A stretch of DNA of 64,000 nucleotides. Origin: Streptomyces sp. Je 1-369. GTDB taxonomy: Bacteria > Actinomycetota > Actinomycetes > Streptomycetales > Streptomycetaceae. The notes below the pieces were generated by a model. It had not been told where the DNA came from. It was given only the letters and a program-made list of their open reading frames with translations, and searched no databases. The position numbers and the translations under genes were made by a program. Positions 1-64,000 of the stretch are shown here, piece after piece. The first letter of the stretch is position 1. The number at the start of each line of letters is the position of its first letter. The stretch lies in NCBI RefSeq assembly GCF_026810505.1, contig NZ_CP101750.1, positions 275,447 through 339,446 on the forward strand. The letters are read 5' to 3'.

Positions 1-1
1 C

Positions 2-331
2 GGAGCGGTGTTTCTCACCGCCGCCTGGGGCGTGAAGACACTCGTCCAGGGAACGGCTGGGCACCCGCTGCCCACCAGCTGGTGGGTCTACCTCGGCGGA
101 CTGTGCGGCACGGTGTTCATCGGCGCCTCGGCTTTCCTCGTACGCCGGATCGGTGTCCTGCTGCTGAGCATGGCCGCGATCGCGGGACAGCTTGCCAGTT
201 CGATTGCCCTGGACTTCCTGGCACCCTCCGGCGGCCAGTCCCCCTCTGTCCTCACCCTTTTCGGCGCGTTGCTCACCTTCGTCGCTGTCTGGATCGCCTC
301 CCGGCGCCCACGTGGCACCACCGGCAAGTGA
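2..331 (+). CDS. DMT-superfamily small-molecule transporter, YdcZ/DUF606 type (5' partial)
   Basis: This is the C-terminal end of an integral membrane protein that enters the window already open, so its start lies upstream. About 109 residues are visible. They form hydrophobic helices separated by short loops (a segment around WWVYLGGLCGTVFIGASAF, one around GVLLLSMAAIAGQLASSIAL, and a last one ending VAVWIASRR), followed by a short basic tail. The pattern and the GQLASSIALDF stretch match YdcZ-like DMT transporters, which carry paired repeats of about 140 residues. The substrate cannot be told. The amidohydrolase gene follows 98 bp downstream on the same strand and may be co-transcribed, so uptake or release of an amidohydrolase substrate is possible but is inference only. 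Confidence 0.75.
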   Translation, partial: GAVFLTAAWGVKTLVQGTAGHPLPTSWWVYLGGLCGTVFIGASAFLVRRIGVLLLSMAAIAGQLASSIALDFLAPSGGQSPSVLTLFGALLTFVAVWIASRRPRGTTGK

Positions 332-429
332 TCCACGTCCATGCCCGGACCGGGCGCGGACCTGACCCACCGTCTCTTTCTCAGCGGACAAGCAACACAG
401 TGCTGCCCGCGGCACGGAAGGAATAACAG

Positions 430-1800
430 ATGTCCCACGACCAGCCACAGAACAAGGAACGCATCCTGATCAAGGGCGCGTACCTGATGACGCAGGACGA
501 CAAGCTCGGCAACTTCGTGGGCGACGTCCTCGTCGCCGACGGCAGGATCGTCGAAGTCGGCCGGGAGCTGTCCGACGACCGGGCCCGGGTCGTCGACGGC
601 ACGGGGAGCGCCGTGCTGCCCGGCTTCATCGACACCCACCGCCACAACTGGCAGGGCGCGCTGCGCAACCTGGGCCCCGCCTGGACCTATGAGGAGTACC
701 GCAGCAACGTGCAGATCGGCCTCGGCCAGCACTTCGAACCCCGGGATGTCCACGTCGGTAACCTGGCCGCGGACCTGATGTCCCTCGACTCCGGGGTGAC
801 GACCGTGCGGGACGAGTCTCACATCAGCAACAGCCCCGAGCATTCGGACGCGGCAATCGCGGCGCACTGGGAGTCGGGCATCCGCGCCGTCTTCGACCAC
901 GGCTGGCCGTCGACGGAGGCCGAGCAGTGGCAGTTCGGCAGCAACCGCACACACCCCGCCGACATCCGGCGCATCCGCAACGAGGTGCTGTCCGACGACT
1001 CGGCGCGGGTCACGCTGAACGCGATGCTCCGCGGACCGGAGCTGTCCACCCCCGACGTCTCCACGCAGGACATCCGGCTCGCCCGGGAACTGGACCTGCG
1101 GATCAGCATGCACGTGGGCCTCGGTGAGTGGGGCGCGGAGCAGCAGGCTGTACGGCAGCTCAAGGAATCGGGGCTGCTCGCCTCGGACATGACGTTCATC
1201 CACCTGTGCACGTCGACCGATGACGAGCTGAGGATGCTGGCCGCGCACGGGGCCACCGCGTCCGTGGCCGGCGCCCTGGAGGTCTTCATGCCGGGCCTCG
1301 GCCAGCCGGCTACCAACCGGCTGCTGGCCGCCGGTGTCCGCCCGAGCCTCAGCGTGGACACCGAGACGATCGTGAGCGGGGACATGTTCGGCGTCATGCG
1401 GGCAACGCTCGCTTACCAGCAGCTGATCCTCGCTGGCGCGGCCGGACCCATGGACCGGAACCCCGACCTGCCGACCTTCGACGCCGCCGACCTGCTGTCC
1501 TTCGCGACCATCGAGGGCGCACGGGCCGCGGGCATCGACAACCGCACCGGCAGTCTGACCCCCGGCAAGGAGGCCGACCTGATCATGATCCGCCTCGACC
1601 ACACCAACATGCTGCCCGCCACGGACGTCGCCGCCACGATCGTCGCGGGCGGCCACGCCGGCAACGTCGACCTGGTCGTGGTGGCCGGTGACGTCCTGAA
1701 GGAGAATGGTGTGCTGAAGGCTGGGGACGCCGTCTTCGACGAGGCCACGGCCTCCCGTGACCGGCTGTTCCACGCCGCCGGCCTACCGCTCCCCGCCTGA
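430..1800 (+). CDS. Amidohydrolase-family metal-dependent hydrolase (TrzN/AtzB/cytosine-deaminase-like)
   Basis: A 456-residue cytosolic hydrolase of the amidohydrolase superfamily, which deaminates or dechlorinates ring compounds with a single metal ion. The N-terminal beta-sandwich leads into GFIDTHRHN, where H70 and H72 are the first two metal ligands. Later come ISMHVG (His), TFIHLC (His) and LSVDTE (Asp), which complete the ligand set of the TrzN/AtzA/SsnA branch. The C-terminal GSLTPGKEADLIMI is the usual second half of the beta-sandwich. The length is typical and the frame is intact. The start at 430 follows a purine-rich GGAAGGAAT. The substrate is unknown; an aminopurine, a pyrimidine or an s-triazine-like ring would fit the family. 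A DUF606-type transporter ends just upstream. Confidence 0.85.
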   Translation: MSHDQPQNKERILIKGAYLMTQDDKLGNFVGDVLVADGRIVEVGRELSDDRARVVDGTGSAVLPGFIDTHRHNWQGALRNLGPAWTYEEYRSNVQIGLGQHFEPRDVHVGNLAADLMSLDSGVTTVRDESHISNSPEHSDAAIAAHWESGIRAVFDHGWPSTEAEQWQFGSNRTHPADIRRIRNEVLSDDSARVTLNAMLRGPELSTPDVSTQDIRLARELDLRISMHVGLGEWGAEQQAVRQLKESGLLASDMTFIHLCTSTDDELRMLAAHGATASVAGALEVFMPGLGQPATNRLLAAGVRPSLSVDTETIVSGDMFGVMRATLAYQQLILAGAAGPMDRNPDLPTFDAADLLSFATIEGARAAGIDNRTGSLTPGKEADLIMIRLDHTNMLPATDVAATIVAGGHAGNVDLVVVAGDVLKENGVLKAGDAVFDEATASRDRLFHAAGLPLPA

Positions 1801-1882
1801 GCCGACCGGCCGGCCGGCCACGTTACCGCTCACCGACGGCGCGTGCCGTACTCGGTACAGACTCTCGTTCAGATGCCGGGAG

Positions 1883-1948
1883 TCAGGCGCACCCGCGCTT
1901 CCCCCATCCGGTGCTGTCACCGGATGGGGGAAGCGCGGGTGCGCCTGA
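1883..1948. terminator. 31-bp perfect inverted repeat with 4-nt loop (strong hairpin)
   Basis: The left arm at 1883-1913 and the right arm at 1918-1948 are exact reverse complements, separated by the loop CTGT. This is far longer than an ordinary Streptomyces terminator stem. It lies 82 bp after the amidohydrolase stop and would end transcription from either side. It could also be the fused end of a lost mobile element. Apart from this hairpin I see no gene in 1801-2208. Confidence 0.7.
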
Positions 1949-2208
1949 GGTGGGTGCGTAGCGGCGGCTCACGCAGGCTTTGGCAGGCATTCCCCGGAGC
2001 GGTCGCGTCCGACGCTTTCGCCGCAAAAACGACTCAGGCATCCGTCCAGCCTGCCCGATCACTACCGTCAACGCTCAATAACCTGGCCTGACGCTTGATC
2101 CGCTCCCGGGACAATTCGTCAGACGATCTACTCCGCAGACAGCCGTCGACGACCAGCGTGAGCCTCCCGCGATCCGGTCACACCAGCCCTTTGACTTGCG
2201 GCGTCAAG

Positions 2209-2367
2209 TTGGCGGAGGCTCACCTCTCAGAGCTGGTTGACGAGCCGGTCGAGACCCCGGATCAGCTTGTCGATGAAGGCGAGCTGATCACGGTGAAGGT
2301 CGCCGAGGTCGACCTCCAGCGTCACCGGGTGCGGCTGGGCGTCGCTGGCGGAGCAGACAGAACCTAG
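2209..2367 (+). pseudogene. S1 RNA-binding domain fragment
   Basis: About 50 residues resemble the tail of an S1 (OB-fold) domain as found in ribosomal protein S1 and related RNA-binding proteins. HLSELVDEPVETPDQ is the usual HISEL element, followed by DEGELITVKVAEVD and LQRHRVRLGV, the strand pair that ends the fold. Nothing upstream in frame completes a domain and there is no convincing start, so this is a 5'-truncated remnant. The frame stops at a TAG that lies inside CTAG, and the same four bases give the stop of the convergent TniQ-like remnant. What the parent gene was cannot be decided. Confidence 0.5.
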
Positions 2368-3107
2368 CGAAGGGGCTTGCTGGTGCCCGATTCGATCTTC
2401 TCGATGAGGGCGTCGCCGTGCTGGCATAGGAGTCCGCGTAGGGCCGCGTAGTGGTTCAGAGCGTGGGGGCGGGAGAGTCGGAACCAGGTGTTCGCCCGAC
2501 GCTGTTGCCAGGATTGGCGAGTGTCCGGGGGCTGTGCGGCTTCGATGTGCCGTGGCGCGTAGAGCGGCTCGCCGCAGGTGACATAGGCCCAGACGAACGC
2601 GGATGCTTCCTGGCGTACTCGGTCGTCCAAGTTGGGGCTGACGGGGCCTGGGACGGGCGGAAGTCTGGTGATGATCTCGTTCCAGGTCTCAGACGGCAGG
2701 GACCAGTCTCGTAGTACCTCTCGTCGGCGCTGGTAGTTGGTGGGGTCTGTCGCGCGGTCGAGCTCTTCAGCCAGGTGGTGTAGAGCGGTAGTGAAGGCGT
2801 CCTGGCCATTCTTGAGCCACTGCAGGAGCGTGTTCGTGGCCGTGAACTGGCCTCCGGCAGGGTTGATGCCGAGGAAGTCGGCAGCGTCACCTTGTGCCTT
2901 GCCGGATGCCTGCTGGACGAGGCGGACGGCTGCGAGGCGGCGTACGGACTTCGCTGCCCCGTCGAACTGCAGTGGTGTGAGGTGTTCCTGATACCAGCGT
3001 TCTTCCAGGAAGGCGGGGATGTGTTCGGCGCGGTAACCGCCAGTGCGGTCGGGGAGCCGGATTCCGCGGGGGCCTGTGCGCCGGTAGGCACGGACAGCGC
3101 TTCTTGA
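2364..3107 (-). pseudogene. TniQ-like transposition-associated protein, C-terminal remnant
   Basis: Read leftward from about 3107 the frame is open for about 247 codons with no start until a TTG at 2630, so the N-terminal part is missing. It contains GGYRAEHIPAFLEERWY, then an HTH-like stretch (LAAVRLVQQASGKAQGDAA, FLGI), then NYQRRREVLRDW and ASAFVWAYVTCGEPLYAP. Each block has a counterpart in the same order in the second copy at 24788-26499 (GYLPEHIPQWLPNDWF, LQLVRITTGMPRHQAARFLG, DYRARRQTFARW, ASAFIWTLVTGSEWRLAP). TniQ-family proteins pair with transposases or integrases as target-selection factors. The upstream flank to 3208 reads into unrelated sequence, which marks the breakpoint. The two copies are diverged, so they look like separate insertions and not a recent duplication. 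Confidence 0.55.
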
Positions 3108-3394
3108 TCGCCTCGCCGCGGCCCGGCACCTCGGACATGCCGTACGACTGCTGGTTGGCGACGACCTTGTCGCCGAGGCCGGGCGCGAGCAGTCACGAGA
3201 ACCTCAGCTCACCCCCAACTCCCCGGTACTGGGTCAACTCGACCTCCTGCACGCCCTTCACCACCTCCCAGCCCTGTTACCCGCTTATGACATAGCGATC
3301 TTGAAATGGCCGCCATCACCCAAGTAGGTTCACCACGCACCGATTCCCCCCCCCCTCACTAGCCGGCGCCCGGCGCCGGGAGAAGAGACGCCTC

Positions 3395-4420
3395 ATGGGT
3401 TCCCACGCTCGCCCCAACCGGCTGCACCGGACCGGGGCCCGGATCGCGACCGTCGCCCTGGTCGGGGCCGTGCTCCCGATCACCGCCGGCGGTCTCGCCG
3501 AGGCGGCCACCCCCAGTGCCACCCACTCCGTCGACGAGAATGAGTGGACGAGCGGCCAGGCCGCCGGGACCGTCGGACAGGGACAGGGACAGGGACAGGG
3601 GTGGGGGCGGGGCGCGCCCGACGCGACGGGCCAGGACGCCCCCGTTATCAAGGCCGACCACGCCTTTCTCCTGGACACCCGCGACGGCAGCCAGGAGCGG
3701 GAGATGTGGGCCGGGGCCAAGGCTGACGAGAGCGTGGCGATGGCCAGTACGACCAAAATCATGACCGCCCTCGTCGTGCTCGAGCACCCGGAGTGGCTGG
3801 ACCGGCAGTTCACGGTGAAGCAGGAGTACCGGGACTACGTCGCGAAGGCCGGTTCCAGCACGGCCGACCTCCAGACCGGCGACAAGCTGACCGCCAGGCA
3901 GCTGCTGCACGCCATGCTGCTCCCCTCGGGGGCGGACGCCGCGATGGCGCTGGCCGACAACTTCGGGTCCGGGGACACCACGGACGCGCGGATCGCCGAC
4001 TTCGAGAGCCAGATGAACGCCAAGGCGCAGCAGCTGGGCCTGAGGGGCACGCACTTCGACTCCTTCGACGGCATATCGCACGGCGACAACCGCAGCACCG
4101 CCCGCGATCTCGCCAAGCTCGGCCAACGCGCCATGCTGAAGCCGGTGTTCGCCGACATCGTGAAGAAGAAGCAGTTCAAGACCGAGGCCCCCGCGGCCAA
4201 CGGCCGTACCCGCTACTACACCTGGAACAACACCAACGTGCTGCTGAGCACCTACGACGGCGCGCTGGGCATCAAGACCGGCAGCGGCGCGGAGGCCGGC
4301 TACGCCGTCGTCTTCGCCGCCGAGCGCGACAACCGCACCCTGGTCGGCGCGATCGTGGGGGCCGACAAGGACCGCTTCGAGGACGCCGCCAAGATGCTCG
4401 ACTGGGGCTTCGCCCACTGA
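3395..4420 (+). CDS. D-alanyl-D-alanine carboxypeptidase (PBP5-like, serine type)
   Basis: A 341-residue exported penicillin-binding enzyme that trims the terminal D-Ala of peptidoglycan stem peptides. A signal peptide covers about residues 1-38 (basic start, then TVALVGAVLPITAGGLAEAA). A glycine/glutamine linker (GQGQGQGQGWGRG, residues 61-73) is encoded by a short tandem ACAGGG repeat. The peptidase S11 domain has the active-site SxxK (S118-TT-K121), the second motif as SGAD in place of the commoner SxN, and the KTG motif in GIKTGSGAEAGY. SG(C/A)D versions occur in actinobacterial members, so activity is likely. There is no C-terminal membrane anchor. The frame is intact and preceded by GAGAAGAGACG. 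A homopolymeric C tract at about 3347-3356 lies just upstream and is prone to slippage. Confidence 0.88.
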   Translation: MGSHARPNRLHRTGARIATVALVGAVLPITAGGLAEAATPSATHSVDENEWTSGQAAGTVGQGQGQGQGWGRGAPDATGQDAPVIKADHAFLLDTRDGSQEREMWAGAKADESVAMASTTKIMTALVVLEHPEWLDRQFTVKQEYRDYVAKAGSSTADLQTGDKLTARQLLHAMLLPSGADAAMALADNFGSGDTTDARIADFESQMNAKAQQLGLRGTHFDSFDGISHGDNRSTARDLAKLGQRAMLKPVFADIVKKKQFKTEAPAANGRTRYYTWNNTNVLLSTYDGALGIKTGSGAEAGYAVVFAAERDNRTLVGAIVGADKDRFEDAAKMLDWGFAH

Positions 4421-4485
4421 CCGGACGGGGCCGGAGAAGGCGCAGCCGCCGTCGGCGCTCCAGCGCGAACGCGGCCGCCGCGCCA

Positions 4486-4500
4486 CCGGACATTGTCCGG
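4486..4500. promoter_or_regulatory. Palindrome plus -35-like element upstream of the BCCT gene
   Basis: CCGGACA-T-TGTCCGG is a perfect 7-bp inverted repeat with a 1-bp centre. It is followed 3 bp later by TTGACG (4504-4509), a good -35 hexamer with a weak TAGCAC-like -10 about 15-16 bp on. An operator overlapping a promoter for the transporter is the natural reading. The regulator is not adjacent. Confidence 0.4.
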
Positions 4501-4576
4501 AATTTGACGACAACACCCTTCGGATAGCACCCTTCCCTGCTGACCTTCGCACCGAGCGGTCCGGCCGCCCGGCACT

Positions 4577-4594
4577 CCGTATGCACGCATACGG
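4577..4594. promoter_or_regulatory. Second palindrome upstream of the BCCT gene
   Basis: CCGTATGC-AC-GCATACGG is a perfect 8-bp inverted repeat with a 2-bp centre, 66 bp before the start codon of the transporter and probably in its leader. Size and symmetry suit a dimeric TetR- or MarR-like repressor. Confidence 0.4.
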
Positions 4595-4660
4595 GCTCGC
4601 GCACCGTGACGTACCGCGCGCCGTGCCCTCGTGTGCGAATCCCCCTCAGCAAGGAACCTC

Positions 4661-6346
4661 ATGTCGACTTCCCCCGCCCGTACCGCCGCGCCCGCCGACG
4701 GCGAGTCCGCCGCGGACGACGACGGCGGCCATACGAAGGAAGAGGGCCACACGGCGGACGCCGCGGCCCCCGGTGGCCGCGGACGCACCGACCTCGCCGT
4801 ACTGGCCGTCAGCGGCGGGCTGCTCACCGCGTTCGTCCTGGCCGCGCTGATCGCGCCCACGGCCACGGGCGACGCTGTAAACGCCGTGTTCACCTTCGTC
4901 GCGCGGTGGTTCGGTCCGCTGTGGCAGGTGCTGCTGCTCGCGACGTTCGGCGTCGCGCTGTGGCTGGGCTTCTCCCGGTACGGGAAGGTGCGGCTCGGGG
5001 GCGCCGGGGCGCGGCCGGAGTACGGCAGGTTCCAGTGGATCGCGATGATCATGTCGACACTGCTCGCGGGCGGCGGCGTCTTCTTCGCGGCGGGCGAGCC
5101 CGTGGAGCACTACATCAACACGCCCCCCTTCTACGACGGCGTCAAGAGCGGCACCCAGGAGGCGGCCGACGCCGCGCTCTCCCAGAGCTTCGCGCACTGG
5201 GGCTTCCTCGCCTGGGCCGTCCTCGGCACGCTCGCCTCGATCGTGATGATCCGGGGCCAGGAGCGCGGCATGCCGCTGCGCCCGCGCACCCTGCTGCACC
5301 CGTTCCTCGGTGAGCGCGTCCGGCACTCCCGTCTCGGGGCCGCCGTCGACATCGTCTGCGTCATCGCCGTGGTGGCCGGCACCGTCGGCCCGATCGGCTT
5401 CCTCGGCCTCCAGGTCTCGTACGGGCTCTCCGAGGTGTTCGGCATCTCCGGCGGCTACCCCGTGCAGCTCGGCGTCATTGTCCTGCTGACCGTCGTCGCG
5501 GTGCTCTCCGTCGCCAGCGGTGTCGACCGCGGCATCCAGTTCTTCAGCAAGGCCAACATCTGGCTCGCGGTCGCCCTGATGGCCGTCTTCCTGGTTCTCG
5601 GCTCCCTCGGCTTCGTGCTCGACTCGTTCCTGGGCGGCTTCGGCCAGTACGTGCGGGACTTCGTGCCGCTGGCGCTGAACCGGGGCGACCACGCGTGGCT
5701 CGGCTCCTGGACGGTCTTCTTCTTCGGCTGGTTCCTCGGCTACGGGCCGCTGATGTCCATCTTCGTGGCCCGCATCTCCCGGGGCCGCACCCTGCGCGAC
5801 CTCGTTGTCTCCACGGCGATCGTCCCTCCGCTGGCCACCATGTTCTGGTTCACGGTGTTCGGTGGCACCGGCATCTTCCTGGAGCAGCGCGACCCCGGCG
5901 CGATCTCGGGCCCGCTGAAGTCGGTCGGCATGGACGCCGCCGTCATCTCCATGGCGCAGCGGCTCCCGATGGGTGCGGTGGTCGCGGTCGCGCTGCTGCT
6001 GCTGACGATCACGTTCGTGGTGACGACCACCGACTCGATGTCGTACAGCATCGCCTCCGCGGGCACGAGGGCCGGTGAACCGACGCGCGCGGTACGGGCG
6101 TTCTGGGCACTGCTGATGGGCGCGGCGGCCGCGGTGCTGATCCTGGTCGGCGACGGAGGCATCACGGCACTCCAGTCGTTCATCGTGGTCACGGCGGTGC
6201 CGGTGGGCTTCATCATGCTGCCGACGCTGTGGACGGCGCCCCGGGTGGCGCGTGAGATGGCGCGGGAGCAGGGGGTCGTCCCGCCGGAGGTGCCGTCGGC
6301 GGTCCCGTCTCAGGCCCCGCAGGAGGTCCCGCAGGACCGGGCGTGA
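4661..6346 (+). CDS. BCCT-family (betaine/carnitine/choline-type) transporter
   Basis: A membrane carrier of about 561 residues from the ATG at 4661, which follows AGCAAGGAACCTC; an in-frame ATG at 4631 lacks such a site. A charged N-terminal tail of about 45 residues precedes about 12 hydrophobic helices. Family landmarks are the helix ending LGFSRYGKVRLG, AGGGVFFAAGEPVEHY and the signature loop VARISRGRTLRDLV before the eighth helix. The residues before the signature are FFFGWFLGYGPLMSIF, whereas betaine carriers have a tryptophan-rich WxWWxxW stretch there. The aromatic substrate box is therefore altered, and the substrate may not be a quaternary amine. The C terminus is rich in Pro and Val. 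Two upstream palindromes suggest dedicated regulation. Confidence 0.85.
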   Translation: MSTSPARTAAPADGESAADDDGGHTKEEGHTADAAAPGGRGRTDLAVLAVSGGLLTAFVLAALIAPTATGDAVNAVFTFVARWFGPLWQVLLLATFGVALWLGFSRYGKVRLGGAGARPEYGRFQWIAMIMSTLLAGGGVFFAAGEPVEHYINTPPFYDGVKSGTQEAADAALSQSFAHWGFLAWAVLGTLASIVMIRGQERGMPLRPRTLLHPFLGERVRHSRLGAAVDIVCVIAVVAGTVGPIGFLGLQVSYGLSEVFGISGGYPVQLGVIVLLTVVAVLSVASGVDRGIQFFSKANIWLAVALMAVFLVLGSLGFVLDSFLGGFGQYVRDFVPLALNRGDHAWLGSWTVFFFGWFLGYGPLMSIFVARISRGRTLRDLVVSTAIVPPLATMFWFTVFGGTGIFLEQRDPGAISGPLKSVGMDAAVISMAQRLPMGAVVAVALLLLTITFVVTTTDSMSYSIASAGTRAGEPTRAVRAFWALLMGAAAAVLILVGDGGITALQSFIVVTAVPVGFIMLPTLWTAPRVAREMAREQGVVPPEVPSAVPSQAPQEVPQDRA

Positions 6347-6375
6347 GCTGTTGAGCTCCACTCCACGCCCGCCGC

Positions 6376-6627
6376 TCAGTCCGCGGCAGCGACCCCGCGG
6401 CTCCGGAAGGCCGCCACACGAGCCCGGTTCTGGCAGGTCACCGAGCAGAAGCGGCGTCGGCCGCCGGGTGACTGGTCGACGTAGACGTCGGCGCAGTGGC
6501 CGCCGGTGCGGATGCCGATCCGGGCGAATCGGTCGCCTTCCTGTACTGCTTTGCCACCTGCCTTGGCGTGCTGTCGTTCAAAAGAGCGGCCCATCGCCCC
6601 CCCCTGGCCGGTGATCCGTAGCGGCAC
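6376..6627 (-). pseudogene. CGNR zinc-finger protein, C-terminal fragment
   Basis: Only the C-terminal zinc finger of a CGNR/ABATE-type putative stress regulator is recognisable: CADVYVDQSPGGRRRFCS followed by TCQNRARVAAFRSR. The normal finger is C-x3-C..SP.GRRR.CS...CGNR. Here the first cysteine pair is damaged (a single CADVY) and the CGNR core reads CQNR. Full members are about 180-200 residues; this frame has 83 at most, and its first 35 residues are not recognisable. It lies convergent to the transporter gene, 29 bp from its stop. Confidence 0.5.
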
Positions 6628-7489
6628 AGACCGACTGTCAGGATATTGCGGGCGGGTAACCCTGGCCCGACATCGTGCGGTCGCGGACTACATCGGCGGG
6701 GAGGCAGCCGCGCATCCACCCGCTCTGCGCCCGCCGCACTGGCCTCGTTCCTGCGGATCACAAGGGACGCGTTACGCACAGGATGGGGTCTCGCACGCGA
6801 GGCTGACGCAGCGTTGACCGATCGGAGTGGGCAGCTTTCACGCACCCGCTGGGCTTCGGAGGCCGCAACGGGGTGCGCGTTGCTGACGGGGTGCCTGGAC
6901 ACAGATGCCAACACATCGAAGACGCCGTCGAGGCCGGCGATAATGAACGAGGCTGGTGACGTCGGTCTCGGTGGCAGCGCCATCGCCCTGAATGCCGGTG
7001 CGTATATGCGATGGCCGCACTCCCGTCACTCCGGTACGAGGCGGGGCAGCCGCGGCCGGGCGGCGCAACCGGAGACGGCCGGCACTCGCGCGTCCACTCG
7101 CGCCCCTGGACCTGCTCTGTTTCTTCCGTGCTGGAGGGCAGTCAGCGTTCGCCACAGCGTGCCGGAGATTGGCGCCCGACCTAGTCGGCGGCGGTCAGTG
7201 GACGATGCGCACGGTGGCGTACAGGTCTCCGGGCGCTCCGCCGTGCGATGCTCATGGCGCCAGCGGGCCCGCGGAGTCCAAGGAGCCGTCAGCGGCGACT
7301 TCGGCGACAAGATGCAGCTCGACCAGGCGCACCGTCACCGCTTGCTGCCCCGTCCGGCAGAGAGGAGCCGCCTCTTCCAGGGCGCGCACCGGTCGGCGGT
7401 GCCAGCTGCGCGGTCAGTGCTTAGGCCGCGGTGCTCCGGCCGACGAATGGTGACTGCGACATCTACCGCCGAGTGCAGGAGGCCCTCAT
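6628..7489. other. No supportable gene
   Basis: Long open frames exist here on both strands because of GC content, but none shows a start with a ribosome site, a recognisable motif or a consistent codon pattern. The stretch lies between two remnants and is best read as decayed DNA. Confidence 0.5.
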
Positions 7490-8015
7490 GTGTCACCGTT
7501 ACGCGCCGCTCACTCCCACCGGCAGGCTGCGCCTGGCCTGGTGCATCGTGGAGGGCGGCTGGCCGCTGCGGCGGGGGCGCCGAGCGGTTCCAGGTCAGTC
7601 ACACCACCGCCAAACGCTGGGCCGACCCTTACCGCCTCCAGGGCTGGAGGGGCATGCACGACCGCTCCAGCCGCCCGCACCACTCGCCGCACAAAACCCC
7701 CGCCAGGGTCGAGGAACAGGTGATACGACTACGCCAGGAACATCGCATCGGCCCCCAGCGGATCGCAATACACAGCCACCTCGCTCCCTCGACTCGCTCC
7801 CTCGACCGTGCACCGCCCGCATCCTGTGTGACCATCACCTGCCCCCGCTGGCCACACTGGACAGGGCCACCGGCCGGCCCGTCCGACGCTACGAACGCGA
7901 CCAGCCCGGTGAACTGCTCCACATCAATGTCAAGAAGCTGGGCCGCATCCCCGACGGCGGCGGTCACCGCGTGCTGGGACCGGCCACGGGACGCAAGAAC
8001 CGCAACAAAGCCCAA
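7490..8015 (+). pseudogene. IS481-type transposase, frameshifted and 3'-truncated
   Basis: A DDE transposase remnant begins at the ATG at 7490 with MCHRYAPLTPTGRLRLAWC. A frame change near 7570 leads to AERFQVSHTTAKRWADPYR, the helix-turn-helix. RSSRPHHSPHKTPARVEEQV and RLRQEHRIGPQRIA follow in that frame. A second change near 7795-7820 leads to RILCDHHLPPLATLDRATG and PGELLHINVKKLGRIPDGGG, where the HINVKKLG segment carries the first catalytic Asp position of IS481 (here Asn). The rest of the catalytic core is absent: after GRKN the sequence becomes Rhs repeat without a gap. At least two frameshifts and a truncation make it inactive. Confidence 0.75.
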
Positions 8016-9898
8016 CTGGCACTCCTACGACTACGACCCCAGCGGCAACACCATCGCCCGAACCCTGGGCGGTGACACCCAGAAACTCTCATGGGACGCC
8101 GAAGGACACCTGGCCGAGGTCAGCGCACCGGACCAGAACGGCAAGGACAAGGTCACCCAGTACCTCTACGACACCGAAGGCAACCGCCTGATCAGCCGCA
8201 CACCGACAGGAACCCACCCTCTACCTGGGCCACACCGAAGTCACCCTGCCCAAGGGCGCCACCACCGCCAAAGCCACCCGCTACACCCCTCTCGGCAGCG
8301 GCCATCAAGCGGTCAAGGACAACAGCGGCACCATCACCTTCGCCACCGCGGACCACCAGGGAACCGGCCAACTCTCCATCGCGGCAGCTGATCTGAAGCT
8401 GACGCAGCGCCGGACCCTCCCCTTTGGCGGACCGCGAGGCGAGGCACCCAAGTCCTGGCCCGGCACCAAGAGCTTCGTCGGCGGCACCGACGGCACCGCC
8501 TCCACCGGCCTGACTCACCTCGGAGCTCGCGAGTACGACCCGTCCACCGGTCGGTTCCTGTCCGTCAACCCCATCATGGACCTGACGGGCCCCCGGCAGA
8601 TGAACGGCTACACCTACAGCAACAGCAACCCCGTCACGTTCAGCGATCCCACCGGTCTCTTAGCTTTGGCGACGCCTTCAAGAACATCGCCAAAAGCGTC
8701 GGCAGAATCGGCAAAGCCGCGGTCAACATCTACAACCGGGCCCCGATCGTCGGGTAGCTGGGGATACCGCAACAGCGGGCACATGAGCAGCGCGGTCTAC
8801 TACAGCTCCGGCGCAAACAACCGCATGACTCAAGTCGGATTCCCCAATCCGCTCGACCGCTTTGATCCATTCCCCCATCTCAGGAAGTTCTTCGCGAACA
8901 GCGGCGCGGCCGAGGTCACCAAAGAATTCATCCTTCCCGACGTGCAGTCGTGGCAGTCGTGCGGGAGACATCCAGGGATCAGCAAAGACTGCGGAAGCAC
9001 CGTCCTGAATCTGCCCTTCCTTAAGGGTCCCAAAATAGGCGGAAAGACCCTAAAGAAGTCCCTCAAATCGCTGGACGATGGCGCAGAGGCGGGAGCAAAG
9101 GGGAAAAGGGGCACCCCTTCAGGATGCAAGTGCTTCCTCGCCGGCACAAAGATCCGCATGGCCGACGGCAAGAAAAAGAACATCGAGGACATCAAAGTCG
9201 GAGAAAGGGTTCTAGCGACGAACCCGGAAACCGGCAAAACTGGCGAACGCGAAGTCACAGCAATTATCGTCACTAATGACGATAAGCAGTTCACCAGGAT
9301 AGAGATCTCCACCCTCAACGGGGATGAAAAGCTCACCGCTACTCATGAGCATCCTTTCTGGTGAGTTGACAAGAAGGCTTGGGTAGCGGCCGGCAAGCTC
9401 AAGCCGGGCATGATGCTGCGCACGGACGGCGGCCGCACCGTAACCGTCGCGGCAACCAGCCAGTACCGCGACCGTCAGCGCACCTACAATCTCACCGTCG
9501 AGGGCCTGCACACGTACTATGTACTTGCTGGTCAGACGCCGGTTCTCGTTCACAACAGCAATTGCACTGGCGCCGGACGTGACTTGATTGGCGGACAAGA
9601 GCAGTTCCACATCATTCACGGTGACAGAACGGGTGGTGGCCATAAGTGGCCGGGACAGCCTGGAAAGACCGTGTTTCCGCGCGACTGGGATACTGACAAG
9701 ATCCTCGACGGCATTGCCGATGTGGCGACCAGTCCGAGCAGCGTCAGAACGCAGCAGACAGGCCGAGCTGCGCTGGACACGAGGAACGGGGATCCGTCGC
9801 GATGGAAGGTTGAAGGAGTAGTGGACGGCGTGAACATCAGGGTCATTTATGAACCTGCAACGGACCGAATCGTGACCGGTTTCCCGTACCGACCCTGA
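8016..9898 (+). pseudogene. Rhs-type polymorphic toxin, C-terminal part: YD repeats, HINT domain, EndoU nuclease
   Basis: This is the tail of a large Rhs toxin. YD repeats (YDYDPSGNTI, YLYDTEGNRL) lead into the conserved core end GAREYDPSTGRFLSVNP and SNPVTFSDPTGL. A HINT autoprotease follows (CKCFLAGTKIRMADG, later TATHEHPFW, ending TPVLVHN), then a C-terminal EndoU-type RNase domain with FHIIHGDRTGGGHKWPG, a later DVATSP and a terminal TGFPYRP. The frame changes near 8210. The segment FGDAFKNIAKSVGRIG at about 8665-8755 lies in another frame, so two more shifts flank it. A TGA at 9362-9364 interrupts the HINT domain right after HEHPFW, and the same frame then continues to the end. The 5' part of the gene has been replaced by an IS481 remnant. 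Local GC content is lower than the surroundings, which fits a transferred toxin tip. Confidence 0.85.
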
Positions 9899-9909
9899 CT
9901 GGAGGCGCA

Positions 9910-10167
9910 GTGGAAGCCGTAGAGTACGCCGCCAAGGTCGAAGCGCTGCTAGAGGAATCTCCCATCACTGCGCCTTCAGTCGCAGTTGACGTGCGAGACC
10001 TTCTGGCGGCCGGAGAGTTCGCCCTAGCTTTCGACACGATGTGCTCATGGATTTACGAAGACGAGTTGTCGATTAGCGAGGAGTATTACGAGCGGCTCGT
10101 TCGGCTGTCGGGAGACCTCGGATCTTGTGATCTAATCGCGCGAATGCGTGAGCTGGTAACGGGATAA
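9910..10167 (+). CDS. MafI-family immunity protein (to EndoU toxin)
   Basis: A small acidic protein of 85 residues begins at a GTG preceded by CTGGAGGCGCA, 11 bp after the toxin stop. The core LAAGEFALAFDTMCSWIYED and the following SEEYYERLVRLSGDLG match the MafI family, whose members sit next to MafB/EndoU-type toxins and block the nuclease by direct binding. Its position after the EndoU domain supports this role strongly. The frame is intact although the toxin gene is broken, so it may persist as an orphan immunity gene protecting against kin toxins. Confidence 0.8.
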   Translation: MEAVEYAAKVEALLEESPITAPSVAVDVRDLLAAGEFALAFDTMCSWIYEDELSISEEYYERLVRLSGDLGSCDLIARMRELVTG

Positions 10168-10255
10168 GCGAGTGCGTTCGCTCCCGCCGCCGATTCGCAT
10201 TTAGGTGCGTCATGATCGTCTGTTACGGGCCGGATCGGAGTGAGCGACCGCAAAC

Positions 10256-10292
10256 CTGAAGCCCCGCCAGGTGCGTCCTGGCGGGGCTTCAG
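10256..10292. terminator. Hairpin terminator after the toxin/immunity pair
   Basis: The arms 10256-10271 and 10277-10292 are perfectly complementary over 16 bp (CTGAAGCCCCGCCAGG) with a TGCGT loop. It lies between the rightward immunity gene and the leftward integrase remnant and can serve both. Confidence 0.75.
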
Positions 10293-10323
10293 CGTGGGGT
10301 GACGGCAGTAGTTGACGGCAACG

Positions 10324-10585
10324 TCAGCGGACGGCGGCTCCGACGAGGGGTGGTTCGTCGCCGTCGTCGGGCTTGCCGGTGGTCTCGGCGGGGTTGCGGA
10401 GCGCGTGGCCGAGGAGGGTGATGGCGTCGCGTTGGAGGCGGATCCGGACGTGGGCGTACACGGTGGCGGTGACGCCGATGTGGGCGTGGCCCAACAGCTC
10501 CTTGATCACGACGAGTTCCACTCCCTGCTCCAGGAGGAGGGTCGCCGTCGAGTTGCGGAGGTCGTGGAACCGGATGCGGCGCAGA
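10324..10585 (-). pseudogene. Tyrosine recombinase (phage/ICE integrase), C-terminal fragment
   Basis: Leftward reading gives RIRFHDLRNSTATLLLEQGV, with the HxLR box of the catalytic domain. It continues with VVIKELLGHAHIGVTATVYA, which holds the LGH histidine and the nucleophilic tyrosine, then HVRIRLQRDAITLLGHAL and a short tail. This is the last third of an integrase. The arm-binding and core-binding parts are missing. Upstream, without a gap, the same frame runs into a P450 sequence, so the fragment has no start of its own. It probably marks the end of a lost integrative element. Confidence 0.75.
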
Positions 10586-11028
10586 TGACGATGAGCGGGA
10601 GCGGGAAGGCGAGCGCCTCGACGAGGTCGGCACGGCCGTCGGGGGCGGCCAGCATCGCGTCCAGCAGCCCGTCAGTGATGCGCTGCACGCGGGGGCGCAG
10701 CGCCTCGACCCGGCGGGTGGTGAACTCCCGCGCCACCAGCTTGCGCAGGCGGGTGTGGTCCGGCGGGTCGAGCTCCAGCATGTTGCTGGACAGCGGAGTC
10801 TGCTCCTCGCGCACTTCCCACATGCCGGTGGCACGCCAGTCCTTGGCCAGGCGCGGATCGGCGAGCGCGGCCCGCGCCGCGTCGTGGCCCACCACCAGCC
10901 ACGCCTCCCGCCCGTCGGGCAGCCGCACCTGATGCACCGGGCCGCGAACGCGCAGCGCGGCGTAGCAGGGGATACGGATCGGCCGTGAAGTCCTCGCCGT
11001 ACGCGCCCAGATCAACCATGTCGGCCAT
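10586..11028 (-). pseudogene. Cytochrome P450, N-terminal fragment (frameshifted)
   Basis: From the ATG at 11028 the frame reads MADMVDLGAYGEDFTADPYP. A one-base shift near 10970 then continues as CYAALRVRGPVHQVRLPDGR, WLVVGHDAARAALADPRL and ELDPPDHTRLRKLVAREFTT, the helix-C motif of actinobacterial P450s (HTRLRKLV pairs with the haem propionates). The sequence runs to about residue 150 (LVEALAFPLPLIVIC) and is then replaced by integrase sequence. The oxygen-binding AGxxT, ExxR and haem-cysteine regions are all absent, so it cannot be functional. The parental subclass (CYP105/107-like) is a guess. Confidence 0.75.
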
Positions 11029-11471
11029 GCGCTGCCCACCCTTCCGGCCCGGCCTCCGTCGTGGCCCCGGGTCCGCCCTTCGCTCTGACTCGACCGTAAT
11101 CACCCCGCGCCCGGAGTAGAGGAATCGCCGAAAGGCGGTCCGCGAGGCGGTGGAATGCGCTATCCAGGCCAGCGGTCCGGGCGGCCAACACGCGTCCGGT
11201 GACCTGTCGCAGTGAGGGTTGAGCCATTCTCAGCGAAGGTTGAGTGAGCTCTTCTTATCCTGCGACGTGAAAGTGATGGCCGGTGGTGATCGGGGTTCGT
11301 GACGAGGCCAAGCTTCTGTTTGTTCCGTCGCCGCCGTTCATAACATCGAGATCGCCTGGCACTCAGGATGAGAAGATCAGCGCATGGAGCAAGTTGACTT
11401 GTTTCGTTCGGTTAATCGGAGTTGGCGCGTGGCAAGATCGCCGCGACCGCAACACGGTTTCCCGAGGGAGA
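11029..11471. other. No supportable gene
   Basis: Short open frames on both strands show no motif or ribosome site. This is probably the promoter region of the small exported protein at its right end, but I see no clear hexamers. Confidence 0.5.
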
Positions 11472-11828
11472 ATGTCCATGCGCCCGCACCGACGTATTGC
11501 CGCCACTGCCGTGTCGCTTGCCATGGCCTCAAGCGGCTTGGTCGCTCTTGCTGTTCCTGCCGCGTCGGCCGCTCCGGCCGGCGCCCTGAGCTGTAGCGGC
11601 GGGTCCGTCACGGGAAGTGCCGGGCATGCCGGCTGGCGTTTCCAGTGCAACAGCGGGACTGGTACCAACTGGCGGGCCAGAATCGTGTGCCTCGGCGCTC
11701 CGCAGCCCTACACGCACTACGGCAACACTGTGAGCGGGAGCAGATCGGGCACCTCGACCGTGTGGTGCGCGGTTCCCGGCCACTGGGTGGACGTGGACAG
11801 GGACTACCCGGCCATGGTCCCTGCGTAG
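11472..11828 (+). CDS. Small secreted cysteine-containing protein
   Basis: A 118-residue protein begins at the ATG at 11472, placed after CCGAGGGAGA. A classical signal peptide spans residues 1 to about 35 (RPHRRIAATAVSLAMASSGL then VALAVPAASAAPA). The mature part is about 80 residues with four cysteines (LSCSGG, WRFQCNSG, IVCLGAP, VWCAVPG), which can form two disulfides, and it is rich in Gly, Ser and Trp. I do not recognise a family. An extracellular structural, inhibitory or carbohydrate-binding role is possible. A hairpin terminator follows directly, so it is monocistronic. Confidence 0.7.
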   Translation: MSMRPHRRIAATAVSLAMASSGLVALAVPAASAAPAGALSCSGGSVTGSAGHAGWRFQCNSGTGTNWRARIVCLGAPQPYTHYGNTVSGSRSGTSTVWCAVPGHWVDVDRDYPAMVPA

Positions 11829-11835
11829 ATCTCGC

Positions 11836-11868
11836 GCCCTGCGGAGGGTTGTCAGGACTCCGCAGGGC
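11836..11868 (+). terminator. Hairpin terminator after the small secreted protein
   Basis: An 11-bp perfect stem (GCCCTGCGGAG with CTCCGCAGGGC) and an 11-nt loop begin 8 bp after the stop codon. Confidence 0.7.
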
Positions 11869-12284
11869 GTCCCCGGCGCGGAGGGTTGTCGAAAGGGCCC
11901 GGTGTGAGGCCGACTGGTCGGCTGTGCCTCGGGTAGAACCTCGGGCCGACGGCCGATGGCTGACGGCGGTGCGGAAGTAGAAGACCCGACGCCGCGAGAT
12001 CCTGCTCGAATTGAGCAGGCTCGCCAGGCCGCGCTGCGTGCCTTCGAAGACGCCCAGCCCCAACGCGAGCAGCGACCAGGCAAAGGCTGCCCGACGCCTC
12101 AGGGCGCGGCCCGCCGGCCTTCGCCCCGGGCGCCGCGTTGACCAGGGCCTGAGCGGTGGGGGCCTCCTCTCCTCAACGCGGTCTTTGCGCAGCCGTCGGC
12201 CTCGCCTTCACCGCCCTGACCCCAGACGCTGGACGGAGTTGGGTGCGGCTCCTTTGAAAGGGCTGGCTCACCTGCGACGTTGCC
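11869..12284. other. No supportable gene
   Basis: No motif-bearing frame is seen between the terminator and the secreted hydrolase. Any promoter of the hydrolase should lie at the right end of this stretch. Confidence 0.45.
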
Positions 12285-13567
12285 GTGCTGGTCACCGCAG
12301 CCGCCGTCGCCACGATCCTCACCGCGCTGGGCGTCGTCGGAGCCAGCGCCGGATCAGGGACGTCCGCCGCGCCCTCCTCTGACGCCGCCCAGCGCGGCAC
12401 CCTGCTCTCCGCCGAGTTGCTCTACACCCTCACGTCGGCCAAGGACTCCGCCGCTGAGCTCACCGCCCCGGGTATGGCAGCGGCACCGCCGAGCACGGTG
12501 TGGACGCGTACCGACTCGTCTACCGCACCATCGACGCGAAGGGCCAACCAACCACGGCCAGCGGGCTGTTCACCGTTCCGCGCGGGGTCCAAGGCCGTCT
12601 GCGGACTGTCTCGTTCGCCCACGGCACCGGCGTCCACCGCATCGACGCGCCCTCGATGCAGCGGAAAGTGTTCCTGAGTGGCCCCTCCATCACGTACGCC
12701 TCCGCAGGCTTCGCCGCTGTCGCGCCCGACTACCTCGGCATGGGCACGGGCCTGGGCAAGCACCCCTGGATGGACGTGCTGTCCGAAGCCACGGCCTCCC
12801 TGGATCTGCTCCGCGCCGTACGCCAGTTCGCCCCACGCACCGGACGCGCCCTGGACCGTGACGTCTTGGCCACCGGCTTCTCGCAGGGCGCGTCGGCTGC
12901 TCTCAGGTTCGGCAGGGCCCTCCAGGCGGGCGAGGACCGGCACTTCAGGCTCGACGCCCTCGCCCCGATCAGCGGGGCCTACGACTTCGGCGGCGCGGAG
13001 ATCCCGGCGCTGCTCGCGGGCGACGGTGAGCTGGAGCCGAGGTGGGGCGTGGTGTACACCGCGTACACCTTGGTCGCCTTCGACCGCGTCCAGGATGTGT
13101 ACGACAACCCGGGCGAGGTGTTCCGCGACCCCGCCGTGGAGGAGCTGTTCGACGGTATGCACACCGGTCCGCAGCTGATCAGCGCGCTGCCTCACACGCT
13201 GGACGAACTGCTGACGCCGTACGGGCGTGACCTGCTGGCCCGGCCCGAGGGCGGCCTCGCGGCCGGGCTGCGGAAGACCGACAGCGTGTGCAAGGACTGG
13301 AAGCCCAAGGCACCGATTCGGCTCTACATGGCGCGGGGCGATGAGCAGGCGACCGTTCAGAACACGGCCAACTGCGCCGCGGCCTTTCGAGAACGGGGAA
13401 TGGGGGTGCCGGTCGTCGACCTTGGCGCCGTCGACCATCAGAAGTCACGGCACCTCGGCTCGAACGTCCAGGGAACAGCGGAGGCGGTGCGCTGGTTCAG
13501 CACGCTCCGGACCGGCGGCAACCCAGGGCACCGCCTCCCGCAGCGGACCCGGCCGGTACGATCCTGA
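12285..13567 (+). pseudogene. Secreted alpha/beta hydrolase (lipase-like), one frameshift
   Basis: The first 60 codons from the GTG at 12285 encode a signal peptide (LVTAAAVATILTALGVVGAS) and the mature start ending SAAELTAPG. A one-base shift at about 12466-12476 moves the reading to GYGSGTAEHGVDAYRLVYRT and the hydrolase body. The body contains SFAHGTG (oxyanion region), VAPDYLGMG, the nucleophile elbow ATGFSQGASA, the acid region YMARGDEQATV and the histidine in GAVDHQKSRH. A GTG at 12500 could start a 355-residue product, but without export signal. The body is uninterrupted over 350 codons, so the shift is recent or a sequencing error. The family includes secretory lipases and broad esterases. 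Confidence 0.7.
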
Positions 13568-13599
13568 GCGAAGTCCAGAAGATCACGGGGAGCACCGTC

Positions 13600-14070
13600 A
13601 TGCCGGAAATCATGTCCGTCCAGCACCAGGCCGCCCTGAGTCAGCTGGCGCCGGACGAGCAGCTCCTCACCTATGGAATGGTCGTCCCGGTGAAGAGCGC
13701 TGAAGGCGTCAAAATCAAGCACGGCAAGATCGGCGGGATGCTCGGTGACCACCTGATGCACCGCTACGGCGCCCAGTCCGGTAGTGCGCAGAGCATCGCG
13801 GCTGCCATGCCGACCACGTCCGGTGCGCTGTTGATGCGGGTGACCGACCAGCGGGTCGGCCTCGTACGGCACGTCGACGGCACTCCCGTCTGGGAAATCC
13901 CCCGCACCTGGGTTGCCCAGGTGGAGCGTCGCCCCCGCCTCCAGCTCATGGCCCGTTTCCGTGTCCACTACGCGGATGGCACCTGGCTCGCCTTCTTCAC
14001 CGCGCGTCGCCGCACGATCGAGGCATTCACCACCGCGGTGACCAACACCAGCAACACCGGCGGTCGCTGA
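13600..14070 (+). CDS. Conserved hypothetical protein
   Basis: A soluble 156-residue protein begins at the ATG at 13600 with GGGGAG eight bases upstream. Its second half looks like a beta-rich PH-like or YcxB-like fold: GALLMRVTDQRVGLVRHVDG, PVWEIPRTWVAQVERRPRL and FRVHYADGTWLAFFTARRR. No membrane segment or export signal is seen. The pattern of a value rendered as VTDQRV...W.IP suggests a small sensing or scaffold domain, but I cannot assign a function. It follows the lipase-like gene by 32 bp on the same strand and may be read through from it. Confidence 0.7.
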   Translation: MPEIMSVQHQAALSQLAPDEQLLTYGMVVPVKSAEGVKIKHGKIGGMLGDHLMHRYGAQSGSAQSIAAAMPTTSGALLMRVTDQRVGLVRHVDGTPVWEIPRTWVAQVERRPRLQLMARFRVHYADGTWLAFFTARRRTIEAFTTAVTNTSNTGGR

Positions 14071-14367
14071 AGAGCCGCCGTGGCCACACTCTGGAGGCCT
14101 GGGAAGTGGGCGCGAGCGCGCATCCCTCTTGGGCCACCACGCCGGCACCCACCGCGGCGACCGCAATCTACGGATGCGTTGGCCAATCGGACTGGCCCGG
14201 TCCCAGACCGTACGTGGACTCGATCTCCTGCTTGATCCGGTCCATGTCGTTCTCCGCCTTCTGAACCTGGCACTCCGAAGAGACCAAAAGCGCCGCGCCC
14301 ACAAAGGAGACCGATCAGCCCTTGGACGGTGATCTTCCTGGGCTTGGCGGCTCGTACACTGACGAAA

Positions 14368-15065
14368 ATGGAGGACCACACGGCCACCGGGATCGGTGCA
14401 CATCCGGCGCCCGTCTTGCGGGAGTACGTCGACTCGTATGTCGGCTTCGACCTCCGCGGGCTCCCGACGGGGGTGCACTGCGGCCCGCCGGGCCGCGCGC
14501 TCACTGCGGTGATCAGCCTGTCGGATCCTTTGGAGGTGGCGGCGTGCGTTGACGACCGGTCACCGGTCACCCGATTCGGCAGTGTGGCCGGCGGTCTGAT
14601 GTGCCGGTCCGTCGCGATTCACCACGACGGACGCCAGCAAGGTGTTCAGGTATCGCTGACACTGCTCGGGGCCCGGGCCATCTACCGTATGCCCGCCGCC
14701 GAGCTCGCCCACCGACTGGTTCCACTTGACGAGCTTCTTGTAGCGCTTGCCGTCGAGCTGGTCGACCGGCTCCGATCGGCGACAACATGGGCGGCGCGGT
14801 TCACCGCGCTGGACGAATTGCTCCTCCGAGCCGTCGGCCGTGGCGCCTGCGGCGACCATGCGCGCTGGTTGCGCCCCGAGGTAGCCGAGGCGTGGCACCG
14901 CCTCGTCGCCGCGCGGGGTTGCGTCAGAACCCGATCCCGTGGGGCGATGTGGCAACCGTCTCTGGCTACGCCGACCAGGCCCATCTCGTCCGGGACTGGC
15001 GCGAGTTCACGGGCCGATCGCCGACGGCCTGGCGTCGCGGCGAAGTCCTCCTCGGAGCCGGGTAG
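14368..15065 (+). pseudogene. AraC-family regulator with a damaged DNA-binding domain
   Basis: From the ATG at 14368 the N-terminal sensor domain is clear (PVLREYVDSYVGFDLRGLP, VISLSDPLEVA, FGSVAGGLMCRSVAIHHDGR, QVSLTLLGARAIYRMPAAEL). The frame then runs through LVDRLRSATTWAARFTALDE to about 14920. The end of an AraC DNA-binding domain is found in a different frame (VSGYADQAHLVRDWREFTGR then SPTAWRR, ending 15065). The first helix-turn-helix of the pair and the linker that should lie between are absent, so a deletion with a frameshift has removed half of the DNA-binding domain. The cupin gene downstream may have been its target. Confidence 0.65.
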
Positions 15066-15146
15066 CCGCCGACCGTCTGCCCGTGGTGTGGCTTCTCTTC
15101 CCTTTTCTTCAAGACCGCCCGATCGCCGGCGTGGACGATCGTCGGC

Positions 15147-15617
15147 ATGAGACTCGTCAACCACGAACGCAATGCCATGGACCTGCGGACGACCCCCGTG
15201 CACCTCGGACTGGGATCGAGAGCGAGACCCGTCGAGGGCTTCACCTGGGACCCGGAGGTGCTCCAGGCCCACAGCGCCGCGGTCGCCGGAGACGGCGCCG
15301 AGGGACGGACGGTGATGGTCTTCGACGGCGACGGGCTCGGCGACCATTGGGAGAGCCACCCTGCAGGCGACGAACTGGTCGTTTGCCTCAGCGGGTCCGT
15401 GACGGTCACCCGCGACGTGGACGGGGTGCCCGACCGCGTTCTGCTCAAGCGGGGCGAGGCCACGATCAACCCGGCCGGGGTATGGCACGTGGTCGACATG
15501 GAGGGGCCGACGTCCATCCTGGCCATCACTGCGACCCTCGGCACTGACCACCGTCCTCGGACCGACACCCGCCCGACCGAACGCGTGGGCACGCCCAGCC
15601 CGGAGGAAGCGCCGTGA
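15147..15617 (+). CDS. Cupin-domain protein
   Basis: A soluble protein of up to 156 residues is a single conserved cupin barrel. Motif 1 is GDHWESHPAGDELVVCLSG, giving the H-x3-H and E ligands. Motif 2 is GEATINPAGVWHVVD, giving the fourth (His) ligand. A divalent metal should therefore bind. An in-frame ATG at 15177 (MDLRTTPVHLGLG) is an alternative start; neither has a strong ribosome site. Members act as isomerases or dioxygenases, or as small-molecule sensors. It lies 81 bp after the AraC-like remnant, an arrangement usual for a regulator and its target. Confidence 0.75.
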   Translation: MRLVNHERNAMDLRTTPVHLGLGSRARPVEGFTWDPEVLQAHSAAVAGDGAEGRTVMVFDGDGLGDHWESHPAGDELVVCLSGSVTVTRDVDGVPDRVLLKRGEATINPAGVWHVVDMEGPTSILAITATLGTDHRPRTDTRPTERVGTPSPEEAP

Positions 15618-15639
15618 GGACACGCATCGCGTGCCTCGA

Positions 15640-16010
15640 CGACAGCCTCACCCGTGCGCAGTTCAGCGTCGACTACCTGGATCTTCTCGGACGACGCCAC
15701 CCTCCCAGTGACGTCCAGCCTGCCCGTTTCGGCGCCAACAGCGACATCGCCCGTCGGCAGGCTGGTTCCAACAGTGCCTGGGAGCCGTCGTCGCACGGCT
15801 GCGAGCGGAGACCGACGCGACGATCGGTCTGCTGTCGCTACCGGTACTCGGCCAACAACTCGACGGAGCATCGGTACAGGCATCGCGGGCGTACAGCCGG
15901 ATGATCGTCGAGGTCGCCGCCACCAACGAGGCGACCTACCTTCCGCTCCACGAACGCCAGATCGAGGAACTGCACCAAGCGGACCCGCCGCCGATTCCAT
16001 ACCGGGAGGT
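15640..16010 (+). pseudogene. SGNH/GDSL-type esterase remnant
   Basis: The frame at 15783-16010 gives VVARLRAETDATIGLLSLPV, LGQQLDGASVQASRAYSRM, IVEVAATNEATYLPLHERQI and EELHQADPP. This is the last third of a GDSL-like esterase, where the block after GLLSLP leads to the active-site His region. The first part, near 15640-15770, lies in other frames and resembles the SDDATLPV..ARFGAN stretch of such enzymes. The nucleophile GDS block is not found. It is truncated and frameshifted, hence dead. No gene is seen in 16011-16156. Confidence 0.5.
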
Positions 16011-16156
16011 GACGGCCCACAGCGGTCCTCGGCGTCCTAGCCCAGCACGCAGAGACGATCCCGCGGCGCTGCCAAGGCCTGCCCTTCAGCACCCGTTCCT
16101 GAACTTGGAGCGAGTGGTTGCCGCGGCCCAAGGAGCTTGCGTGCCGAGGGCCGTGG

Positions 16157-16708
16157 CTACGGACGGCGTCGGTCTCGCGTAGCGGCGGCGATTCCGGCAA
16201 CCACAACGACGGTAGCGCCCCCGGCCCAGGCAAGATCAGTACCCCACAGCGGACCGATCGAATAGGCATGCTTGTCGTATGCCAGACGGGAGGACGGCAC
16301 TGTCGCAGCAATCCTGTTGACGAGCCCCTGGATCTCATCCATCTCAGATGGCGACAGCTCTCCGGCTTTCCTCGCGAGGGCCGCCACCTCCGAGTTCTGC
16401 GCCTCGGTGAACCCGGGATATTCAACATCCCCGTTCAGGTTCATGCTCCCGGGGCGCCCGCAGGCCAAGGCCTCCCCATCTTCGAAGCCGAAGACCGGCC
16501 CGTCGTCGGAGTCACATGAAGATCCAGGTGAGCCGAACTTGACGTGGTAGTCGGAAGGGCTGACAGCACTGGCGTCCAAGAGGCCGACAAGGATCGCGAT
16601 GCAGCCATACACACCGACGACGAAAAGGCCCAAGGCGCCAAAACCTCTGAGAGCGCTGAGCACGTCCGGGGACACGATCTGCTTTGCCACTCCGGTATCG
16701 TCGCGCAC
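16157..16708 (-). CDS. Hypothetical membrane protein with two transmembrane segments
   Basis: A 183-residue protein reads leftward from a GTG at 16708. Residues about 22-45 (GFGALGLFVVGVYGCIAILVG) and 158-176 (DLAWAGGATVVVVAGIAAAT) are transmembrane. The roughly 110 residues between are probably outside the membrane and contain two cysteines (SSCDSDDGP, ALACGRPG) likely to pair. A short RDRRRP tail ends the protein. I do not recognise the family. Its start faces the start of the metallopeptidase-like gene with only 33 bp between, so the two promoters must overlap. Confidence 0.6.
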   Translation of the reverse strand: MRDDTGVAKQIVSPDVLSALRGFGALGLFVVGVYGCIAILVGLLDASAVSPSDYHVKFGSPGSSCDSDDGPVFGFEDGEALACGRPGSMNLNGDVEYPGFTEAQNSEVAALARKAGELSPSEMDEIQGLVNRIAATVPSSRLAYDKHAYSIGPLWGTDLAWAGGATVVVVAGIAAATRDRRRP

Positions 16709-16741
16709 TCCGCAGCCTGACGTTCAGCATCCGAGCGCAGC

Positions 16742-17089
16742 GTGCTGCTGAAGTTCCCCACGGATGACGCCGGCCGGATCGCTGATCTGGAATGGTCGGA
16801 TGTGAACGTGACCCGTCCGCCGTGGAAGGGCGTCCTGGGGCGTTGGAAGGGCAGGAGCGGCACCGACCTCTTGAAGCTCAACAAGGCCTACCTCGGGCCG
16901 GGGGAACGGTACGGGGACCGCGGATCGCGGCGCATGATCGCCGCGCACGAGCTCGGTCACGCCCTTGGGTTCTGTCGCAAGAATCCGTCGAGGTACCGCT
17001 CGTTGATGGCTCCGTACTCGTTCGACATGCCCTCCAACGGCGCCCCGACTGCGCGGGACCGCAGGAATTACCACGCGTTGTGGGGCTGA
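16742..17089 (+). CDS. Matrixin-like zinc peptidase fragment or small variant
   Basis: A 115-residue frame starts at a GTG directly after a stop in the same frame. It contains RMIAAHELGHALGFCRKNPS, the HExxHxxG zinc motif, then YRSLMAPYSFD, the Met-turn. In matrixins the motif is HExxHxxGxxH or D; here the position of the third ligand is Arg (HELGHALGFCR), so zinc binding may be incomplete or use another residue. No signal peptide, propeptide or N-terminal sheet is present. Relatives are about 180-250 residues, so this looks 5'-truncated, possibly by the rearrangement that placed the divergent gene 33 bp away. A second exported protein follows 11 bp downstream. Confidence 0.5.
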   Translation: MLLKFPTDDAGRIADLEWSDVNVTRPPWKGVLGRWKGRSGTDLLKLNKAYLGPGERYGDRGSRRMIAAHELGHALGFCRKNPSRYRSLMAPYSFDMPSNGAPTARDRRNYHALWG

Positions 17090-17100
17090 AAGGCAGATTA

Positions 17101-17478
17101 ATGAACCGCCTTCAGCGTCAGCTCGCGCTCGCCGCAGCCGCACTGACCGTATTGGCCGGTGGGTCCTGGGGCGTCCACCGCACAACTGCTGTGCCGGAGA
17201 CGATGAGTGCGGGCGAGGCGGTGACGCTTTACGACGTGCGGGACGCCCGGCAGGTCGCCGGGACCGCAGACGATGTGTTCGCCGGCATGGTCGTGAACCG
17301 TGGCGGCCAGCGGGACATCGCCGGCATCCTCTCCGACCTCTACGAAGTCCGGGTCGAGCAGCGTTTCAAGGGCGGTCTGCGCGGCACGGTCACCGTCAGC
17401 CACGAGCAGGGGCCCCACCACTCGCTGCGGGTAGCCCGGATACTGCGAGCGCCTGACCGTGGCCTGAAGAAAGAATGA
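17101..17478 (+). CDS. Hypothetical exported protein, probably 3'-shortened
   Basis: A 125-residue protein begins at an ATG preceded by GAAAGGCAGATTA. An N-terminal signal is seen (LQRQLALAAAALTVLAGGSWG). The mature domain has TLYDVRDARQVAGTADDVFA, GMVVNRGG, DLYEVRVEQRFKGGLRGTVT and VSHEQG. The build, a RDARxVAGxADxVFxGxV stretch followed by a strand ending in KGxLxGxVTV, recalls a group of actinobacterial exported proteins of about 180-200 residues. Here the sequence loses that pattern after VSHEQGPHH and ends 29 residues later, so the original C terminus has probably been lost. It lies 11 bp after the metallopeptidase-like gene, so the two are likely co-transcribed. Confidence 0.5.
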   Translation: MNRLQRQLALAAAALTVLAGGSWGVHRTTAVPETMSAGEAVTLYDVRDARQVAGTADDVFAGMVVNRGGQRDIAGILSDLYEVRVEQRFKGGLRGTVTVSHEQGPHHSLRVARILRAPDRGLKKE

Positions 17479-17751
17479 TCAGCGCAGCAGTCTGGCGCAG
17501 CACCACGAGTGGCCGCTCTCGTCGATCGCGACATAGTGGTGGTGATTTCGCCTGCGCCGATACCGGCCCGGACTGCGGCCATTGGTGCTTCCGCGCAGTG
17601 TGGTGCTAGTGATGGTGCTCCCGACGGACGAGCGCGAGCATGGGCGCAAAAGGGGGCGCTCACCGTCTTGAGCTGCAACACACGGTGAACGACGGACTGG
17701 TACTTACGTCGATCGTCTGACCCTGCGGCGGGATCACGGAAAGTAGCCCCT

Positions 17752-17813
17752 CCATGACCCCTTTGTGATGTCAACTTGCGCAAGGTGACGTGTCAGCGGA
17801 GGAGGGGTCATGG
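17752..17813 (+). promoter_or_regulatory. Inverted repeat enclosing the ribosome site and start codon of the FGLLP-type gene
   Basis: CCATGACCCC at 17752-17761 is the exact reverse complement of GGGGTCATGG at 17804-17813, which contains the ATG at 17810. CCCCTCC at 17747-17753 can instead pair with GGAGGGG at 17801-17807, the ribosome site. In the mRNA either pairing would hide the start. Apart from this I see nothing in 17479-17809. Confidence 0.4.
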
Positions 17814-19672
17814 GGCGGGCTGGGACATTGGCCGCACGGCTGTTCGGGGTCGTCCTGGTCCTGGGGCTCGTGTCGGCCACTCCAGTACGGGCGGACGAGA
17901 GCGCGCGGCTGGAGGCGACGCCGCGCCGGGCGGCCGAAGGCTCGTACGGGGTTCTGAGCGTGTCGAACGCCCCCGAGACCTGCCGGCGAGGGGGAGACGC
18001 CTTCCCCGCACAGGCGTCCGTCCGCCTGCTCTGGGAGGGCTTGTCCAACGAGAGCAGCGGCACTCAGGACACCTGGTCGTCGTACCGCGTCAGTGATGAC
18101 TCCTTCCTCGTCGGCTTCCAGTATCCGAACGTCCCGGCCGGCGATCAGGGCGGATCGCACACCGTGGTCGTGGAATGCCGTTCTGCCGACGGCGCGTCCT
18201 GGGCGAGGGTCGGGAGCAGCACTCTCGACGTCGCAACGCTTGGTCAGGACGCGCCCAGCTACCACTTCGGCGGTGGGCCCGGCATCCGGATCAGCGAGGG
18301 AACGGTGTCGGAGGGCGAGAGGCGTCGGACCATTCGGATCGAGGACGCCGCCGATGAGTGCGCAGGCGGCCAGGTCCGGCTGGACGGCCGCGCCTTGGCG
18401 ACCACGCTGGACGTGAAAGAAGGGCTGGGATACGTCGCAGCGGAGTTCACCGTCCCCGCGAACACGCCGCAGGGACGACACCGGATCGCACTCGACTGCC
18501 CCCGGGGCACGCTGATCAGCTACCCGATCGCCGTCAACAGGACGGCAGCCGCTGTCGGCGATCCAGCGCCCGCCCTCAACAAGTCACCGGTGTTCGCGGC
18601 GATCCCCAAGCCCTCCGAGGTGCCGTGGGGACTGCGCAGCGTGGCCTTGACGCTGGCGGTGGCCTCGGCACTGATCCTGCTGATCGGCTTCCCCGCAGAC
18701 ATCGTGAACAAGACGATCGAGGAGAACCGGCAGGAGATCGAAGGCTGGTTCCTCCCCTGGACGGTTTGGTTGCGCCGTCGGCGGACAGCGATGCACGCTC
18801 TGCGCATCGGCGGGCGGACCGTCAGCGCTCTGTGGGCGTCACCCCGGCGGCGGTTCTGCTGGTTCACGCTGGCCGCAGCACTGCTGACCACCCTGATCGA
18901 TCCCGCGATCGGTATCCGCGGGGACACGATGATGCTCTTCTTCGGCCTCCTGGTGGCCCTCCCGGTGACTACCCTGGTCTACGCGGTGGTGGTGGAGTCC
19001 TTTGCACGGCGCTTCTCGGACGGTGTGGCGGGGGCCCTGTTCGTCCTGCCGTTGGGACTCGTCCTGGCCGCGTTCTGCACACTCCTGTCGGTGGTGGCCG
19101 GATTCGTACCGGGCTATGTCTTCGGTCTCATCGCCGGATACGCCACGGCCGGCGAGGCCAGGCGTCAGCTGTCGGACGAAGACCAAGGACGCAGCGTGCT
19201 CGCGGGCACGTTCTGCCTGCTCGCTGTCGCGTTGCTGGCGTGGGTCGCCCTGGAGCGTACGCACGACGGGACCTGGCTGCCCTTGCGGATGCTGGACGCC
19301 GTGCTGTCCGCGGTCTTCTTGCTCAGCGTGCAGACTCTTGTCTTCGGACTGATTCCGCTGCACATGATGGACGGTCGACGCCTGTTGGCCTGGAGCCGCC
19401 GCGCCTGGCTGGCCGTCTACGCGGTAGCGGTGATCTGTTTCGTGCACCTGCTGGTACTGAACCGGCGGGACGTGCTGGGGCAGGGCACCGCGCCCGCGTT
19501 CGTGTCCACACTCGCGCTGTTCATCGGTTTCGGCGCACTGTCTCTGGCCTTCTGGGCCTACTTCCGCTACCGACCGCCGAGGCCTGTCCTGGCTGATCCG
19601 CCAACTCCACCAGTGCCGCCGACTCCCCCGGCACCGCCGGACCCGTCCGCCGTCACCGGGAGTCAGCCGTAG
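17810..19672 (+). CDS. FGLLP-motif-type multi-pass membrane protein
   Basis: A 620-residue protein begins at the ATG at 17810 after GGAGGAGGGGTC. A signal peptide (about 1-30) is followed by an extracellular region of about 250 residues with three or four short Ig-like beta modules and paired cysteines (ETCRRGG, VVVECRSADG, DECAGGQ, LDCPRGT). About eight transmembrane helices follow from residue 275. In the penultimate helix region FGLIPLHMMDGRRLLAW corresponds to the FGLLP motif that names this actinobacterial group; it resembles the NxxP..xxDG motif of site-2 proteases, but no HExxH is present. The tail is Pro-rich (TPPVPPTPPAPPDP). It heads a three-gene run with 19727-20500 and 20502-21050. 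The function is unknown; an envelope scaffold or sensor is a guess. Confidence 0.75.
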   Translation: MGRAGTLAARLFGVVLVLGLVSATPVRADESARLEATPRRAAEGSYGVLSVSNAPETCRRGGDAFPAQASVRLLWEGLSNESSGTQDTWSSYRVSDDSFLVGFQYPNVPAGDQGGSHTVVVECRSADGASWARVGSSTLDVATLGQDAPSYHFGGGPGIRISEGTVSEGERRRTIRIEDAADECAGGQVRLDGRALATTLDVKEGLGYVAAEFTVPANTPQGRHRIALDCPRGTLISYPIAVNRTAAAVGDPAPALNKSPVFAAIPKPSEVPWGLRSVALTLAVASALILLIGFPADIVNKTIEENRQEIEGWFLPWTVWLRRRRTAMHALRIGGRTVSALWASPRRRFCWFTLAAALLTTLIDPAIGIRGDTMMLFFGLLVALPVTTLVYAVVVESFARRFSDGVAGALFVLPLGLVLAAFCTLLSVVAGFVPGYVFGLIAGYATAGEARRQLSDEDQGRSVLAGTFCLLAVALLAWVALERTHDGTWLPLRMLDAVLSAVFLLSVQTLVFGLIPLHMMDGRRLLAWSRRAWLAVYAVAVICFVHLLVLNRRDVLGQGTAPAFVSTLALFIGFGALSLAFWAYFRYRPPRPVLADPPTPPVPPTPPAPPDPSAVTGSQP

Positions 19673-19726
19673 GAATGTCGCGTACACGGCCACCGAACGC
19701 ACCGAGCACAGCCGGAGGAACAGCAG

Positions 19727-20500
19727 ATGGCAGACAGCAGTGCGGGGACACCGGCATCGGGCCCTGAAGGACGTCGTGGCCTGCTGGTCGTCCTGGCTCT
19801 GGTAGTCGTCTTCGTGCTGATCCTCGTCCTCGCGCGATGTGTCGGCTCGGGCAGCGGACCGGCATCCGCGTCCCCGACCGGCGCGCCCACCGAAACCGCG
19901 GAGCAGTCGAGTGAGGGCGCTCCCTCCCGCGCACCCGCGAAGGCAGAGGGCCGTTCGCCTTCCGCCACGACCACGACGCCCCCGCGTCGTGGCGTGCCCA
20001 CCGCCACGTCGTCGGGGCCGTCCACGAAGGCCGTATCCCCCACGCCTCCGTCGAGCAGCACGGAACCCGAGGAGCCCGCCACCGCCTACGTACACGTGAT
20101 GATGACGTCCAATTTCGAAGTGTCCGTGACCAACGACCGTACGGATGAGCGTTGTTCGCAGGAGCTCGACGCGCGGCCCAGCCAGGAGAACGCATGGTGC
20201 ACCCTGGCCCTGCCGACCGGTGGCAGTGTCCAGCTCACAGGGGTGCTCAGCGGAACACCCTCCGGGGTCGCCAACCGGGAGCCCGAGCGAGATCCCGTCT
20301 GGTACGGCTGTCAGGAAGGCGACGGCGCGCCGACCTGCACCCTGGACCTGGCCAACGGCCACTGGGTCTGCCTGGCCAGCCACGATGTGTCCGAAGGGTC
20401 CAACACTCTCTGCGAGGGGTTTCGCGACTCAGGCGCTTTGGGCCCCGTGCCGCCTGGCTCTTCAGCGCCTCCCAGCGGCATCAGGATGCCGGGCTCGTGA
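19727..20500 (+). CDS. Membrane-anchored protein with Ser/Thr/Pro stalk and extracellular cysteine domain
   Basis: A 257-residue protein starts at the ATG at 19727 after CGGAGGAACAGC. A short cytoplasmic head precedes one transmembrane helix (GLLVVLALVVVFVLILVLAR, about residues 18-37). A low-complexity stalk of about 80 residues rich in Ser, Thr, Pro and Ala follows, then a globular domain of about 130 residues. The domain has six cysteines (ERCSQEL, AWCTLAL, YGCQEG, PTCTLDL, WVCLAS, TLCEGF), so three disulfides are likely. The topology is that of a surface-displayed receptor or ligand. It follows the FGLLP-type protein by 54 bp and abuts the next gene. The domain family is not recognised. 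Confidence 0.7.
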   Translation: MADSSAGTPASGPEGRRGLLVVLALVVVFVLILVLARCVGSGSGPASASPTGAPTETAEQSSEGAPSRAPAKAEGRSPSATTTTPPRRGVPTATSSGPSTKAVSPTPPSSSTEPEEPATAYVHVMMTSNFEVSVTNDRTDERCSQELDARPSQENAWCTLALPTGGSVQLTGVLSGTPSGVANREPERDPVWYGCQEGDGAPTCTLDLANGHWVCLASHDVSEGSNTLCEGFRDSGALGPVPPGSSAPPSGIRMPGS

Positions 20501-20501
20501 C

Positions 20502-21050
20502 GTGGACCGTGCACTCACGGTGCCAGATAGAGCGCTCAGTGCGTTCACGGTGGCCGGTCGCAAGGCCAGTCAAGGTGGGACGGTCTGTCAAGCTGCTTCG
20601 GTGCTCGACTATCGCCTCTGGCTTGCCGCAGTTCCGGGGCCCATACCTGAGACGGAAGCTCGTACCTACTGGAATCTGAAGGACCGCCCCACCCCAACAC
20701 TCGATGAAGCGTTGAAGCATGCCGACTACGTCTACGTCGGCTCCTGGCAGGACGGCCATCTGGCGGAAGTACCGCGGCCCGGCCGCTCCCCTGCCGTGCG
20801 AATCTTCGACTGGCTGTTCTACCGAGGGACCATCGACTGCTACCAAGCACCGGTTCTGGATGCTCGGCTGCGGGATGAACTGCTTGACCTCTACCAACCT
20901 CAGCCAGGTGACCTGCCTGCGGAGTGCACAGATGCGGATACGGTCGCCGCGTTCCTCACCGCGCACCTCGGTTGGGGTCTGCTGCCCGAGGAAACACCAC
21001 CGACCAAGGCACCGTCGTCAGGGGATACGGGCAGCTTTCTCGACAGGTAG
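20502..21050 (+). CDS. Hypothetical cytoplasmic protein, third gene of the FGLLP-type cluster
   Basis: A soluble 182-residue protein starts at a GTG (20502) two bases after the stop of the preceding gene, an arrangement suggesting translational coupling. Features are ASVLDYRLWLAAVPGPIPE, LDEALKHADYVYVGSWQDGH, VRIFDWLFYRGTIDCYQAPV and DADTVAAFLTAHLGWGLLPE. It has no signal or membrane segment and is rich in acidic and aromatic residues. I do not recognise it. The position suggests a cytoplasmic partner of the two membrane proteins upstream. From 21051 to 21324 I see no supportable gene. Confidence 0.6.
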   Translation: MDRALTVPDRALSAFTVAGRKASQGGTVCQAASVLDYRLWLAAVPGPIPETEARTYWNLKDRPTPTLDEALKHADYVYVGSWQDGHLAEVPRPGRSPAVRIFDWLFYRGTIDCYQAPVLDARLRDELLDLYQPQPGDLPAECTDADTVAAFLTAHLGWGLLPEETPPTKAPSSGDTGSFLDR

Positions 21051-21324
21051 GACGGATGTGCCGCCTTTCTGCGCCGCGGCGGACTTCCGTGGAAGCCACA
21101 TCGGTTGAGAACACCGAGGGGGTAGGTCTGTTCCGGTTCGTGTGCCCTGGACGAGCTGATGTCGTCGTACGGGAGCCTGGATGAAGCCCGTACGCAGCTG
21201 GTGATGCGGGACAACTGGGCGAGTCGCTGGACGGCTGCGTGGTAGACCATCGGGTCGGAGGTCGTCTGGCCGGTCCGGGATCTGAGATCGGTGCCGGTGC
21301 TGTCGTTGAAGCCGGTCCGCGGGT

Positions 21325-21768
21325 TCACCTGGAGGACGAAGCAGAGGCATCGTCCCGTGCTGGAATTCCTGGTCTCGACGGGGCGGACGCGCGCGGCGGA
21401 GCCAGCGGTTGGGACATGCAGCGGTCCCTACCGGGCGCGCAGGGCGCGAGCGACGGCTTGGGCGTGTCGCGCAGCGGCAGGTCCTGCTGGTCCCAGGTGG
21501 CGGCCGCGTAGTTGAGGAGTTCAGCCGTCGCGCGCTCTGAGTCGCTCGGGTCGCTGGCGAGCGCCAGGTAGGCGGCGAGGGCTACGTCGGCGGCCGGGGT
21601 GGCCAGGCCCTCCCGGTAGCCGGGGCGCGGGGAGCCGGTCACCTTCAGGGAGTACTTGTTGCCGGTGCGGGCGATCGCGGTGATGGTGCGGTTCCCGCCA
21701 TCGGGCTGCCATGCGGCGCCGTCGGCGCAGCCGGTTGAGGAAAGGCGTGGACGGCGAGGGGGGAGCAA
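21325..21768 (-). pseudogene. Hypothetical protein remnant
   Basis: Read leftward, codon choice is strongly G/C-ending over a stretch that gives AAWQPDGGNRTITAIARTGN, KYSLKVTGSPRPGYREGLAT, AADVALAAYLALASDPSDSE and LLNYAAATWDQQDLP. This looks like real coding sequence of one small domain, but there is no proper start (a TTG only), and both ends lose any coding character. I do not recognise the family. It is probably a remnant cut on both sides. Confidence 0.35.
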
Positions 21769-21789
21769 GCATCGATCGGGGAACCTGCC

Positions 21790-22962
21790 TCACAGTTCGA
21801 CGGCGGCAGTGGGAGCCTTACCGTCCAGCGCCTGCTGAGCGCGGGTAGCGACCGCCTGGGTGAGGGCGCTGAGCGCGCCGAGATCGACAGTGCCGCCGTC
21901 CTCGTTCATGACGTAGACGGCGGCCACTACGGTCCCGCAGCGGATCACCGCCCGTCCCTGCGACCTGTCTACGGCGTCGGTGACACCGGTGTACGTCAGC
22001 GTGACGGCGGATGACTCGTCCCCGTAGAGCGGTCGCGCCAGCTCCGCCGGCTCCGTACCGCCGGCGAAGTCGGCCTGTTCCATTTTCAGGCCGAGATACC
22101 CCTCGGCCGCCGCGTCGGTGCTGGTGTACGGCAGGACTTCGATCTGCACCTCTTCGAAGCTGACAGCCGGCCCCGGGTCGTACACCGATCGCAGGTCGAC
22201 CTGCGAGGTCGACTTGCAGATGACGTGGCGCTCTCCTTGACTGAGGCCACCGACGCGGGTGCTGCGACACCGCTCCGTCGTCGGCGAGTCGCTCGCGACG
22301 TTCCAGCCGTCCGGCAGGCTCGGCGGGCCCGGAAGGATCTGCTTGGCCCGCGCGGCGTCAAGGACGACCGGGGCTGCCCCGCCGGATGTACCGGAAGCCG
22401 GCGCGGAGGACACCGCATCGCGGGGGTGCTGCGAGGATGCGCCGCTGGAATGTCGGGAGGAGTCGCCGCCGGTGACCATCTGAACTCCGCCGTAGACCGC
22501 CAGGGACATCAGCGCGAGCAGTATGGCGGCGATTCCGGTGAGGGAGGCGCGGGTGGTGCGGGTGTTGGTGATCGTCAGCGGCCCCAGCGAGATCTGGCTG
22601 CGCCGCACCGCACTGCCGCTTCCGATGACGATGCTGCCGTTGTACGAGGGGGTGACGGTGCACACGGGCGCAGCGGCCGGAGGCGGACCGGCGAGCACTG
22701 CCGCCATGCGGTCCCGGAAGTCGGGATCGGCGGCCAGTGCCTCCCGGATCGCCTCCTGGAGTCCCTGTGTCGCCAAGGGATCCGCCGGATCGGCGCTTAT
22801 CCCGGCGAGGGCGGCACGACCGTCCGCCGAAGTGCCGAGCCGCGCCCGCACGAGGTCACCCACCGCTCGGCCCGCTTCGGCCCCCACTGCCGTAGCCGCC
22901 CCTGCCGCCATGCCGGTCAGTATCTGTACGGCTGATAACGCCATGCTCCCTGCCGAATCCAT
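21790..22962 (-). CDS. Hypothetical membrane protein with large extracellular domain
   Basis: A 390-residue protein reads leftward from the ATG at 22962, preceded by GGGGGGTGTCGC. The N-terminal 130 residues are a soluble Ala-rich helical domain (ILTGMAAGAATAVGAEAGRA, DLVRARLGTSADGRAALAGI, EAIREALAADPDFRDRMAAV). A short stretch VTPSYNGSIVIGSGS and a single transmembrane helix (ASLTGIAAILLALMSLAVYG) follow. After a Ser-rich linker comes an extracellular domain of about 190 residues with three cysteines (TTERCRSTR, HVICKSTSQ, AVIRCGTVV) and the pattern LPGPPSLPDGWNVASD. This is the layout of a signalling or anchoring protein with a cytoplasmic N terminus. The family is not recognised. Confidence 0.65.
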   Translation of the reverse strand: MDSAGSMALSAVQILTGMAAGAATAVGAEAGRAVGDLVRARLGTSADGRAALAGISADPADPLATQGLQEAIREALAADPDFRDRMAAVLAGPPPAAAPVCTVTPSYNGSIVIGSGSAVRRSQISLGPLTITNTRTTRASLTGIAAILLALMSLAVYGGVQMVTGGDSSRHSSGASSQHPRDAVSSAPASGTSGGAAPVVLDAARAKQILPGPPSLPDGWNVASDSPTTERCRSTRVGGLSQGERHVICKSTSQVDLRSVYDPGPAVSFEEVQIEVLPYTSTDAAAEGYLGLKMEQADFAGGTEPAELARPLYGDESSAVTLTYTGVTDAVDRSQGRAVIRCGTVVAAVYVMNEDGGTVDLGALSALTQAVATRAQQALDGKAPTAAVEL

Positions 22963-23653
22963 GCGACACCCCCCGAGTCCAGTCGAACCCCTGAGGCAAC
23001 CACAGTCACGGCTACGGCACCAGGGTGTCCAGCACCTTGCCCATCCAGTGACGAAACGTTCCGCTCCGGGAAGCGGGCGGGAAGCTGCGCGGCGCCCTCT
23101 GGGGCAGTCGACCGGATAAGCCGGCGTGGCCGGGCCGTGCTGTCCCATCGAATGTCGCTTGTCTGTGGATCTTGTCCTGAGTGCGGGACTGCCGGGTGGA
23201 TGAGACCCTCCGGCTCTGGATTCTCAGCGCATCTGGCCTGGGAGGAATCCTGCATCGGGGACGAGTCGACCGCCAGAGGGCAGAGGGCAAGTCGACCGCC
23301 TATGAAAGGTTCCGGGATCAAGGGCGCAGAAACCGCCGGGCGGTGGCCGACGTCACCTCGATGCCGTCGCCCCAGGAGCAGACCTCCAGCTAGGAGAGGT
23401 AATCGGCCTGTGTGAAGACCAGGACCTCGCCGGGGCACTCACCGTCTTCGGTGAAGGTCTGGGCCTCGGCCGCCACTCCAGTGCCCGAGTCGGACGGCGC
23501 CGGTTCCACCGCTTGTGCGTCGAGGTCGAAAGCTTCCGGATCCCCGAGGCTATTCCGTGCGGCGACACTCCGCTGCAACCCCGGCCCGCTCCTGCACGTC
23601 TCACTACTGAATGCCGGCAGGAGTCGGACACCCCGGGGAACGAGACGCGAGCC
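22963..23653. other. No supportable gene
   Basis: Frames on both strands lack starts with ribosome sites and recognisable motifs. The region separates two divergent membrane-protein genes and must hold their promoters; I cannot place them. Confidence 0.45.
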
Positions 23654-24118
23654 ATGCGAAAGTACGCGATCGTCCAGCACACCACACGGTTCTTCTGGCT
23701 CCCACGTGGTGCGGGACGCCAGCCGCCCACGTCCGTGCGGCGACTGGCGAGACTGTGGCTGTTCACACTCGCCTGCGCAGCCGGGCTCACCGCGCTCGGC
23801 TGGGACGACGAACTAGACGACGGCCAGCCCATAGTGCTGCTACTCGTTTTCCACGTCATCGACGACATCGCCGAGGGAGTACGGCACCGCTGGCCGGCCG
23901 CACTAGCCGCGGTGACCCTTCTGTGGGGCGTCGCCCGGTTCACCGGCGCCTCCCTGCCCGGCTCCCTCAGCGAGGCCTGGGCGCAAACCATCGCCGCCGC
24001 CGCCGGCGTCACCCTCGGATTGGCAGCGAGCGGAGTCATCACACGGCTTCCGGAGCGCCGACCACGTAGGCCCGTCGAGGGACACGACGCCGAGTCCGGC
24101 GGGCAGGGCACTCGGTGA
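23654..24118 (+). CDS. Hypothetical small membrane protein
   Basis: A 154-residue protein starts at the ATG at 23654 (MRKYAIVQHTTRFFWLPRG). Three hydrophobic segments are visible: LARLWLFTLACAAGLTALGW, WPAALAAVTLLWGVARFTG and QTIAAAAGVTLGLAASGVI. An acidic loop DDELDDGQP lies between the first two, together with PIVLLLVFHVIDDI. The C terminus is charged and hydrophilic (RLPERRPRRPVEGHDAES). No family is recognised and nothing around it points to a role. Confidence 0.55.
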   Translation: MRKYAIVQHTTRFFWLPRGAGRQPPTSVRRLARLWLFTLACAAGLTALGWDDELDDGQPIVLLLVFHVIDDIAEGVRHRWPAALAAVTLLWGVARFTGASLPGSLSEAWAQTIAAAAGVTLGLAASGVITRLPERRPRRPVEGHDAESGGQGTR

Positions 24119-24613
24119 AGGAGACGCCCGCCGGCCTCGGTGACAACAACCCCGCCTTTGTGACAGCTATCGCGCTTCGGCTCAATGAAAATGTGACTGA
24201 GCGCTTCAGTTGGCCTGATCGGCCAGCCCTCGAACTCAGCGAGCGTTCCTGGGGCGGGCTCTTCTCGACGTGGTGCTCTCCCGCGGCCTGCCGTAGTCGG
24301 CAGGCCGCGCCCTGCCCTCTGAGATTGCCGCGCGCGAAATGCGAGCCCACGGGCGGTGTAGGTTCTCGGCTTCGCTGTCCGGTGACGGCTCCGTGGCTCG
24401 GGGGCCTGCTCCTTGTCTCAGACCGTGCCGCTGGGCTGCTGTCTCAGGCGCGTGTCATTTCCTTAGGTCGAAACCCGGAGATCGTTGTTCGCGAGCCCTT
24501 TTGGAATAGCGGTTCTACAGGGGGTGTTCGTAGGGAGTGCCCCGTGCAGGGTCGCGTGCCTCTCCGGGCGCCGGCCGACGGTTCCCGAGGGGCGAGCGAA
24601 AGACAGGTGAGAG
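24119..24613. other. No supportable gene
   Basis: No convincing frame is seen. The right end holds the ribosome site (ACAGGTGAG) of the truncated oxidoreductase. Confidence 0.45.
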
Positions 24614-24793
24614 ATGAAGTCCGTCGTCCGGGCGGCTGCCGGCGGTCCGGAGGTCCTGCGGCTCGTCGAGCGTCCGGTTCCCGAGCCGGGCCCGGGCGAG
24701 GTACGCGTGCGTGTGCACGTCTCGGGCGTCATCCGACCGACTGGCGCAGCCGCAGACGTGCGCTGCCGCCGGGCATGAACGAGCAGGTCGTTC
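24614..24793 (+). pseudogene. Zinc-type alcohol dehydrogenase/quinone oxidoreductase, N-terminal fragment
   Basis: From an ATG with a good ribosome site (GACAGGTGAGAG) the frame encodes MKSVVRAAAGGPEVLRLVER, PVPEPGPGEVRVRVHVSGV, the classic N-terminal GroES-like start of NADPH:quinone oxidoreductases. After HVSGV a one-base shift moves the normal continuation (TDWRSRRRALPPGMNEQV) to the next frame. About 60 codons from the start the homology ends, where the TniQ-like sequence begins. The remaining 260 or so residues, including the NADPH-binding Rossmann fold, are missing. The start region looks fresh, so truncation may be fairly recent. Confidence 0.7.
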
Positions 24794-26499
24794 GTCCTCG
24801 CCACCCGGCTGACGAACGCCGCCGCCAACCGCCTCACCCTGCGTTCGTTCGCCAACCGAAGTCCTGCCGTCAAAGACGCCCTCACCCGCCCGGGCCAGCC
24901 CGCGCTGTTTCGCCGCCGAGAGTTCTTCCCTCCCTGGATCCTGGGCGCAAGCACCCGCTACTGCCCCAGCTGTCTCGCCGGCAACGGGACCGAGATTCAA
25001 CGGAGGCACGGAGGCCCCTGGAAGATCGAATGGCGTCTGGCGACCGTCTTCGCCTGCCTCGACCACGGCATGTTCCTGCGCGAGCTATGCCCGGCCTGCC
25101 AGCAGCCGGCCCACAGCGGCCACCGAGGCAACAAACAGAAACTCGTGCCCGCCAGCTCCACGACCGGCCTGCACCCCGCCCAGTGCCGGAACACCGCCTC
25201 CGGCCTGCCCCGCGACCCACTCTGCACCACCCGGCTGGACAGCCCCCACGAGACCCACCATCCCGCCCTCACACCCAACATCGCCAAACTTCAGGGCTGG
25301 ATCCTCGGCCTCCTCGACGCCGCCCACCCCCCAGCTCCTGCCCTCACCGCCCTCACCGACCTGCAGACGATCTCCGCCGTGGTCTGCGCGACCTGGCCCG
25401 CAGCAGCCACGGTCACCCCCGAGACGAATCTCGTCCACGCTCTTGACGAACACATCACCCACCAGGGGCAGACCCCCACAGCGCGCCTGACCCCGACCGC
25501 GAAGAGCCATCGTTGGGCGACCCCGCCCCAGTCCTCCGCCGCCACTGCCAGCCTGCTGGACATCGCCGCACGGCTGATCGCCCTGCCCCCCTGGAAGCGC
25601 GACATCACGCCATCACCGCGCTGCTGGAACGAGCACCGGTCCCGGCCACGGCCGGCTGGGGCAAGACCTGGGCCACGCACCGCACATCCGGCTCAGCAGC
25701 CCTCCAGGCCCACATCCAATACGGCTTCGCGCGACGCCTGTCACCGAACGGGGCCCCGCGTCGCAGGAGGGACGCCCCCATCCGTCCAATCCACCCCCGC
25801 GGCTACCTTCCCGAGCACATTCCGCAGTGGCTCCCGAACGACTGGTTCGCGTTCCTGACCGAGGACACACGACCCCGTCCGATGGGAGTGAGCCGCAGTT
25901 TCCGGCGCTTCTGCGCACTTCAGCTCGTTCGGATCACCACGGGCATGCCGCGCCACCAGGCCGCCCGGTTTCTCGGCATCCCGGACGCCTGGCACCAGAA
26001 CCATCCACTGGAACTCCCGACCAGGAAACAGGTCTTTCACCGTCTGACACCATGGCTTGACCACGCCTTCGAAGACCTCGCACGGCACATTGCGTGTCTG
26101 CCGTACCCCACTGACTACCGCGCACGCAGGCAGACCTTCGCCCGCTGGACACTGAGGCCGGAGGAATGGGACATGATCCGCGAGAGCCTCCCACGCACCA
26201 CAAGGCGCCCTGAAGAACAGCTCCGCACCTGCGCATCCGCCTTCATCTGGACACTCGTCACCGGAAGCGAATGGCGTCTGGCCCCCACCCTCCGGGCCGC
26301 AGGGCCAAACCGCGAAATGGCCATCACCACACGCAGCCCCCAGTACTGGATCATGGCGCAGTTCAGAAGCCCGACGCTGCACTTCTACACGGTGCTCAGA
26401 GAATCCCTCACGCGATACGCCGGCCAGTTGGCGGCGGCAGCTGCCGGCCGCTGGCCTTCATCCTCACGCCAGGCCAGTGGGGTGACGCGCCTTAGTTGA
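24788..26499 (+). pseudogene. TniQ-like protein, one frameshift and no start codon
   Basis: The frame opens directly at the oxidoreductase junction without a start: SFVLATRLTNAAANRLTLRS, then the zinc-binding region TRYCPSCLAGNGTE, FACLDHGMFLRELCPACQQP, which matches the paired CxxC fingers of TniQ (TnsD-like) proteins. A one-base shift near 25600 (between LIALPPWKRD and HHAITALLERAPVP) moves to a second frame, open to 26499, with GYLPEHIPQWLPNDWF, LQLVRITTGMPRHQAARFLG and ASAFIWTLVTGSEWRLAP. TniQ proteins direct Tn7-like and related transposition machineries to target sites. No transposase is adjacent. It is homologous to the remnant at 2364-3107. Confidence 0.65.
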
Positions 26500-26715
26500 T
26501 CCCGGTCCTCGATCGCATCCGGGTGGCACGATCGGACGCTGGCCGCCCGCGTACTCGGCCAGACCACGTGAGCGTGAATCGCGTCTATAGCTCCTATCGG
26601 CCCCGGAACTACGACGCGTTCGACTTTGCGCCCTTCACCAACAGTGGCTGCCAGTGAAGGGCACAATCCCTTTGCGTGCCACGGAGCGTCACGGACCCCC
26701 TGATATGGCACTTCT

Positions 26716-26763
26716 AAGCCCTGCCCGACGGAGCCTGTTGGCGGTCCCGGGTGGGCAGGGCTT
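26716..26763 (-). terminator. Hairpin terminator downstream of the small charged-protein gene
   Basis: AAGCCCTGCCC at 26716-26726 pairs perfectly with GGGCAGGGCTT at 26753-26763 (11 bp). It lies 35 bp beyond the stop of the leftward gene. In 26500-26715 I see no gene. Confidence 0.6.
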
Positions 26764-26797
26764 CGTGCCTCGGTCGCTCGGAGGCGACCGTCACTCG

Positions 26798-26968
26798 TCA
26801 GGAAGATCGAGGATCTTCTTGCTCGTGCTCGTCTTTTCGGATTGTGTCTCGCGCTTCGGGCGCGCTCTTTGCCTGAACGTCCATCGAGGATTGCAGATGC
26901 TGTTCATTCCCCCGCCGGGCAGCTTCGATGGCTTTCTGACGGCGGTCCCGCTTCTTGTCCTTGGCCAC
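26798..26968 (-). CDS. Small highly charged protein
   Basis: A 56-residue protein starts at a GTG (26968) with an excellent ribosome site, TGGAGGAGAATC. The sequence begins VAKDKKRDRRQKAIEAARRG and ends KDEHEQEDPRSS. A basic N-terminal half is followed by a mixed, then acidic tail, with no hydrophobic core. It should be largely helical or disordered. Codon use and start signal make it a real gene although it is short. The function is unknown; nucleic-acid association through the basic half is possible. From 26969 to 27249 I see no further gene. Confidence 0.65.
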   Translation of the reverse strand: MAKDKKRDRRQKAIEAARRGNEQHLQSSMDVQAKSAPEARDTIRKDEHEQEDPRSS

Positions 26969-27249
26969 GATTCTCCTCCAAAAGGATCTGGTCATGGTCC
27001 TGTCCCACCAGGATCGGCGGCATGGACCGTCAGTGCACCCGGAACAGCGCGCGGCACCGTTTGTGAGAGTGCCGCCGCATCGAACCTGTGGCTCCCACTC
27101 GTCGAACTTCAAGGCCTGGGCGTGCAGGGGCCTTGTTCATGCTCTGGGAGGGCGGCCCAGTGCGAACCGACGCCGTCACGGTGAAGTACCGCGCTGCCCT
27201 GCCGGGAAGAGATCCCTAGGGCCGCCGGGCGCCCCTGGGAGGGGAAGGG

Positions 27250-27957
27250 TCAGAATTCCTCGGGGAGGGAGACCCTCAGCTCGCTGCTGTACTCGTAGGT
27301 GCCCAGGCGGCCGGAGGACGCGCCGACGAGGACCACGATGTCCTCGCCCGACCCGCGGGTGCCACGGATCTCGACTTTGATGTTTTTGGGCCACGTGGTG
27401 GTCTCGTACGCCCAGCTTCCGCCGGGCGTCTTGTATCCGAACGTCACTTCCTGGCGGAAGTTCGAGCCGCTCTCGATGGTTCCGGACAGCCTGCCGGTGA
27501 TGACGTAGCCCGTGGGACCATCAGCCCGCACGTTGCCTTCGAAAGACGCACAGTGGCCTCTGCTGCTCGTGTAGGTGGGCTCGATCTTCTGGGGCGGGCC
27601 GCCGGCCACGGTGGTGATCTCCTTGCCGTCCTCCCAGGATCCGTCGGACTTGTTGTTGAGACCGACGTAGAAGTCGACGGTGTCGTTGTGCTCGCGGGTT
27701 CCGCGGCCCCGGACCTGGAAAGTGTTCTCCTTTTCGATGCCCTCGATCTCGAACTCCAGACGCTCGTACTTGCCCTTGGTGCCGCCGTGGCCCAGGCGGA
27801 CCTTGTTGGGGAAGCCGGTGCGGCGCCGGTCGAGCATCGTGGTGGCGGTGATGGTGCCTTCGAAGCCATAGCCGGTGGCTCCCTCGGGCCAGATGCGGCC
27901 CTCGAAGGTGGCCCACGTCTTGTTGTTGAGGTGGCACTTGGCGGTGATGGCAGGCAC
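27250..27957 (-). CDS. Hypothetical protein made of two tandem homologous domains
   Basis: I place the start at the GTG at 27957 because GAAAGGCTGCAC precedes it; a GTG at 27996 is in frame but has no site. The 235-residue product contains two related domains of about 95 residues. The first has WATFEGRIWPEGATGYGFEG, then RLEFEIEGIEK and QVRGRGTREHNDTVDFYVGL. The second has CASFEGNVRADGPTGYVITG, then NIKVEIRGTRGSGEDIVVLV. The repeats align over FEG...GxTGY...G at their starts and over a beta-hairpin at their ends. No signal peptide or membrane segment is seen. The fold is likely an all-beta sandwich. The family is not recognised; adhesion, ligand-binding or toxin-related roles are open. Confidence 0.65.
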   Translation of the reverse strand: MPAITAKCHLNNKTWATFEGRIWPEGATGYGFEGTITATTMLDRRRTGFPNKVRLGHGGTKGKYERLEFEIEGIEKENTFQVRGRGTREHNDTVDFYVGLNNKSDGSWEDGKEITTVAGGPPQKIEPTYTSSRGHCASFEGNVRADGPTGYVITGRLSGTIESGSNFRQEVTFGYKTPGGSWAYETTTWPKNIKVEIRGTRGSGEDIVVLVGASSGRLGTYEYSSELRVSLPEEF

Positions 27958-28450
27958 GTGCAGCCTTTCGTCCGGGTGCGTGATGCGCGCCCTCACGCTA
28001 GGAGATCAACGACCCGCGGACAGAGGAATCGCGGCATTTGAACCTGATCGAGCGCCTGGGCGGGCGGGGCGCCTTCTTGCCGTTCGGGCGAAGTCCCTCA
28101 GCGGCGCCCGTCCGGCGCCATCGCATCGGGCGGTGCCGGACCCAGCCACGAGAACCGCGTCAACACCCTCGCCAAGCCCCTGGGATCTGCGAGCGGGCGC
28201 TGAATTGACCGGTTCCGCCCCCTTCTTCCCTGGATCACAACGCGATTCGGCCCTCGTTCGCCGATCGTCGCCCGCCTGCGGGAGAGGTGTGCCAGCCTCG
28301 GGAAACAGCAATACAACGGATACCGCGGCGTCTCCGGCGGCGTGTAAGTCGATGGGGTGAAGCGAGGGCTGTAGCAGTACCTGGGAGTGGAGGGCTCGGT
28401 AGCTTCGGAGCCGTAGCGATCTTAGAAGTGTGCGAGAGAAGAGGATCACC
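27958..28450. other. No supportable gene
   Basis: A divergent intergenic region of about 490 bp with no convincing frame on either strand. It should hold the promoters of both flanking genes. Confidence 0.45.
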
Positions 28451-29026
28451 ATGTCGACGGTCGACGACTGGAAGACCAGCACGGTGAGCGAGGGCAGCAT
28501 CGTGCGCGTGAGACCAGAACGCGGCACGAAGCCCTACCTGCTCCGGCTGCCGGGCGGTTTCTGGTGCGCACGAGTGCGGAAACTCGACTACGAAGCGGGC
28601 ACGGTACGCATCACGCTCTGCAAGCAGGAGACGGCTGAACCGCTCACGGGCCAGGACGCGGGCGTAAGCCGCCACCGCCACAGCCGCGACCCAATTGAGG
28701 AGCTGGTCCAGGAGTGGCTCCAGGAGCAGGGAGTCGAGGGGCACAGCGAGCTCACCGTGACGGTCGATCTTACGGACCTCAATCTGATGAAGGTGTTCGA
28801 GGAGGACGACTACCCGTGGAACGGCGTCTGCGTCGATGACTACGTCGGCTTCGTCGCCCCCTTTATGGGGGTCAGCGCGGGGGGTGTCCAGCAGGGCACC
28901 GTGGTGGGGCTGGATCCAACCGAGCAGACCATCACCGTGAAGCTTTCGGTCAGCCGCGCGCCTGTGGAGAAGTTCCTCATGTCGAAGGTGCAATGGCAAT
29001 TCAACAATGGCCCGCGGGGCGGCTGA
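28451..29026 (+). CDS. Hypothetical protein
   Basis: A soluble acidic 191-residue protein starts at the ATG at 28451 after AGAAGAGGATCACC. It begins MSTVDDWKTSTVSEGSIVRV and contains YLLRLPGGFWCARVRKLDYE, DPIEELVQEWLQEQGVEGHS, VTVDLTDLNLMKVFEEDDYP and TVVGLDPTEQTITVKLSVS. No export signal, membrane segment or known catalytic motif is visible. The end (FLMSKVQWQFNNGPRGG) is complete and a strong terminator follows 53 bp later, so it is a monocistronic unit. I do not recognise the family. Confidence 0.65.
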   Translation: MSTVDDWKTSTVSEGSIVRVRPERGTKPYLLRLPGGFWCARVRKLDYEAGTVRITLCKQETAEPLTGQDAGVSRHRHSRDPIEELVQEWLQEQGVEGHSELTVTVDLTDLNLMKVFEEDDYPWNGVCVDDYVGFVAPFMGVSAGGVQQGTVVGLDPTEQTITVKLSVSRAPVEKFLMSKVQWQFNNGPRGG

Positions 29027-29079
29027 CGGACGCGGTAGAGCAGCCCTCCGGGATGAGGGGGCGCAGCCGGCGTCTCAGA

Positions 29080-29114
29080 GAAGGTGGCCTCGCCCACGCG
29101 GCGAGGCCACCTTC
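29080..29114 (+). terminator. Strong hairpin terminator
   Basis: A 15-bp perfect stem (GAAGGTGGCCTCGCC with its complement at 29100-29114) and a CACGC loop, followed shortly by a TTTTA tract. It ends the gene at 28451-29026. From 29115 to 29479 I see no supportable gene. Confidence 0.8.
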
Positions 29115-29479
29115 GACCGTTTTAACTCTCCAGCGGGTCGGATCAGGGGCGTCCGGTGTCAAGGGAACTTCCCGTACGAAGCCGCCTGCTCGTCGGTCGA
29201 ACTCCACTGGCATGGACCTGACGCTATGGGCCTCCACCACCCCAGGGTCTTCCCACGAACCCCGCGTCATAGAGCCGGGCAGTGCAGCGGCGATCGTCGC
29301 CCTCAATGCACCCTTCTGGTGATGCTGCCCCGTCCGCTGCCGTACGTCAGCCCAGGGTTCAAGGATGGGTTCTCACGACGATGGGCTCGCCACCTATCGC
29401 CGACCAAACTCGCCAACTACGTTCGACCACACGCGCGTCACCTGTGAGATTCCTGCGGCCGTCCGCCAACTATCAGCGG

Positions 29480-29900
29480 CCGTCACAAGCACGACGAAAC
29501 CGCGGGTTCCCCTGGGCCGCAGCACGGGCTGGAGCGACAACCACAGGTGGTCCGCGGTCCAGGCGGGCAGCAGGTCACGGGCGTAAGCGGAAAACGCCCA
29601 GACCTGGGTGATCTGAGGGTGGGTGAGCCGCAAGCGCCAAAGCAGGTCGCGGGCGATGATCTCATCGCGGACATCCCCGGCCGTCATCGTGATCATGACG
29701 GGCAGGCCCAGCGTGTCGACCATGAGATGTCTTTTGCGCCCGTTGATTTTCTTGCCCGCGTCGTAGCCGCGGCTGTCCCGCCGACGGTGGAGGCCGCGTT
29801 CACCGACTGGGAGTCGACGATCAGCGTCACCGGGAACGGGCAGCGGCCCTTGCCCGTGCGGATGTAACGCCGCAGCTGGTCCCGGACGGAAGGTAACGAC
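29480..29900 (-). pseudogene. IS5-type (DDE) transposase fragment, frameshifted
   Basis: Leftward reading near 29890-29760 gives RRYIRTGKGRCPFPVTLIVD and SQSVNAASTVGG, which holds the first catalytic Asp of IS5-group transposases (VDSQSV). After a shift the frame reads RGYDAGKKINGRKRHLMVDT, LGLPVMITMTAGDVRDE (second catalytic region), then LLWRLRLTHPQITQVWAFSA and YARDLLPAWTADHLW. The normal WADSAY is changed to WAFSAY, which removes a charged residue. The C-terminal glutamate region (VVERTLAW) is absent, since after GTRGFVVL the sequence diverges. The N terminus (DUF4096) is also missing. It is inactive. Confidence 0.7.
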
Positions 29901-30039
29901 CAGGTTCGGTGAGACTCGCGCCAACTGCGTTAGGACAGATCATCAGGACGCGCACGCCCCGCACCTCGGCCAACTGGCCGTTCTCACCGAATCCAGGCGA
30001 CTCCTCATCCGACGTAGTTCGAGTGCAGCCTCAGTTGGA

Positions 30040-30828
30040 GTGCCGGTCGGAACCCGGGTCTTGCGGCTGCACATCGTGTCATCGATCGTCGTGCCCATGG
30101 AGATGCTGATGACCTGCCTGGTTTCACTGGCCAGTGTGAATATCGTGCTGGGTCTGGCGACCCGGCCGTGGAAGCGGTCGGTGGAGGCTCGGATGGTCCG
30201 GCAGGTGCGGGCTTGGCCGGGGCTCGACGCGTACCACGCGGACCTGCTGAGCACCTCCGAGCCGTTGTGCTCGACCGACCACCAGGCCGGCAGACTGCTG
30301 CTGAACTCCTCTCGTGCGGCCTCGGTGGCCGTCCGTCTGATGAGTGAGGACAGGCTGCTCGACAGGCACGGCATGAAGCTGGCGGAGACTGCGGCTGAGC
30401 CATCCCACCCGGTCACCGCGGCAGCGTTCCGCGCCATCAACCGGTACCAGACCGTCCACGACCGCCCGCGCGTCGGCGACATCGGCCGCGACCCCGCCTT
30501 CCAGACGGCCGTCCACAGTCACCTGAACGACCTCTTCGCCCACGCCCCCGCCACCCGCCGCCACTTGGGCACTGCGATCAACAACTTGGCCCTCTGGTGC
30601 TACGGCCTCGGCGCGGCAGCCCCCGCCGTGCACGCCTTCTTCATACTGCGCCGCGCCGACCCCAGCGACCCCTACGCCCTCCAGGGCTCCTTCGTGCTGG
30701 CCTCGCTCGCCTTCGTGGCGGCTCTGATCGTGCTCACAGCCCAGGCCGGCAACACCTGGCACCCCCTCGAAGGCTTGGAAACCCCCACCGAACTCAAAGA
30801 ACTGGCCCCACCCCGCGAAGACCCGTAG
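30040..30828 (+). CDS. Hypothetical membrane protein with two C-terminal helices
   Basis: A protein of up to 262 residues. The start is uncertain: a GTG at 30040 or the ATG at 30097 (MEMLMTCLVSLAS), neither with a clear ribosome site. Hydrophobic stretches occur at the beginning (MLMTCLVSLASVNIVLGLA) and near the end (NLALWCYGLGAAAPAVHAFF and SFVLASLAFVAALIVLTAQA). The middle 130 residues are soluble and helical (YHADLLSTSEPLCSTDHQAG, VTAAAFRAINRYQTVHD, TAVHSHLNDLFAHAPATRRH). The tail is Pro/Glu-rich. No family is recognised. It lies just right of the transposase remnant. Confidence 0.55.
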   Translation: MPVGTRVLRLHIVSSIVVPMEMLMTCLVSLASVNIVLGLATRPWKRSVEARMVRQVRAWPGLDAYHADLLSTSEPLCSTDHQAGRLLLNSSRAASVAVRLMSEDRLLDRHGMKLAETAAEPSHPVTAAAFRAINRYQTVHDRPRVGDIGRDPAFQTAVHSHLNDLFAHAPATRRHLGTAINNLALWCYGLGAAAPAVHAFFILRRADPSDPYALQGSFVLASLAFVAALIVLTAQAGNTWHPLEGLETPTELKELAPPREDP

Positions 30829-31450
30829 ACCTTGCCGAAGGCGCCGGGGAAACATCGGCGGACCACGACGGGGAAACCCCCGTCGGCGAATAGGTAGCGG
30901 GGGACATCCGGAGTCACGGCCCGGGGCCGACTATGACCCGGGACGCTATCCGTGCCCTCGGAGCGCCAGCGCGAGCTGATCCTGGCGAACACGAACGACA
31001 GACTCGCCCCAGCAGGGGTGGTCCGCAGCCATGTCAACGGGTGCGAGCCGAAGCTCATCGCCAACCAGGCCGAGCTCGCCCTGGGGCCCTACGAAACGAC
31101 TGGATCGGATGAGACGCCAGCTGACTTCAATGAGAACGAACACCAACTTGCTCACGCCGCCGACGGCGCGGCTCAGTGACGGAATCGCTATAACCGGGAT
31201 GAAAACGCCCCCACCCGGGGGGCTCTAGCGGTCCTTGCCCACCCCGCGGCGTACAGCGGTCACGCCCGCGGCGTCGCGGCGCCGTGAACGTTGGCGGCGG
31301 GCTGACCTCGTCCGCGAGGGCTGCACCCACGGCACCGTCCTTGTCGACGTCTTCTCCGGACCCGCATCCTGAATCGGCTTGAGGGGTAGACACGAAGCGC
31401 CACCTGTCTGCCCGCAGGCATGGTGCACTCACGCGCTGGGGGTGGAGCAG
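30829..31450. other. No supportable gene
   Basis: Several short frames on both strands are without motif or start signal. This is probably intergenic or decayed sequence. Confidence 0.45.
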
Positions 31451-32056
31451 GTGCGACGGGTGGTCAATCTGCAATCCGTTGAGCAGAAGTTGTTGCTGCT
31501 TGCTCTCCTGTTCGTGGTCGGCGGGTCGATCGTCGCGAACCTCTTCGCGTGGGACGTGAAGTGGCAGATACCCCTCATCTATGCCGCACTCTATGTCCTG
31601 CTATCAGTCGTTATCGAGATCCGTGATGGTCAGGCCCCTACTGCTTCCACGCACTACCGCAACAGCGACGAATTCTTTCTGTCGTTCACCCGTCTCGTAC
31701 GCACCGCCGAGCGACATGTCTACACGAGCTACGTGTGCAACACGCCGCCGCTGAGCTTTCAATCCCCGGCCGCACAATGGTTGCGAGAGCACTACGAGGA
31801 GATGCACGGTCTTGCCAACTACCACGCCCGCGTGGTGACCATCAACAGCGGTGTCGACGCCGTCAATACGGCGATCCTTGATGACACCGCGGTCCTGTTG
31901 CTCCTGACCGCGGATGGATCTTCCATGAGCGGACACAGCCTGGAGACGGCTGAAGCCGTCAACTCCTTCCGGGACTACTACAGGTCTTGGTGGGCATCGG
32001 CGGAGCCGCTGGAAACCTACGCGCAGCGGACTGACCTCATGTCTCCCGACCACTGA
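31451..32056 (+). CDS. Membrane protein with a soluble domain resembling a PLD-like sensor (tentative)
   Basis: I choose the GTG at 31451 (GGTGGAGCAG upstream), which gives 201 residues. Two transmembrane helices occupy residues about 12-55 (LLLLALLFVVGGSIVANLFA and WQIPLIYAALYVLLSVVIEI). The C-terminal 145 residues are cytosolic: HYRNSDEFFLSFTRLVRTAE, RHVYTSYVCNTPPLSF, LANYHARVVTINSGVDAVNT, DDTAVLLLLTADGSS. The order of a stress-type helix, a strand ending YTSYV, a long helix and a strand with VVTIN recalls the first half of phospholipase-D-like sensor domains, but no HxK motif is present, so this is weak. A NACHT-type ATPase remnant follows 105 bp downstream on the same strand, and the two may have been partners. 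Confidence 0.55.
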   Translation: MRRVVNLQSVEQKLLLLALLFVVGGSIVANLFAWDVKWQIPLIYAALYVLLSVVIEIRDGQAPTASTHYRNSDEFFLSFTRLVRTAERHVYTSYVCNTPPLSFQSPAAQWLREHYEEMHGLANYHARVVTINSGVDAVNTAILDDTAVLLLLTADGSSMSGHSLETAEAVNSFRDYYRSWWASAEPLETYAQRTDLMSPDH

Positions 32057-32161
32057 GCCTCACGGAACCGCGGAACGGGCCTCGAATGCTCCTCACCCTT
32101 GCTCAGCGCGTTTCCCGGACCTGCCCGCTTTCGCTTCCCACCCGTTGCAAGCTCTTAGGTC

Positions 32162-33452
32162 ATGGGCGTGCAAAGAGGGGTCGCATGGTTTTGGGTGCTC
32201 GTGTGCGCGGTTGCGCTGGGCGTGGTAGCGGTGTGGGGCCTGCCGGCGGTGACACGGAGCGATGTGGATCCGGTGGGGGCATGCATCGGCTTGGCGGGGC
32301 TCATCGTCGCCGGCTGGTCGGGGTGGATGTCCTGGCGGGCGCTGCGCCACCAGGAGCGTGACGCGGTGGTGATGGCGGGCCTGCTGGCTCGAGCGGTGTT
32401 CCAGGCCGAGAGCCGCGCACGGGCACAGCTGCTCGGTGAGGACAGTACGGCGATCGATGTGCGCTTCGTCTCCCGTCCCGCCACAACACGCAACGCGATG
32501 GGCGCCGCCACGGAGGGGCGGCTGAGTGAGGTGGCGAGCTATTACCAGCGGCTACGTCCGGGACGTCTGGTGATCACCGGCGCGCCGGGAGCGGGTAAGA
32601 CCGTCCTCGCCGTCGAGCTCATTCTTGCCCTGCTGGAGAACCGCAAGCCCGAGGACCCCATTCCGGTACGGCTGCCACTGACCTCCTGGTCCACGCTCCC
32701 TGCCCCACCCGTCGGCGTCGGGCGCGTAGCCGCGAACCGAGATCCGGCCGCGGGAGCCCACGCCGTACGAGCGTGGATATGCCGGCACCTGGTCGACACC
32801 TACGCAGGGATCTCCCCTACGACCGCCGCCGCGTTGATGGATGCCGGGCTCATCCTTCCGGCACTGGACGGGCTGGATGAGATGGCCAGCCTTGCTGCTC
32901 GCCTTTGCGCCCTTGGTGGGACTCGGCTACCTGCTCCTGGTGAAGGTCCAACCCGCGGTGATGGGGATCTCGTTCTGCCTGCTGTTCGGGCTCTTGCTGT
33001 GGCTCGTGGTCCGGCCCGGGAACAGCGTGGATGCGCTCGACATCATGGACTCGCCGCACACCGTCGTCCGTGCCGAACTCATCGCCGCGCTCTTGTTCGG
33101 GCTCCCGATCGGTGTCCTGTACGGGGCCATGGTGCGGCCCGCATTCGGGGTTCTGGCCGGCGTCGCGATGGGGCTGCTGTGCGGGCTCGGTGGGACGGGG
33201 ACACGCTACATCGCTCTTCTGGTGTGTACCCGCCGCGGCCGCCAGGCCCTGCCTTGGCGTCTACGCCGGTTCCTGCACTGGGCGACCGAAGCCGGCCTGC
33301 TCCGAGTTGCCGGCACCGCCTACCAGTTCCGCCACCGGGAACTACAGGACTGGCTCGCCACCTTGCGAGCCGCGCCCCCGTGGCCCCGGGATCCGGCCCG
33401 GTGCGCTGTCGATTCCTTCGGGCACGATGGTGGAGGTGGTGCCGCCCCGTGA
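32162..33452 (+). pseudogene. NACHT-type STAND ATPase with membrane segments, large internal deletion
   Basis: The first 245 codons from the ATG at 32162 give two N-terminal transmembrane helices (GVAWFWVLVCAVALGVVAVW; GLAGLIVAGWSGWMSWR). A linker and the NACHT core follow: Walker A GAPGAGKTVLAVELILALLE, PIPVRLPLTSW and Walker B LILPALDGLDEMA. At about 32890 the frame changes and the text jumps to a C-terminal membrane part (LLLAFAPLVGLGYLLLVKV, ELIAALLFGLPIGVLYGAM) ending in RRFLHWATEAGLLRVAGTAY, QFRHRELQDWLATL, the usual winged-helix end of these proteins. The sensor-1 and GxP parts of the ATPase are gone. NACHT proteins of bacteria include anti-phage factors. The protein is inactive as encoded, since it combines a deletion with a frameshift. 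Confidence 0.7.
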
Positions 33453-33489
33453 TGTGGGCACCGTCGCCCTGCGGAAGCAGCCGGCCCGA

Positions 33490-33527
33490 CCGTGACCACC
33501 GCTCCCGGCAAGGAGCGGTGGTCACGG
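33490..33527. terminator. Bidirectional hairpin terminator
   Basis: A 16-bp perfect stem (33490-33505 with 33512-33527, CCGTGACCACCGCTCC) with a 6-nt loop lies between the convergent NACHT remnant and the FAD oxidase gene. Confidence 0.8.
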
Positions 33528-33541
33528 GTGCGTGTACAGGG

Positions 33542-35287
33542 TTACGGCAGGCGCACCGACTGGGCGTGCCGGAAGATGTCCTTCGGGTCCCAGGCCGCCT
33601 TCGCCTTCTGCAGGCGGGCGTAGTTGCCCTTGTAGTAGAGGCTGTTCCAGGCGGTCGACGAGGTGTTCCAGGCGGCGTCGCCGAGGTCCTTGTCGGGGTA
33701 GTTCACGTAGCAGCCGTCGTTGATGACGTTCGGCACCGGGACGCCGCCGGTCTCCGCGTACACGTCCTTGTAGAAGTCGCGGATCCAGGCCAGGTGCCTG
33801 GCCTCGTCGGCCGGGTCGGTCCAGTACGTCTGGTACTGCAGCTTGAGCACCGAGTCGCGCTGCGGCACCGCGGTGTCACCGGGTTTGACGCTGTTGATGC
33901 GACCGCCGTACGAGTCGACCTGGAGCAGCGCGTCGCCGTTGCTGTAGTCGGAGCGCGTCAGGTGCTTGTACATCGCCTTGATCTGGGTGACGGAGAAGCC
34001 CTTGCGCGCGTACGCCGACTTGTACTTGCCGTACAGCGTGGGGTTGCCGCCGCTGAGGTAGTCCGTGGCGATGTACCAGGGCAGCGCGCGCGGCTTGGCG
34101 AACTGCGGCATGGCCGCGTGTTCGCCGGACCGCTGAGTCATGGCCCGGCGGGTGACGCCCACGCCCGCGGAGACCGCGGCCAGGTAGTCGTCCAGGAGGG
34201 CCTGTGCGTCGGGGACGGTGGCGTCCATCTGCGTGAGGAGGACGATCTCCGACCGTTCGGGGTTGGCGCGCTGGTTCAGCTTCAGCAGGCCGAACAGCGA
34301 GTTGTACTTGGAGTCCGGCGCGCTGTTCTGCTCGTGCCAGGTGCCCCAGTTCTGCAGGAGCCGGGTGAAGGACGCCTCGGTCATGTCCTTCCAGGGGAAG
34401 GCCGTGGCGTGCACGAAGACCTCGGAGGGAGGCTTCGGCAGCAGCTTGGACGGGTCGCTGCCGGTGGCGCCGGGCGTGCGCAGCCAGTAGCGGGTGATGA
34501 GGCCGAAGTTGCCGCCACCGCCGCCGGTGTGGGCCCACCAGAGGTCCTTGAGCGCGGCGTCGGTGGAGTCGCGGGTCGCGACGACGGCCTTGGCCGTGCC
34601 GTTCTTGTCCACCGTGACGACCTCGACACCGTAGAGATGGTCGACGGTCAGGCCGTGCAGGCGGGAGAGCAGGCCGTAGCCGCCGCCGGATATGTGGCCG
34701 CCCGCGCCGACGGAGGCGCAGGAACCCGCCGGGAGCGTGACGCCGTACAGCTTGTAGAGCGTCTCGTAGATCTGGAGGTTGGAGGCACCGCCCTCGACCG
34801 CGAAGGCGTTCTTGGCGCTGTCGTAGTAGACCTGCGTCATCCCGGACATGTCGATGACGACCTGGACGTCCTTGTTGAAGACGAAGTCCTCGTAGCAGTG
34901 GCCACCACTGCGGACCGTCAGCCGCTTGCCGGCCGCCACCGCGTCCTGGACGGCCCGCACGGCCTGGGCGGTGGTGGTGACCAGGCGGACGTAGTCGGGC
35001 TTGGCGACCCAGCGCTGGTTGATGCCGCGCACCAGGTCGGGGAAGCGGGCGTCACCCGGGGCGACGGTGATGTAGTCGGGCGTGCCGACGGTGGTCTGCG
35101 GCCCGGTGGCGACGGTGGTCGCGGCCACTCCCCCGGGGTGCGCGGAGCTCTGGGCGGCCGCGGACGGGGCGGTGGTCAGGGCCGCTCCGCCGGCGACTGC
35201 GGCGGCGCCCGCGAGAAGGGATCTTCGACCTAACGCTCCGCCCTGATTCGCCGCACTCGAGTCGGTTGTCTTGTTTGTCCTTCTCAT
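33542..35287 (-). CDS. Secreted FAD-linked oxidase, berberine-bridge-enzyme type (Tat substrate)
   Basis: About 581 residues from the ATG at 35287 (GGTGGAG seven bases upstream). The Tat signal RRSLLAGAAAVAGGAALTTA is preceded by a basic RRTNKTT head. The PCMH-type FAD domain follows: RLVTTTAQAVRAVQDAVAAG, then TVRSGGHCYEDF whose His is the expected 8-alpha flavin attachment site, and GSCASVGAGGHISGGGYGLL whose Cys suits the second (6-S-cysteinyl) bond. Bicovalent flavin is thus likely. The substrate domain follows, and the BBE C-terminal module ends with NYPDKDLGDAAWNTS and YYKGNYARLQKAKAAWDPKD. Such enzymes oxidise sugars, alkaloids or natural-product intermediates with O2. A 61-bp segment of this gene is duplicated at 36748-36808. 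Confidence 0.9.
   Translation of the reverse strand: MRRTNKTTDSSAANQGGALGRRSLLAGAAAVAGGAALTTAPSAAAQSSAHPGGVAATTVATGPQTTVGTPDYITVAPGDARFPDLVRGINQRWVAKPDYVRLVTTTAQAVRAVQDAVAAGKRLTVRSGGHCYEDFVFNKDVQVVIDMSGMTQVYYDSAKNAFAVEGGASNLQIYETLYKLYGVTLPAGSCASVGAGGHISGGGYGLLSRLHGLTVDHLYGVEVVTVDKNGTAKAVVATRDSTDAALKDLWWAHTGGGGGNFGLITRYWLRTPGATGSDPSKLLPKPPSEVFVHATAFPWKDMTEASFTRLLQNWGTWHEQNSAPDSKYNSLFGLLKLNQRANPERSEIVLLTQMDATVPDAQALLDDYLAAVSAGVGVTRRAMTQRSGEHAAMPQFAKPRALPWYIATDYLSGGNPTLYGKYKSAYARKGFSVTQIKAMYKHLTRSDYSNGDALLQVDSYGGRINSVKPGDTAVPQRDSVLKLQYQTYWTDPADEARHLAWIRDFYKDVYAETGGVPVPNVINDGCYVNYPDKDLGDAAWNTSSTAWNSLYYKGNYARLQKAKAAWDPKDIFRHAQSVRLP
34604..34664 (-). repeat. 61-bp segment shared with 36748-36808 (source copy)
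   Basis: This stretch of the FAD oxidase gene, which encodes RLHGLTVDHLYGVEVVTVDK, is identical over 61 bases to the reverse complement of 36748-36808. Identity ends sharply on both sides. Confidence 0.9.
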
Positions 35288-35624
35288 GGTCACACTCCAC
35301 CAACAGGTCTGGCACCAAAGGAAGTTGAAGATGCATCGAACGATGATCGATCACGACAGTAGCCGAGCGGGGCAGGGGTGACGCAATAGCTTCATTGAGA
35401 AAACTGTCCGAACTGCCGGTCACGCCATGGTTGATTGCAACATGTGCAACTATGCGCGGCCGAACGGCTGCTCACCCGACTTCGCGGGGCGCCTGTCGGC
35501 GAGTGTGACGCGGGCCGGCTCGTGCGCCGGCGACCAGTCCGCACCCACGCCCCGCCGGGACTCGGGGTCGACCAACTTATCCGGCGGTCAAGCAGCCCAT
35601 CCGGTCTGGAAGGAGAACACCCCG

Positions 35625-35942
35625 CCACCACCTCGAGATGGGCCGCGGCCAGTTCCTCGTACGTCCGCACCAGCTCCGGGTCGCCGCTGTCGAAGGCCGC
35701 GTCCAGCCGCTGCCGGGCCGCGGCGGCGTCACTGCCGCGCACCAGGGCGATCAGCCGGCCGCCGGCCGGCGCCAGAGTGTGCAGCCATTCCAGGGCGAGG
35801 AAGCGGCCGAGGTACCGTTCGCGCCGCTCAGCAGCACAGTTCGCGGCTCCCGCTCGGCGCGGGGCAGCGCGGGGGCGTCGGCTAGGAGGTGTGCGTCGAG
35901 GAACTTGTCGAGGGTGAGGTCCTTCGCGTGGACCTCGGTCAC
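35625..35942 (-). pseudogene. Thioester reductase (NAD-binding, PKS/NRPS release type) fragment
   Basis: From a GTG at 35942, whose GTGA overlaps the stop of the ACP frame, the reading is [47 protein letters not shown] is the start of the nucleotide-binding Rossmann fold of terminal reductase domains. A one-base shift at about 35815 leads to [40 protein letters not shown] and [17 protein letters not shown], all in correct family order. After that the sequence is unrelated. The catalytic Ser/Tyr/Lys part is absent. These domains release carrier-bound thioesters as aldehydes or alcohols. Non-functional here. Confidence 0.65.
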
Positions 35943-36747
35943 CCCTCGCCGTGCACCGAGGCGAAGGTGGGCCGCCGCACGGCCGAAACACGGTGAGCAC
36001 GGCGCCCGGCGCCCTCGCCCCCTTCCTTGAACCCCACGATGCGGATCGTCATTTCCTTGAGCGTGACCGGTTCCAGGAACAGCTCGATCGGTACGTCGAT
36101 GTCCAGCTCGTCACGGAGCCGTCCGGCCAGATGCACGGACGTCAGCGAGTCGCCGCCCGCGTCGAGGTACGTCTTCCCCAGACCGGCGGGCCCGTCGAGA
36201 TCCAGCGCCTCGATCACCAGCTCGGCGACTCTGTCCTCCAGTTCGCTGCCCAGTGCGGGCGCCGCGCTCTCGGCCGGCGCTTGAGCAACCGGCGCTCGAG
36301 CGGCCGACGCGCGAGCAGCCGACGCTTGAGCGGCGGCACGGCCGTGCAGCGTCAGCGCGCCGTAGCTCTCGCCCGCGAACGGGTACGACGGGAGCCGTAC
36401 CCGGCGCACCTCGCCGTCGAGCGCCGGCCAGGTCACCTCCTCGCCGCGCAGCCACGCCTCCCCCGACGGGTCCCGCACCGGATCCGTGTGACCCTCGGCC
36501 AGTGCCATGAGCTTGTCCGACGCCTCCTGCACGTCGGCGGCGACCACGTAGGCACGCACGGGCATCCCGACCCGGCCGGTGCGCAGGGTGTGCGCGACAT
36601 CGGCGAGGGCGGGGGCGTCGGCCTCGTGTAGACGTGCCGCCAACCGTGCTGCCACGAGGGCGAGTTGCTGCTCGGTACGGGCCGACAGCGGCAGGACCGT
36701 CGGGCGGGCGTCGGCCTTCGCGCGCGGCTCGCGTGCCGGTGCCTCCT
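35939..36747 (-). pseudogene. Polyketide synthase fragment: ketosynthase C-terminal linker and acyl carrier protein
   Basis: Leftward reading gives RPTVLPLSARTEQQLALVAA, the post-KS linker (PLSAR...L), then LADVAHTLRTGRVGMPVRAY, VVAADVQEASDKLMALAEG and PSYPFAGESY. An Ala-rich linker and an ACP with LGKTYLDAGGDSLTSVHLAG follow, where the Ser of GGDSL is the phosphopantetheine site, then RDELDIDVPIELFLEPVTLK. The KS catalytic domain is missing: at 36748 the frame runs into a 61-bp piece of the FAD oxidase gene in antisense. The end at 35939 overlaps the reductase frame by GTGA. This suggests a lost biosynthetic gene with a reductive release step. Confidence 0.7.
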
Positions 36748-36808
36748 CCGCCTGCACGGCCTGACCGTCGACCATCTCTACGGTGTCGAGGTCGTCACGG
36801 TGGACAAG
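36748..36808 (+). repeat. 61-bp inverted copy of a FAD oxidase segment (junction copy)
   Basis: These bases are identical to the coding strand of the oxidase gene (reverse complement of 34604-34664), about 2.1 kb away in inverted orientation, and form the truncated 5' edge of the PKS remnant. To the right the coding character is lost. Confidence 0.9.
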
Positions 36809-37708
36809 CGGCGGCGGGCCGGCTCTTCGCCGACAGACCGGCTGCGTTCGACCACGGTGAAGCGGAGCAGCCTTCCAGTAGCGCGGATGGGGCGCAGCCT
36901 GAAGCTGGCCGGCCGGGCGCCCAGCCAAAAAGTTCCTGCGGGGGACGACGCAACCGTACGTCTCGCCGCCGCCACGGGCCATCGGTCAGGGACCCACTCC
37001 GTGCCGACCAAGATCCGGGCCATACGCGGACCAGCTGCCTACAGCTTGGCCACATAGTGGCCGTTTCCGCTGTTCAGGGGCCATGCGAGGCGTGTACCAC
37101 CAGCAGACGAAGAACCTGCCGGCACTCCGAACATGTGGATCACCGCACTACTCAACGCCCCCATTCCCCAAAATCACGGCATCGACGCAAGTCCACACCA
37201 CTTGCCACGCGAATAGCATCAGCCGGTCAAATCAGCATTCATTTCGCGGCTCCGCCGCACTCTGAGAGGCGCACTGCGCCCCCTCTGCGTGTGACCAGAC
37301 GTGAGCCTTCTCCCGTAAGGCCGCAGACCATATTTCGTCGCGCATAAAAGGGACAAATCCCGCGGCGCCGTCGTTGGTCATGGGTCAGTGCCCTCGATTA
37401 GTCAGCATCAGACGGTCGGTAAGCGAAGCAAAGCCGCTACTGCCGCTCGAGACGCGGGCGGTCCTGGACCTCCCACCAGCACACGCGACAGAGGCAACCG
37501 ATATGACTACTCGTCAGTAAGGTCAGCAAAGGGTCAGCAAGCGTCCGATCAGACCTGGTCGAACGTGCCGACACATGCGAGCTGCAGCCCGCCTCTGCAA
37601 CTCTCCCGTCGCAGCTCGACCGAGTGCTTCCGACACGGCCACCGCGAGAGATCAACACCCCCCTACACCTCGACAACCATCGGCACCAGACAGACACATA
37701 ACACCAGG
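36809..37708. other. No supportable gene; lower GC content
   Basis: About 900 bp without a convincing frame. From about 37080 to 37700 the sequence has noticeably less G+C and more A-rich runs than its surroundings. It separates the decayed left part from the well-kept genes on the right. Confidence 0.5.
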
Positions 37709-38617
37709 TCAACGCACACGACCCCGCGGTTTCAGCGGCACTGACGGCAGTTCCGGGGCGGGGAGCGGATCACCGTCATACCCCTTCACCTCACCGAACC
37801 GGGTACCGGTCATCCAGTCTTCCCGGGCCTGCGCGATATCCTCGTGCGACCGCCCGATGAAGTTCCACCACATGACGATCTCCTCCTCGAACGGCGGGCC
37901 GCCCAGCAGGATCACGCGCGCCGCGCTGTCGGTCTCGTTCGTCAGCGTCAGGGCGGTGCGGCCGGGGCCGAGGTAGCCCAGCTCCGCCTGGTCCAGGAGG
38001 GTGTCGGCCATGCTGACCCGTCCCTGGTCGACGAGCAGTCCGTGCTCGAACGAGGTGTCCACGGCGAACGTGACCGTCGCGCGCGGGTCGAGGACGAGTT
38101 CGGCGCCGAGCAGCGGTGTGAAGGTCCGCACCGGTGACGTCTCGCCCGCCAGGGTGCCGAGGAAGACCCTGGCGCGGGCGCCGTCCAGGCGGACGGGGGC
38201 GGGGGCGTGGTGCTGGAAGTCGCGGGCGGCGTGCCGGTGTTCGTCGGGGAGCGCCACCCACAGCTGCACACCGTGGAGCACGGTGGTGCGCGCTGTGGAC
38301 ACCTCCGAGTGGCTGATGCCGTGCCCGCCCGTCATGAGGTTCAGCTCGCCCGGCCGGACGAGGGCGTGGCTGCCGAGGCTGTCCCGGTGCTCGATCTCCC
38401 CGCTGAACAGCCAGCTCACGGTCTGCAGCCCGGTGTGCGGATGCGGCGCCACGTCCATGCCGCCGGTGTCGGTGACGTCGTCGGGGCCGTAGTGGTCGAC
38501 GAAGCACCAGGCGCCGATCAGGGTCCGGGCCCGCTGCGGCAGGGTGCGACGCACCGTCATCGACCGCGGGCCGCCCAGCGGGACGTCACGCGCGGACAGG
38601 ATGTCGGCCTCGCTCAT
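37709..38617 (-). CDS. Pirin-family protein (bicupin)
   Basis: A 302-residue cytosolic double-cupin protein starts at the ATG at 38617 after AAGGAGCCCGCG. The N-terminal cupin carries the pirin signature: FVDHYGPDD, MDVAPHPHTGLQTVSWLFSG with the HPHTG metal-binding box, EIEHRDSLGSHALVRPGELN and LMTGGHGISHSEV. Two His from HPHxG plus His and Glu later are the iron ligands. The C-terminal cupin (TFTPLLGAELVLDP, VILLGGPPFEEEIVMWWNFI) is also complete. Pirins act as quercetinase-like dioxygenases or as redox-controlled partners of transcription factors. It is divergent from an AhpD-like gene, which suggests a shared electrophile or oxidative stress response. Confidence 0.88.
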   Translation of the reverse strand: MSEADILSARDVPLGGPRSMTVRRTLPQRARTLIGAWCFVDHYGPDDVTDTGGMDVAPHPHTGLQTVSWLFSGEIEHRDSLGSHALVRPGELNLMTGGHGISHSEVSTARTTVLHGVQLWVALPDEHRHAARDFQHHAPAPVRLDGARARVFLGTLAGETSPVRTFTPLLGAELVLDPRATVTFAVDTSFEHGLLVDQGRVSMADTLLDQAELGYLGPGRTALTLTNETDSAARVILLGGPPFEEEIVMWWNFIGRSHEDIAQAREDWMTGTRFGEVKGYDGDPLPAPELPSVPLKPRGRVR

Positions 38618-38642
38618 CGCGGGCTCCTTCCACCAAGATATT

Positions 38643-38672
38643 TTGACTTTCAACAATTGTGTCCGATGATAA
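38643..38672 (+). promoter_or_regulatory. Putative sigma-70-type promoter for the AhpD-like gene
   Basis: TTGACT (38643-38648) and TGATAA (38667-38672) are separated by 18 bp, about 70 bp before the GTG start at 38741. The A/T-rich spacer (TTTCAACAATTG) is unusual for the local base composition and may also be bound by a redox regulator of the MarR or TetR type. Confidence 0.4.
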
Positions 38673-38740
38673 GCCCTGCGCCCGGCCGGGTGCGTACGGG
38701 CACGAACCAGGGCCCCGAGCGGCCCGCGAGGGAGTCCAGG

Positions 38741-39250
38741 GTGAGTGACACGACAGCGCGCACGGGTCGTCGCGTCCACACGGGCACGGATCATCGCGTC
38801 TACGTCGACAAGCAGAGCCCCCAGGCGTACCGCGCGCTGGTCGAGACGTCCGAGGCGGTCCGCGGGACCGCGGCCGAAGCGGGCCTCGACCGCATCCTCG
38901 TCGAACTGGTCAACCTGCGCGTCTCCCAGCTCAACGGCTGCGCCTACTGCCTCGACGTACACACCAGGGCCGCCCTGCGCGCGGGAGAGACCACGCGGCG
39001 CCTCGGCACCCTGGCCGCCTGGCGCGACACGGAGCTGTTCACGGAACGCGAGCGCGCCGCACTCGCCCTGGCGGAGGCGACCACCCATCCCGCCGATGCC
39101 TGCGCGCAAGAGACCGCCTACGACGCCGCCCGTCGACAGTTCACCGACGACGAGATATCGGCGGTGGTCTGGGTGGCGATCACCATCAACGCGTTCAACC
39201 GCGTCTCGATCCTGAGCAAGCATCCCGTGCGCGAGGCCCCCGCGCGGTGA
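38741..39250 (+). CDS. Carboxymuconolactone decarboxylase / AhpD-like peroxidase protein
   Basis: A 169-residue all-helical protein starts at the GTG at 38741 (GAGGGAGTCCAGG just upstream; an ATG at 38669 lacks a site). The key block is LVNLRVSQLNGCAYCLDVHT: the CxxC with a following His is the redox centre of AhpD-type alkylhydroperoxidases, with glutamates upstream (VEL) and downstream as proton relay. It is followed by RAALRAGETTRRLGTLAAWR, then ALALAEATTHPADAC and VVWVAITINAFNRVSI, the usual family end. It probably reduces organic peroxides or acts on an electrophilic metabolite. It faces the pirin gene. Confidence 0.88.
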   Translation: MSDTTARTGRRVHTGTDHRVYVDKQSPQAYRALVETSEAVRGTAAEAGLDRILVELVNLRVSQLNGCAYCLDVHTRAALRAGETTRRLGTLAAWRDTELFTERERAALALAEATTHPADACAQETAYDAARRQFTDDEISAVVWVAITINAFNRVSILSKHPVREAPAR

Positions 39251-39274
39251 ACACGGGGGCCGTCGCGGTCCCGG

Positions 39275-40021
39275 TCACCCTGGCGGGCCAGGCGGCCTCG
39301 TCCAGGCCGCCCCGGAGGGTGCCAGGCGCCGGGCGACCAGCGCCGTCACCGTCAGCACCCCGAGCATCAGCCCCAAAACTAGGGCGAGTTCGGCCTTCGA
39401 CAGGAGCCACGCTCCGACGAACGCTCCCAGGAAGATGGCCAGGACGGAGAGGATCCGCCTTCCCGGCCGGGGTGCCGCTCCCCCGGCGGGGCCGGAGTCG
39501 GCGGCCAGTCCCGTGAGGGTCAGGGTGAGGACGGTCGTGGTCAGATCCGGGACGCCGAGGCGCCGGGCGACCGCGTTCTGCAGTCCCATGGCGAGGCCGA
39601 GCAGGACGATCAGGGCGTACTGGACCGGCGTCGTCACCCGGCCGTGCGCGACGACCGCCGTGCCGAGGGCCGCGGCGACCAGGACCGCCTGCACCGCCGT
39701 GCCGATGGCCAGCAGCCGTCCGCGGTGCGCCGCGAAGCGAGTGCCGAACCGTCCGCCCGCCAGCGCCCCCGCGAGGAACGCGACCATCGAGACGACGGAG
39801 GCCGTCGCGGACAGCCCCGCGGCGCCCGCCAGGGCGAACCCCAGGAAGACGACGTTGCCGGTCATGTTGGCGACGAAGACGTGCCCGAGCGCCAGGTAAC
39901 TCACGGCGTCCACCAGGCCGGTCACCACGGTCAGTGCCAGCAGGAGCGGCGGCAGCGGGCCGTGCCGGTCGTCCTTCGGCGGCACCAGTGTGCGGGCCGC
40001 GTCAGCCAGCAGCGCGCGCAT
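39275..40021 (-). CDS. YoaK/DUF1275-family membrane protein
   Basis: A membrane protein of 248 residues starts at the ATG at 40021. It has six hydrophobic helices and family landmarks: LALTVVTGLVDAVSYLALGH, VFVANMTGNVVFLGFALAG (the FVANMTGN box), GRFGTRFAAHRGRLLAIGT, LGLAMGLQNAVARRLGVPDL with the LTTTVLTLTLTGL box, and a last helix pair ending LGLMLGVLTVTALVARR. The function of the family is unsettled; transport or stress tolerance has been suggested. Its first 20 bases overlap the end of the DoxX gene, so translation is probably coupled and it is the last gene of the leftward run. Confidence 0.85.
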   Translation of the reverse strand: MRALLADAARTLVPPKDDRHGPLPPLLLALTVVTGLVDAVSYLALGHVFVANMTGNVVFLGFALAGAAGLSATASVVSMVAFLAGALAGGRFGTRFAAHRGRLLAIGTAVQAVLVAAALGTAVVAHGRVTTPVQYALIVLLGLAMGLQNAVARRLGVPDLTTTVLTLTLTGLAADSGPAGGAAPRPGRRILSVLAIFLGAFVGAWLLSKAELALVLGLMLGVLTVTALVARRLAPSGAAWTRPPGPPG

Positions 40022-40523
40022 GGCCGCTCCTCCCGACGGCGTACGGGCGGTGCAGCACCGCACGCGTGAGCAGTCCGCTCGCCGGTCCCGCCACGAGGGC
40101 CGCGGCCTGCACCCAGGCGGGCCACGGGGTCAGTCCCAGGGCGTGGTCGGCCGACCAGCGGCCGGGCCCGGTCAGCACCAGCACCGCGGCGGCCCCGACG
40201 AGGACCAGGGGGTACTCATATCCGTCGTTCTGCACCCAGAGCCCGTTGCGCCGCTTCACGGTGCCCGCGACGGTCATCACGCCCATGGCGGCCATCGCCG
40301 CCAGCGGGGTGAGCAGCCCGGCCGCCAGGAACAGGCCGGCCCCGAGCTGGCTGCCGCCGGCGATGAGCGCGGTCAGCCTGCCGCCGCGAAAGCCGTCGCG
40401 GCGGAACTCCTCCGTCCCGCCCGCAAGGCCGTTGCCGCCCAGCCGGAAGCTCACCTTCTGCACTCCGTGTCCGGCGATGAGCAGACCCACCACCCAGCGG
40501 AGGACCAACAGTCCGGTGTCCAT
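40002..40523 (-). CDS. DoxX-family membrane protein
   Basis: A 173-residue protein from the ATG at 40523 has four transmembrane helices: LLVLRWVVGLLIAGHGVQKV, ALIAGGSQLGAGLFLAAGLL, MAAMGVMTVAGTVKRRNGLW and PLVLVGAAAVLVLTGPG. The RxxxGxxxxxHGxQK signature at the beginning and the YEYPLVLVGAA block identify DoxX. Relatives form the membrane part of quinone- or thiol-linked oxidoreductases (Acidianus thiosulfate:quinone oxidoreductase, mycobacterial SodA-DoxX-SseA complex). The C-terminal basic tail overlaps the next gene. In this cluster it probably contributes to redox homeostasis. Confidence 0.85.
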   Translation of the reverse strand: MDTGLLVLRWVVGLLIAGHGVQKVSFRLGGNGLAGGTEEFRRDGFRGGRLTALIAGGSQLGAGLFLAAGLLTPLAAMAAMGVMTVAGTVKRRNGLWVQNDGYEYPLVLVGAAAVLVLTGPGRWSADHALGLTPWPAWVQAAALVAGPASGLLTRAVLHRPYAVGRSGHARAAG

Positions 40524-40571
40524 CGTTCTCCTGCCTGTTCCTGACGTGTCGTCAATGCTCGGAGGTGCGGG

Positions 40572-41243
40572 TCAGCCCGCCGCGTGGGCGCCGATGACCG
40601 CCTGGGCGTAGACCACACCGAGGCCGTAGGCACCGGCGTGCTCCTTCACCACCTCGGTGACCGGAACATACGTCTCCGTCCGTGCCCAGTCGCGCTGAAG
40701 CTCCAGCAGGACCTGCACCCAGGTCACAGGCACCGCCCCCGCCTGGACCATGCGCTGGACCGCGTGCTCGTGCGCCTGCGGGCTGACGCCGCCGGAGGCG
40801 TCCGTGACCACGTACACCTCGTAGCCCTGGGCGAGGGCGGAGAGCGTCGGCAGGACGACGCAGACCTCGGTCCACAGACCGGCGACGACGAGCTTCCTGC
40901 GGCCGGTGGCCTGGACGGCCTCGACGAAGGCGGCGTCCTCCCAGGCGTTCATCGACGTGCGGTCGATGGCCTCCTGCTCCGGGAAGACCGCCGCGAGCTG
41001 CGGCAGCATCGGGCCCGAGAACGACTCGGCGGCCACGGTGCTCAGCACGACCGGGACGTCGAAGACCCTGGCGGCCTTCGCGAGGCCCACGGTCGCGTTG
41101 ATGATCGCGGTGCGGTCGCCGCTGCCGGTGGCGAAGAACATCTGCGGCTGGTGGTCGACGAAGAGGACGGCGCAGTTGTCGGGGGTCAGCAGGTCGGGGC
41201 CCGGGGCGGGAGTGACCTGGGAGATGTCAGTCATGTCGGTCAT
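40572..41243 (-). CDS. Isochorismatase-family cysteine hydrolase (YcaC-like)
   Basis: A 223-residue cytosolic hydrolase starts at the ATG at 41243. The catalytic triad is visible: Asp in AVLFVDHQPQMFFA (about residue 30), Lys in TGRRKLVVAGL and Cys in WTEVCVVLPTL, with the cis-peptide before it. The non-proline cis peptide (GLWTEVC) and SGGVSPQAHEHAVQRM are typical of YcaC-like members. The substrate is unknown; amides such as nicotinamide-like or ureido acids are typical for the superfamily. It sits 165 bp after the YtcJ-type amidohydrolase and 48 bp before DoxX on the same strand, which suggests one transcription unit for amide breakdown. Confidence 0.87.
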   Translation of the reverse strand: MTDMTDISQVTPAPGPDLLTPDNCAVLFVDHQPQMFFATGSGDRTAIINATVGLAKAARVFDVPVVLSTVAAESFSGPMLPQLAAVFPEQEAIDRTSMNAWEDAAFVEAVQATGRRKLVVAGLWTEVCVVLPTLSALAQGYEVYVVTDASGGVSPQAHEHAVQRMVQAGAVPVTWVQVLLELQRDWARTETYVPVTEVVKEHAGAYGLGVVYAQAVIGAHAAG

Positions 41244-41407
41244 GAGGGTGCCTTTCGGTGGGTGGGTCGGGACCGCGGACGGACGTCGTCCGCGTCGCGT
41301 GAGAGGTGGAGAGAGTGGTTTCGGGTCGGCGGGACCGAGGTCCCGGGGCCGGAGCCGAGGGGCTGGTGTGTCGGCGGAGGCCGGTCGGAATCAGAGGCCG
41401 GTCGGAG

Positions 41408-43342
41408 TCAGAGGCCGAAGCAGGGGTCCAGGAGCGGTCCCCCGGCCCGCGGAACCGGCCCCCCGCTCTCCGGAGCCGGGTCCCGCCGCGTCCGCCACTG
41501 CCGGTGCAGCTCGGACTCGGCGACGGCCTCGCCGAGCAACTCGGCCTGCCGGGCGCCCGATACGCCACCGGGCGCGGCCTGATAGCCGCCGAAGCGCGCG
41601 ACCGGGCTCCACTCCGGACTGACCGGCGGCAGCTCCTCGTCGAGGCCCTCGTACTCGGCGGCGGCGTAGACGATCCGTCCGCCGACCACCGTCAGCAGGG
41701 ACTCGATGCGGGCGATGTCCGGTTCGGGTACGGCGAAGTAGTCCTCGGACAGGACGGCGAAGTCACCGAGGCACCCCGGTCGCAGGACGCCCTTGACGCC
41801 CTCCTCGCCGGTGAGCGCGGCGCCCGCCTCGGTGAACATCGCGAGGGCCGTGTGCCGGTCGACCCGGTTGTGCGGGGGCCGGACCACCAGGTCGCCGACG
41901 GTGCGTCCGGTGATCAGCCAGTGCAGGGCGATCCACGGGTTGTACGTGGAGACGCGGGTGGCGTCGGTGCCGGCGGCCACCCTCAGGCCGCGCTCCAGCA
42001 TGGCCCGGACCGGCGGGGCGTCCGCGGCGGCTCCGGGGCCGTATCGGCGTACGAACGCCTCTCCCTGGAAGGACAGCCTGTTCTGTACGGACATGGCTCC
42101 GCCGAGGGCGGCGATACGGTCGAGACTGTCGGCGGAGACGGTCTCCGCATGGTCGAACAGCCAGCGGTTTCCGGCGGGGAACAGGCCGTCCGCGGCGAGC
42201 TTCTCGAAGACCGCGAGGTCACGGCGGATGGTCTCGTCGTAGGTGGCGTGGAGCCTGAACCCCCAGCCGTTCTCCATGAGGAGACGCACCGCGGTCTCGA
42301 AATCCCCCTCGTAGTCGGAGGAGAGCTCGGGGCGCGGCTGTGCGAAGTTCTCGAAATCCGCCGCCGCCCAGGTGAGGTTCTCACCGGCGCCATTGAGACG
42401 CAGCCATTCGTCCCCGTCCTCGGGGCGGGCCATTTCGATCCAGCGTTCGAGGTCGGCTATTTCCTGTCCGGCGGTCTGCGGAAAGAGGTGATAGGCGATG
42501 CGCAGCGACAACTGGCCCGCTGCGGCGAGTTCGACGACGGTGCTGTAGTTCTCGGGGAAGTTCTGGAAACCTCCGGCCGCGTCGATCGCGGAGGTGAGCC
42601 CGAACCGGTTCAGTTCGCGCAGGAAATGACGCGTGGACGTCTTCTTGTCCTCCCCCTCCAAAACCGGCGCCTTGGCCAGCGTCGAGTAGAGGATCAGCGC
42701 GCTGGGGGCGGCGAGCAGCATGCCCGTGGGCTCCCCCTCCCGGCCCCGGACTATCTGGCCGCCCCGGGGCTCGGGGGTGTCGCGGGTGTAGCCCGCGGTC
42801 TTGAGCGCGGCGCGGTTCAGCACCGCCGACTGGTACAGGTGCAGGACGAACACGGGAGTGTCCGGCGCCGCCGCGTTGAGCTCGGCGACGGTGGGCAGGC
42901 GCCGCTCCGCGAACTGTTCGGCCGACCAGCCCCCGACCACCCGGACCCACTGGCCCTTCGGGGTGCGCGCCGCCTGCTCGCGCAGCATCGCCAGGCCCTG
43001 GCGCAGGGTCTGCACGCCGTCCCAGCGCAGCTCGAGGACGTAGTTCAGACCGCCCCTGATCACGTGCAGGTGGGAGTCGTTGAGGCCGGGGACCATGCGG
43101 CGACCGAGGGCGTCGACGACCTTCGTCCCCGGTCCGATCAGGGGGGCCACGTCCTTGTCGTCCCCTACGGCCACGAGCACGCCGCCCCGGACGGCAAGCG
43201 CCCCGGCCCGGGGGTGTCCCGGGTCTCCGGTGTGGATCTTCGCATTGCGGACGACGAGGTCCGCGACGCTTTCCGTGGCCTTTTCCGTACCGTTCCCCGT
43301 TGCGCTTTCCGTGGCGCTGGGAATCGGCCCACCGACCGGCAT
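41408..43342 (-). CDS. YtcJ-type amidohydrolase (Amidohydro_3 family)
   Basis: A 644-residue protein starts at the ATG at 43342 (AAAGGTGTCTACG upstream). Metal-dependent beta/alpha-barrel hydrolase: VPGLNDSHLHVIRGG gives the HxH metal ligands, WLFDHAETVS and FRLHATYDETIRRD give further His, and GLRVAAGTDATRVSTYNP gives the catalytic Asp. The N-terminal strand DLVVRNAKIHTGDPGHPRAG and the GKVLDA-like KVVDALGRRMVPG are typical. The length is slightly above the family average (about 550-600), due to an N-terminal extension of about 25 residues and a C-terminal tail. N-formamides or imino compounds are hydrolysed by characterised relatives; the natural substrate here is unknown. It is the first gene of the leftward run and is divergent from an HSL-type hydrolase. 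Confidence 0.85.
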   Translation of the reverse strand: MPVGGPIPSATESATGNGTEKATESVADLVVRNAKIHTGDPGHPRAGALAVRGGVLVAVGDDKDVAPLIGPGTKVVDALGRRMVPGLNDSHLHVIRGGLNYVLELRWDGVQTLRQGLAMLREQAARTPKGQWVRVVGGWSAEQFAERRLPTVAELNAAAPDTPVFVLHLYQSAVLNRAALKTAGYTRDTPEPRGGQIVRGREGEPTGMLLAAPSALILYSTLAKAPVLEGEDKKTSTRHFLRELNRFGLTSAIDAAGGFQNFPENYSTVVELAAAGQLSLRIAYHLFPQTAGQEIADLERWIEMARPEDGDEWLRLNGAGENLTWAAADFENFAQPRPELSSDYEGDFETAVRLLMENGWGFRLHATYDETIRRDLAVFEKLAADGLFPAGNRWLFDHAETVSADSLDRIAALGGAMSVQNRLSFQGEAFVRRYGPGAAADAPPVRAMLERGLRVAAGTDATRVSTYNPWIALHWLITGRTVGDLVVRPPHNRVDRHTALAMFTEAGAALTGEEGVKGVLRPGCLGDFAVLSEDYFAVPEPDIARIESLLTVVGGRIVYAAAEYEGLDEELPPVSPEWSPVARFGGYQAAPGGVSGARQAELLGEAVAESELHRQWRTRRDPAPESGGPVPRAGGPLLDPCFGL

Positions 43343-43434
43343 CGTAGACACCTTTCGACAACCTCCTGATACGTGGGCACCGCCTGATCGCTTCGCCGCC
43401 ACGCTATGCCGGGGAATTCCGTCGGGCTTTACCT

Positions 43435-43507
43435 CAGTGCACTGCCCGCGGTCCGACAGTGCACTGCGATTTCCGTCGTGCGCTGTGGGGTCAATGCCGG
43501 TGCGCTG
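43435..43507. promoter_or_regulatory. Array of four related operator-like sites
   Basis: CAGTGCACTG, a perfect 10-bp palindrome, occurs at 43435-43444 and 43457-43466 (22 bp apart). The related GTGCGCTG occurs at 43478-43485 and 43500-43507 (also 22 bp apart), each followed by a GGTCAAT. The two-turn spacing suits dimers binding on one DNA face. The array lies between the divergent starts at 43342 and 43603 and probably controls both. Confidence 0.6.
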
Positions 43508-43602
43508 ACGGTCAATCGGGGCGGCCGAGCGGCTCGTAGCGTGAGCTCGCCGGAACAACCGGCCCCTTGCCCACACCCTCATATGACACTCAGGAGAACC
43601 AC

Positions 43603-44565
43603 ATGTCCGACGCCGTCGAGCCGGTCCTGGAACCGGCGGCCGCCGCGTTCGCCGAAGCGACCGGCCAGCCGCCGTTCCTCTTCGAACTCCCCCCTGCCGA
43701 AGGGCGCAAGGCGGTCGACGAGGTGCAGTCCGGTGACATCGCGAAGCCGGAGATCGACGAGGAGTGGATCACCGTCCCCGGCGGCCCGACCGGCGGTGTC
43801 CGGACCCGTGTCGTCCGTCCGGCAGGCGTCCGGGGGAAGCTGCCGGTGATCCTGTACATCCACGGTGCCGGCTGGGTCTTCGGCAACGCCCACACCCACG
43901 ACCGGCTGGTCCGTGAACTCGCCGTGGGCGCCCGGGCCGCGGTGGTCTTCCCCGAGTACGACCTCTCCCCCGAGGCCCGCTACCCGGTGGCCATCGAGCA
44001 GAACTACACGGTCGCCCGGTGGATCGTCCGGGAGGGCGCGTCCAAGGACCTCGACGGGACCCGTCTCGCCGTGGCCGGCGACTCCGTCGGCGGCAACATG
44101 ACGGCCGCGCTGACGCTGATGGCGAAGCAGCGCGGGGACGTGCCGCTGGTCCAGCAGGTGCTGTTCTACCCGGTCACCGACGCCCGCTTCGACACCGGCT
44201 CGTACCGCCAGTTCGCCACGGGCTACTTCCTGCGCCGCGACGGCATGCAGTGGTTCTGGGACCAGTACACGACGGACGAGTCCGAGCGCGCGCAGATCAC
44301 CGCGTCCCCGCTGCGGGCCTCCACCGAGCAGCTCACCGGACTGCCGCCCGCCCTGGTCATCACCGGTGAGGCCGACGTGCTGCGCGACGAGGGCGAGGCG
44401 TACGCAAACAAGCTGCGCGAGGCGGGCGTCCCGGTGACCGCCGTCCGCTTCCAGGGCATCATCCACGACTTCGTCATGCTCGACGCCCTGCGCGAGACGC
44501 ACGCCGCCGAGGCGGCCATCACCCTGGCCACCGGCACGCTGCACGCCGCGCTGCACCGCGCCTGA
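43603..44565 (+). CDS. Alpha/beta hydrolase of the hormone-sensitive lipase (type IV) group
   Basis: A 320-residue esterase starts at the ATG at 43603 with AGGAGAACCAC before it. The oxyanion motif is present as YIHGAGWVFGN (HGAG for HGGG). The nucleophile elbow is AVAGDSVGGNM (GDSVGG for GDSAGG), the acid Asp lies in ITGEADVLRDEGEAYANKL and the His in GIIHDFVMLDAL. The N-terminal cap residues (EWITVPGGPTGGVRTRVVRP) are usual. Short-chain acyl esters are the expected substrates. It is followed 79 bp later by a second alpha/beta hydrolase. The upstream array suggests control in common with the amidohydrolase run. Confidence 0.88.
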   Translation: MSDAVEPVLEPAAAAFAEATGQPPFLFELPPAEGRKAVDEVQSGDIAKPEIDEEWITVPGGPTGGVRTRVVRPAGVRGKLPVILYIHGAGWVFGNAHTHDRLVRELAVGARAAVVFPEYDLSPEARYPVAIEQNYTVARWIVREGASKDLDGTRLAVAGDSVGGNMTAALTLMAKQRGDVPLVQQVLFYPVTDARFDTGSYRQFATGYFLRRDGMQWFWDQYTTDESERAQITASPLRASTEQLTGLPPALVITGEADVLRDEGEAYANKLREAGVPVTAVRFQGIIHDFVMLDALRETHAAEAAITLATGTLHAALHRA

Positions 44566-44644
44566 CCGGCCCCGCGCGACGCACGCCCTTCACCCGCACC
44601 CCGGCACACGACACGTGCCTTTCCACGAGGAGACCCACCCCACC

Positions 44645-45370
44645 ATGAGCACCTCCCCCACCCCGACCGTCCTGCTCGTGCACGGCGCCTTCGCCGACGC
44701 CGCCAGCTGGACCGGCGTCATCACAGAGCTCCAGAACGACGGCATCCCGGTGATCGCCCCGCCCAACCAACTGCGCGGCCTGGCCTCCGACGCCGCGTAC
44801 ATCGCGTCCGTGGCTGCCCAGATCGACGGCCCTGTCGTCCTGGTCGGCCACTCCTACGGCGGCGCGGTCATCTCCGTTGCCGGAGCCGCCGAGAACGTGA
44901 CCGGACTGGTCTACGTCGCGGCCTACGTCACCGAAGAGGGCGAGAGCCTCTCCGAGTTGCAGGACCGCTACCCGCTCTCGCCGCTCGGCGACAACCTGGT
45001 GCAGTCGACGTACCCCGCCGAAGGCGCGGACCCCGCCGTCGAGTTCACGATAGAGACGCAGGCGTTCCCGAAGATCTTCGCCGCCGACGTCCCGGCCGCC
45101 GCCACCAAGGTGCTCGCGGTCGCGCAACGCCCCCTGGCGGCCGCCGCGTTCACCGAGCAGGCGGCGGTCGCCGCATGGCGGACCAAGCCGTCGTGGGCGC
45201 TCGTCGCCGACGCGGACCAGGCGATCAATCCGGATGTCCAGCGGTTCGGTGCCCGGCGGGCCGGCGCGACGACGGTCGAGGTCGAGGGCGCCTCGCACGC
45301 CGTCGCCGTCTCGCGTCCCAAGGAGGTCGCCGACCTGATCCGTGACGCGGTGCGCGGCACCGCCGCCTGA
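44645..45370 (+). CDS. Alpha/beta hydrolase, EstC/salicylate-esterase-like
   Basis: A cytosolic protein of 241 residues from the ATG at 44645 (MSTSPTPTVLLVHGAFADAA). GHSYGG at about residue 74 is the nucleophile elbow. VHGAFADAASW provides the oxyanion region. WALVADADQAINPDVQRF carries the acid and VEGASHAVAVSRPKEVA the catalytic His. This is the group of small hydrolases found in plants (methylesterase-like) and in actinobacteria; members act on esters or as C-C bond hydrolases. GAGGAG lies 12 bases upstream of the ATG, a slightly long spacing. A strong terminator follows 22 bp after the stop and closes the unit. Confidence 0.85.
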   Translation: MSTSPTPTVLLVHGAFADAASWTGVITELQNDGIPVIAPPNQLRGLASDAAYIASVAAQIDGPVVLVGHSYGGAVISVAGAAENVTGLVYVAAYVTEEGESLSELQDRYPLSPLGDNLVQSTYPAEGADPAVEFTIETQAFPKIFAADVPAAATKVLAVAQRPLAAAAFTEQAAVAAWRTKPSWALVADADQAINPDVQRFGARRAGATTVEVEGASHAVAVSRPKEVADLIRDAVRGTAA

Positions 45371-45392
45371 CGATCGCCCCCCTCTCCCCCGA

Positions 45393-45440
45393 CGAGAACT
45401 CCCCGACGGCGTCTTCGCGGACGTCGTCGGGGAGTTCTCG
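45393..45440. terminator. Bidirectional hairpin terminator
   Basis: A 16-bp perfect stem (CGAGAACTCCCCGACG with its complement at 45425-45440); the 16-nt loop can itself pair partially. It lies between two convergent genes. Confidence 0.8.
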
Positions 45441-45462
45441 TATACGCGCGGCCGTGGCCTCG

Positions 45463-46590
45463 TCACCTCCGCGGTGCCGTGACCACCACAACGAGCACCA
45501 CCAGGACCGCACCGGCGGCGAGTGCGGGCCACGGCGTGAAGGTCGCCGCCAGGAGGCCGAAAGCGGCCACCGGATACGGAGCGCGCTCGGCCGCCGTCGT
45601 GAGGTGCGGCCGCAGATGCACGGCCCATACGGTGATCAGGAAGACGGCCGCCGGGACGGTGACCGCGGCCCCCGCGGCGAGCGGCGAGGTGTGCGCGTGT
45701 CCGGTGAGGTGATCGGCGTACGCGGCGAGGCCCGCTCCTTCGGCAGCCGCCGAGGCGAAGATCAGGTAGTGGCCGTAGGCCCAGACGAAGCGCCTGCGGT
45801 GCGCCCGGTGCGTGGTGGCGAGCAGCGTGTGCGCGGGTCGGGAGAAGTACAGCCACCACAGTGCGAAGGCCGTCAGGAGGCCGCCCGCCGCTGTCGCGCA
45901 GAGCGAGCCGGTGTTCTGGTGCCGGTCGAAGGCGCCGCGCACCGCGACGGTGGCGGCCGCCACGGACTCGCCGAGGACGATGAGGGTGAAGAGTTCGTAG
46001 CGCTCGGCGATGTGACGCGGGTGCCACGGGGTCATCCCGGCGGACTGGGCCCACACCGGTACGGCGACCTCGGCGAGGATCAGCACGGCGACGCCCGGCA
46101 GGCGCGCCGCCTCCGGCAGGGCGAGCAGGCCCACCCAGCCGAGCTGACACAGCGTCACTCCGGCGGCGAAGCGCAGCGCCGTGGTCCGGCGTGCCGGGTC
46201 CGAGCGGGCCGCCCGCAGCCACAGGGCGGCCAGCGCGGTGCGCAGCACGACGTAGCCGAGGGTGATGGTCCGCAGGTCCCCCTCCGCGAACGCGTGCGGC
46301 ACCCCGGCGGCGAGGATGAGCGACCCCGTGATCTGGACCAGGACGGTGAGCCGGTACGGGATGTCGTCCGGGTCGTAGGCGGACGCGAACCAGGTGAAGT
46401 TCATCCACGCCCACCACACGGTGAAGAAGACCAGCGCGAAGCGCAGGACTCCGGTGGCTGTCGCGCCCTCGGCCAGTGCCTCGTGCAGGCTCTCCGAGGC
46501 CTGCGCCACGGCGATGACGAAGCACAGGTCGAAGAGGAGTTCCAGCGAGGTGGCGGCCCGGTGCCGTTCTCCGGGGTCGCGCCCGGACAT
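45463..46590 (-). CDS. LtrA-family low-temperature-requirement membrane protein
   Basis: A multi-pass membrane protein of 375 residues from the ATG at 46590. The family start is obvious: SGRDPGERHRAATSLELLFD, LCFVIAVAQASESLHE, then WWAWMNFTWFASAYDPDD (the WxWxxxxWFA..YD box) and HIAERYELFTLIVLGESVAA (ERxxLFTLIxLGE box). About ten helices are visible. The cellular role is not established; Listeria LtrA gave the name. Upstream in-frame sequence without ATG contains a second, weaker copy of the head (VPGHDPGKRSTRLTT), an imperfect short duplication. It lies 131 bp after the reductase gene on the same strand. Confidence 0.85.
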   Translation of the reverse strand: MSGRDPGERHRAATSLELLFDLCFVIAVAQASESLHEALAEGATATGVLRFALVFFTVWWAWMNFTWFASAYDPDDIPYRLTVLVQITGSLILAAGVPHAFAEGDLRTITLGYVVLRTALAALWLRAARSDPARRTTALRFAAGVTLCQLGWVGLLALPEAARLPGVAVLILAEVAVPVWAQSAGMTPWHPRHIAERYELFTLIVLGESVAAATVAVRGAFDRHQNTGSLCATAAGGLLTAFALWWLYFSRPAHTLLATTHRAHRRRFVWAYGHYLIFASAAAEGAGLAAYADHLTGHAHTSPLAAGAAVTVPAAVFLITVWAVHLRPHLTTAAERAPYPVAAFGLLAATFTPWPALAAGAVLVVLVVVVTAPRR

Positions 46591-46721
46591 GGTGTGCCGT
46601 TGTCCGTGTCCGGGGAGGCGCCCGGGCGTGGTGAGCCGCGTGGACCGTTTCCCGGGATCGTGCCCCGGGACGGTGTGCCGCCACCGGGCCGCCGGGGGCC
46701 CGGTGGTGGCGTCCCGGGGGC

Positions 46722-48116
46722 TCAGCGGAGCGCTCCGAGCGCGGCTTCGACCGTACGGTGGAAGGTGGGGTACGTGTAGATCATGTGCCGGAGCCGGTGC
46801 ACGGGCACTTCGGCGTGGACGGCGACGTTGAGTCCGTAGAGCATCTCGCCGCCGGCCGGGCCCGCGGAGGTGGCGCCGACGAGTACGCCCCGGTCGGCGT
46901 CCTCGACGAGCTTCACGAAGCCCGCGTTGCCCGGCCCGTGGATCCAGCCCCGTGTAGAGGAATCGAGGGGGAGCACGCTGGTGCGCACCCGCAACCCCCG
47001 CTCGCGTGCCTGTCGCTCCGTCAGGCCGACGGCGCCGATCTCCGGATCGCTGAAGGTGACCCGGGGCAGGGCCCGGTAGTCGGCGTCGGGTCCTGGCTCG
47101 CCGAGGATGTCCCGTACGGCTATCTGCGCCTGGTACATGGACACATGGGTGAAGGCGCCGCGGCCGGTGAGGTCGCCGACCGCCCACAGTCCCTCCGCCG
47201 CCCGCATCTGCCCGTCCGTGGCCACGGCTCGCGCGGCCGGGTCGAGTCCGACCGTGTCGACGCCGAGCGTGCCGAGGTCCGCCTCACGACCTGCGGCCAC
47301 GAGGAGCCGCTCGGCACGCAACGGCGTTTCCCCGCCGACGTTCGTCCACACACTGAACTGGGTGCCGTCGTGACCGACGTCGAGCGCGCGGGCGCCGGCG
47401 AGCACGGTGACGCCGTCGGCCTCCAGCGTCGCGGCCGCGAGCTCCCCGGCCTCCGGTTCCTCCTGCGACAGGAGCCGGTCCTGTCCTTCGATCACGGTGA
47501 CCGCGCAGCCGAACCGGGCGAAGACCTGGGCGAGTTCGACACCGATGGCGCCGCCGCCGAGCACGATCATCGACTCGGGCAACTCCTTGGCCGCCATCGC
47601 GTCGCGGTTCGTCCAGTAGGGGGCGTCCCGCAGCCCGGGGACCGCCGGGATCCTGGGGCGGGTGCCGGTGGCGAGGACCACTCCGCGCCGGGCCTCGATC
47701 GTGCGGTCGCCGACGGTGACGCGACGCGGTCCGGCGAGCCGGCCCCTTCCTCGTACGAGACGGGCGCCCTTCGACGTGAGCCGGTCGGCGGCCACGCGGT
47801 CGTTCCAGCCGTCGGTGGCCTCGTCGCGGATGCGCCCGGCGACTCTCCCCCAGTCCGGGGTCACGACCGCGGCGCCGGCCAGGGCGGTCACCCGGTCCGC
47901 CTCGGCGAGCAGGTCCCCGGCCCGGATCATCATCTTGCTGGGCACGCATCCCCAGTACGGGCACTCGCCGCCGACGAGCTCCGCCTCGACCCCTACGACG
48001 TCCAGCCCTGCCTCGGCGAGGGTGCCCGCGACGTACTCGCCACCGGGCCCCAGCCCGACGACCACGACGTCCGCGTGTCCGTCCACATTCATCCCGTCCA
48101 CACTCACCCTGTCCAC
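46722..48116 (-). CDS. Pyridine nucleotide-disulfide oxidoreductase (lipoamide/mercuric-reductase-like)
   Basis: A 464-residue flavoprotein. I choose the GTG at 48116 because GAAGGAG precedes it by seven bases; an ATG at 48092 is internal. FAD site: DVVVVGLGPGGEYVAGTLAE. Redox-active disulfide: VGGECPYWGCVPSKMM (CxxxxC). NAD(P) site: IVLGGGAIGVELAQVFARFG. Second FAD motif: GLWAVGDLTGRGAFTHV. The dimerisation domain ends with the His-containing VHRLRHMIYTYPTFHRTVEA, whose Tyr-Pro-Thr-Phe-His matches the catalytic HxxxxE region partly (the His is present, Glu six later). A general thiol or quinone reductase is likely; the lack of a metal-binding N-terminal domain argues against mercuric reductase. 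Confidence 0.85.
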   Translation of the reverse strand: MDRVSVDGMNVDGHADVVVVGLGPGGEYVAGTLAEAGLDVVGVEAELVGGECPYWGCVPSKMMIRAGDLLAEADRVTALAGAAVVTPDWGRVAGRIRDEATDGWNDRVAADRLTSKGARLVRGRGRLAGPRRVTVGDRTIEARRGVVLATGTRPRIPAVPGLRDAPYWTNRDAMAAKELPESMIVLGGGAIGVELAQVFARFGCAVTVIEGQDRLLSQEEPEAGELAAATLEADGVTVLAGARALDVGHDGTQFSVWTNVGGETPLRAERLLVAAGREADLGTLGVDTVGLDPAARAVATDGQMRAAEGLWAVGDLTGRGAFTHVSMYQAQIAVRDILGEPGPDADYRALPRVTFSDPEIGAVGLTERQARERGLRVRTSVLPLDSSTRGWIHGPGNAGFVKLVEDADRGVLVGATSAGPAGGEMLYGLNVAVHAEVPVHRLRHMIYTYPTFHRTVEAALGALR

Positions 48117-48386
48117 CCATCCACTCCTTCTCGGTTGTGCAGCCGCGCCCCGCGGTCGGGGCGGCCCGGCCGAGGCTAGGTCGGCCTGCCGCGCCGTCCC
48201 GCCGGTCAGTGCACGGGTACTGGCACGAGAGCGAACGGGACGGAAGCGGGGCGGAAGCGGGGTGGCAGGAGGGGGTGGGCGCCGTGCACGGACCGGCAGC
48301 ACCGCGTGCGCTGCCGGACAAGAAGGGCACGGCCAAGGCGCTTAACGTCCTGCGGTACGCACAGCTCAGCGCCCCAGGAGGCAGCG

Positions 48387-48965
48387 ATGACCAGCAAGTC
48401 CCAGCCCGTGAAGGGCAGTCAGCCGTGGCTGCACCAGAAGGGCGAGGTGATCCAGGAGTACGGCACGGTGAAGCAGTTCCCGATCGGCCTGTCGTACGAG
48501 GCGAGGATGTACGCCTGCCAGCGCGTGAACCGGGTCCTCGCGGACACTCAGATCCTGTACGGCCTCTACAAGAAGCACCACTGGCTGATGCGCGGCGCGA
48601 CCTTTTACCAGCTCCACCTGGTTCTGGACAAGCACGCCGGTGACCAGCTCGCCCTCGTCGACACCCTCGCCGAACGCGTCCAGACCCTGGGCGGCGTCGC
48701 GGTGGGCGACCCTCGGCACGTCGCTGAACTCACGTCGATCCCGCGCCCGCCTGACGGTGTCGAGGAGGTCCCGGCGATGCTGTCGCGGCTCCTGGAGGCC
48801 CACGAGACGATCCTCGTCGAGGCGCACGATGCCGCGGCCCGAACCGCGGAACTGGGCGACGACGGCACGAACGACCTGCTGGTCTCACAGGTGATCAGGA
48901 CCGGCGAACTCCAGACGTGGTTCCTGGCCGAGCACTTGGTCGACACCCCACTGGTCCGCGCCTGA
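48387..48965 (+). CDS. dps: Dps-type ferritin-like DNA-protection protein
   Basis: A 192-residue protein from the ATG at 48387 with CAGGAGGCAGCG before it. The ferritin-like four-helix bundle is clear: YGLYKKHHWLMRGATFYQLH, LVLDKHAGDQLALVDTLAER, where His, Asp and Glu of the H...D...D/E pattern form the intersubunit iron site. VQTLGGVAVGDPRHVAE and HETILVEAHDAAARTAEL complete the fold. N-terminal (TSKSQPVKGSQPWLHQKGEV) and C-terminal extensions are typical of Streptomyces DpsA proteins, which affect nucleoid compaction and assembly. It protects DNA by oxidising Fe(II) with hydrogen peroxide and storing it. It is divergent from the disulfide reductase, so both may respond to oxidative stress. 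Confidence 0.9.
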   Translation: MTSKSQPVKGSQPWLHQKGEVIQEYGTVKQFPIGLSYEARMYACQRVNRVLADTQILYGLYKKHHWLMRGATFYQLHLVLDKHAGDQLALVDTLAERVQTLGGVAVGDPRHVAELTSIPRPPDGVEEVPAMLSRLLEAHETILVEAHDAAARTAELGDDGTNDLLVSQVIRTGELQTWFLAEHLVDTPLVRA

Positions 48966-48982
48966 CCCGTCCGGTCGGGCGG

Positions 48983-49017
48983 GGGCCGCCTTCTCTGTGT
49001 CGAGCAGGGGGCGGCCC
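48983..49017 (+). terminator. Possible terminator after dps
   Basis: GGGCCGCC at 48983-48990 and GGCGGCCC at 49010-49017 form an 8-bp stem with a 19-nt loop, 18 bp after the dps stop. Confidence 0.4.
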
Positions 49018-49389
49018 TGGGCGGCCCGCGACCACTACCGAGGAGGCGGCGGGCATGAGCGATAGGCGCAGCCCGACTCAACGCGTGGCGCGCCTCATGG
49101 CCGAGCAGCCCCGTCGAGTCCGTCCCGAGCAGACCGACCCTCCCGTCCAGTTCCCGGCCGTGGACATCGACGGCGGCTTCGATGAGGCCGGCGAGCGCCT
49201 CCGGGGCGCCGCGGGCGAGGGCGGGGCGGGCGGCGAGGTCGTTCAAAGTGCTGCGCAGCGCGTCGATGCCGTTCCAGTGGTAGCTCCTCTTACGGCGACT
49301 CGGCTGCTGCCCGGCCCGGCAGAGATGCCCGAGGCTGATCCTGCGTCCCGCGCTGAGCACGTGAACAGCGCGCGGGTAGCGTGCTGGCC
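49018..49389 (-). other. Probable gene remnant on the minus strand, unassigned
   Basis: Leftward reading at about 49270-49060 gives a stretch with strongly G/C-ending codons (GIDALRSTLNDLAARPALAR, EALAGLIEAAVDV, LLGHEARHALSR) but without a start, a stop in place or a recognised family. On the plus strand an ATG at 49056 with AGGAGG upstream opens a 127-codon frame of worse codon quality. I favour a decayed minus-strand gene. Confidence 0.3.
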
Positions 49390-50034
49390 ATGGATAGCCG
49401 TACGGCACGCGAGCAGAGCATTGAGTGGCGGCAGATAGACGACGCCTGGCAGCGTATAGAGCCCTGGCTCGAACGGAACGCTCCGGCGACATGGGCGAAC
49501 CTGCTGCCTGGGGCTTCCAAGGCGGAGATCGAGGCACTGCAGGATTCTTTGGGCGTGCGTCTGCCCGTCGGGCTGAGGGCGTTGTGGAGTCGACGGGCGG
49601 GTGTGGGACCGGATCCGACGCCTGGATTCATGCCGGGAGAGAGTGTGCTGATGCCGTTCGAGGTCGTGCGCCGCACGTATCAGCTGAAGATGCAGCTGCG
49701 GCAGGGCGACGAAGAGGCGCAGCGGCGGACGGGTAGCACAGAAGAGATCACGGTGTGGCGTCCCTCCTGGATCCCCTTTGCTGCGATCGGTGCGGATGCT
49801 CTGTCCGGTCTGTCTGTGGACGCTGAGACCGGCAGGATCTGGTACTGGTGTGAGTACGCGGAGCGCAGTGTCCAGTTCGAGTCGCTGACGGACTTCATGG
49901 AGGAGATGGCTGACGTCCTCGAAGTCCCGTTGCTCGCAGCGGAGGCGCGGGTCGGCCTGATGAACGGGTTCCTGGTTTGGGGGGTGCCGCAGGATGCGGC
50001 CGAGCGGGCAGCGTGGAAGCCGTTGGCAGGATGA
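49390..50034 (+). CDS. SMI1/KNR4-family protein
   Basis: A soluble acidic protein of 214 residues from the ATG at 49390 (a GTG nine bases earlier is possible). The SUKH fold is recognisable: ATWANLLPGASKAEIEALQD, SLGVRLPVGLRALWSRRAGV (the L...LP..L..LW...G core), WIPFAAIGADALSGLSVDAE, RIWYWCEYAERSVQFESLTD and FMEEMADVLE. Many SUKH proteins are immunity factors for polymorphic nuclease toxins. No toxin gene is adjacent here, so it may be an orphan immunity protein or have another binding role. No strong ribosome site is visible. From 50035 to 50252 I see no further gene. Confidence 0.75.
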   Translation: MDSRTAREQSIEWRQIDDAWQRIEPWLERNAPATWANLLPGASKAEIEALQDSLGVRLPVGLRALWSRRAGVGPDPTPGFMPGESVLMPFEVVRRTYQLKMQLRQGDEEAQRRTGSTEEITVWRPSWIPFAAIGADALSGLSVDAETGRIWYWCEYAERSVQFESLTDFMEEMADVLEVPLLAAEARVGLMNGFLVWGVPQDAAERAAWKPLAG

Positions 50035-50252
50035 GGTGCGCACCGTGAGCAATGCCCGCTGTCAACCACCGTCCCTCATGCCTGATCGGTGGAGGCGGCC
50101 GTCGTACTCTCGGGCAGGTACCGGCGCAGGACCGTGAGTGCCTCGCCGGCCGCACCAAGCTCGCCGCATCGGTGCTGGCCCCGGCGGGGGCGGTGTGGTT
50201 GCGTACGCAGGCTGTGGCAGGACGGGCGCGGGAGCTGGTGTGGGCCGCGGCT

Positions 50253-50630
50253 TCAGGCCCGCGGCGTCCACGCCACGACCAGCTCGAGAAGCCCGGGGAA
50301 GCGGGCGTTCAGATCATCGACGCGGACGTGGCTCCGGCGTTCGAGGCCGTACTGGCGCTGGCGCGTGACACCCGCCTCACGCAGCGCCTTGAAGTGGTGG
50401 GTGAGCGACGACTTCGGCCGGTCGAAGCCGAACCAGCCGCAGGTGTGGTCGAACTGCTCTGATTCCAGGAGGAGTTTCCGGACGATCGTCAGCCGCAGCG
50501 GATCACTGAGCACGCCCAGGACGACCTCCAGGCGCATGTCGTCGACCTTCGGTTCCGGCAGCGGTTCGGGCAGCCCGTCGGGCTCGGGCAGCACCTTCAC
50601 GACAGGCGTGGAACCCGCGGTCGTGGACAC
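50253..50630 (-). CDS. ArsR-family winged-helix regulator
   Basis: A 125-residue repressor-like protein reads leftward from the ATG at 50630. An N-terminal Pro/Glu-rich tail of about 30 residues precedes the DNA-binding domain: LEVVLGVLSDPLRLTIVRKL, LLESEQFDHTCGWFGF, DRPKSSLTHHFKALREAGVT, RQRQYGLERRSHVRVDDLNA. The recognition helix KSSLTHHFKAL matches ArsR/SmtB. A single Cys (HTCGWF) is present; the metal-binding ELCVCDL is absent, so it is unlikely to sense arsenic. It is divergent from an MFS exporter with palindromes between, which is the usual design for ligand-controlled efflux. Confidence 0.82.
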   Translation of the reverse strand: MSTTAGSTPVVKVLPEPDGLPEPLPEPKVDDMRLEVVLGVLSDPLRLTIVRKLLLESEQFDHTCGWFGFDRPKSSLTHHFKALREAGVTRQRQYGLERRSHVRVDDLNARFPGLLELVVAWTPRA

Positions 50631-50658
50631 AGGCGACTCCTCATCACTCGATTCCTAT

Positions 50659-50701
50659 GTACGACTCTGATCGTACTGCATGCTAAGTTCGAATCGATTC
50701 G
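50659..50701. promoter_or_regulatory. Operator-like repeats between the ArsR and MFS genes
   Basis: GTACGA (50659-50664) and TCGTAC (50671-50676) form an inverted repeat with a 6-bp gap. CGAATCGATTCG (50690-50701) is a perfect 12-bp palindrome. Both lie within the 98 bp between the divergent starts, as expected for binding sites of the regulator. Confidence 0.55.
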
Positions 50702-50728
50702 TACTGCAGGATGCCGAAGGGAAGACCC

Positions 50729-51991
50729 ATGTCCCAGACCCGGACCTCCGCCGTTCAAGATGCCAATGCGAGGCATCGGGGCGGCGGCGGCACGACGAAG
50801 GCCGTCGGCGAGCGGGCCCTCGCACCGCTGTGGTGGGTGTGGCTGGCGGCCTGGCCGGTGACGGCGGTGTTCGTGCTGTCGAACGCGGCGACGCCCCTCT
50901 ACGTGCTGTGGCAGCGGGACATCGGGTTCTCCAAGGGGACGCTGACCCTGGTCTTCGCGTTCTACATCGTAGGGTTGATCGGGTCATTGCTGGTGTCTGG
51001 GGTGGTATCGGACCGGGTGGGGCGCAAGCCGGTACTGGTCCCGGCGCTGGTACTGGCGCTACTGGCGTGCTTGATCTTCGCGACGGCGGCGAGCGTGGCG
51101 GCGTTGATCGTGGCGCGGTTGTTCACCGGTATCGCGGTGGGTGCGGTCGTCTCGGCGGGCATGGCCGCCGTGACGGACGTGGCGGGTCCGGAGCGCAAGC
51201 GGATCGCCGCCTTGCTCGCCTCGTGCGCGATGGTCTTCGGAGCGGGACTCGGCCCACTGCTGGCCGGGGTGCTGTCCGAGGTGGCGCCCGGACCGACCGT
51301 CACCGTCTTCGTGGTCGAGGCGGTGCTGCTGTTCACCGCGCTGCTGGCGGTGTGGCGGATGCCGGTGACCCGGCCCGCGGTGGTGAGGAAGGGGTCCTGG
51401 GTGCGGGTGCCGGGCGTACCGAAGGGCGACGGCCGTCAGCTGTCCCTGGGAATCGCGGTGTTCGCGCCGGGCATCACCGCGACGTCGTTCGTGCTGTCGT
51501 TGGGCCCCTCGCTCCTGTCGGGGCTGCTCGGCACCACCAGTCGGGTGGTGGCCGGGGCGATGGCGTTCGTGATGTTCCTGGCGGCCACGGCAGTGCAGTT
51601 CGCGGTACAGCGCCTCGCGCGGCGCACCATCCTGACGGTCGGCGCGGTGAGCACCACACTGAGCATGATCACGCTGATCGTCGCGGTCCACACGTCGTCG
51701 GTGGCGGTGCTGATCGCCTCCGCTCTGCTGGCCGGTGCCGGTCAGGGAATGGGGCAGCTGGGCGGCCTGTCGCTGCTGAACTCCACTGTGCCGACGCGGC
51801 GCTTGGCGGAGGCCAATGCGGCGCTGAACGTGGGGGGTTACATCCCTGCGGGCATCCTGCCGGTGTCGGCGGGCTACCTGAGCGACGCGGTGGGTTTGAC
51901 CAACGGTGCCACGATCTTCGGCGTCGCGCTGATGGGCCTCGCGGTCGTCGGCGGCCTGGTGGCCCTGGCCACCCGACGCCGACCGGTCTGA
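50729..51991 (+). CDS. MFS transporter (drug-efflux-like)
   Basis: A 420-residue carrier from the ATG at 50729 (GAAGGGAAGACCC upstream; an ATG at 50711 is in frame without a site). Twelve helices are predicted. The MFS loop motif is GVVSDRVGRKPVLVPALVLA (GxxSDRxGRKPxL). Other blocks are ARLFTGIAVGAVVSAGMAAV, FGAGLGPLLAGVLSEVAPGP (motif C-like gxxxGPxxGG region) and GAGQGMGQLGGLSLLNSTV. This is the DHA-type organisation of antibiotic and small-molecule exporters. It is under probable control of the divergent ArsR-type regulator. The end is followed by tandem and imperfect direct repeats. Confidence 0.88.
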   Translation: MSQTRTSAVQDANARHRGGGGTTKAVGERALAPLWWVWLAAWPVTAVFVLSNAATPLYVLWQRDIGFSKGTLTLVFAFYIVGLIGSLLVSGVVSDRVGRKPVLVPALVLALLACLIFATAASVAALIVARLFTGIAVGAVVSAGMAAVTDVAGPERKRIAALLASCAMVFGAGLGPLLAGVLSEVAPGPTVTVFVVEAVLLFTALLAVWRMPVTRPAVVRKGSWVRVPGVPKGDGRQLSLGIAVFAPGITATSFVLSLGPSLLSGLLGTTSRVVAGAMAFVMFLAATAVQFAVQRLARRTILTVGAVSTTLSMITLIVAVHTSSVAVLIASALLAGAGQGMGQLGGLSLLNSTVPTRRLAEANAALNVGGYIPAGILPVSAGYLSDAVGLTNGATIFGVALMGLAVVGGLVALATRRRPV

Positions 51992-52013
51992 GTGGGTGGC
52001 GTTCCGGCGGCTT

Positions 52014-52050
52014 ACGTCTTGCGTCTTGCGTCTTGCGTCTTGCGTCTTGC
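52014..52050 (+). repeat. 7-bp tandem repeat, five copies
   Basis: ACGTCTT is followed by four copies of GCGTCTT and a trailing GC. It starts 23 bp after the MFS stop. Slippage should make the copy number variable between strains. Confidence 0.85.
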
Positions 52051-52116
52051 CCCAGGGCGACCCCACGCGGGTCTGAAAGCCTGTCCTTGAACCCCGTCGG
52101 GCTGTCGGGCCGCAGG

Positions 52117-52219
52117 CGGAGGTTCAAAGACAGATGCCAAGTACTCGTAGCGGCGGCTCAGAACCAGACTCCGAATACTCCTGGTGGAGATTCAAAAGTC
52201 AGACGCCAAGTACTCCTTA
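52117..52219 (+). repeat. Imperfect direct repeats
   Basis: GGAGGTTCAAAGACAGATGC plus CAAGTACTCGTA at 52117-52149 is repeated at 52185-52219 as GGAGATTCAAAAGTCAGACG plus CCAAGTACTCCTTA. A shorter third version (CAGACTCCGAATACTCCTG) lies between them at 52165-52183. The spacing is about 35 bp. The function is unknown. Confidence 0.6.
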
Positions 52220-52242
52220 CGGCACGGCCGACCCGGCCCGTC

Positions 52243-52902
52243 TCACACGCTTTCAGCACTCGGGCCTGTCGCATACGCCAACGGCGGCGCGATCGCCCGT
52301 ACGTCCACCTGCTCCGCCACCCACAGCCCGATGAACAGCGCGGCGGTCGCCTCCAACAGTCCGGCACGTTCCAGTCCGCCTGCGACCACCGGCTCGCAGC
52401 CCACATCCCTCACCAGCTCGTGGACCTTGGTCAGCGCGGCCTCGTCGTCCCCGCAGACCGGAACCGCGAGGGGCTGACCGTCGAAGACCGGCGGGGCCAT
52501 CCGCCACACGTCCTCGTGACAGAGGTTGAACGCCTTGACCACCCGCGCACCCGGTGCCGCCGCGGCAAGTCGGCCCGCCGCCGAGGGACCGCCGTCCGTC
52601 AACAGCCGGAAGCCGGGCCCGACCGGATTGGCACAGTCGAGCAGGACCTTCCCGCTCAGCTCCGCGTGCAGTTCCTTGACGACGTCCGCCCCCGCGCCAT
52701 ACGGCAGCGCGGCCAGCACCACCTCACCGAAACGCGCCGCCGCGTGCAGACTCCCATGGCCCGCACCACCCCCGATCTGTGCCGCGAGTCGTTGCGCCTT
52801 CCGCTCGTCCCGGCCTCCGACGAACACCTCATGCCCGGCCCGCACCCAGTGCGTGGCGAGCGCATCCGCCATGTTCCCCGTCCCCAGCACACCGATCTTC
52901 AT
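52243..52902 (-). CDS. NADPH-dependent F420 reductase-like / NAD(P)-binding oxidoreductase
   Basis: A 219-residue protein from the ATG at 52902 (GAGAGGGTGGGGCG upstream). The dinucleotide site MKIGVLGTGNMADALATHWV has GxGxxA/G at residues 7-12, and VFVGGRDERKAQRLAAQIGG has an Arg position after the second strand suited to NADP. VVLAALPYGAGADVVKEL, KVLLDCANPVG and RVVKAFNLCHEDVW follow family order (F420_oxidored, with an F-N pair). LATVHELVRDVG-like and AALFIGLWVAEQ close it. Relatives reduce F420 or act as ferric-type reductases. It is divergent from the HxlR regulator, the standard pair for regulation by redox or electrophiles. Confidence 0.83.
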   Translation of the reverse strand: MKIGVLGTGNMADALATHWVRAGHEVFVGGRDERKAQRLAAQIGGGAGHGSLHAAARFGEVVLAALPYGAGADVVKELHAELSGKVLLDCANPVGPGFRLLTDGGPSAAGRLAAAAPGARVVKAFNLCHEDVWRMAPPVFDGQPLAVPVCGDDEAALTKVHELVRDVGCEPVVAGGLERAGLLEATAALFIGLWVAEQVDVRAIAPPLAYATGPSAESV

Positions 52903-52977
52903 CGCCCCACCCTCTCCGCGTCTGCTTCAACCGCTTTCGGAAAGACATTAGGAAACCCGTCAGGCACCATTCGGTAC

Positions 52978-53328
52978 GTGACGACTGACACCTACCTCGC
53001 CGATTGCCGAGCCCGCCTCGCCTTCGATCTCCTCTCGAACACCTGGAACGCCGTACTGCTCTGGGGCCTGCGGGACGGCCCCAGGCGTCCGGGCGAACTC
53101 CGCGAGCGCATCGGCGGCATCAGTCCCAAGGTCTTGACCGAGACGCTGAGGCGACTGGAGTTCAACGGTCTGGTGGAACGGCACGCCTTCGCCGAGGCTC
53201 CGCCCCGTGTCGAGTACGAACTCACCGCGCTGGGACGTACATTGCTCGGCCCGATCGACGCATTCGGCGCCTGGGCCTTCGAGCACGGCGATGAGGTCAT
53301 GGCTGCCCAAGAGCGAAACAGCAGATGA
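52978..53328 (+). CDS. HxlR-family winged-helix regulator
   Basis: A 116-residue regulator from the GTG at 52978. The family signature is complete: TYLADCRARLAFDLLSNTWN, AVLLWGLRDGPRRPGELRER, IGGISPKVLTETLRRLEFNG, LVERHAFAEAPPRVEYELTA and LGRTLLGPIDAFGAWAF. The N-terminal Cys (LADC) is the residue which in HypR and QorR senses disulfide stress or quinones. The ISPKVLTETLRRLE helix is the recognition helix. It faces the NAD(P)-binding reductase with 75 bp between, so autoregulation and control of the reductase are likely. No strong ribosome site; the mRNA may be leaderless or nearly so. Confidence 0.88.
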   Translation: MTTDTYLADCRARLAFDLLSNTWNAVLLWGLRDGPRRPGELRERIGGISPKVLTETLRRLEFNGLVERHAFAEAPPRVEYELTALGRTLLGPIDAFGAWAFEHGDEVMAAQERNSR

Positions 53329-53377
53329 GTTCCAGGCGCATCCCGGTGCCGGGTACGGCGCTCTCTCGTCTTGCACG

Positions 53378-53707
53378 TCACTCCAGCCGCGTACCCATAC
53401 GCTTGGCCGCCCTCTCGGTGTCTTTCGTGTGCCACCACTCGAAGAGGTGGGTCCGGACGAGCAGAGCGAGGTAATCCACCGTCTCTTCGGCAAGGTCACC
53501 GCTGACGAGACTGGCCTCTTGCCCCTTGTAGTTCAGAGACACACGCCAGACCTCGTCTGCGACCCGGACGTCGATCTCGATGAGCAGGACAGGAAATACG
53601 TCGCTTACCCGGAAAATCTGCACCTCAATGGGAACTCCCGGCCCTTCCCGCTGGACCCCTAGGAGTTTTCCTCCCAGTTTTTCCTGTACCTGTTGCGCAG
53701 TGGCCAT
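53378..53707 (-). CDS. Conserved hypothetical protein
   Basis: A 109-residue protein from the ATG at 53707 with an excellent ribosome site (GAAAGGAGGGTC). It begins MATAQQVQEKLGGKLLGVQR and has an alternating beta structure (VQIFRVSDVFPVLLIEIDVR, VWRVSLNYKGQEASLV) and a C-terminal helix with aromatic residues (LALLVRTHLFEWWHTKD). There is no signal and no membrane helix. The family is not recognised. It is convergent to the HxlR gene with a 49-bp gap and no obvious terminator. Confidence 0.65.
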   Translation of the reverse strand: MATAQQVQEKLGGKLLGVQREGPGVPIEVQIFRVSDVFPVLLIEIDVRVADEVWRVSLNYKGQEASLVSGDLAEETVDYLALLVRTHLFEWWHTKDTERAAKRMGTRLE

Positions 53708-53899
53708 GACCCTCCTTTCAACATGCTGCCGCTAAGACTCGCGCGGGTCACCGTTCGGGGACACCGTCATGTTGACTCATCGCAGTGACGAGAGTGGAGG
53801 AGATGCGGGCCAGGGCCTCGCGATGGTCGAACCGGCCTCGTGGCGGGCCGGAACAGGGCCTCGGGCCCGTTGTCAGTGGCTGCCCCTACTGTTCTGGGC

Positions 53900-54199
53900 A
53901 TGGGAATGGTGACGTTCGTCGACGAGACGACATCGGGGGAGCGCCGGGGCGCCGGTGGGTTCGAGGTCGAGGAAGAGCGGCTTGCGCTGCGTGAGTTGAT
54001 CAGGCGGCGGGTGTTCCGTGAGGCGGGGGCGGAGGCGAATGGTGAGGGGCAGTTCGAGCGCGTCGTCGAGGCGTTCGGGCGTAATGGCCTTCTCGTGCTC
54101 GTGGGCGACCGTCAGGTGACGGACCTGGACGAGGACGTCGTCCTCGCCTCCGGCACGGAGGTCACGTTCCTCAAGCTCGTCCCGCTGGTGGGTGGCTGA
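53900..54199 (+). CDS. Small protein coupled to the DUF4132 gene
   Basis: A 99-residue acidic protein from the ATG at 53900. Visible blocks are GGFEVEEERLALRELIRRRV, FERVVEAFGRNGLLVLVGDR and VTDLDEDVVLASGTEVTFLK, ending LVPLVGG. The second half has the rhythm of a ubiquitin-like or ThiS/MoaD-like beta-grasp end (GRQVTDLDEDVVLASGTEVTF resembles a domain with a terminal Gly-Gly), and indeed the protein ends with Gly-Gly. Its stop overlaps the next start as TGATG, so the two are translated together. I cannot assign a function; a carrier or tag role is a guess based on the Gly-Gly end. Confidence 0.65.
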   Translation: MGMVTFVDETTSGERRGAGGFEVEEERLALRELIRRRVFREAGAEANGEGQFERVVEAFGRNGLLVLVGDRQVTDLDEDVVLASGTEVTFLKLVPLVGG

Positions 54200-56778
54200 T
54201 GACCGGGCCGACAGCGGACCTGACGTCCGCCACAGGAGACAACGCCGCGGCCGACCGGACGGCGACCGGGAGCCGTGCGCGGCACGTCACGGCCGTCGCG
54301 CGCCTCGCCGCCGCGGGTGACATGACGGAGCTCGCCGACGAGCTGCTCAGGGCTGCCGTTTCCAACGGCAACCGCTGGGACGGTGACGGCGACGAGATCT
54401 TCGTAACCCTGCGCGGCCTGCCCGCGGCCGACCGGACCCGGCTCGCGCACGCTCTGATGGAGGCGGCCGACCCGCCCACCGGACATCAGCCGATCACGAG
54501 CCTGCTCATACTTCTGGAGGTCATCGCCCACGACCTGCCGGGCGACCTGCTCTCCGCCGCACGGGTCGGACGCCTGGAGAAGCACGGCACGGTGCACTGC
54601 GTCTGGGCGGGGCGTGAAGCGATGGCGCTGGTCGACGCGGAACTGGCGGCGGGGCACCCTATTCCGGCGACGGCCGTCGCCGCTCTGCGCCGCACGGCCC
54701 GCCTCGACCAGTACGGCCAACCTGACCTCGCGGCCTTCCTGAAGAAGCTGCCCGACCCCGTGGTCAACCCGGGTGAGGCCTGGGCCGACCAAGCCCTCGC
54801 GGACCTCGCGAAGCGGGACGCCCCCTGGCACCAACTCGTGCGGCACACCGTGTCCGCCACGTCGGCCAAGCCCACCGCCCAATGGGACAAGACCGCCCGC
54901 GCGCTGCTCGGCCCGTTGGAAGTCGAGGAGGTCCGCGACACGCTCTTGGCCTGGCTCGCGCTGGTGGGTCGCCCCCGCACCCTGCCGTTCAACGGGTCGG
55001 TGTACGCCGTCGCGCCGAACGAGGAGTACGACCCGTACAACGCGGATGTGCTGCGCGGCTTGACCTGGCTGCTCGCCCTGCTGCCCGCGCACCCGGCGGC
55101 GGCCCGCGTGCTCGGCACGCTCGTCGAGGTGTCGCTGCGCAAGATCCCGGGCGTCGGTCCCCGCAACCCCAAGGTGGCCAACGCGGCCGTCGCCGCCCTG
55201 GTCCGCTCCGAAGGCGACGCGGCCCTGGCCGAACTGGCCCGACTTGCCTCCCGCGTCACGTACAAGACCACGCTCAAGATGATCAATACGGGCCTGGAGA
55301 AGCGCGCCGAGGCGCTCGGGTTGACCCGCGAGGAGGTCACCGAGCTCGCCGTGCCCTCGTACGGCCTGACGGAGGTCGGCCGCGCGGTCCACCGCATCGG
55401 CGACTGCGAGGCGGAGCTGACGGTCGACGGGCCGAGAGCCACGCTGCGGTGGCGCAACGCGGCAGGCAAGCAGGTCAAGGCGGCCCCCGCCGTCGTCCGA
55501 CGCGACCACTCCGACGAACTGAAGGAACTCAAGGCCGCCGTCAGGGACATCGACAAGATGCTCTCGGCGCAGGTGGAGCGGCTCGACCGGCAGTTCCTCG
55601 CCCGCCGCGAGTGGCGGTACGGCACGTGGCGCGAACGCTACGGTGACCATCCGCTGCTCGGCACCCTCACCCGCCGCCTGCTGTGGACCGTCGACGACAC
55701 ACCGTGCGGGTACGTGGACGGCGAGCTGCGCACCCTCACGGACGAACCGGTGCGGGCGGCGCCCGGGGCGGTGGTCCGGCTCTGGCACCCCGTGGGCCGG
55801 GAACCCGCCGAGATCGTCGCCTGGCGCGAGCGGCTGGAGCGGCACGGCATCACCCAGCCCTTCAAACAGGCGCACCGCGAGGTGTACGTGCTGACCGACG
55901 CCGAACGGACCACCCGCACGTACTCGAACCGGTTCGCCGCCCATTTCCTGCGCCAGCACCAGTTCAACTCCCTGGCCGCGGTGAGGGGCTGGCGCAACCA
56001 GTTGCGGCTGAGCGTGGACGACGAGTACCCGCCGGCCGTCAAGGAGCTGCCCGAGTGGGGGCTGCGCGCGGAGTACTGGATCGAGGGCGATGGCGGCGAG
56101 CGCTGGGACGAGGACCTCACCGAAGCGGGCAGCTACCTCCGCGTCCGCACCGACCAGGTCCGCTTCTACCCCATCGACGCCCCGCAGAACACGGCTCACG
56201 CGGGCGGCGGCGAGTACCGCATGAGGCTGCGCGACGGCCGCGCACCGGTCGAGCCGGTCCCGTTGGAGGAGATACCCGACCTGGTCCTGAGCGAAGTGCT
56301 GCGCGACGTCGACCTGTTCGTGGGCGTGGCCAGCGTCGGCGCCGACCCCACCTGGCAGGACGGTGGCCCCGGTGGCCGCTTCCGCGAGTACTGGACGTCG
56401 TACGGCTTCGGCGACCTCGGCCCGAGCGCCGTGACCCGGCGGGACCTGATCGCCCGGCTGCTGCCACGCCTCACGATCGGCGACCGGTGCTCGGTCGAGG
56501 GCCGTTTCCTGCACGTACGGGGCGACCTGCACACGTACAAGATCCATCTGGGCTCGGGGAACATCCTGCGCTCGCCGTCGGACCAGTACGTCTGTATCGT
56601 CCCGGCCTCTGCGTCCGGCGCCGGAGCCACGGCAGGCGAGGACTCGGGGGGCGGGTCCCTAGGGGGTGGCTATCTGCCCTTCGAAGGTGACCGCACGTTG
56701 TCGGTCATCCTCAGCAAAGCGATGCTGCTCGCCGCCGACGCGGAGATCACCGACCCCAGGATCCGCAGCCAGCTGTGA
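54199..56778 (+). CDS. DUF4132-domain protein (MolR-like)
   Basis: An 859-residue soluble protein. The first 350 residues are helical repeats of HEAT type (VARLAAAGDMTELADELLRA, LVRSEGDAALAELARLASRV). The DUF4132 region follows from about 400: RLDRQFLARREWRYGTWRER, HPLLGTLTRRLLWTVDD, VVRLWHPVGREPAEIVAWRE, RHGITQPFKQAHREVYVLTD, YSNRFAAHFLRQHQFNSLAA, then EYPPAVKELPEWGLRAEYWI and the end block RDLIARLLPRLTIGDRCSVE, YKIHLGSGNIL. E. coli MolR/YehI belong here; no reaction is firmly known. Start and stop overlap with the small upstream gene (TGATG). No transmembrane helix. Large size and intact frame show it is under selection. Confidence 0.85.
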   Translation: MTGPTADLTSATGDNAAADRTATGSRARHVTAVARLAAAGDMTELADELLRAAVSNGNRWDGDGDEIFVTLRGLPAADRTRLAHALMEAADPPTGHQPITSLLILLEVIAHDLPGDLLSAARVGRLEKHGTVHCVWAGREAMALVDAELAAGHPIPATAVAALRRTARLDQYGQPDLAAFLKKLPDPVVNPGEAWADQALADLAKRDAPWHQLVRHTVSATSAKPTAQWDKTARALLGPLEVEEVRDTLLAWLALVGRPRTLPFNGSVYAVAPNEEYDPYNADVLRGLTWLLALLPAHPAAARVLGTLVEVSLRKIPGVGPRNPKVANAAVAALVRSEGDAALAELARLASRVTYKTTLKMINTGLEKRAEALGLTREEVTELAVPSYGLTEVGRAVHRIGDCEAELTVDGPRATLRWRNAAGKQVKAAPAVVRRDHSDELKELKAAVRDIDKMLSAQVERLDRQFLARREWRYGTWRERYGDHPLLGTLTRRLLWTVDDTPCGYVDGELRTLTDEPVRAAPGAVVRLWHPVGREPAEIVAWRERLERHGITQPFKQAHREVYVLTDAERTTRTYSNRFAAHFLRQHQFNSLAAVRGWRNQLRLSVDDEYPPAVKELPEWGLRAEYWIEGDGGERWDEDLTEAGSYLRVRTDQVRFYPIDAPQNTAHAGGGEYRMRLRDGRAPVEPVPLEEIPDLVLSEVLRDVDLFVGVASVGADPTWQDGGPGGRFREYWTSYGFGDLGPSAVTRRDLIARLLPRLTIGDRCSVEGRFLHVRGDLHTYKIHLGSGNILRSPSDQYVCIVPASASGAGATAGEDSGGGSLGGGYLPFEGDRTLSVILSKAMLLAADAEITDPRIRSQL

Positions 56779-56858
56779 GCTCGTTATGAAGGGGTTGCGG
56801 GTTTGCGAGCCTCGGGGCGCCCTCGTCGCCAGGCTGGGTGTTCACACGCATGGTCGGG

Positions 56859-57125
56859 TCAGCCTCGTTTCTCGTCGGTGATGGGGTTGGGTCCGCGCAG
56901 GTTTCCGGAGAGGAGCCACCAGAGCATGCCGTAGCCGACCACGATGCCTGCGATGCACCGGGTGGCTCCCCACGCGTCCATCGTTGTCGTGAGGCCTGCC
57001 GCCACCAGTTGGCTCGCGCCGAGGGACAGGCCGCACACGAAGCGGTGCCCAGGCACCGAGCAACAGCTGGCGGGTGTGCTCGCCGCCCTCCGGGCCGGTC
57101 TCGGTGCCGCAGCCGTCCTGCCCAC
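56859..57125 (-). CDS. Hypothetical small membrane protein
   Basis: Leftward frame of up to 88 residues from a GTG at 57125; the true start may be internal. Two hydrophobic helices are seen, FVCGLSLGASQLVAAGLTTT and ATRCIAGIVVGYGMLWWLLS, followed by a hydrophilic end GNLRGPNPITDEKRG. The second half has good codon use; the first 25 residues (Arg/Ala/Pro-rich) may be untranslated. No family or neighbour gives a clue. It is convergent to DUF4132 (80 bp) and divergent from the ABC exporter. Confidence 0.45.
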   Translation of the reverse strand: MGRTAAAPRPARRAASTPASCCSVPGHRFVCGLSLGASQLVAAGLTTTMDAWGATRCIAGIVVGYGMLWWLLSGNLRGPNPITDEKRG

Positions 57126-57398
57126 GCACCTCGAACCTCGAACCAGCCATGGCCTGCCTTCGACGAGGACGTCCGCCGCCGGGACGCACCGGCTCCGTGG
57201 TGAGGGTTACCAGCGTCAGCATTCGGCCAAATGGCTCTCACCCGCATGCTCTTGCGCCGCAAGGCCCGGTGCACTGCACACCTTCGGAGAACCCCTCAAA
57301 CGCGGGGTTCACGACCCGTCCGAAAGACAGGCGTTCGAAATGGGAGCGGCGTCGTTGGACACAGCGTCACCGCCATCACGCCTACGAGGGAGATCGCT

Positions 57399-59477
57399 TT
57401 GACGTCAGACGAACCGGGCAATGACGAGGTCGGAAACCCCCCGAAGGCCGTGGCCTCGGACACCGTCTCGGACACCATCTCGGACGCGGAGCAGGAGCTG
57501 TACGGCGGTCGTCTGCGCTACGACCAGTCCTACGTCCGGCACGAACGCCCCCTGACCCGGCTGAAGTTCGGGCACATGGCCGCCGCGCTCCCCCGCATGG
57601 TGGGCATGGTGCTGCGCACCGGGTGGCAGACGGACCCGCGGGCGCTGGCCGGAGTCGTGACGGCGCAGCTCGGGCAGGGCGTCACGGCCGGCTGGGGGCT
57701 GGTCGCGGTCAACAGCGTCCTCACGCAGCTGTTCGCGGATGGTCCCACCGCGGACAAGCTGCGCGACGCTGTGCCGTCGCTGGTGGTGCTCGCGGTCGCG
57801 GCGGTGGCCACCGCGGTTCTGGCGGCCTGGTCGACGGCCATGTCCGGCCGTCTTGAGCCGCAGGTGGAGCGGGCGGTCTCCGCCCGGTACTACACGGCCG
57901 TCACCGGTGTGGAGGCGGAGGCGGCCGAACGGCCCGCGGTCCAGCGGATGTTGGAGGCGGGCAGGTTCGGCGTCGATTCGGCCCGCAGCATGCTGCGGCT
58001 GTCGGTCGGCGTGGGCAGTGTGGTGATCGGCATGGTCGCGGCCGCGGTCGTGCTGGCGGCGCTGCACTGGGCGCTGCTGCCGATGCTGCTGGCGATCGCC
58101 CTGCCCAAAGGATGGGGGGCGGTACGTTCCGCGCGCCGTGACTACCTCTCGCGGATGAACTGGATCGATCACCGCAGGGCGATCGCGTCGCTGCTCGCCT
58201 ACCTGACCCGCCCGCATGCCGCCGGGGAGATCCGCGTGCACGCCGCCGGTACGAAGCTGCTGTCCAGCTACGAGGAGATGTCGCGACAGACGGAGGCGGA
58301 GCAGCGGCGTCTGGCCCGGGCGCAGGCGTCCACTGACCTGGTCGCGGGGGCGTTCGCCGGTGTGGCGTCGCTGGCTTGTTACGGGGTGCTGTGGTGGCTG
58401 CTGGCGACCGGTGGTCTGCCGCTCGCCGTCGGGGGGACCGCGGTGATCGCCATCCGCACCTCGACAGCGCGGCTCACGTCGCTGGTGCAGCAGGTCAACC
58501 GTCTGTATGAGGAGTTGCTGTTCCTCACTGACACGGAGGACGCCATCAAGGTGGCAGGCGAGAATGCCATCCCGTCCTCCGGTACGCCGCTGCCCTCGCC
58601 CCTCTCGGAGGTACGGACGGAGGCGGTGTCGTTCACCTACCCGGGAGCCGAAGGACCTGCCCTGTCGGGTGTGAACGTGCGGGTCCCCCGGGGGAAGGTG
58701 ACCGCGCTGGTCGGTGCGAACGGCTCGGGGAAGACGACCTTGACGAAGGTACTGGCCGGTCTGCTGCTGCCCTCGGAAGGGAACGTGTGGTGGGCGGATG
58801 GGTCGGGCGAGCGGGTCGGGCTGCGGGAGGCGGACCGTGCTCAGGTCTTCGGCGCCGTCGGGCTTCTGACACAGGACTTCCCGCGCTGGGAGATGACGGC
58901 GGCCGCGAACGTGGCCATCGGTGCCGGGGACCGTGCCCGGGACATGGACGACGTCCGTGCGGCCGCTCAGGAGGCGGGCGTACTCGACCTGATCGAGGGC
59001 CTGCCGCACGGCTGGGACTCGATCGTGTTCAAGGGCTACGAACGCGGCGTCCAGCTCTCCGGCGGGCAGTGGCAGAAGCTCGGTACCGCGCGAACCCGGT
59101 ACCGGCGGGCCCCGTTCCTGCTGGTCGATGAGCCGACCAGCGCCCTCGACCCGCACGCGGAGATCGCCTCCTTCCAGGGCCTGTGGTCCCTGGCCGAGCA
59201 GGGGCACGCGGTCGTGCTCGTCACCCATCGGCTCGCCGCGACCATGAAGGCCGACCACATCTACGTCCTCGACCAGGGGCGCGTCGTCGAGGACGGTACG
59301 CACGAGGACCTGATGTCCCATGAGGGCGGTCTGTATCGGGGCATGTTCACCGCCCAGGCCGCCCAGTACGGACTCGCGCCCGCCTCCGCCACCACGATTC
59401 CCGGCGCCCGCGGCATCCAGCCGTCCGACCGCAAAACGGACGTCGGCTCAGATGCACTGCCTGGCGCTGGCGCGTAA
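57399..59477 (+). CDS. ABC exporter, fused permease and ATPase (type I half-transporter)
   Basis: About 692 residues from a TTG at 57399, chosen because GAGGGAG ends six bases before it; upstream codons lack coding character. A hydrophilic head of about 60 residues precedes six transmembrane helices (GVTAGWGLVAVNSVLTQLFA, VVLAVAAVATAVLAAWSTAM, SVVIGMVAAAVVLAALHWAL, GAFAGVASLACYGVLWWLLA and others). The ATPase follows with Walker A LVGANGSGKTTLTKVLAGLL, Q-loop GLLTQDFPRWEM, signature VQLSGGQWQKLGTAR, Walker B FLLVDEPTSALDPHAEIASF and switch LVTHRLAATMKADHIYVLDQ. It works as a homo- or heterodimer. The group includes exporters of peptides and small natural products. It precedes the mfnB-like gene by 268 bp on the same strand and may export that pathway's product. 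Confidence 0.87.
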   Translation: MTSDEPGNDEVGNPPKAVASDTVSDTISDAEQELYGGRLRYDQSYVRHERPLTRLKFGHMAAALPRMVGMVLRTGWQTDPRALAGVVTAQLGQGVTAGWGLVAVNSVLTQLFADGPTADKLRDAVPSLVVLAVAAVATAVLAAWSTAMSGRLEPQVERAVSARYYTAVTGVEAEAAERPAVQRMLEAGRFGVDSARSMLRLSVGVGSVVIGMVAAAVVLAALHWALLPMLLAIALPKGWGAVRSARRDYLSRMNWIDHRRAIASLLAYLTRPHAAGEIRVHAAGTKLLSSYEEMSRQTEAEQRRLARAQASTDLVAGAFAGVASLACYGVLWWLLATGGLPLAVGGTAVIAIRTSTARLTSLVQQVNRLYEELLFLTDTEDAIKVAGENAIPSSGTPLPSPLSEVRTEAVSFTYPGAEGPALSGVNVRVPRGKVTALVGANGSGKTTLTKVLAGLLLPSEGNVWWADGSGERVGLREADRAQVFGAVGLLTQDFPRWEMTAAANVAIGAGDRARDMDDVRAAAQEAGVLDLIEGLPHGWDSIVFKGYERGVQLSGGQWQKLGTARTRYRRAPFLLVDEPTSALDPHAEIASFQGLWSLAEQGHAVVLVTHRLAATMKADHIYVLDQGRVVEDGTHEDLMSHEGGLYRGMFTAQAAQYGLAPASATTIPGARGIQPSDRKTDVGSDALPGAGA

Positions 59478-59745
59478 CCCGCGGCGTCCGGCCGGGTCGG
59501 GCGTTGCCCGTGCGGCCAGATACTCCGGTGTGCACGGCGCACCGTAGGAAGTCTCGCGCTCCCAGTGGGCACTTTGTGCGCCTCCCCGTCTCCCAGGGCG
59601 ACGGGAATGATGAGCGGACCGCACACGAACCAGGCGACCCGCGGCCCCTGCCCTCGGCATACCCGACGTACCCGACGCACCCGGCCTACTCGGCGTCCTC
59701 GGTCGGCGAGCCGACGCGGCGGCAGGGCAGCGGAAGGAGGTCACG

Positions 59746-60501
59746 GTGTTACTTCTCGTCTCCCCGGACGGTGTCGAGGAAGCCCTCGAATGTACGAAGG
59801 CGGTGGAACATCTCGACATCGTCGACGTGAAGAAGCCCGACGAAGGCTCGCTCGGCGCGAACTTCCCCTGGGTCATCAGGGAGATCCGCGATGCGATTCC
59901 GGCGGAGAAGCCGGTGTCCGCGACCGTGGGGGATGTCCCGTACAAGCCCGGCACGGTGGCCCAGGCGGCGCTCGGCGCCGTCGTCTCGGGAGCCACGTAC
60001 ATCAAGGTCGGCCTCTATGGATGTACGACGCCCGCCCAGGGCATCGAGGTCATGCGCGCGGTCGTCCGGGCGGTGAAGGACCACCGTCCGGACGCGCTCG
60101 TCGTCGCCTCGGGCTACGCCGACGCCCACCGCATCGGCTGCGTCAATCCGCTCGCCCTGCCCGACATCGCTGCTCGCTCCGGCGCCGACGCGGCCATGCT
60201 TGACACCGCGGTCAAGGACGGGACGCGGTTGTTCGACCACGTTCCGCCGGACGTCTGCGCCGAGTTCGTCCGCCTTGCCCACGCGTCCGGGCTGCGCGCG
60301 GCCCTCGCGGGCAGTGTCGCACGGGCCGACCTCGGCCCCTTGACGCGCATCGGTACGGACATCGTGGGGGTGCGGGGCGCGGTCTGCGAGGGCGGTGACC
60401 GCAATGCAGGAAGGATTCGGCCGCATCTGGTGGCCGCCTTCCGGGCCGAGATGGACCGGTACGCGCGGGAGTGCGCCGCCGACGTTCCCTCCGCGCGCTG
60501 A
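59746..60501 (+). CDS. mfnB: (5-formylfuran-3-yl)methyl phosphate synthase, MfnB-like
   Basis: A 251-residue TIM-barrel enzyme from the GTG at 59746 with AAGGAGGT before it. In methanogens MfnB joins two glyceraldehyde-3-phosphate molecules to 4-(hydroxymethyl)-2-furancarboxaldehyde phosphate, the furan precursor of methanofuran. The blocks are strikingly like the archaeal enzyme: [66 protein letters not shown] and [21 protein letters not shown]29, K87, D153 and K157 match, with a constant offset of two, the lysines and aspartate (K27, K85, D151, K155) I recall as catalytic in the Methanocaldococcus enzyme. Actinobacteria make no methanofuran, so a different furan product is implied. An aryl-alcohol-type dehydrogenase and a methyltransferase follow. 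Confidence 0.9.
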
Positions 60502-60634
60502 TCGCCCGCGAGGGCAGCCGTGCCTGGGGCGGGGACCGGCCCGCCCGCGGGGGCTGTGCCGCGACTTCGGCTTTCGGCGTCCACCCGTCTCGCTCCCTCC
60601 CTCCCCCCGTCCACCAACCCCAGGAGGCGTGCCA

Positions 60635-61753
60635 GTGCAGTTCCAGGCGGCCGTACTGCGCTCGTACGAGGGCCCGTTCACGGTCGAGGAGGTGCTTCTG
60701 CGGACCGAGCCCGCCGAGGGCGAGATCCTGGTCGAGATCGCGGGCACCGGGATGTGCGGGACCGATCTCGCGGTACGTAACTCCGGTGGGCGAAGCCCTC
60801 TGCCTGCCGTCCTCGGCCACGAGGGCGCCGGCGTCGTCGTACGGGCGGCGGCAGCGGCAGCGGGTGGTCCGGATGGCGCGATCGGCGTGGGTGACCACGT
60901 CGTGCTGAGCTTCGACTCCTGCGGACACTGTCCGAACTGTCGCGCCGCCGCCCCCGCCTACTGTGACTCCTTCGCCTCCCTCAACCTCTTCGGCGGGCGC
61001 GAGGAGCATCCGCCGCGGCTCACCGACGCGACCGGCGAGGCGCTGGCTCCCCGGTGGTTCGGGCAGTCCTCGTTCGCGGCGTACGCACTCGTTCCGGCCC
61101 GCAACGCCGTACGGGTCGACCCCGCACTGCCGCTCGAACTGCTCGGGCCGCTCGGCTGCGGTTTCCTCACCGGCGCCGGAGCCGTGCTGAACACCTTCGC
61201 CGCGGGGCCCGGCGACACGCTCGTGGTCTTCGGCGCGGGGGCCGTCGGCCTGGCCGCGGTGCTGGCGGCCACGGCTGCCGGCGTACTGACCCTCGCCGTC
61301 GACCGGTACCCCGAACGGCTCACCCTGGCCGAGCGGTTCGGCGCCACACCGCTGCACGCCGCCTCCCCCGACCTGCCCGCACGCATACGCCGCCTGACCG
61401 ACGGCGGGGCGCGGTACGCACTGGACACCACGGCGGCGCCACCGCTCATCAACCACGCGCTCAACGCGCTACGTCCCACGGGCACCCTCGGCCTGGTGGC
61501 ACGCCTCCACACCCCGCTGTCTCTCGAACCCGGGACGCTCGACCGGGGCCGCGGCATCCGCCACATCTGCGAGGGGGACGCCGTGCCCGGCGTGCTGATC
61601 CCGCGGCTGATCGCGCTGTGGCAGGCCGGGCGCTTCCCTTTCGACCAGCTGATCCGCACCTACCCGCTGGCCGGCATCAACGAAGCCGAACACGACTGCC
61701 GAGCGGGCCGTGTGGTCAAACCCGTTCTGCTCCCGGAGAGGACCAGCCGATGA
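60635..61753 (+). CDS. Zinc-dependent alcohol dehydrogenase, aryl-alcohol (benzyl alcohol) type
   Basis: A 372-residue medium-chain dehydrogenase from the GTG at 60635, which has AGGAGG seven bases upstream. Catalytic zinc ligands: Cys in GTGMCGTDLAVRN, His in LGHEGAGVVV, Cys in LGPLGCGFLTGAGAVLN. Structural zinc: four Cys in SCGHCPNCRAAAPAYCDSF. NAD site: VVFGAGAVGLAAVLAATAAG followed by LAVDRYPERL (Asp prefers NAD). LGPLGCGFLTGAGAVLN is typical of benzyl- and aryl-alcohol dehydrogenases such as XylB/AreB. A furfuryl-type alcohol or aldehyde, the dephosphorylated MfnB product, would be a chemically fitting substrate. It ends with an ATGA overlap with the methyltransferase gene, so both are translated together. 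Confidence 0.88.
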   Translation: MQFQAAVLRSYEGPFTVEEVLLRTEPAEGEILVEIAGTGMCGTDLAVRNSGGRSPLPAVLGHEGAGVVVRAAAAAAGGPDGAIGVGDHVVLSFDSCGHCPNCRAAAPAYCDSFASLNLFGGREEHPPRLTDATGEALAPRWFGQSSFAAYALVPARNAVRVDPALPLELLGPLGCGFLTGAGAVLNTFAAGPGDTLVVFGAGAVGLAAVLAATAAGVLTLAVDRYPERLTLAERFGATPLHAASPDLPARIRRLTDGGARYALDTTAAPPLINHALNALRPTGTLGLVARLHTPLSLEPGTLDRGRGIRHICEGDAVPGVLIPRLIALWQAGRFPFDQLIRTYPLAGINEAEHDCRAGRVVKPVLLPERTSR

Positions 61754-62694
61754 GCGATCACACCACGCCCGCCGACGGAGGCACCATGGCCGAAACGACG
61801 CCGCAGCACGCGGACGTGGACGGCGTCGACGGGGGCGTGGGCCTCACCGCCCTCCTGGTCGCCGCGGCACGGGCGATCGAGACCCGCCGACCCGACAGTC
61901 TGGCCCAGGACGCCTACGCGGAACACTTCGTACGCGCCGCCCCCGCCTGCGCCCATTGGCCGGTGCGCATCGAACAGGTCCCGGAGGGCGACGACAACCC
62001 TCTGTGGGGGCGGTTCGCCCGCTACTTCGGTCTGCGGACGAGAACACTTGACGACTTCCTCCTCCGGGAGGTCGTCGGCACGGGTACGCGTCAAGTGGTG
62101 CTGCTGGGCGCCGGGTTGGACACCCGTGCCTTCCGGCTGGATCTGCCGTCCGACTGCGTCGTCCACGAGATCGACAGGGCGGGCGTGCTGGACTTCAAGC
62201 AACAGGTGCTCACGAGCCTGTCGGCCGTCCCGAGGGTGAAGCGCGTCCCCGTACCCGTCGATCTGCGCGCGGACTGGGTCGGCGCGCTGGCCGCTGCCGG
62301 CTTCGACCCTGCCGCGCCGAGCGTCTGGCTGGCCGAGGGGCTCCTCTTCTACCTGCCGGGCCCTGTCGAGACGTACCTCATCGACATGGTGGATCGGCTC
62401 ACCACCGGAGGCAGTGCGCTGGCCTTCGAGGTCAAGCTCGAGAAGGATCTGCTGGCGTACCGCGACAGCCCGATCTATACGGCGACGCGCGAGCAGATCG
62501 GCATCGATCTGCTCCACCTCTTCGACCAGGGGCCCCGACCCGGCTCCGCGGGCGACCTGACGGCCAAGGGATGGTCGGCCTCGGTGCACACGCCGTTCGA
62601 CTTCACCCGGCGGCACGGGCGTGGTCCCCTCCCCGAGTCCAACGACGCGCTGGAGGGGAACCGTTGGGTCTTCGCGCACAAGCCGCGGCCTTGA
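61750..62694 (+). CDS. SAM-dependent methyltransferase, TIGR00027/LCMT-like family
   Basis: A 314-residue enzyme from the ATG at 61750, overlapping the dehydrogenase stop. N-terminal helix block VGLTALLVAAARAIETRRPD (typical TIGR00027), SAM site QVVLLGAGLDTRAFRLDLPS, acidic end of strand 2 VVHEIDRAGVLDFKQQVLTS, then VPVDLRADWVGAL, VWLAEGLLFYLPGP and the C-terminal GRGPLPESNDALEGNRWVFA. This group contains O-methyltransferases of polyketide and other natural product pathways and shares its fold with leucine carboxyl methyltransferases. In context it may methylate a hydroxyl or carboxyl group on the furan. The frame is intact; no membrane part. Confidence 0.87.
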   Translation: MSDHTTPADGGTMAETTPQHADVDGVDGGVGLTALLVAAARAIETRRPDSLAQDAYAEHFVRAAPACAHWPVRIEQVPEGDDNPLWGRFARYFGLRTRTLDDFLLREVVGTGTRQVVLLGAGLDTRAFRLDLPSDCVVHEIDRAGVLDFKQQVLTSLSAVPRVKRVPVPVDLRADWVGALAAAGFDPAAPSVWLAEGLLFYLPGPVETYLIDMVDRLTTGGSALAFEVKLEKDLLAYRDSPIYTATREQIGIDLLHLFDQGPRPGSAGDLTAKGWSASVHTPFDFTRRHGRGPLPESNDALEGNRWVFAHKPRP

Positions 62695-62771
62695 CGACGT
62701 CCGCAGCGCTTACGGCGGTGTGGGCGAGGAAGACGGAGTGTGCGAGGCGATGGCGACGTGTGCGCGGTGTG

Positions 62772-63308
62772 TCAGGCGACGGCTCGGGGGGCCACCAGCT
62801 CGTCGCCGGGGATTCCCGCCATGTCCGGCGCGTAATAGTCCACGATGCCGGTGTCCCACGCGGACACGGCGATGCGGTCCTCGGTGTCCGGGCCGAAGGC
62901 GTCGAAGAGGGCGTGGATGTTCGCCTCCTCGAAGCCGATCGCCGTCATCAGTGCGATGAAGAGGGGGCGCTCGATCAGGCCGTCCCCGTCGGGGTCGCCG
63001 AGCGCGGAGAGGGCTGCGGCGAACTCGGCGATCGTGGGTCCGAAACGCTTGGGGTCGAGTACGAACGGCCGGAACTCGTCCATCGTGATCACGCCGTCGC
63101 CGTTGGCGTCCAGCTCAGTGGCCAGCGTCGTCCAGTAGCGGCGGAACGCGGCCCGGATGGCGGCCTTGGCACCGTCGTCCGACGCGGTCGCCGCTTCCAG
63201 GACCCGGCCCGTCATCAGGTCGAAGTCGGCGGAGTCGATGACTCCGTTGCCGTTGACGTCGAAGAGGGAGAAGACCAGCTCGACCCTCTTGGCGGCTTCG
63301 GTTCGCAT
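62772..63308 (-). CDS. EF-hand calcium-binding protein (calerythrin-like)
   Basis: A 178-residue protein from the ATG at 63308 with ACAGGTGATGCAC upstream. Four EF-hands are arranged as in calerythrin and Streptomyces CabD: loop 1 DVNGNGVIDSAD, loop 2 DANGDGVITMDE, loop 3 DPDGDGLIERPL and a degenerate loop 4 (DAFGPDTEDRIA). Loops 1 and 2 have Asp at positions 1, 3 and 5; position 12 is Asp (loop 1) and Glu (loop 2). Loop 3 lacks an acid at position 12, so it may bind weakly. No export signal; an intracellular calcium buffer or sensor. It lies 77 bp from the end of the methyltransferase gene, convergent to it. Confidence 0.88.
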   Translation of the reverse strand: MRTEAAKRVELVFSLFDVNGNGVIDSADFDLMTGRVLEAATASDDGAKAAIRAAFRRYWTTLATELDANGDGVITMDEFRPFVLDPKRFGPTIAEFAAALSALGDPDGDGLIERPLFIALMTAIGFEEANIHALFDAFGPDTEDRIAVSAWDTGIVDYYAPDMAGIPGDELVAPRAVA

Positions 63309-63391
63309 GTGCATCACCTGTCTTTTGTGACCCGCCGATCGCGGGCCCGACCCCATGGACGCAGCTACCCGACCCGGCGCGTGCAGCTGTT

Positions 63392-63425
63392 TCGGCTCAT
63401 GGAATCGTCATGAAGAGCCGAAAGT
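63392..63425 (-). terminator. Possible terminator of the DUF3500 gene
   Basis: TTTCGGCTC at 63392-63400 pairs with GAGCCGAAA at 63417-63425 (9 bp, 16-nt loop), 67 bp beyond the stop of the leftward partial gene. Confidence 0.4.
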
Positions 63426-63491
63426 GGCTGTTCTTCGCTTTTAGTGACAAACAGGCTGCACTGTGAGCACATATGGCAAATCGGGGTCAAG

Positions 63492-64000
63492 CTATCCGTG
63501 CTGCTCCGTGTAGTGCGCGCGGAGCATGTCGATGCCCCAGTCGTGGCGCAGGTGGCGCCAGACCGAGTGGGCGTGGTTGCCGTCGTCCTGGGTGTTGTCG
63601 TACTCGATGAGGAAGTCGGGGGCCTGGATGCAGTAGTAGTGCCGGTCCCCCGGCGCGCGGCCGCCGGCCCAAGCGAAGGTGAGCGCGTCCAGCCCGCCCG
63701 CCACGGTGTCGTCCCAGCACTGCCTGGCGTACGCCGTCGGCGCGCGGTCGAGGTAGCGGCGCACCAGGCGTTCCAGGAGACGGCGTTGACTCGGCGTCAT
63801 GTCGTCGTGGGCGAGTCCTGCCGGGAGCCGCTCGGGGTCGGCGAACGGGTCGTCGCGGGTCAGGATGTCGTCCGGCGGAACGGTGTCGAAGACCGCGACC
63901 GCGCGCCGGTCGGGGTCGAGGTCCGTGACCAGCTCCCTGGCCAGGTCCTCCTCCGGCCCCAGCAGTCGGCGGCCCGCCTGTGGACCCTGCGTGATGCGCG
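63492..64000 (-). CDS. DUF3500-domain protein (3' part only)
   Basis: The last 168 or so codons of a leftward gene that begins beyond the window. From the edge the reading is RITQGPQAGRRLLGPEEDLA, FDTVPPDDILTRDDPFADPE, MTPSQRRLLERLVRRYLDRA, DALTFAWAGGRAPGDRHYYC and IQAPDFLIEYDNTQDDGNHA, closing with HSVWRHLRHDWGIDMLRAHY. The blocks WAG....G..HYY.I..P.FLIEYDNTQ...NH.HSVWR identify DUF3500. The biochemical role of the family is unknown. Conserved His and acidic residues (EYDNTQDDGNHAH) suggest a metal site. Confidence 0.85.
   Translation of the reverse strand, partial: RITQGPQAGRRLLGPEEDLARELVTDLDPDRRAVAVFDTVPPDDILTRDDPFADPERLPAGLAHDDMTPSQRRLLERLVRRYLDRAPTAYARQCWDDTVAGGLDALTFAWAGGRAPGDRHYYCIQAPDFLIEYDNTQDDGNHAHSVWRHLRHDWGIDMLRAHYTEQHG

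Follow-up and report, generated by a model that had tools for sequence, protein, structure and literature searches.

The window analysed here is the whole 64,000-nt stretch of Streptomyces sp. Je 1-369 (NZ_CP101750.1, positions 275,447 to 339,446 of the forward strand). Four intact plus-strand genes described by the initial annotation, encoding an ABC exporter, MfnB, a zinc alcohol dehydrogenase (ADH) and a methyltransferase, were present and each had family matches. The features of the locus, in window coordinates, are as follows.

57399 (TTG start) to 59477, plus strand: ABC exporter, an MsbA-like half transporter by family match; a neighbour that lies outside the cassette.
59607..59623, plus strand: conserved leader motif ATGATGAGCNNACCGCA, a probable regulatory site, 5' of mfnB.
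59746..60501, plus strand: mfnB (PF04476, NF002573, structure 4rc1).
60502..60634, plus strand: site of the missing aldehyde dehydrogenase (ALDH) gene; 133 bp here versus an ALDH gene of about 1.4 kb in most relatives.
60635..61753, plus strand: zinc ADH, benzyl-alcohol-dehydrogenase-like, 372 aa (PF08240 and PF00107).
61750..62694, plus strand: SAM-dependent methyltransferase of the leucine carboxyl methyltransferase/TIGR00027 family, 314 aa (PF04072, TIGR00027).
62772..63314 (alternative start 63308), minus strand: EF-hand calcium-binding protein, a loosely associated member (EF-hand Pfam matches).

The ribosome sites that had been noted, GGAAGGAGG 5' of mfnB and AGGAGG 5' of the ADH gene, were both present in the sequence, as was the ATGA overlap of the ADH and methyltransferase genes at 61750-61753. 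By Pfam, neither an aminotransferase nor a phosphatase was among these four genes, as stated before.

Conservation of the locus was assessed in 149 distinct loci picked for full-length MfnB. The ADH gene was found in all 149 (uninterrupted in 146) and the methyltransferase gene in 147 (uninterrupted in 143), and mfnB, ADH and methyltransferase occurred together in 147 of the 149. The initial annotation had named missing co-conservation of the neighbours as a refuting result, and for these three genes the comparison did not give that result. The four-gene unit proposed by the initial annotation was thus retained in part: these three genes are conserved together, the exporter is not conserved with them, and two members, ALDH and the EF-hand gene, had been missed. 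Cassettes with an interrupted ADH gene (L119, L128 and L210) or an interrupted or short methyltransferase gene (L087, L122, L138 and L150) look damaged. Protein distances of MfnB, ADH and methyltransferase correlated with r values of 0.75 to 0.82, compared with at most 0.11 in shuffles. Of 392 genomes sampled from the genus, 96 gave a full match to PF04476. When 150 genus genomes were searched with the ADH, 39 had one that was 76% or more identical, all 39 of which had full PF04476 (MfnB) matches, and the fortieth ADH-positive genome of the 150, G118, had an ADH at 49% identity. A homologue search with alignment A1 returned 5586 proteins, and those named by organism among the 120 listed were from Streptomyces, Kitasatospora or Actinacidiphila. 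The mfnB-ADH-methyltransferase block is therefore a real, conserved gene unit that is co-inherited. No other neighbour family occurred in more than 8 of the 149 loci, and no conserved phosphatase, transporter or regulator was found in these neighbourhoods; a larger gene cluster was rejected because no additional neighbour was conserved. We found no earlier description of the cassette among the open-licence papers searched.

Upstream of mfnB, a leader block was visible in an alignment of 141 loci. The exact motif ATGATGAGCNNACCGCA had a sole match in the 8.82-Mb genome, at G000:C1:335053-335069, and allowing two mismatches gave 10 further places against 7 for a reversed-pattern control. The element AATGATGAGC was present in 75 of 147 leaders, with a mean of 0.0 in five mononucleotide shuffles. 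A structured leader RNA was not supported: the leaders of the window, L118 and L083 gave no Rfam match at or above the gathering score, and among 131 leaders (135 diverse leaders minus those of the window, L116, L119 and L207) most of the top covarying column pairs were non-complementary. A leader peptide from ATGATGAGC was rejected because third codon positions, judged by eye on the consensus, were not the variable ones. The leader is probably a DNA regulatory region.

The EF-hand gene was located near mfnB in 74 of the 149 loci, in four arrangements. When six genomes were searched, four had a single close copy, located next to mfnB, a fifth had only a 34% match elsewhere and the sixth had none. 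It is accordingly a loose member of the cassette. Shared control of this gene by the leader motif was considered and rejected, as GATGAG was found 5' of only 3 of the 74 EF-hand genes.

The window MfnB scored 262 bits against PF04476 (E value of 6.4e-78; cut-off 22.4) and 389.7 bits against the NCBIfam equivalog NF002573 (cut-off 341), matched the MJ1099 structure 4rc1 with an E value of 1.2e-80, and was 59.4% identical to Methanocaldococcus jannaschii MfnB (MJ1099) over the aligned stretch. The constant offset of two between the key residues was confirmed, D25, K27, K85, D151 and K155 of the M. jannaschii enzyme corresponding to D27, K29, K87, D153 and K157 of the window, and across 147 loci these five and R219 were conserved at 99% or more. 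We take D25, K85 and D151 to be catalytic positions of the M. jannaschii enzyme. K27 is named in PMC6604932, and K155 and R217 in PMC11365854. An argument from the phenylalanine at M. jannaschii position 163 was dropped, since the active MfnB_MM also has a histidine there, according to PMC11365854. In Streptomyces coelicolor, SCO6440, named mfnB, is transcribed, with raised RNA-Seq levels in an abrB mutant (PMC7581861).

The best solved relatives of the ADH were 5tnx and 1f8f, the latter a benzyl alcohol dehydrogenase (E value of 1.3e-77), which bears out the earlier assignment to an aryl-alcohol-type dehydrogenase. Its C41, H62 and C175 and its C96, C99, C102 and C110, presumably the zinc ligands, showed at least 99% conservation across the 147 loci. 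Judged by these residues and by its closest characterised relative, it is a predicted benzyl/aryl-alcohol zinc dehydrogenase. XylB and XylC are paired aryl alcohol and aldehyde dehydrogenases, and the cassette ADH, being near 1f8f and usually paired with ALDH, resembles this type; unlike XylB/XylC, the cassette dehydrogenases have genes for a furan synthase and a methyltransferase as neighbours. The methyltransferase matched PF04072 (4e-50) and TIGR00027 (1.6e-70), and its predicted fold matched ML2640 and Rv0731c, followed by LCMT1, TYW4 and PPM1. Profile and LCMT-type fold model together place it, as a predicted member, in the leucine carboxyl methyltransferase (LCM) superfamily. ML2640 and Rv0731c, the solved structures nearest to it, are labelled putative and carry no assigned substrate. 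The substrates of LCMT1 and PPM1 are carboxylates, and we take TcmP to be a further LCM-family member. TcmP methylates a C9 carboxyl (PMC7247197).

On these grounds we consider it reasonably likely that the locus represents a dedicated biosynthetic cassette (mfnB, ADH and methyltransferase, in most cases ALDH, and often the EF-hand gene) in which the furan-ring synthase of methanofuran biosynthesis has been repurposed, the product being a small 2,4-disubstituted furan that is oxidised and O-methylated. From what is known of its family, MfnB would convert two glyceraldehyde-3-phosphates to 4-(phosphooxymethyl)furfural, and a general cellular phosphatase would release the hydroxymethyl group. 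Oxidation of side groups to the aldehyde or acid level would fall to the benzyl-alcohol-type ADH together with the ALDH (another cellular ALDH where the cassette gene was lost), and a carboxylate may be esterified by the LCM-family methyltransferase. Such a product would resemble the small furan of S. coelicolor, which carries a 4-hydroxymethyl group and a carboxylate and is made by Streptomyces from triose phosphate (PMC6604932). The cassette product may serve as a specialised metabolite, secreted or volatile, and not as a coenzyme.

The ALDH gene was full-length between mfnB and ADH in 139 of the 149 loci and is therefore usually useful. The window is one of the 10 loci without it, a state that corresponded to about nine separate changes on the tree. 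Relocation within the window genome was rejected, as the best of 23 matches there was 50% identical. Four of five ALDH-less genomes searched (G132, G059, G135 and G333) had no ALDH genome-wide at an E value of 1e-90 or better, compared with matches at 85 to 100% in four ALDH-intact genomes; for these four, more distant ALDHs have to be assumed, or the methyltransferase acts on something else. For all 25 NCBIfam models listed of the 41 matched, the ALDH score fell short of the model's cut-off. Pairwise dN/dS between the window and L039 was 0.098 for MfnB, 0.163 for ADH and 0.181 for the methyltransferase, which indicates that ADH and methyltransferase are still under constraint despite the loss of ALDH. 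This combination is awkward for the ester route if the acid made by ALDH is needed.

The same loss pattern (10 loci, nine changes, with ADH and methyltransferase constrained) and the four genomes lacking a match would fit a core of MfnB, ADH and methyltransferase, in which ADH acts as a reductase to give a furan dimethanol, the methyltransferase makes a methyl ether, and ALDH serves only to divert or detoxify excess furfural. We regard this as possible, if unlikely, given the full ALDH in the other 139 loci and the fact that LCM-type methyltransferases of known substrate act on carboxylates (LCMT1, PPM1 and TcmP). Aldolases of the MfnB fold can change product, and we know of no assayed enzyme of the cassette group, so that MfnB might here form a different aldol product, namely a sugar phosphate without a furan ring, for the dehydrogenases and the methyltransferase to process. 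The 59% identity to the M. jannaschii enzyme, the near-invariance of the catalytic residues (at least 99% across 147 loci) and the passing of the equivalog cut-off make this improbable.

The furan-forming enzyme, with its 59.4% identity and same catalytic residues, is shared with archaeal methanofuran biosynthesis (MfnB, MJ1099 and the following enzymes). MfnB homologues also occur in methylofuran clusters, such as Orf22 of Methylorubrum (PMC8141765), and in a Burkholderiaceae region (PMC9088363), and the homologue of L143 adjoins formylmethanofuran dehydrogenase-type genes, as read from translations. These contexts would suit a furan coenzyme of one-carbon metabolism, whether methanofuran-like or of another kind. 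However, formylmethanofuran formyltransferase (FTR) was missing from all 13 cassette genomes tested and found in both distant actinobacterial controls (G695 and G470), and no additional conserved neighbour accompanied the cassette, which has ALDH, ADH and a carboxyl-type methyltransferase, unlike the archaeal pathway. A coenzyme role is thus very improbable, in line with the initial view that the product is not a C1 cofactor precursor. The methylofuran coenzyme serves formaldehyde oxidation, according to a published abstract, and differs in its synthase: seven non-actinobacterial plasmid records among the matches listed (25 further records) were 31 to 36% identical to the window MfnB.

A five-kilobase operon including the ABC exporter, already refuted as a conserved unit, is scarcely credible: the exporter is on the same strand 5' of mfnB and L033 has a 71% identical one 6 to 8 kb from its cassette, there on the other strand, but with these 2 of 149 loci (147 lack it) it is a bystander, and the cassette's own conserved leader sits between it and mfnB.

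Under the repurposed-synthase reading, an enzyme known from coenzyme building in methanogens and methylotrophs is found in a conserved Streptomyces cassette, in genomes of which the 13 tested lack the formyltransferase. A bolder and doubtful extension is that in roughly one in four Streptomyces species a compact and self-contained pathway, under a conserved control region of its own, yields small furan signals or volatiles of an undescribed class, with an archaeal-type synthase taken from coenzyme biosynthesis and repeated ALDH loss switching lineages between acid/ester and aldehyde/alcohol forms. The repeated loss of ALDH provides natural variants for ordering the pathway steps, and if a new furan is made, this metabolite class would be reachable by removal of one gene in laboratory strains such as S. 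coelicolor.

The initial annotation had proposed an operon of an ABC exporter, MfnB, an aryl-alcohol dehydrogenase (ADH) and a methyltransferase (MT), and all four genes were found on the plus strand as described. The genome (G000) is a single contig of 8.82 Mb, with the window at 275-339 kb. The relevant features are as follows.

54199-56778, large DUF4132/DUF7737 protein, upstream of the ABC exporter
57399-59477, plus strand, ABC exporter (ABC_tran)
59571-59745, conserved non-coding leader of mfnB
59746-60501, plus strand, mfnB (4HFCP_synth, PF04476, E 6.4e-78)
60635-61753, plus strand, ADH (ADH_N plus ADH_zinc_N)
61750-62694, plus strand, MT (LCM, PF04072, E 4e-50)
62772-63314, EF-hand protein gene

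The comparison drew on the mfnB locus of the window, 19 from the first search, 3 on plasmids, 60 of 86 further matches within the genus plus one extra genus locus (L145), and, of 261 named genome_contigs loci, the best 80. L120 and L121, both among the 60, had no full MfnB and were excluded; after loci sharing identical mfnB sequence had been collapsed, 149 remained, all selected for having MfnB. The excluded loci (in genomes G147 and G119) match PF04476 only weakly and in part (E 6e-8 and 6e-7, respectively) and lack the cassette; they possibly represent another aldolase-type protein.

Among the MfnB-selected loci, ADH was present in 149/149, MT in 147/149, a full aldehyde dehydrogenase (ALDH) gene in 139/149, the EF-hand gene in 74/149 and the ABC exporter in 2/149. 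The expected co-conservation of mfnB with ADH and MT was thus borne out, and the exporter, found in just two loci, was dropped from the proposed operon. The two MT misses were L188, where the sequence stops 3.3 kb past the mfnB start, and L207, which had none in the available DNA. Uninterrupted matches with at least 85% coverage were obtained for MfnB in 149, ADH in 146 and MT in 143 of the 149 loci, the exceptions being L119, L128 and L210 for ADH and L087, L122, L138 and L150 plus the two misses for MT. In the three ADH exceptions the frame is broken or interrupted, through either decay or sequence error, and the breaks in ADH and MT alike may reflect sequencing errors or late stops. MT was inverted in 12/149 loci and lay more than 500 bases past ADH in two (L081 and L128). 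The calcium-binding EF-hand family lies near mfnB in four different arrangements, that of the window included, and the DUF4132/DUF7737 protein showed no conservation with the cassette.

Independent clustering of the genes called within 9 kb recovered the five families in 147, 146, 143, 137 and 70 loci, the next family being in 8; since 78/149 loci have less than 9 kb of downstream DNA, this test is weaker for distant partners. In the reverse test, 150 genus genomes were searched with ADH (E 1e-90), and 40 matched. Thirty-nine did so at 76% identity or more (G158 partially), all PF04476-positive, and the fortieth (G118), whose ADH was 49% identical, was not among the PF04476 matches. Protein distances of the cassette genes were correlated, with r of 0.75-0.82 against 0.11 or less in shuffles; this demonstrates co-inheritance, not function.

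PF04476 was matched in 20 of 100 genomes searched, comprising 13/61 of the window's genus (its own genome included) and 7 from one other genus of the same order. A larger genus search gave 99/392, or 96 after removal of three weak partial matches (G119, G147 and G267), and a phylum-wide sample gave 6/396, one of these under the family cut-off. In the plasmid collection 45 records matched, of which 13, from Streptomyces or Streptantibioticus, were 84-90% identical. Two annotated plasmids carry mfnB, aldehyde dehydrogenase, alcohol dehydrogenase, methyltransferase and EF-hand genes consecutively, and a third has the EF-hand gene upstream. Among the open-licence literature matches listed (MfnB in Streptomyces, SCO6439-6443, and enzyme and product names), no description of the cassette was found.

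An alignment of 141 loci, excluding 7 with the EF gene directly upstream, revealed a conserved leader of about 130 bp preceding mfnB. AATGATGAGC was present in 75/147 leaders, and the conserved 17-base motif at 59607..59623 occurs exactly only once in G000, before mfnB. The leaders of related loci are long and non-coding with repeated CCGCAC-like blocks; that of the window retains the first part and has a different sequence ahead of the ribosome site. An RNA fold was not supported by covariation, and the leader was therefore treated as a candidate promoter or operator region. The S. coelicolor gene named mfnB is SCO6440, which an RNA-Seq study lists as up in an abrB mutant, and there the RT-qPCR fold changes of up-regulated genes deviated more from RNA-Seq (PMC7581861).

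The ALDH gene, normally between mfnB and ADH, was not full in 10/149 loci. The window and L028 (branch support 0.53 on the 147-locus tree) have no recognisable remnant. L097, L114, L153, L166, L197 and L210 have shortened stretches, four retaining both gene ends, and in L117 and L195 pieces were visible by eye alone in translations. ALDH has been repeatedly shortened in these eight loci with mfnB intact, and several remnants remain open throughout. The losses look largely independent, because the tree required 9 changes versus 8-10 with shuffled labels. When each of the ten loci was compared with its closest ALDH-intact locus, dN/dS of MfnB, ADH and MT was 0.06-0.31 (window versus L039: 0.098, 0.163 and 0.181), within the spread seen between intact loci (medians 0.105, 0.223 and 0.238; maxima 0.236, 0.452 and 0.354; 38 or 39 pairs each). 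Because pairwise dN/dS averages the periods before and after loss, and the L210 ADH is itself broken in two, these values support, but do not prove, continued constraint. The best ALDH match in G000 was 50% identical (the first of 23), and four other ALDH-less genomes had none at E 1e-90. The step is therefore either replaceable by other enzymes or optional.

The only solved relative of the window MfnB at E ≤1 was MJ1099, the M. jannaschii MfnB (4rc1/4u9p, E 1.2e-80), with 136/229 aligned residues identical (59.4%); three cassette enzymes measured gave 59-61%. Catalytic residues of MfnB include D25, K85 and D151. K27, K155 and R217 are named in two reports (K27 in PMC6604932, K155 and R217 in PMC11365854). 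The named catalytic residues are retained in the cassette enzymes, as the initial annotation had claimed for the key Lys/Asp residues of the window protein.

The view that the product is not a C1 cofactor precursor was also supported: formylmethanofuran formyltransferase (FTR) was not found in the 13/13 cassette genomes searched, whereas it was present in 2/2 distant actinobacteria (L143 in G695 and L144 in G470) whose MfnB sits outside the cassette. Identity to MJ1099 is 51-53% for the MfnB of these two, below the three cassette enzymes measured. In L143, FTR and mfnB share a contig with genes whose translations read as formylmethanofuran dehydrogenase-type, an apparent true methanofuran pathway inside the phylum.

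The nearest ADH relatives were 5tnx and benzyl alcohol dehydrogenase 1f8f, consistent with the predicted aryl-alcohol type, and the cassette ALDH is a general PF00171 enzyme. The predicted MT structure (mean pLDDT 83, pTM 0.85) matched mycobacterial ML2640 and Rv0731c first, then LCMT1, TYW4 and PPM1, the substrates of which are carboxylates. Taken together, the MfnB residues and the relatives of ADH, ALDH and MT suggest that the product may be an oxidised, O-methylated 2,4-disubstituted furan.
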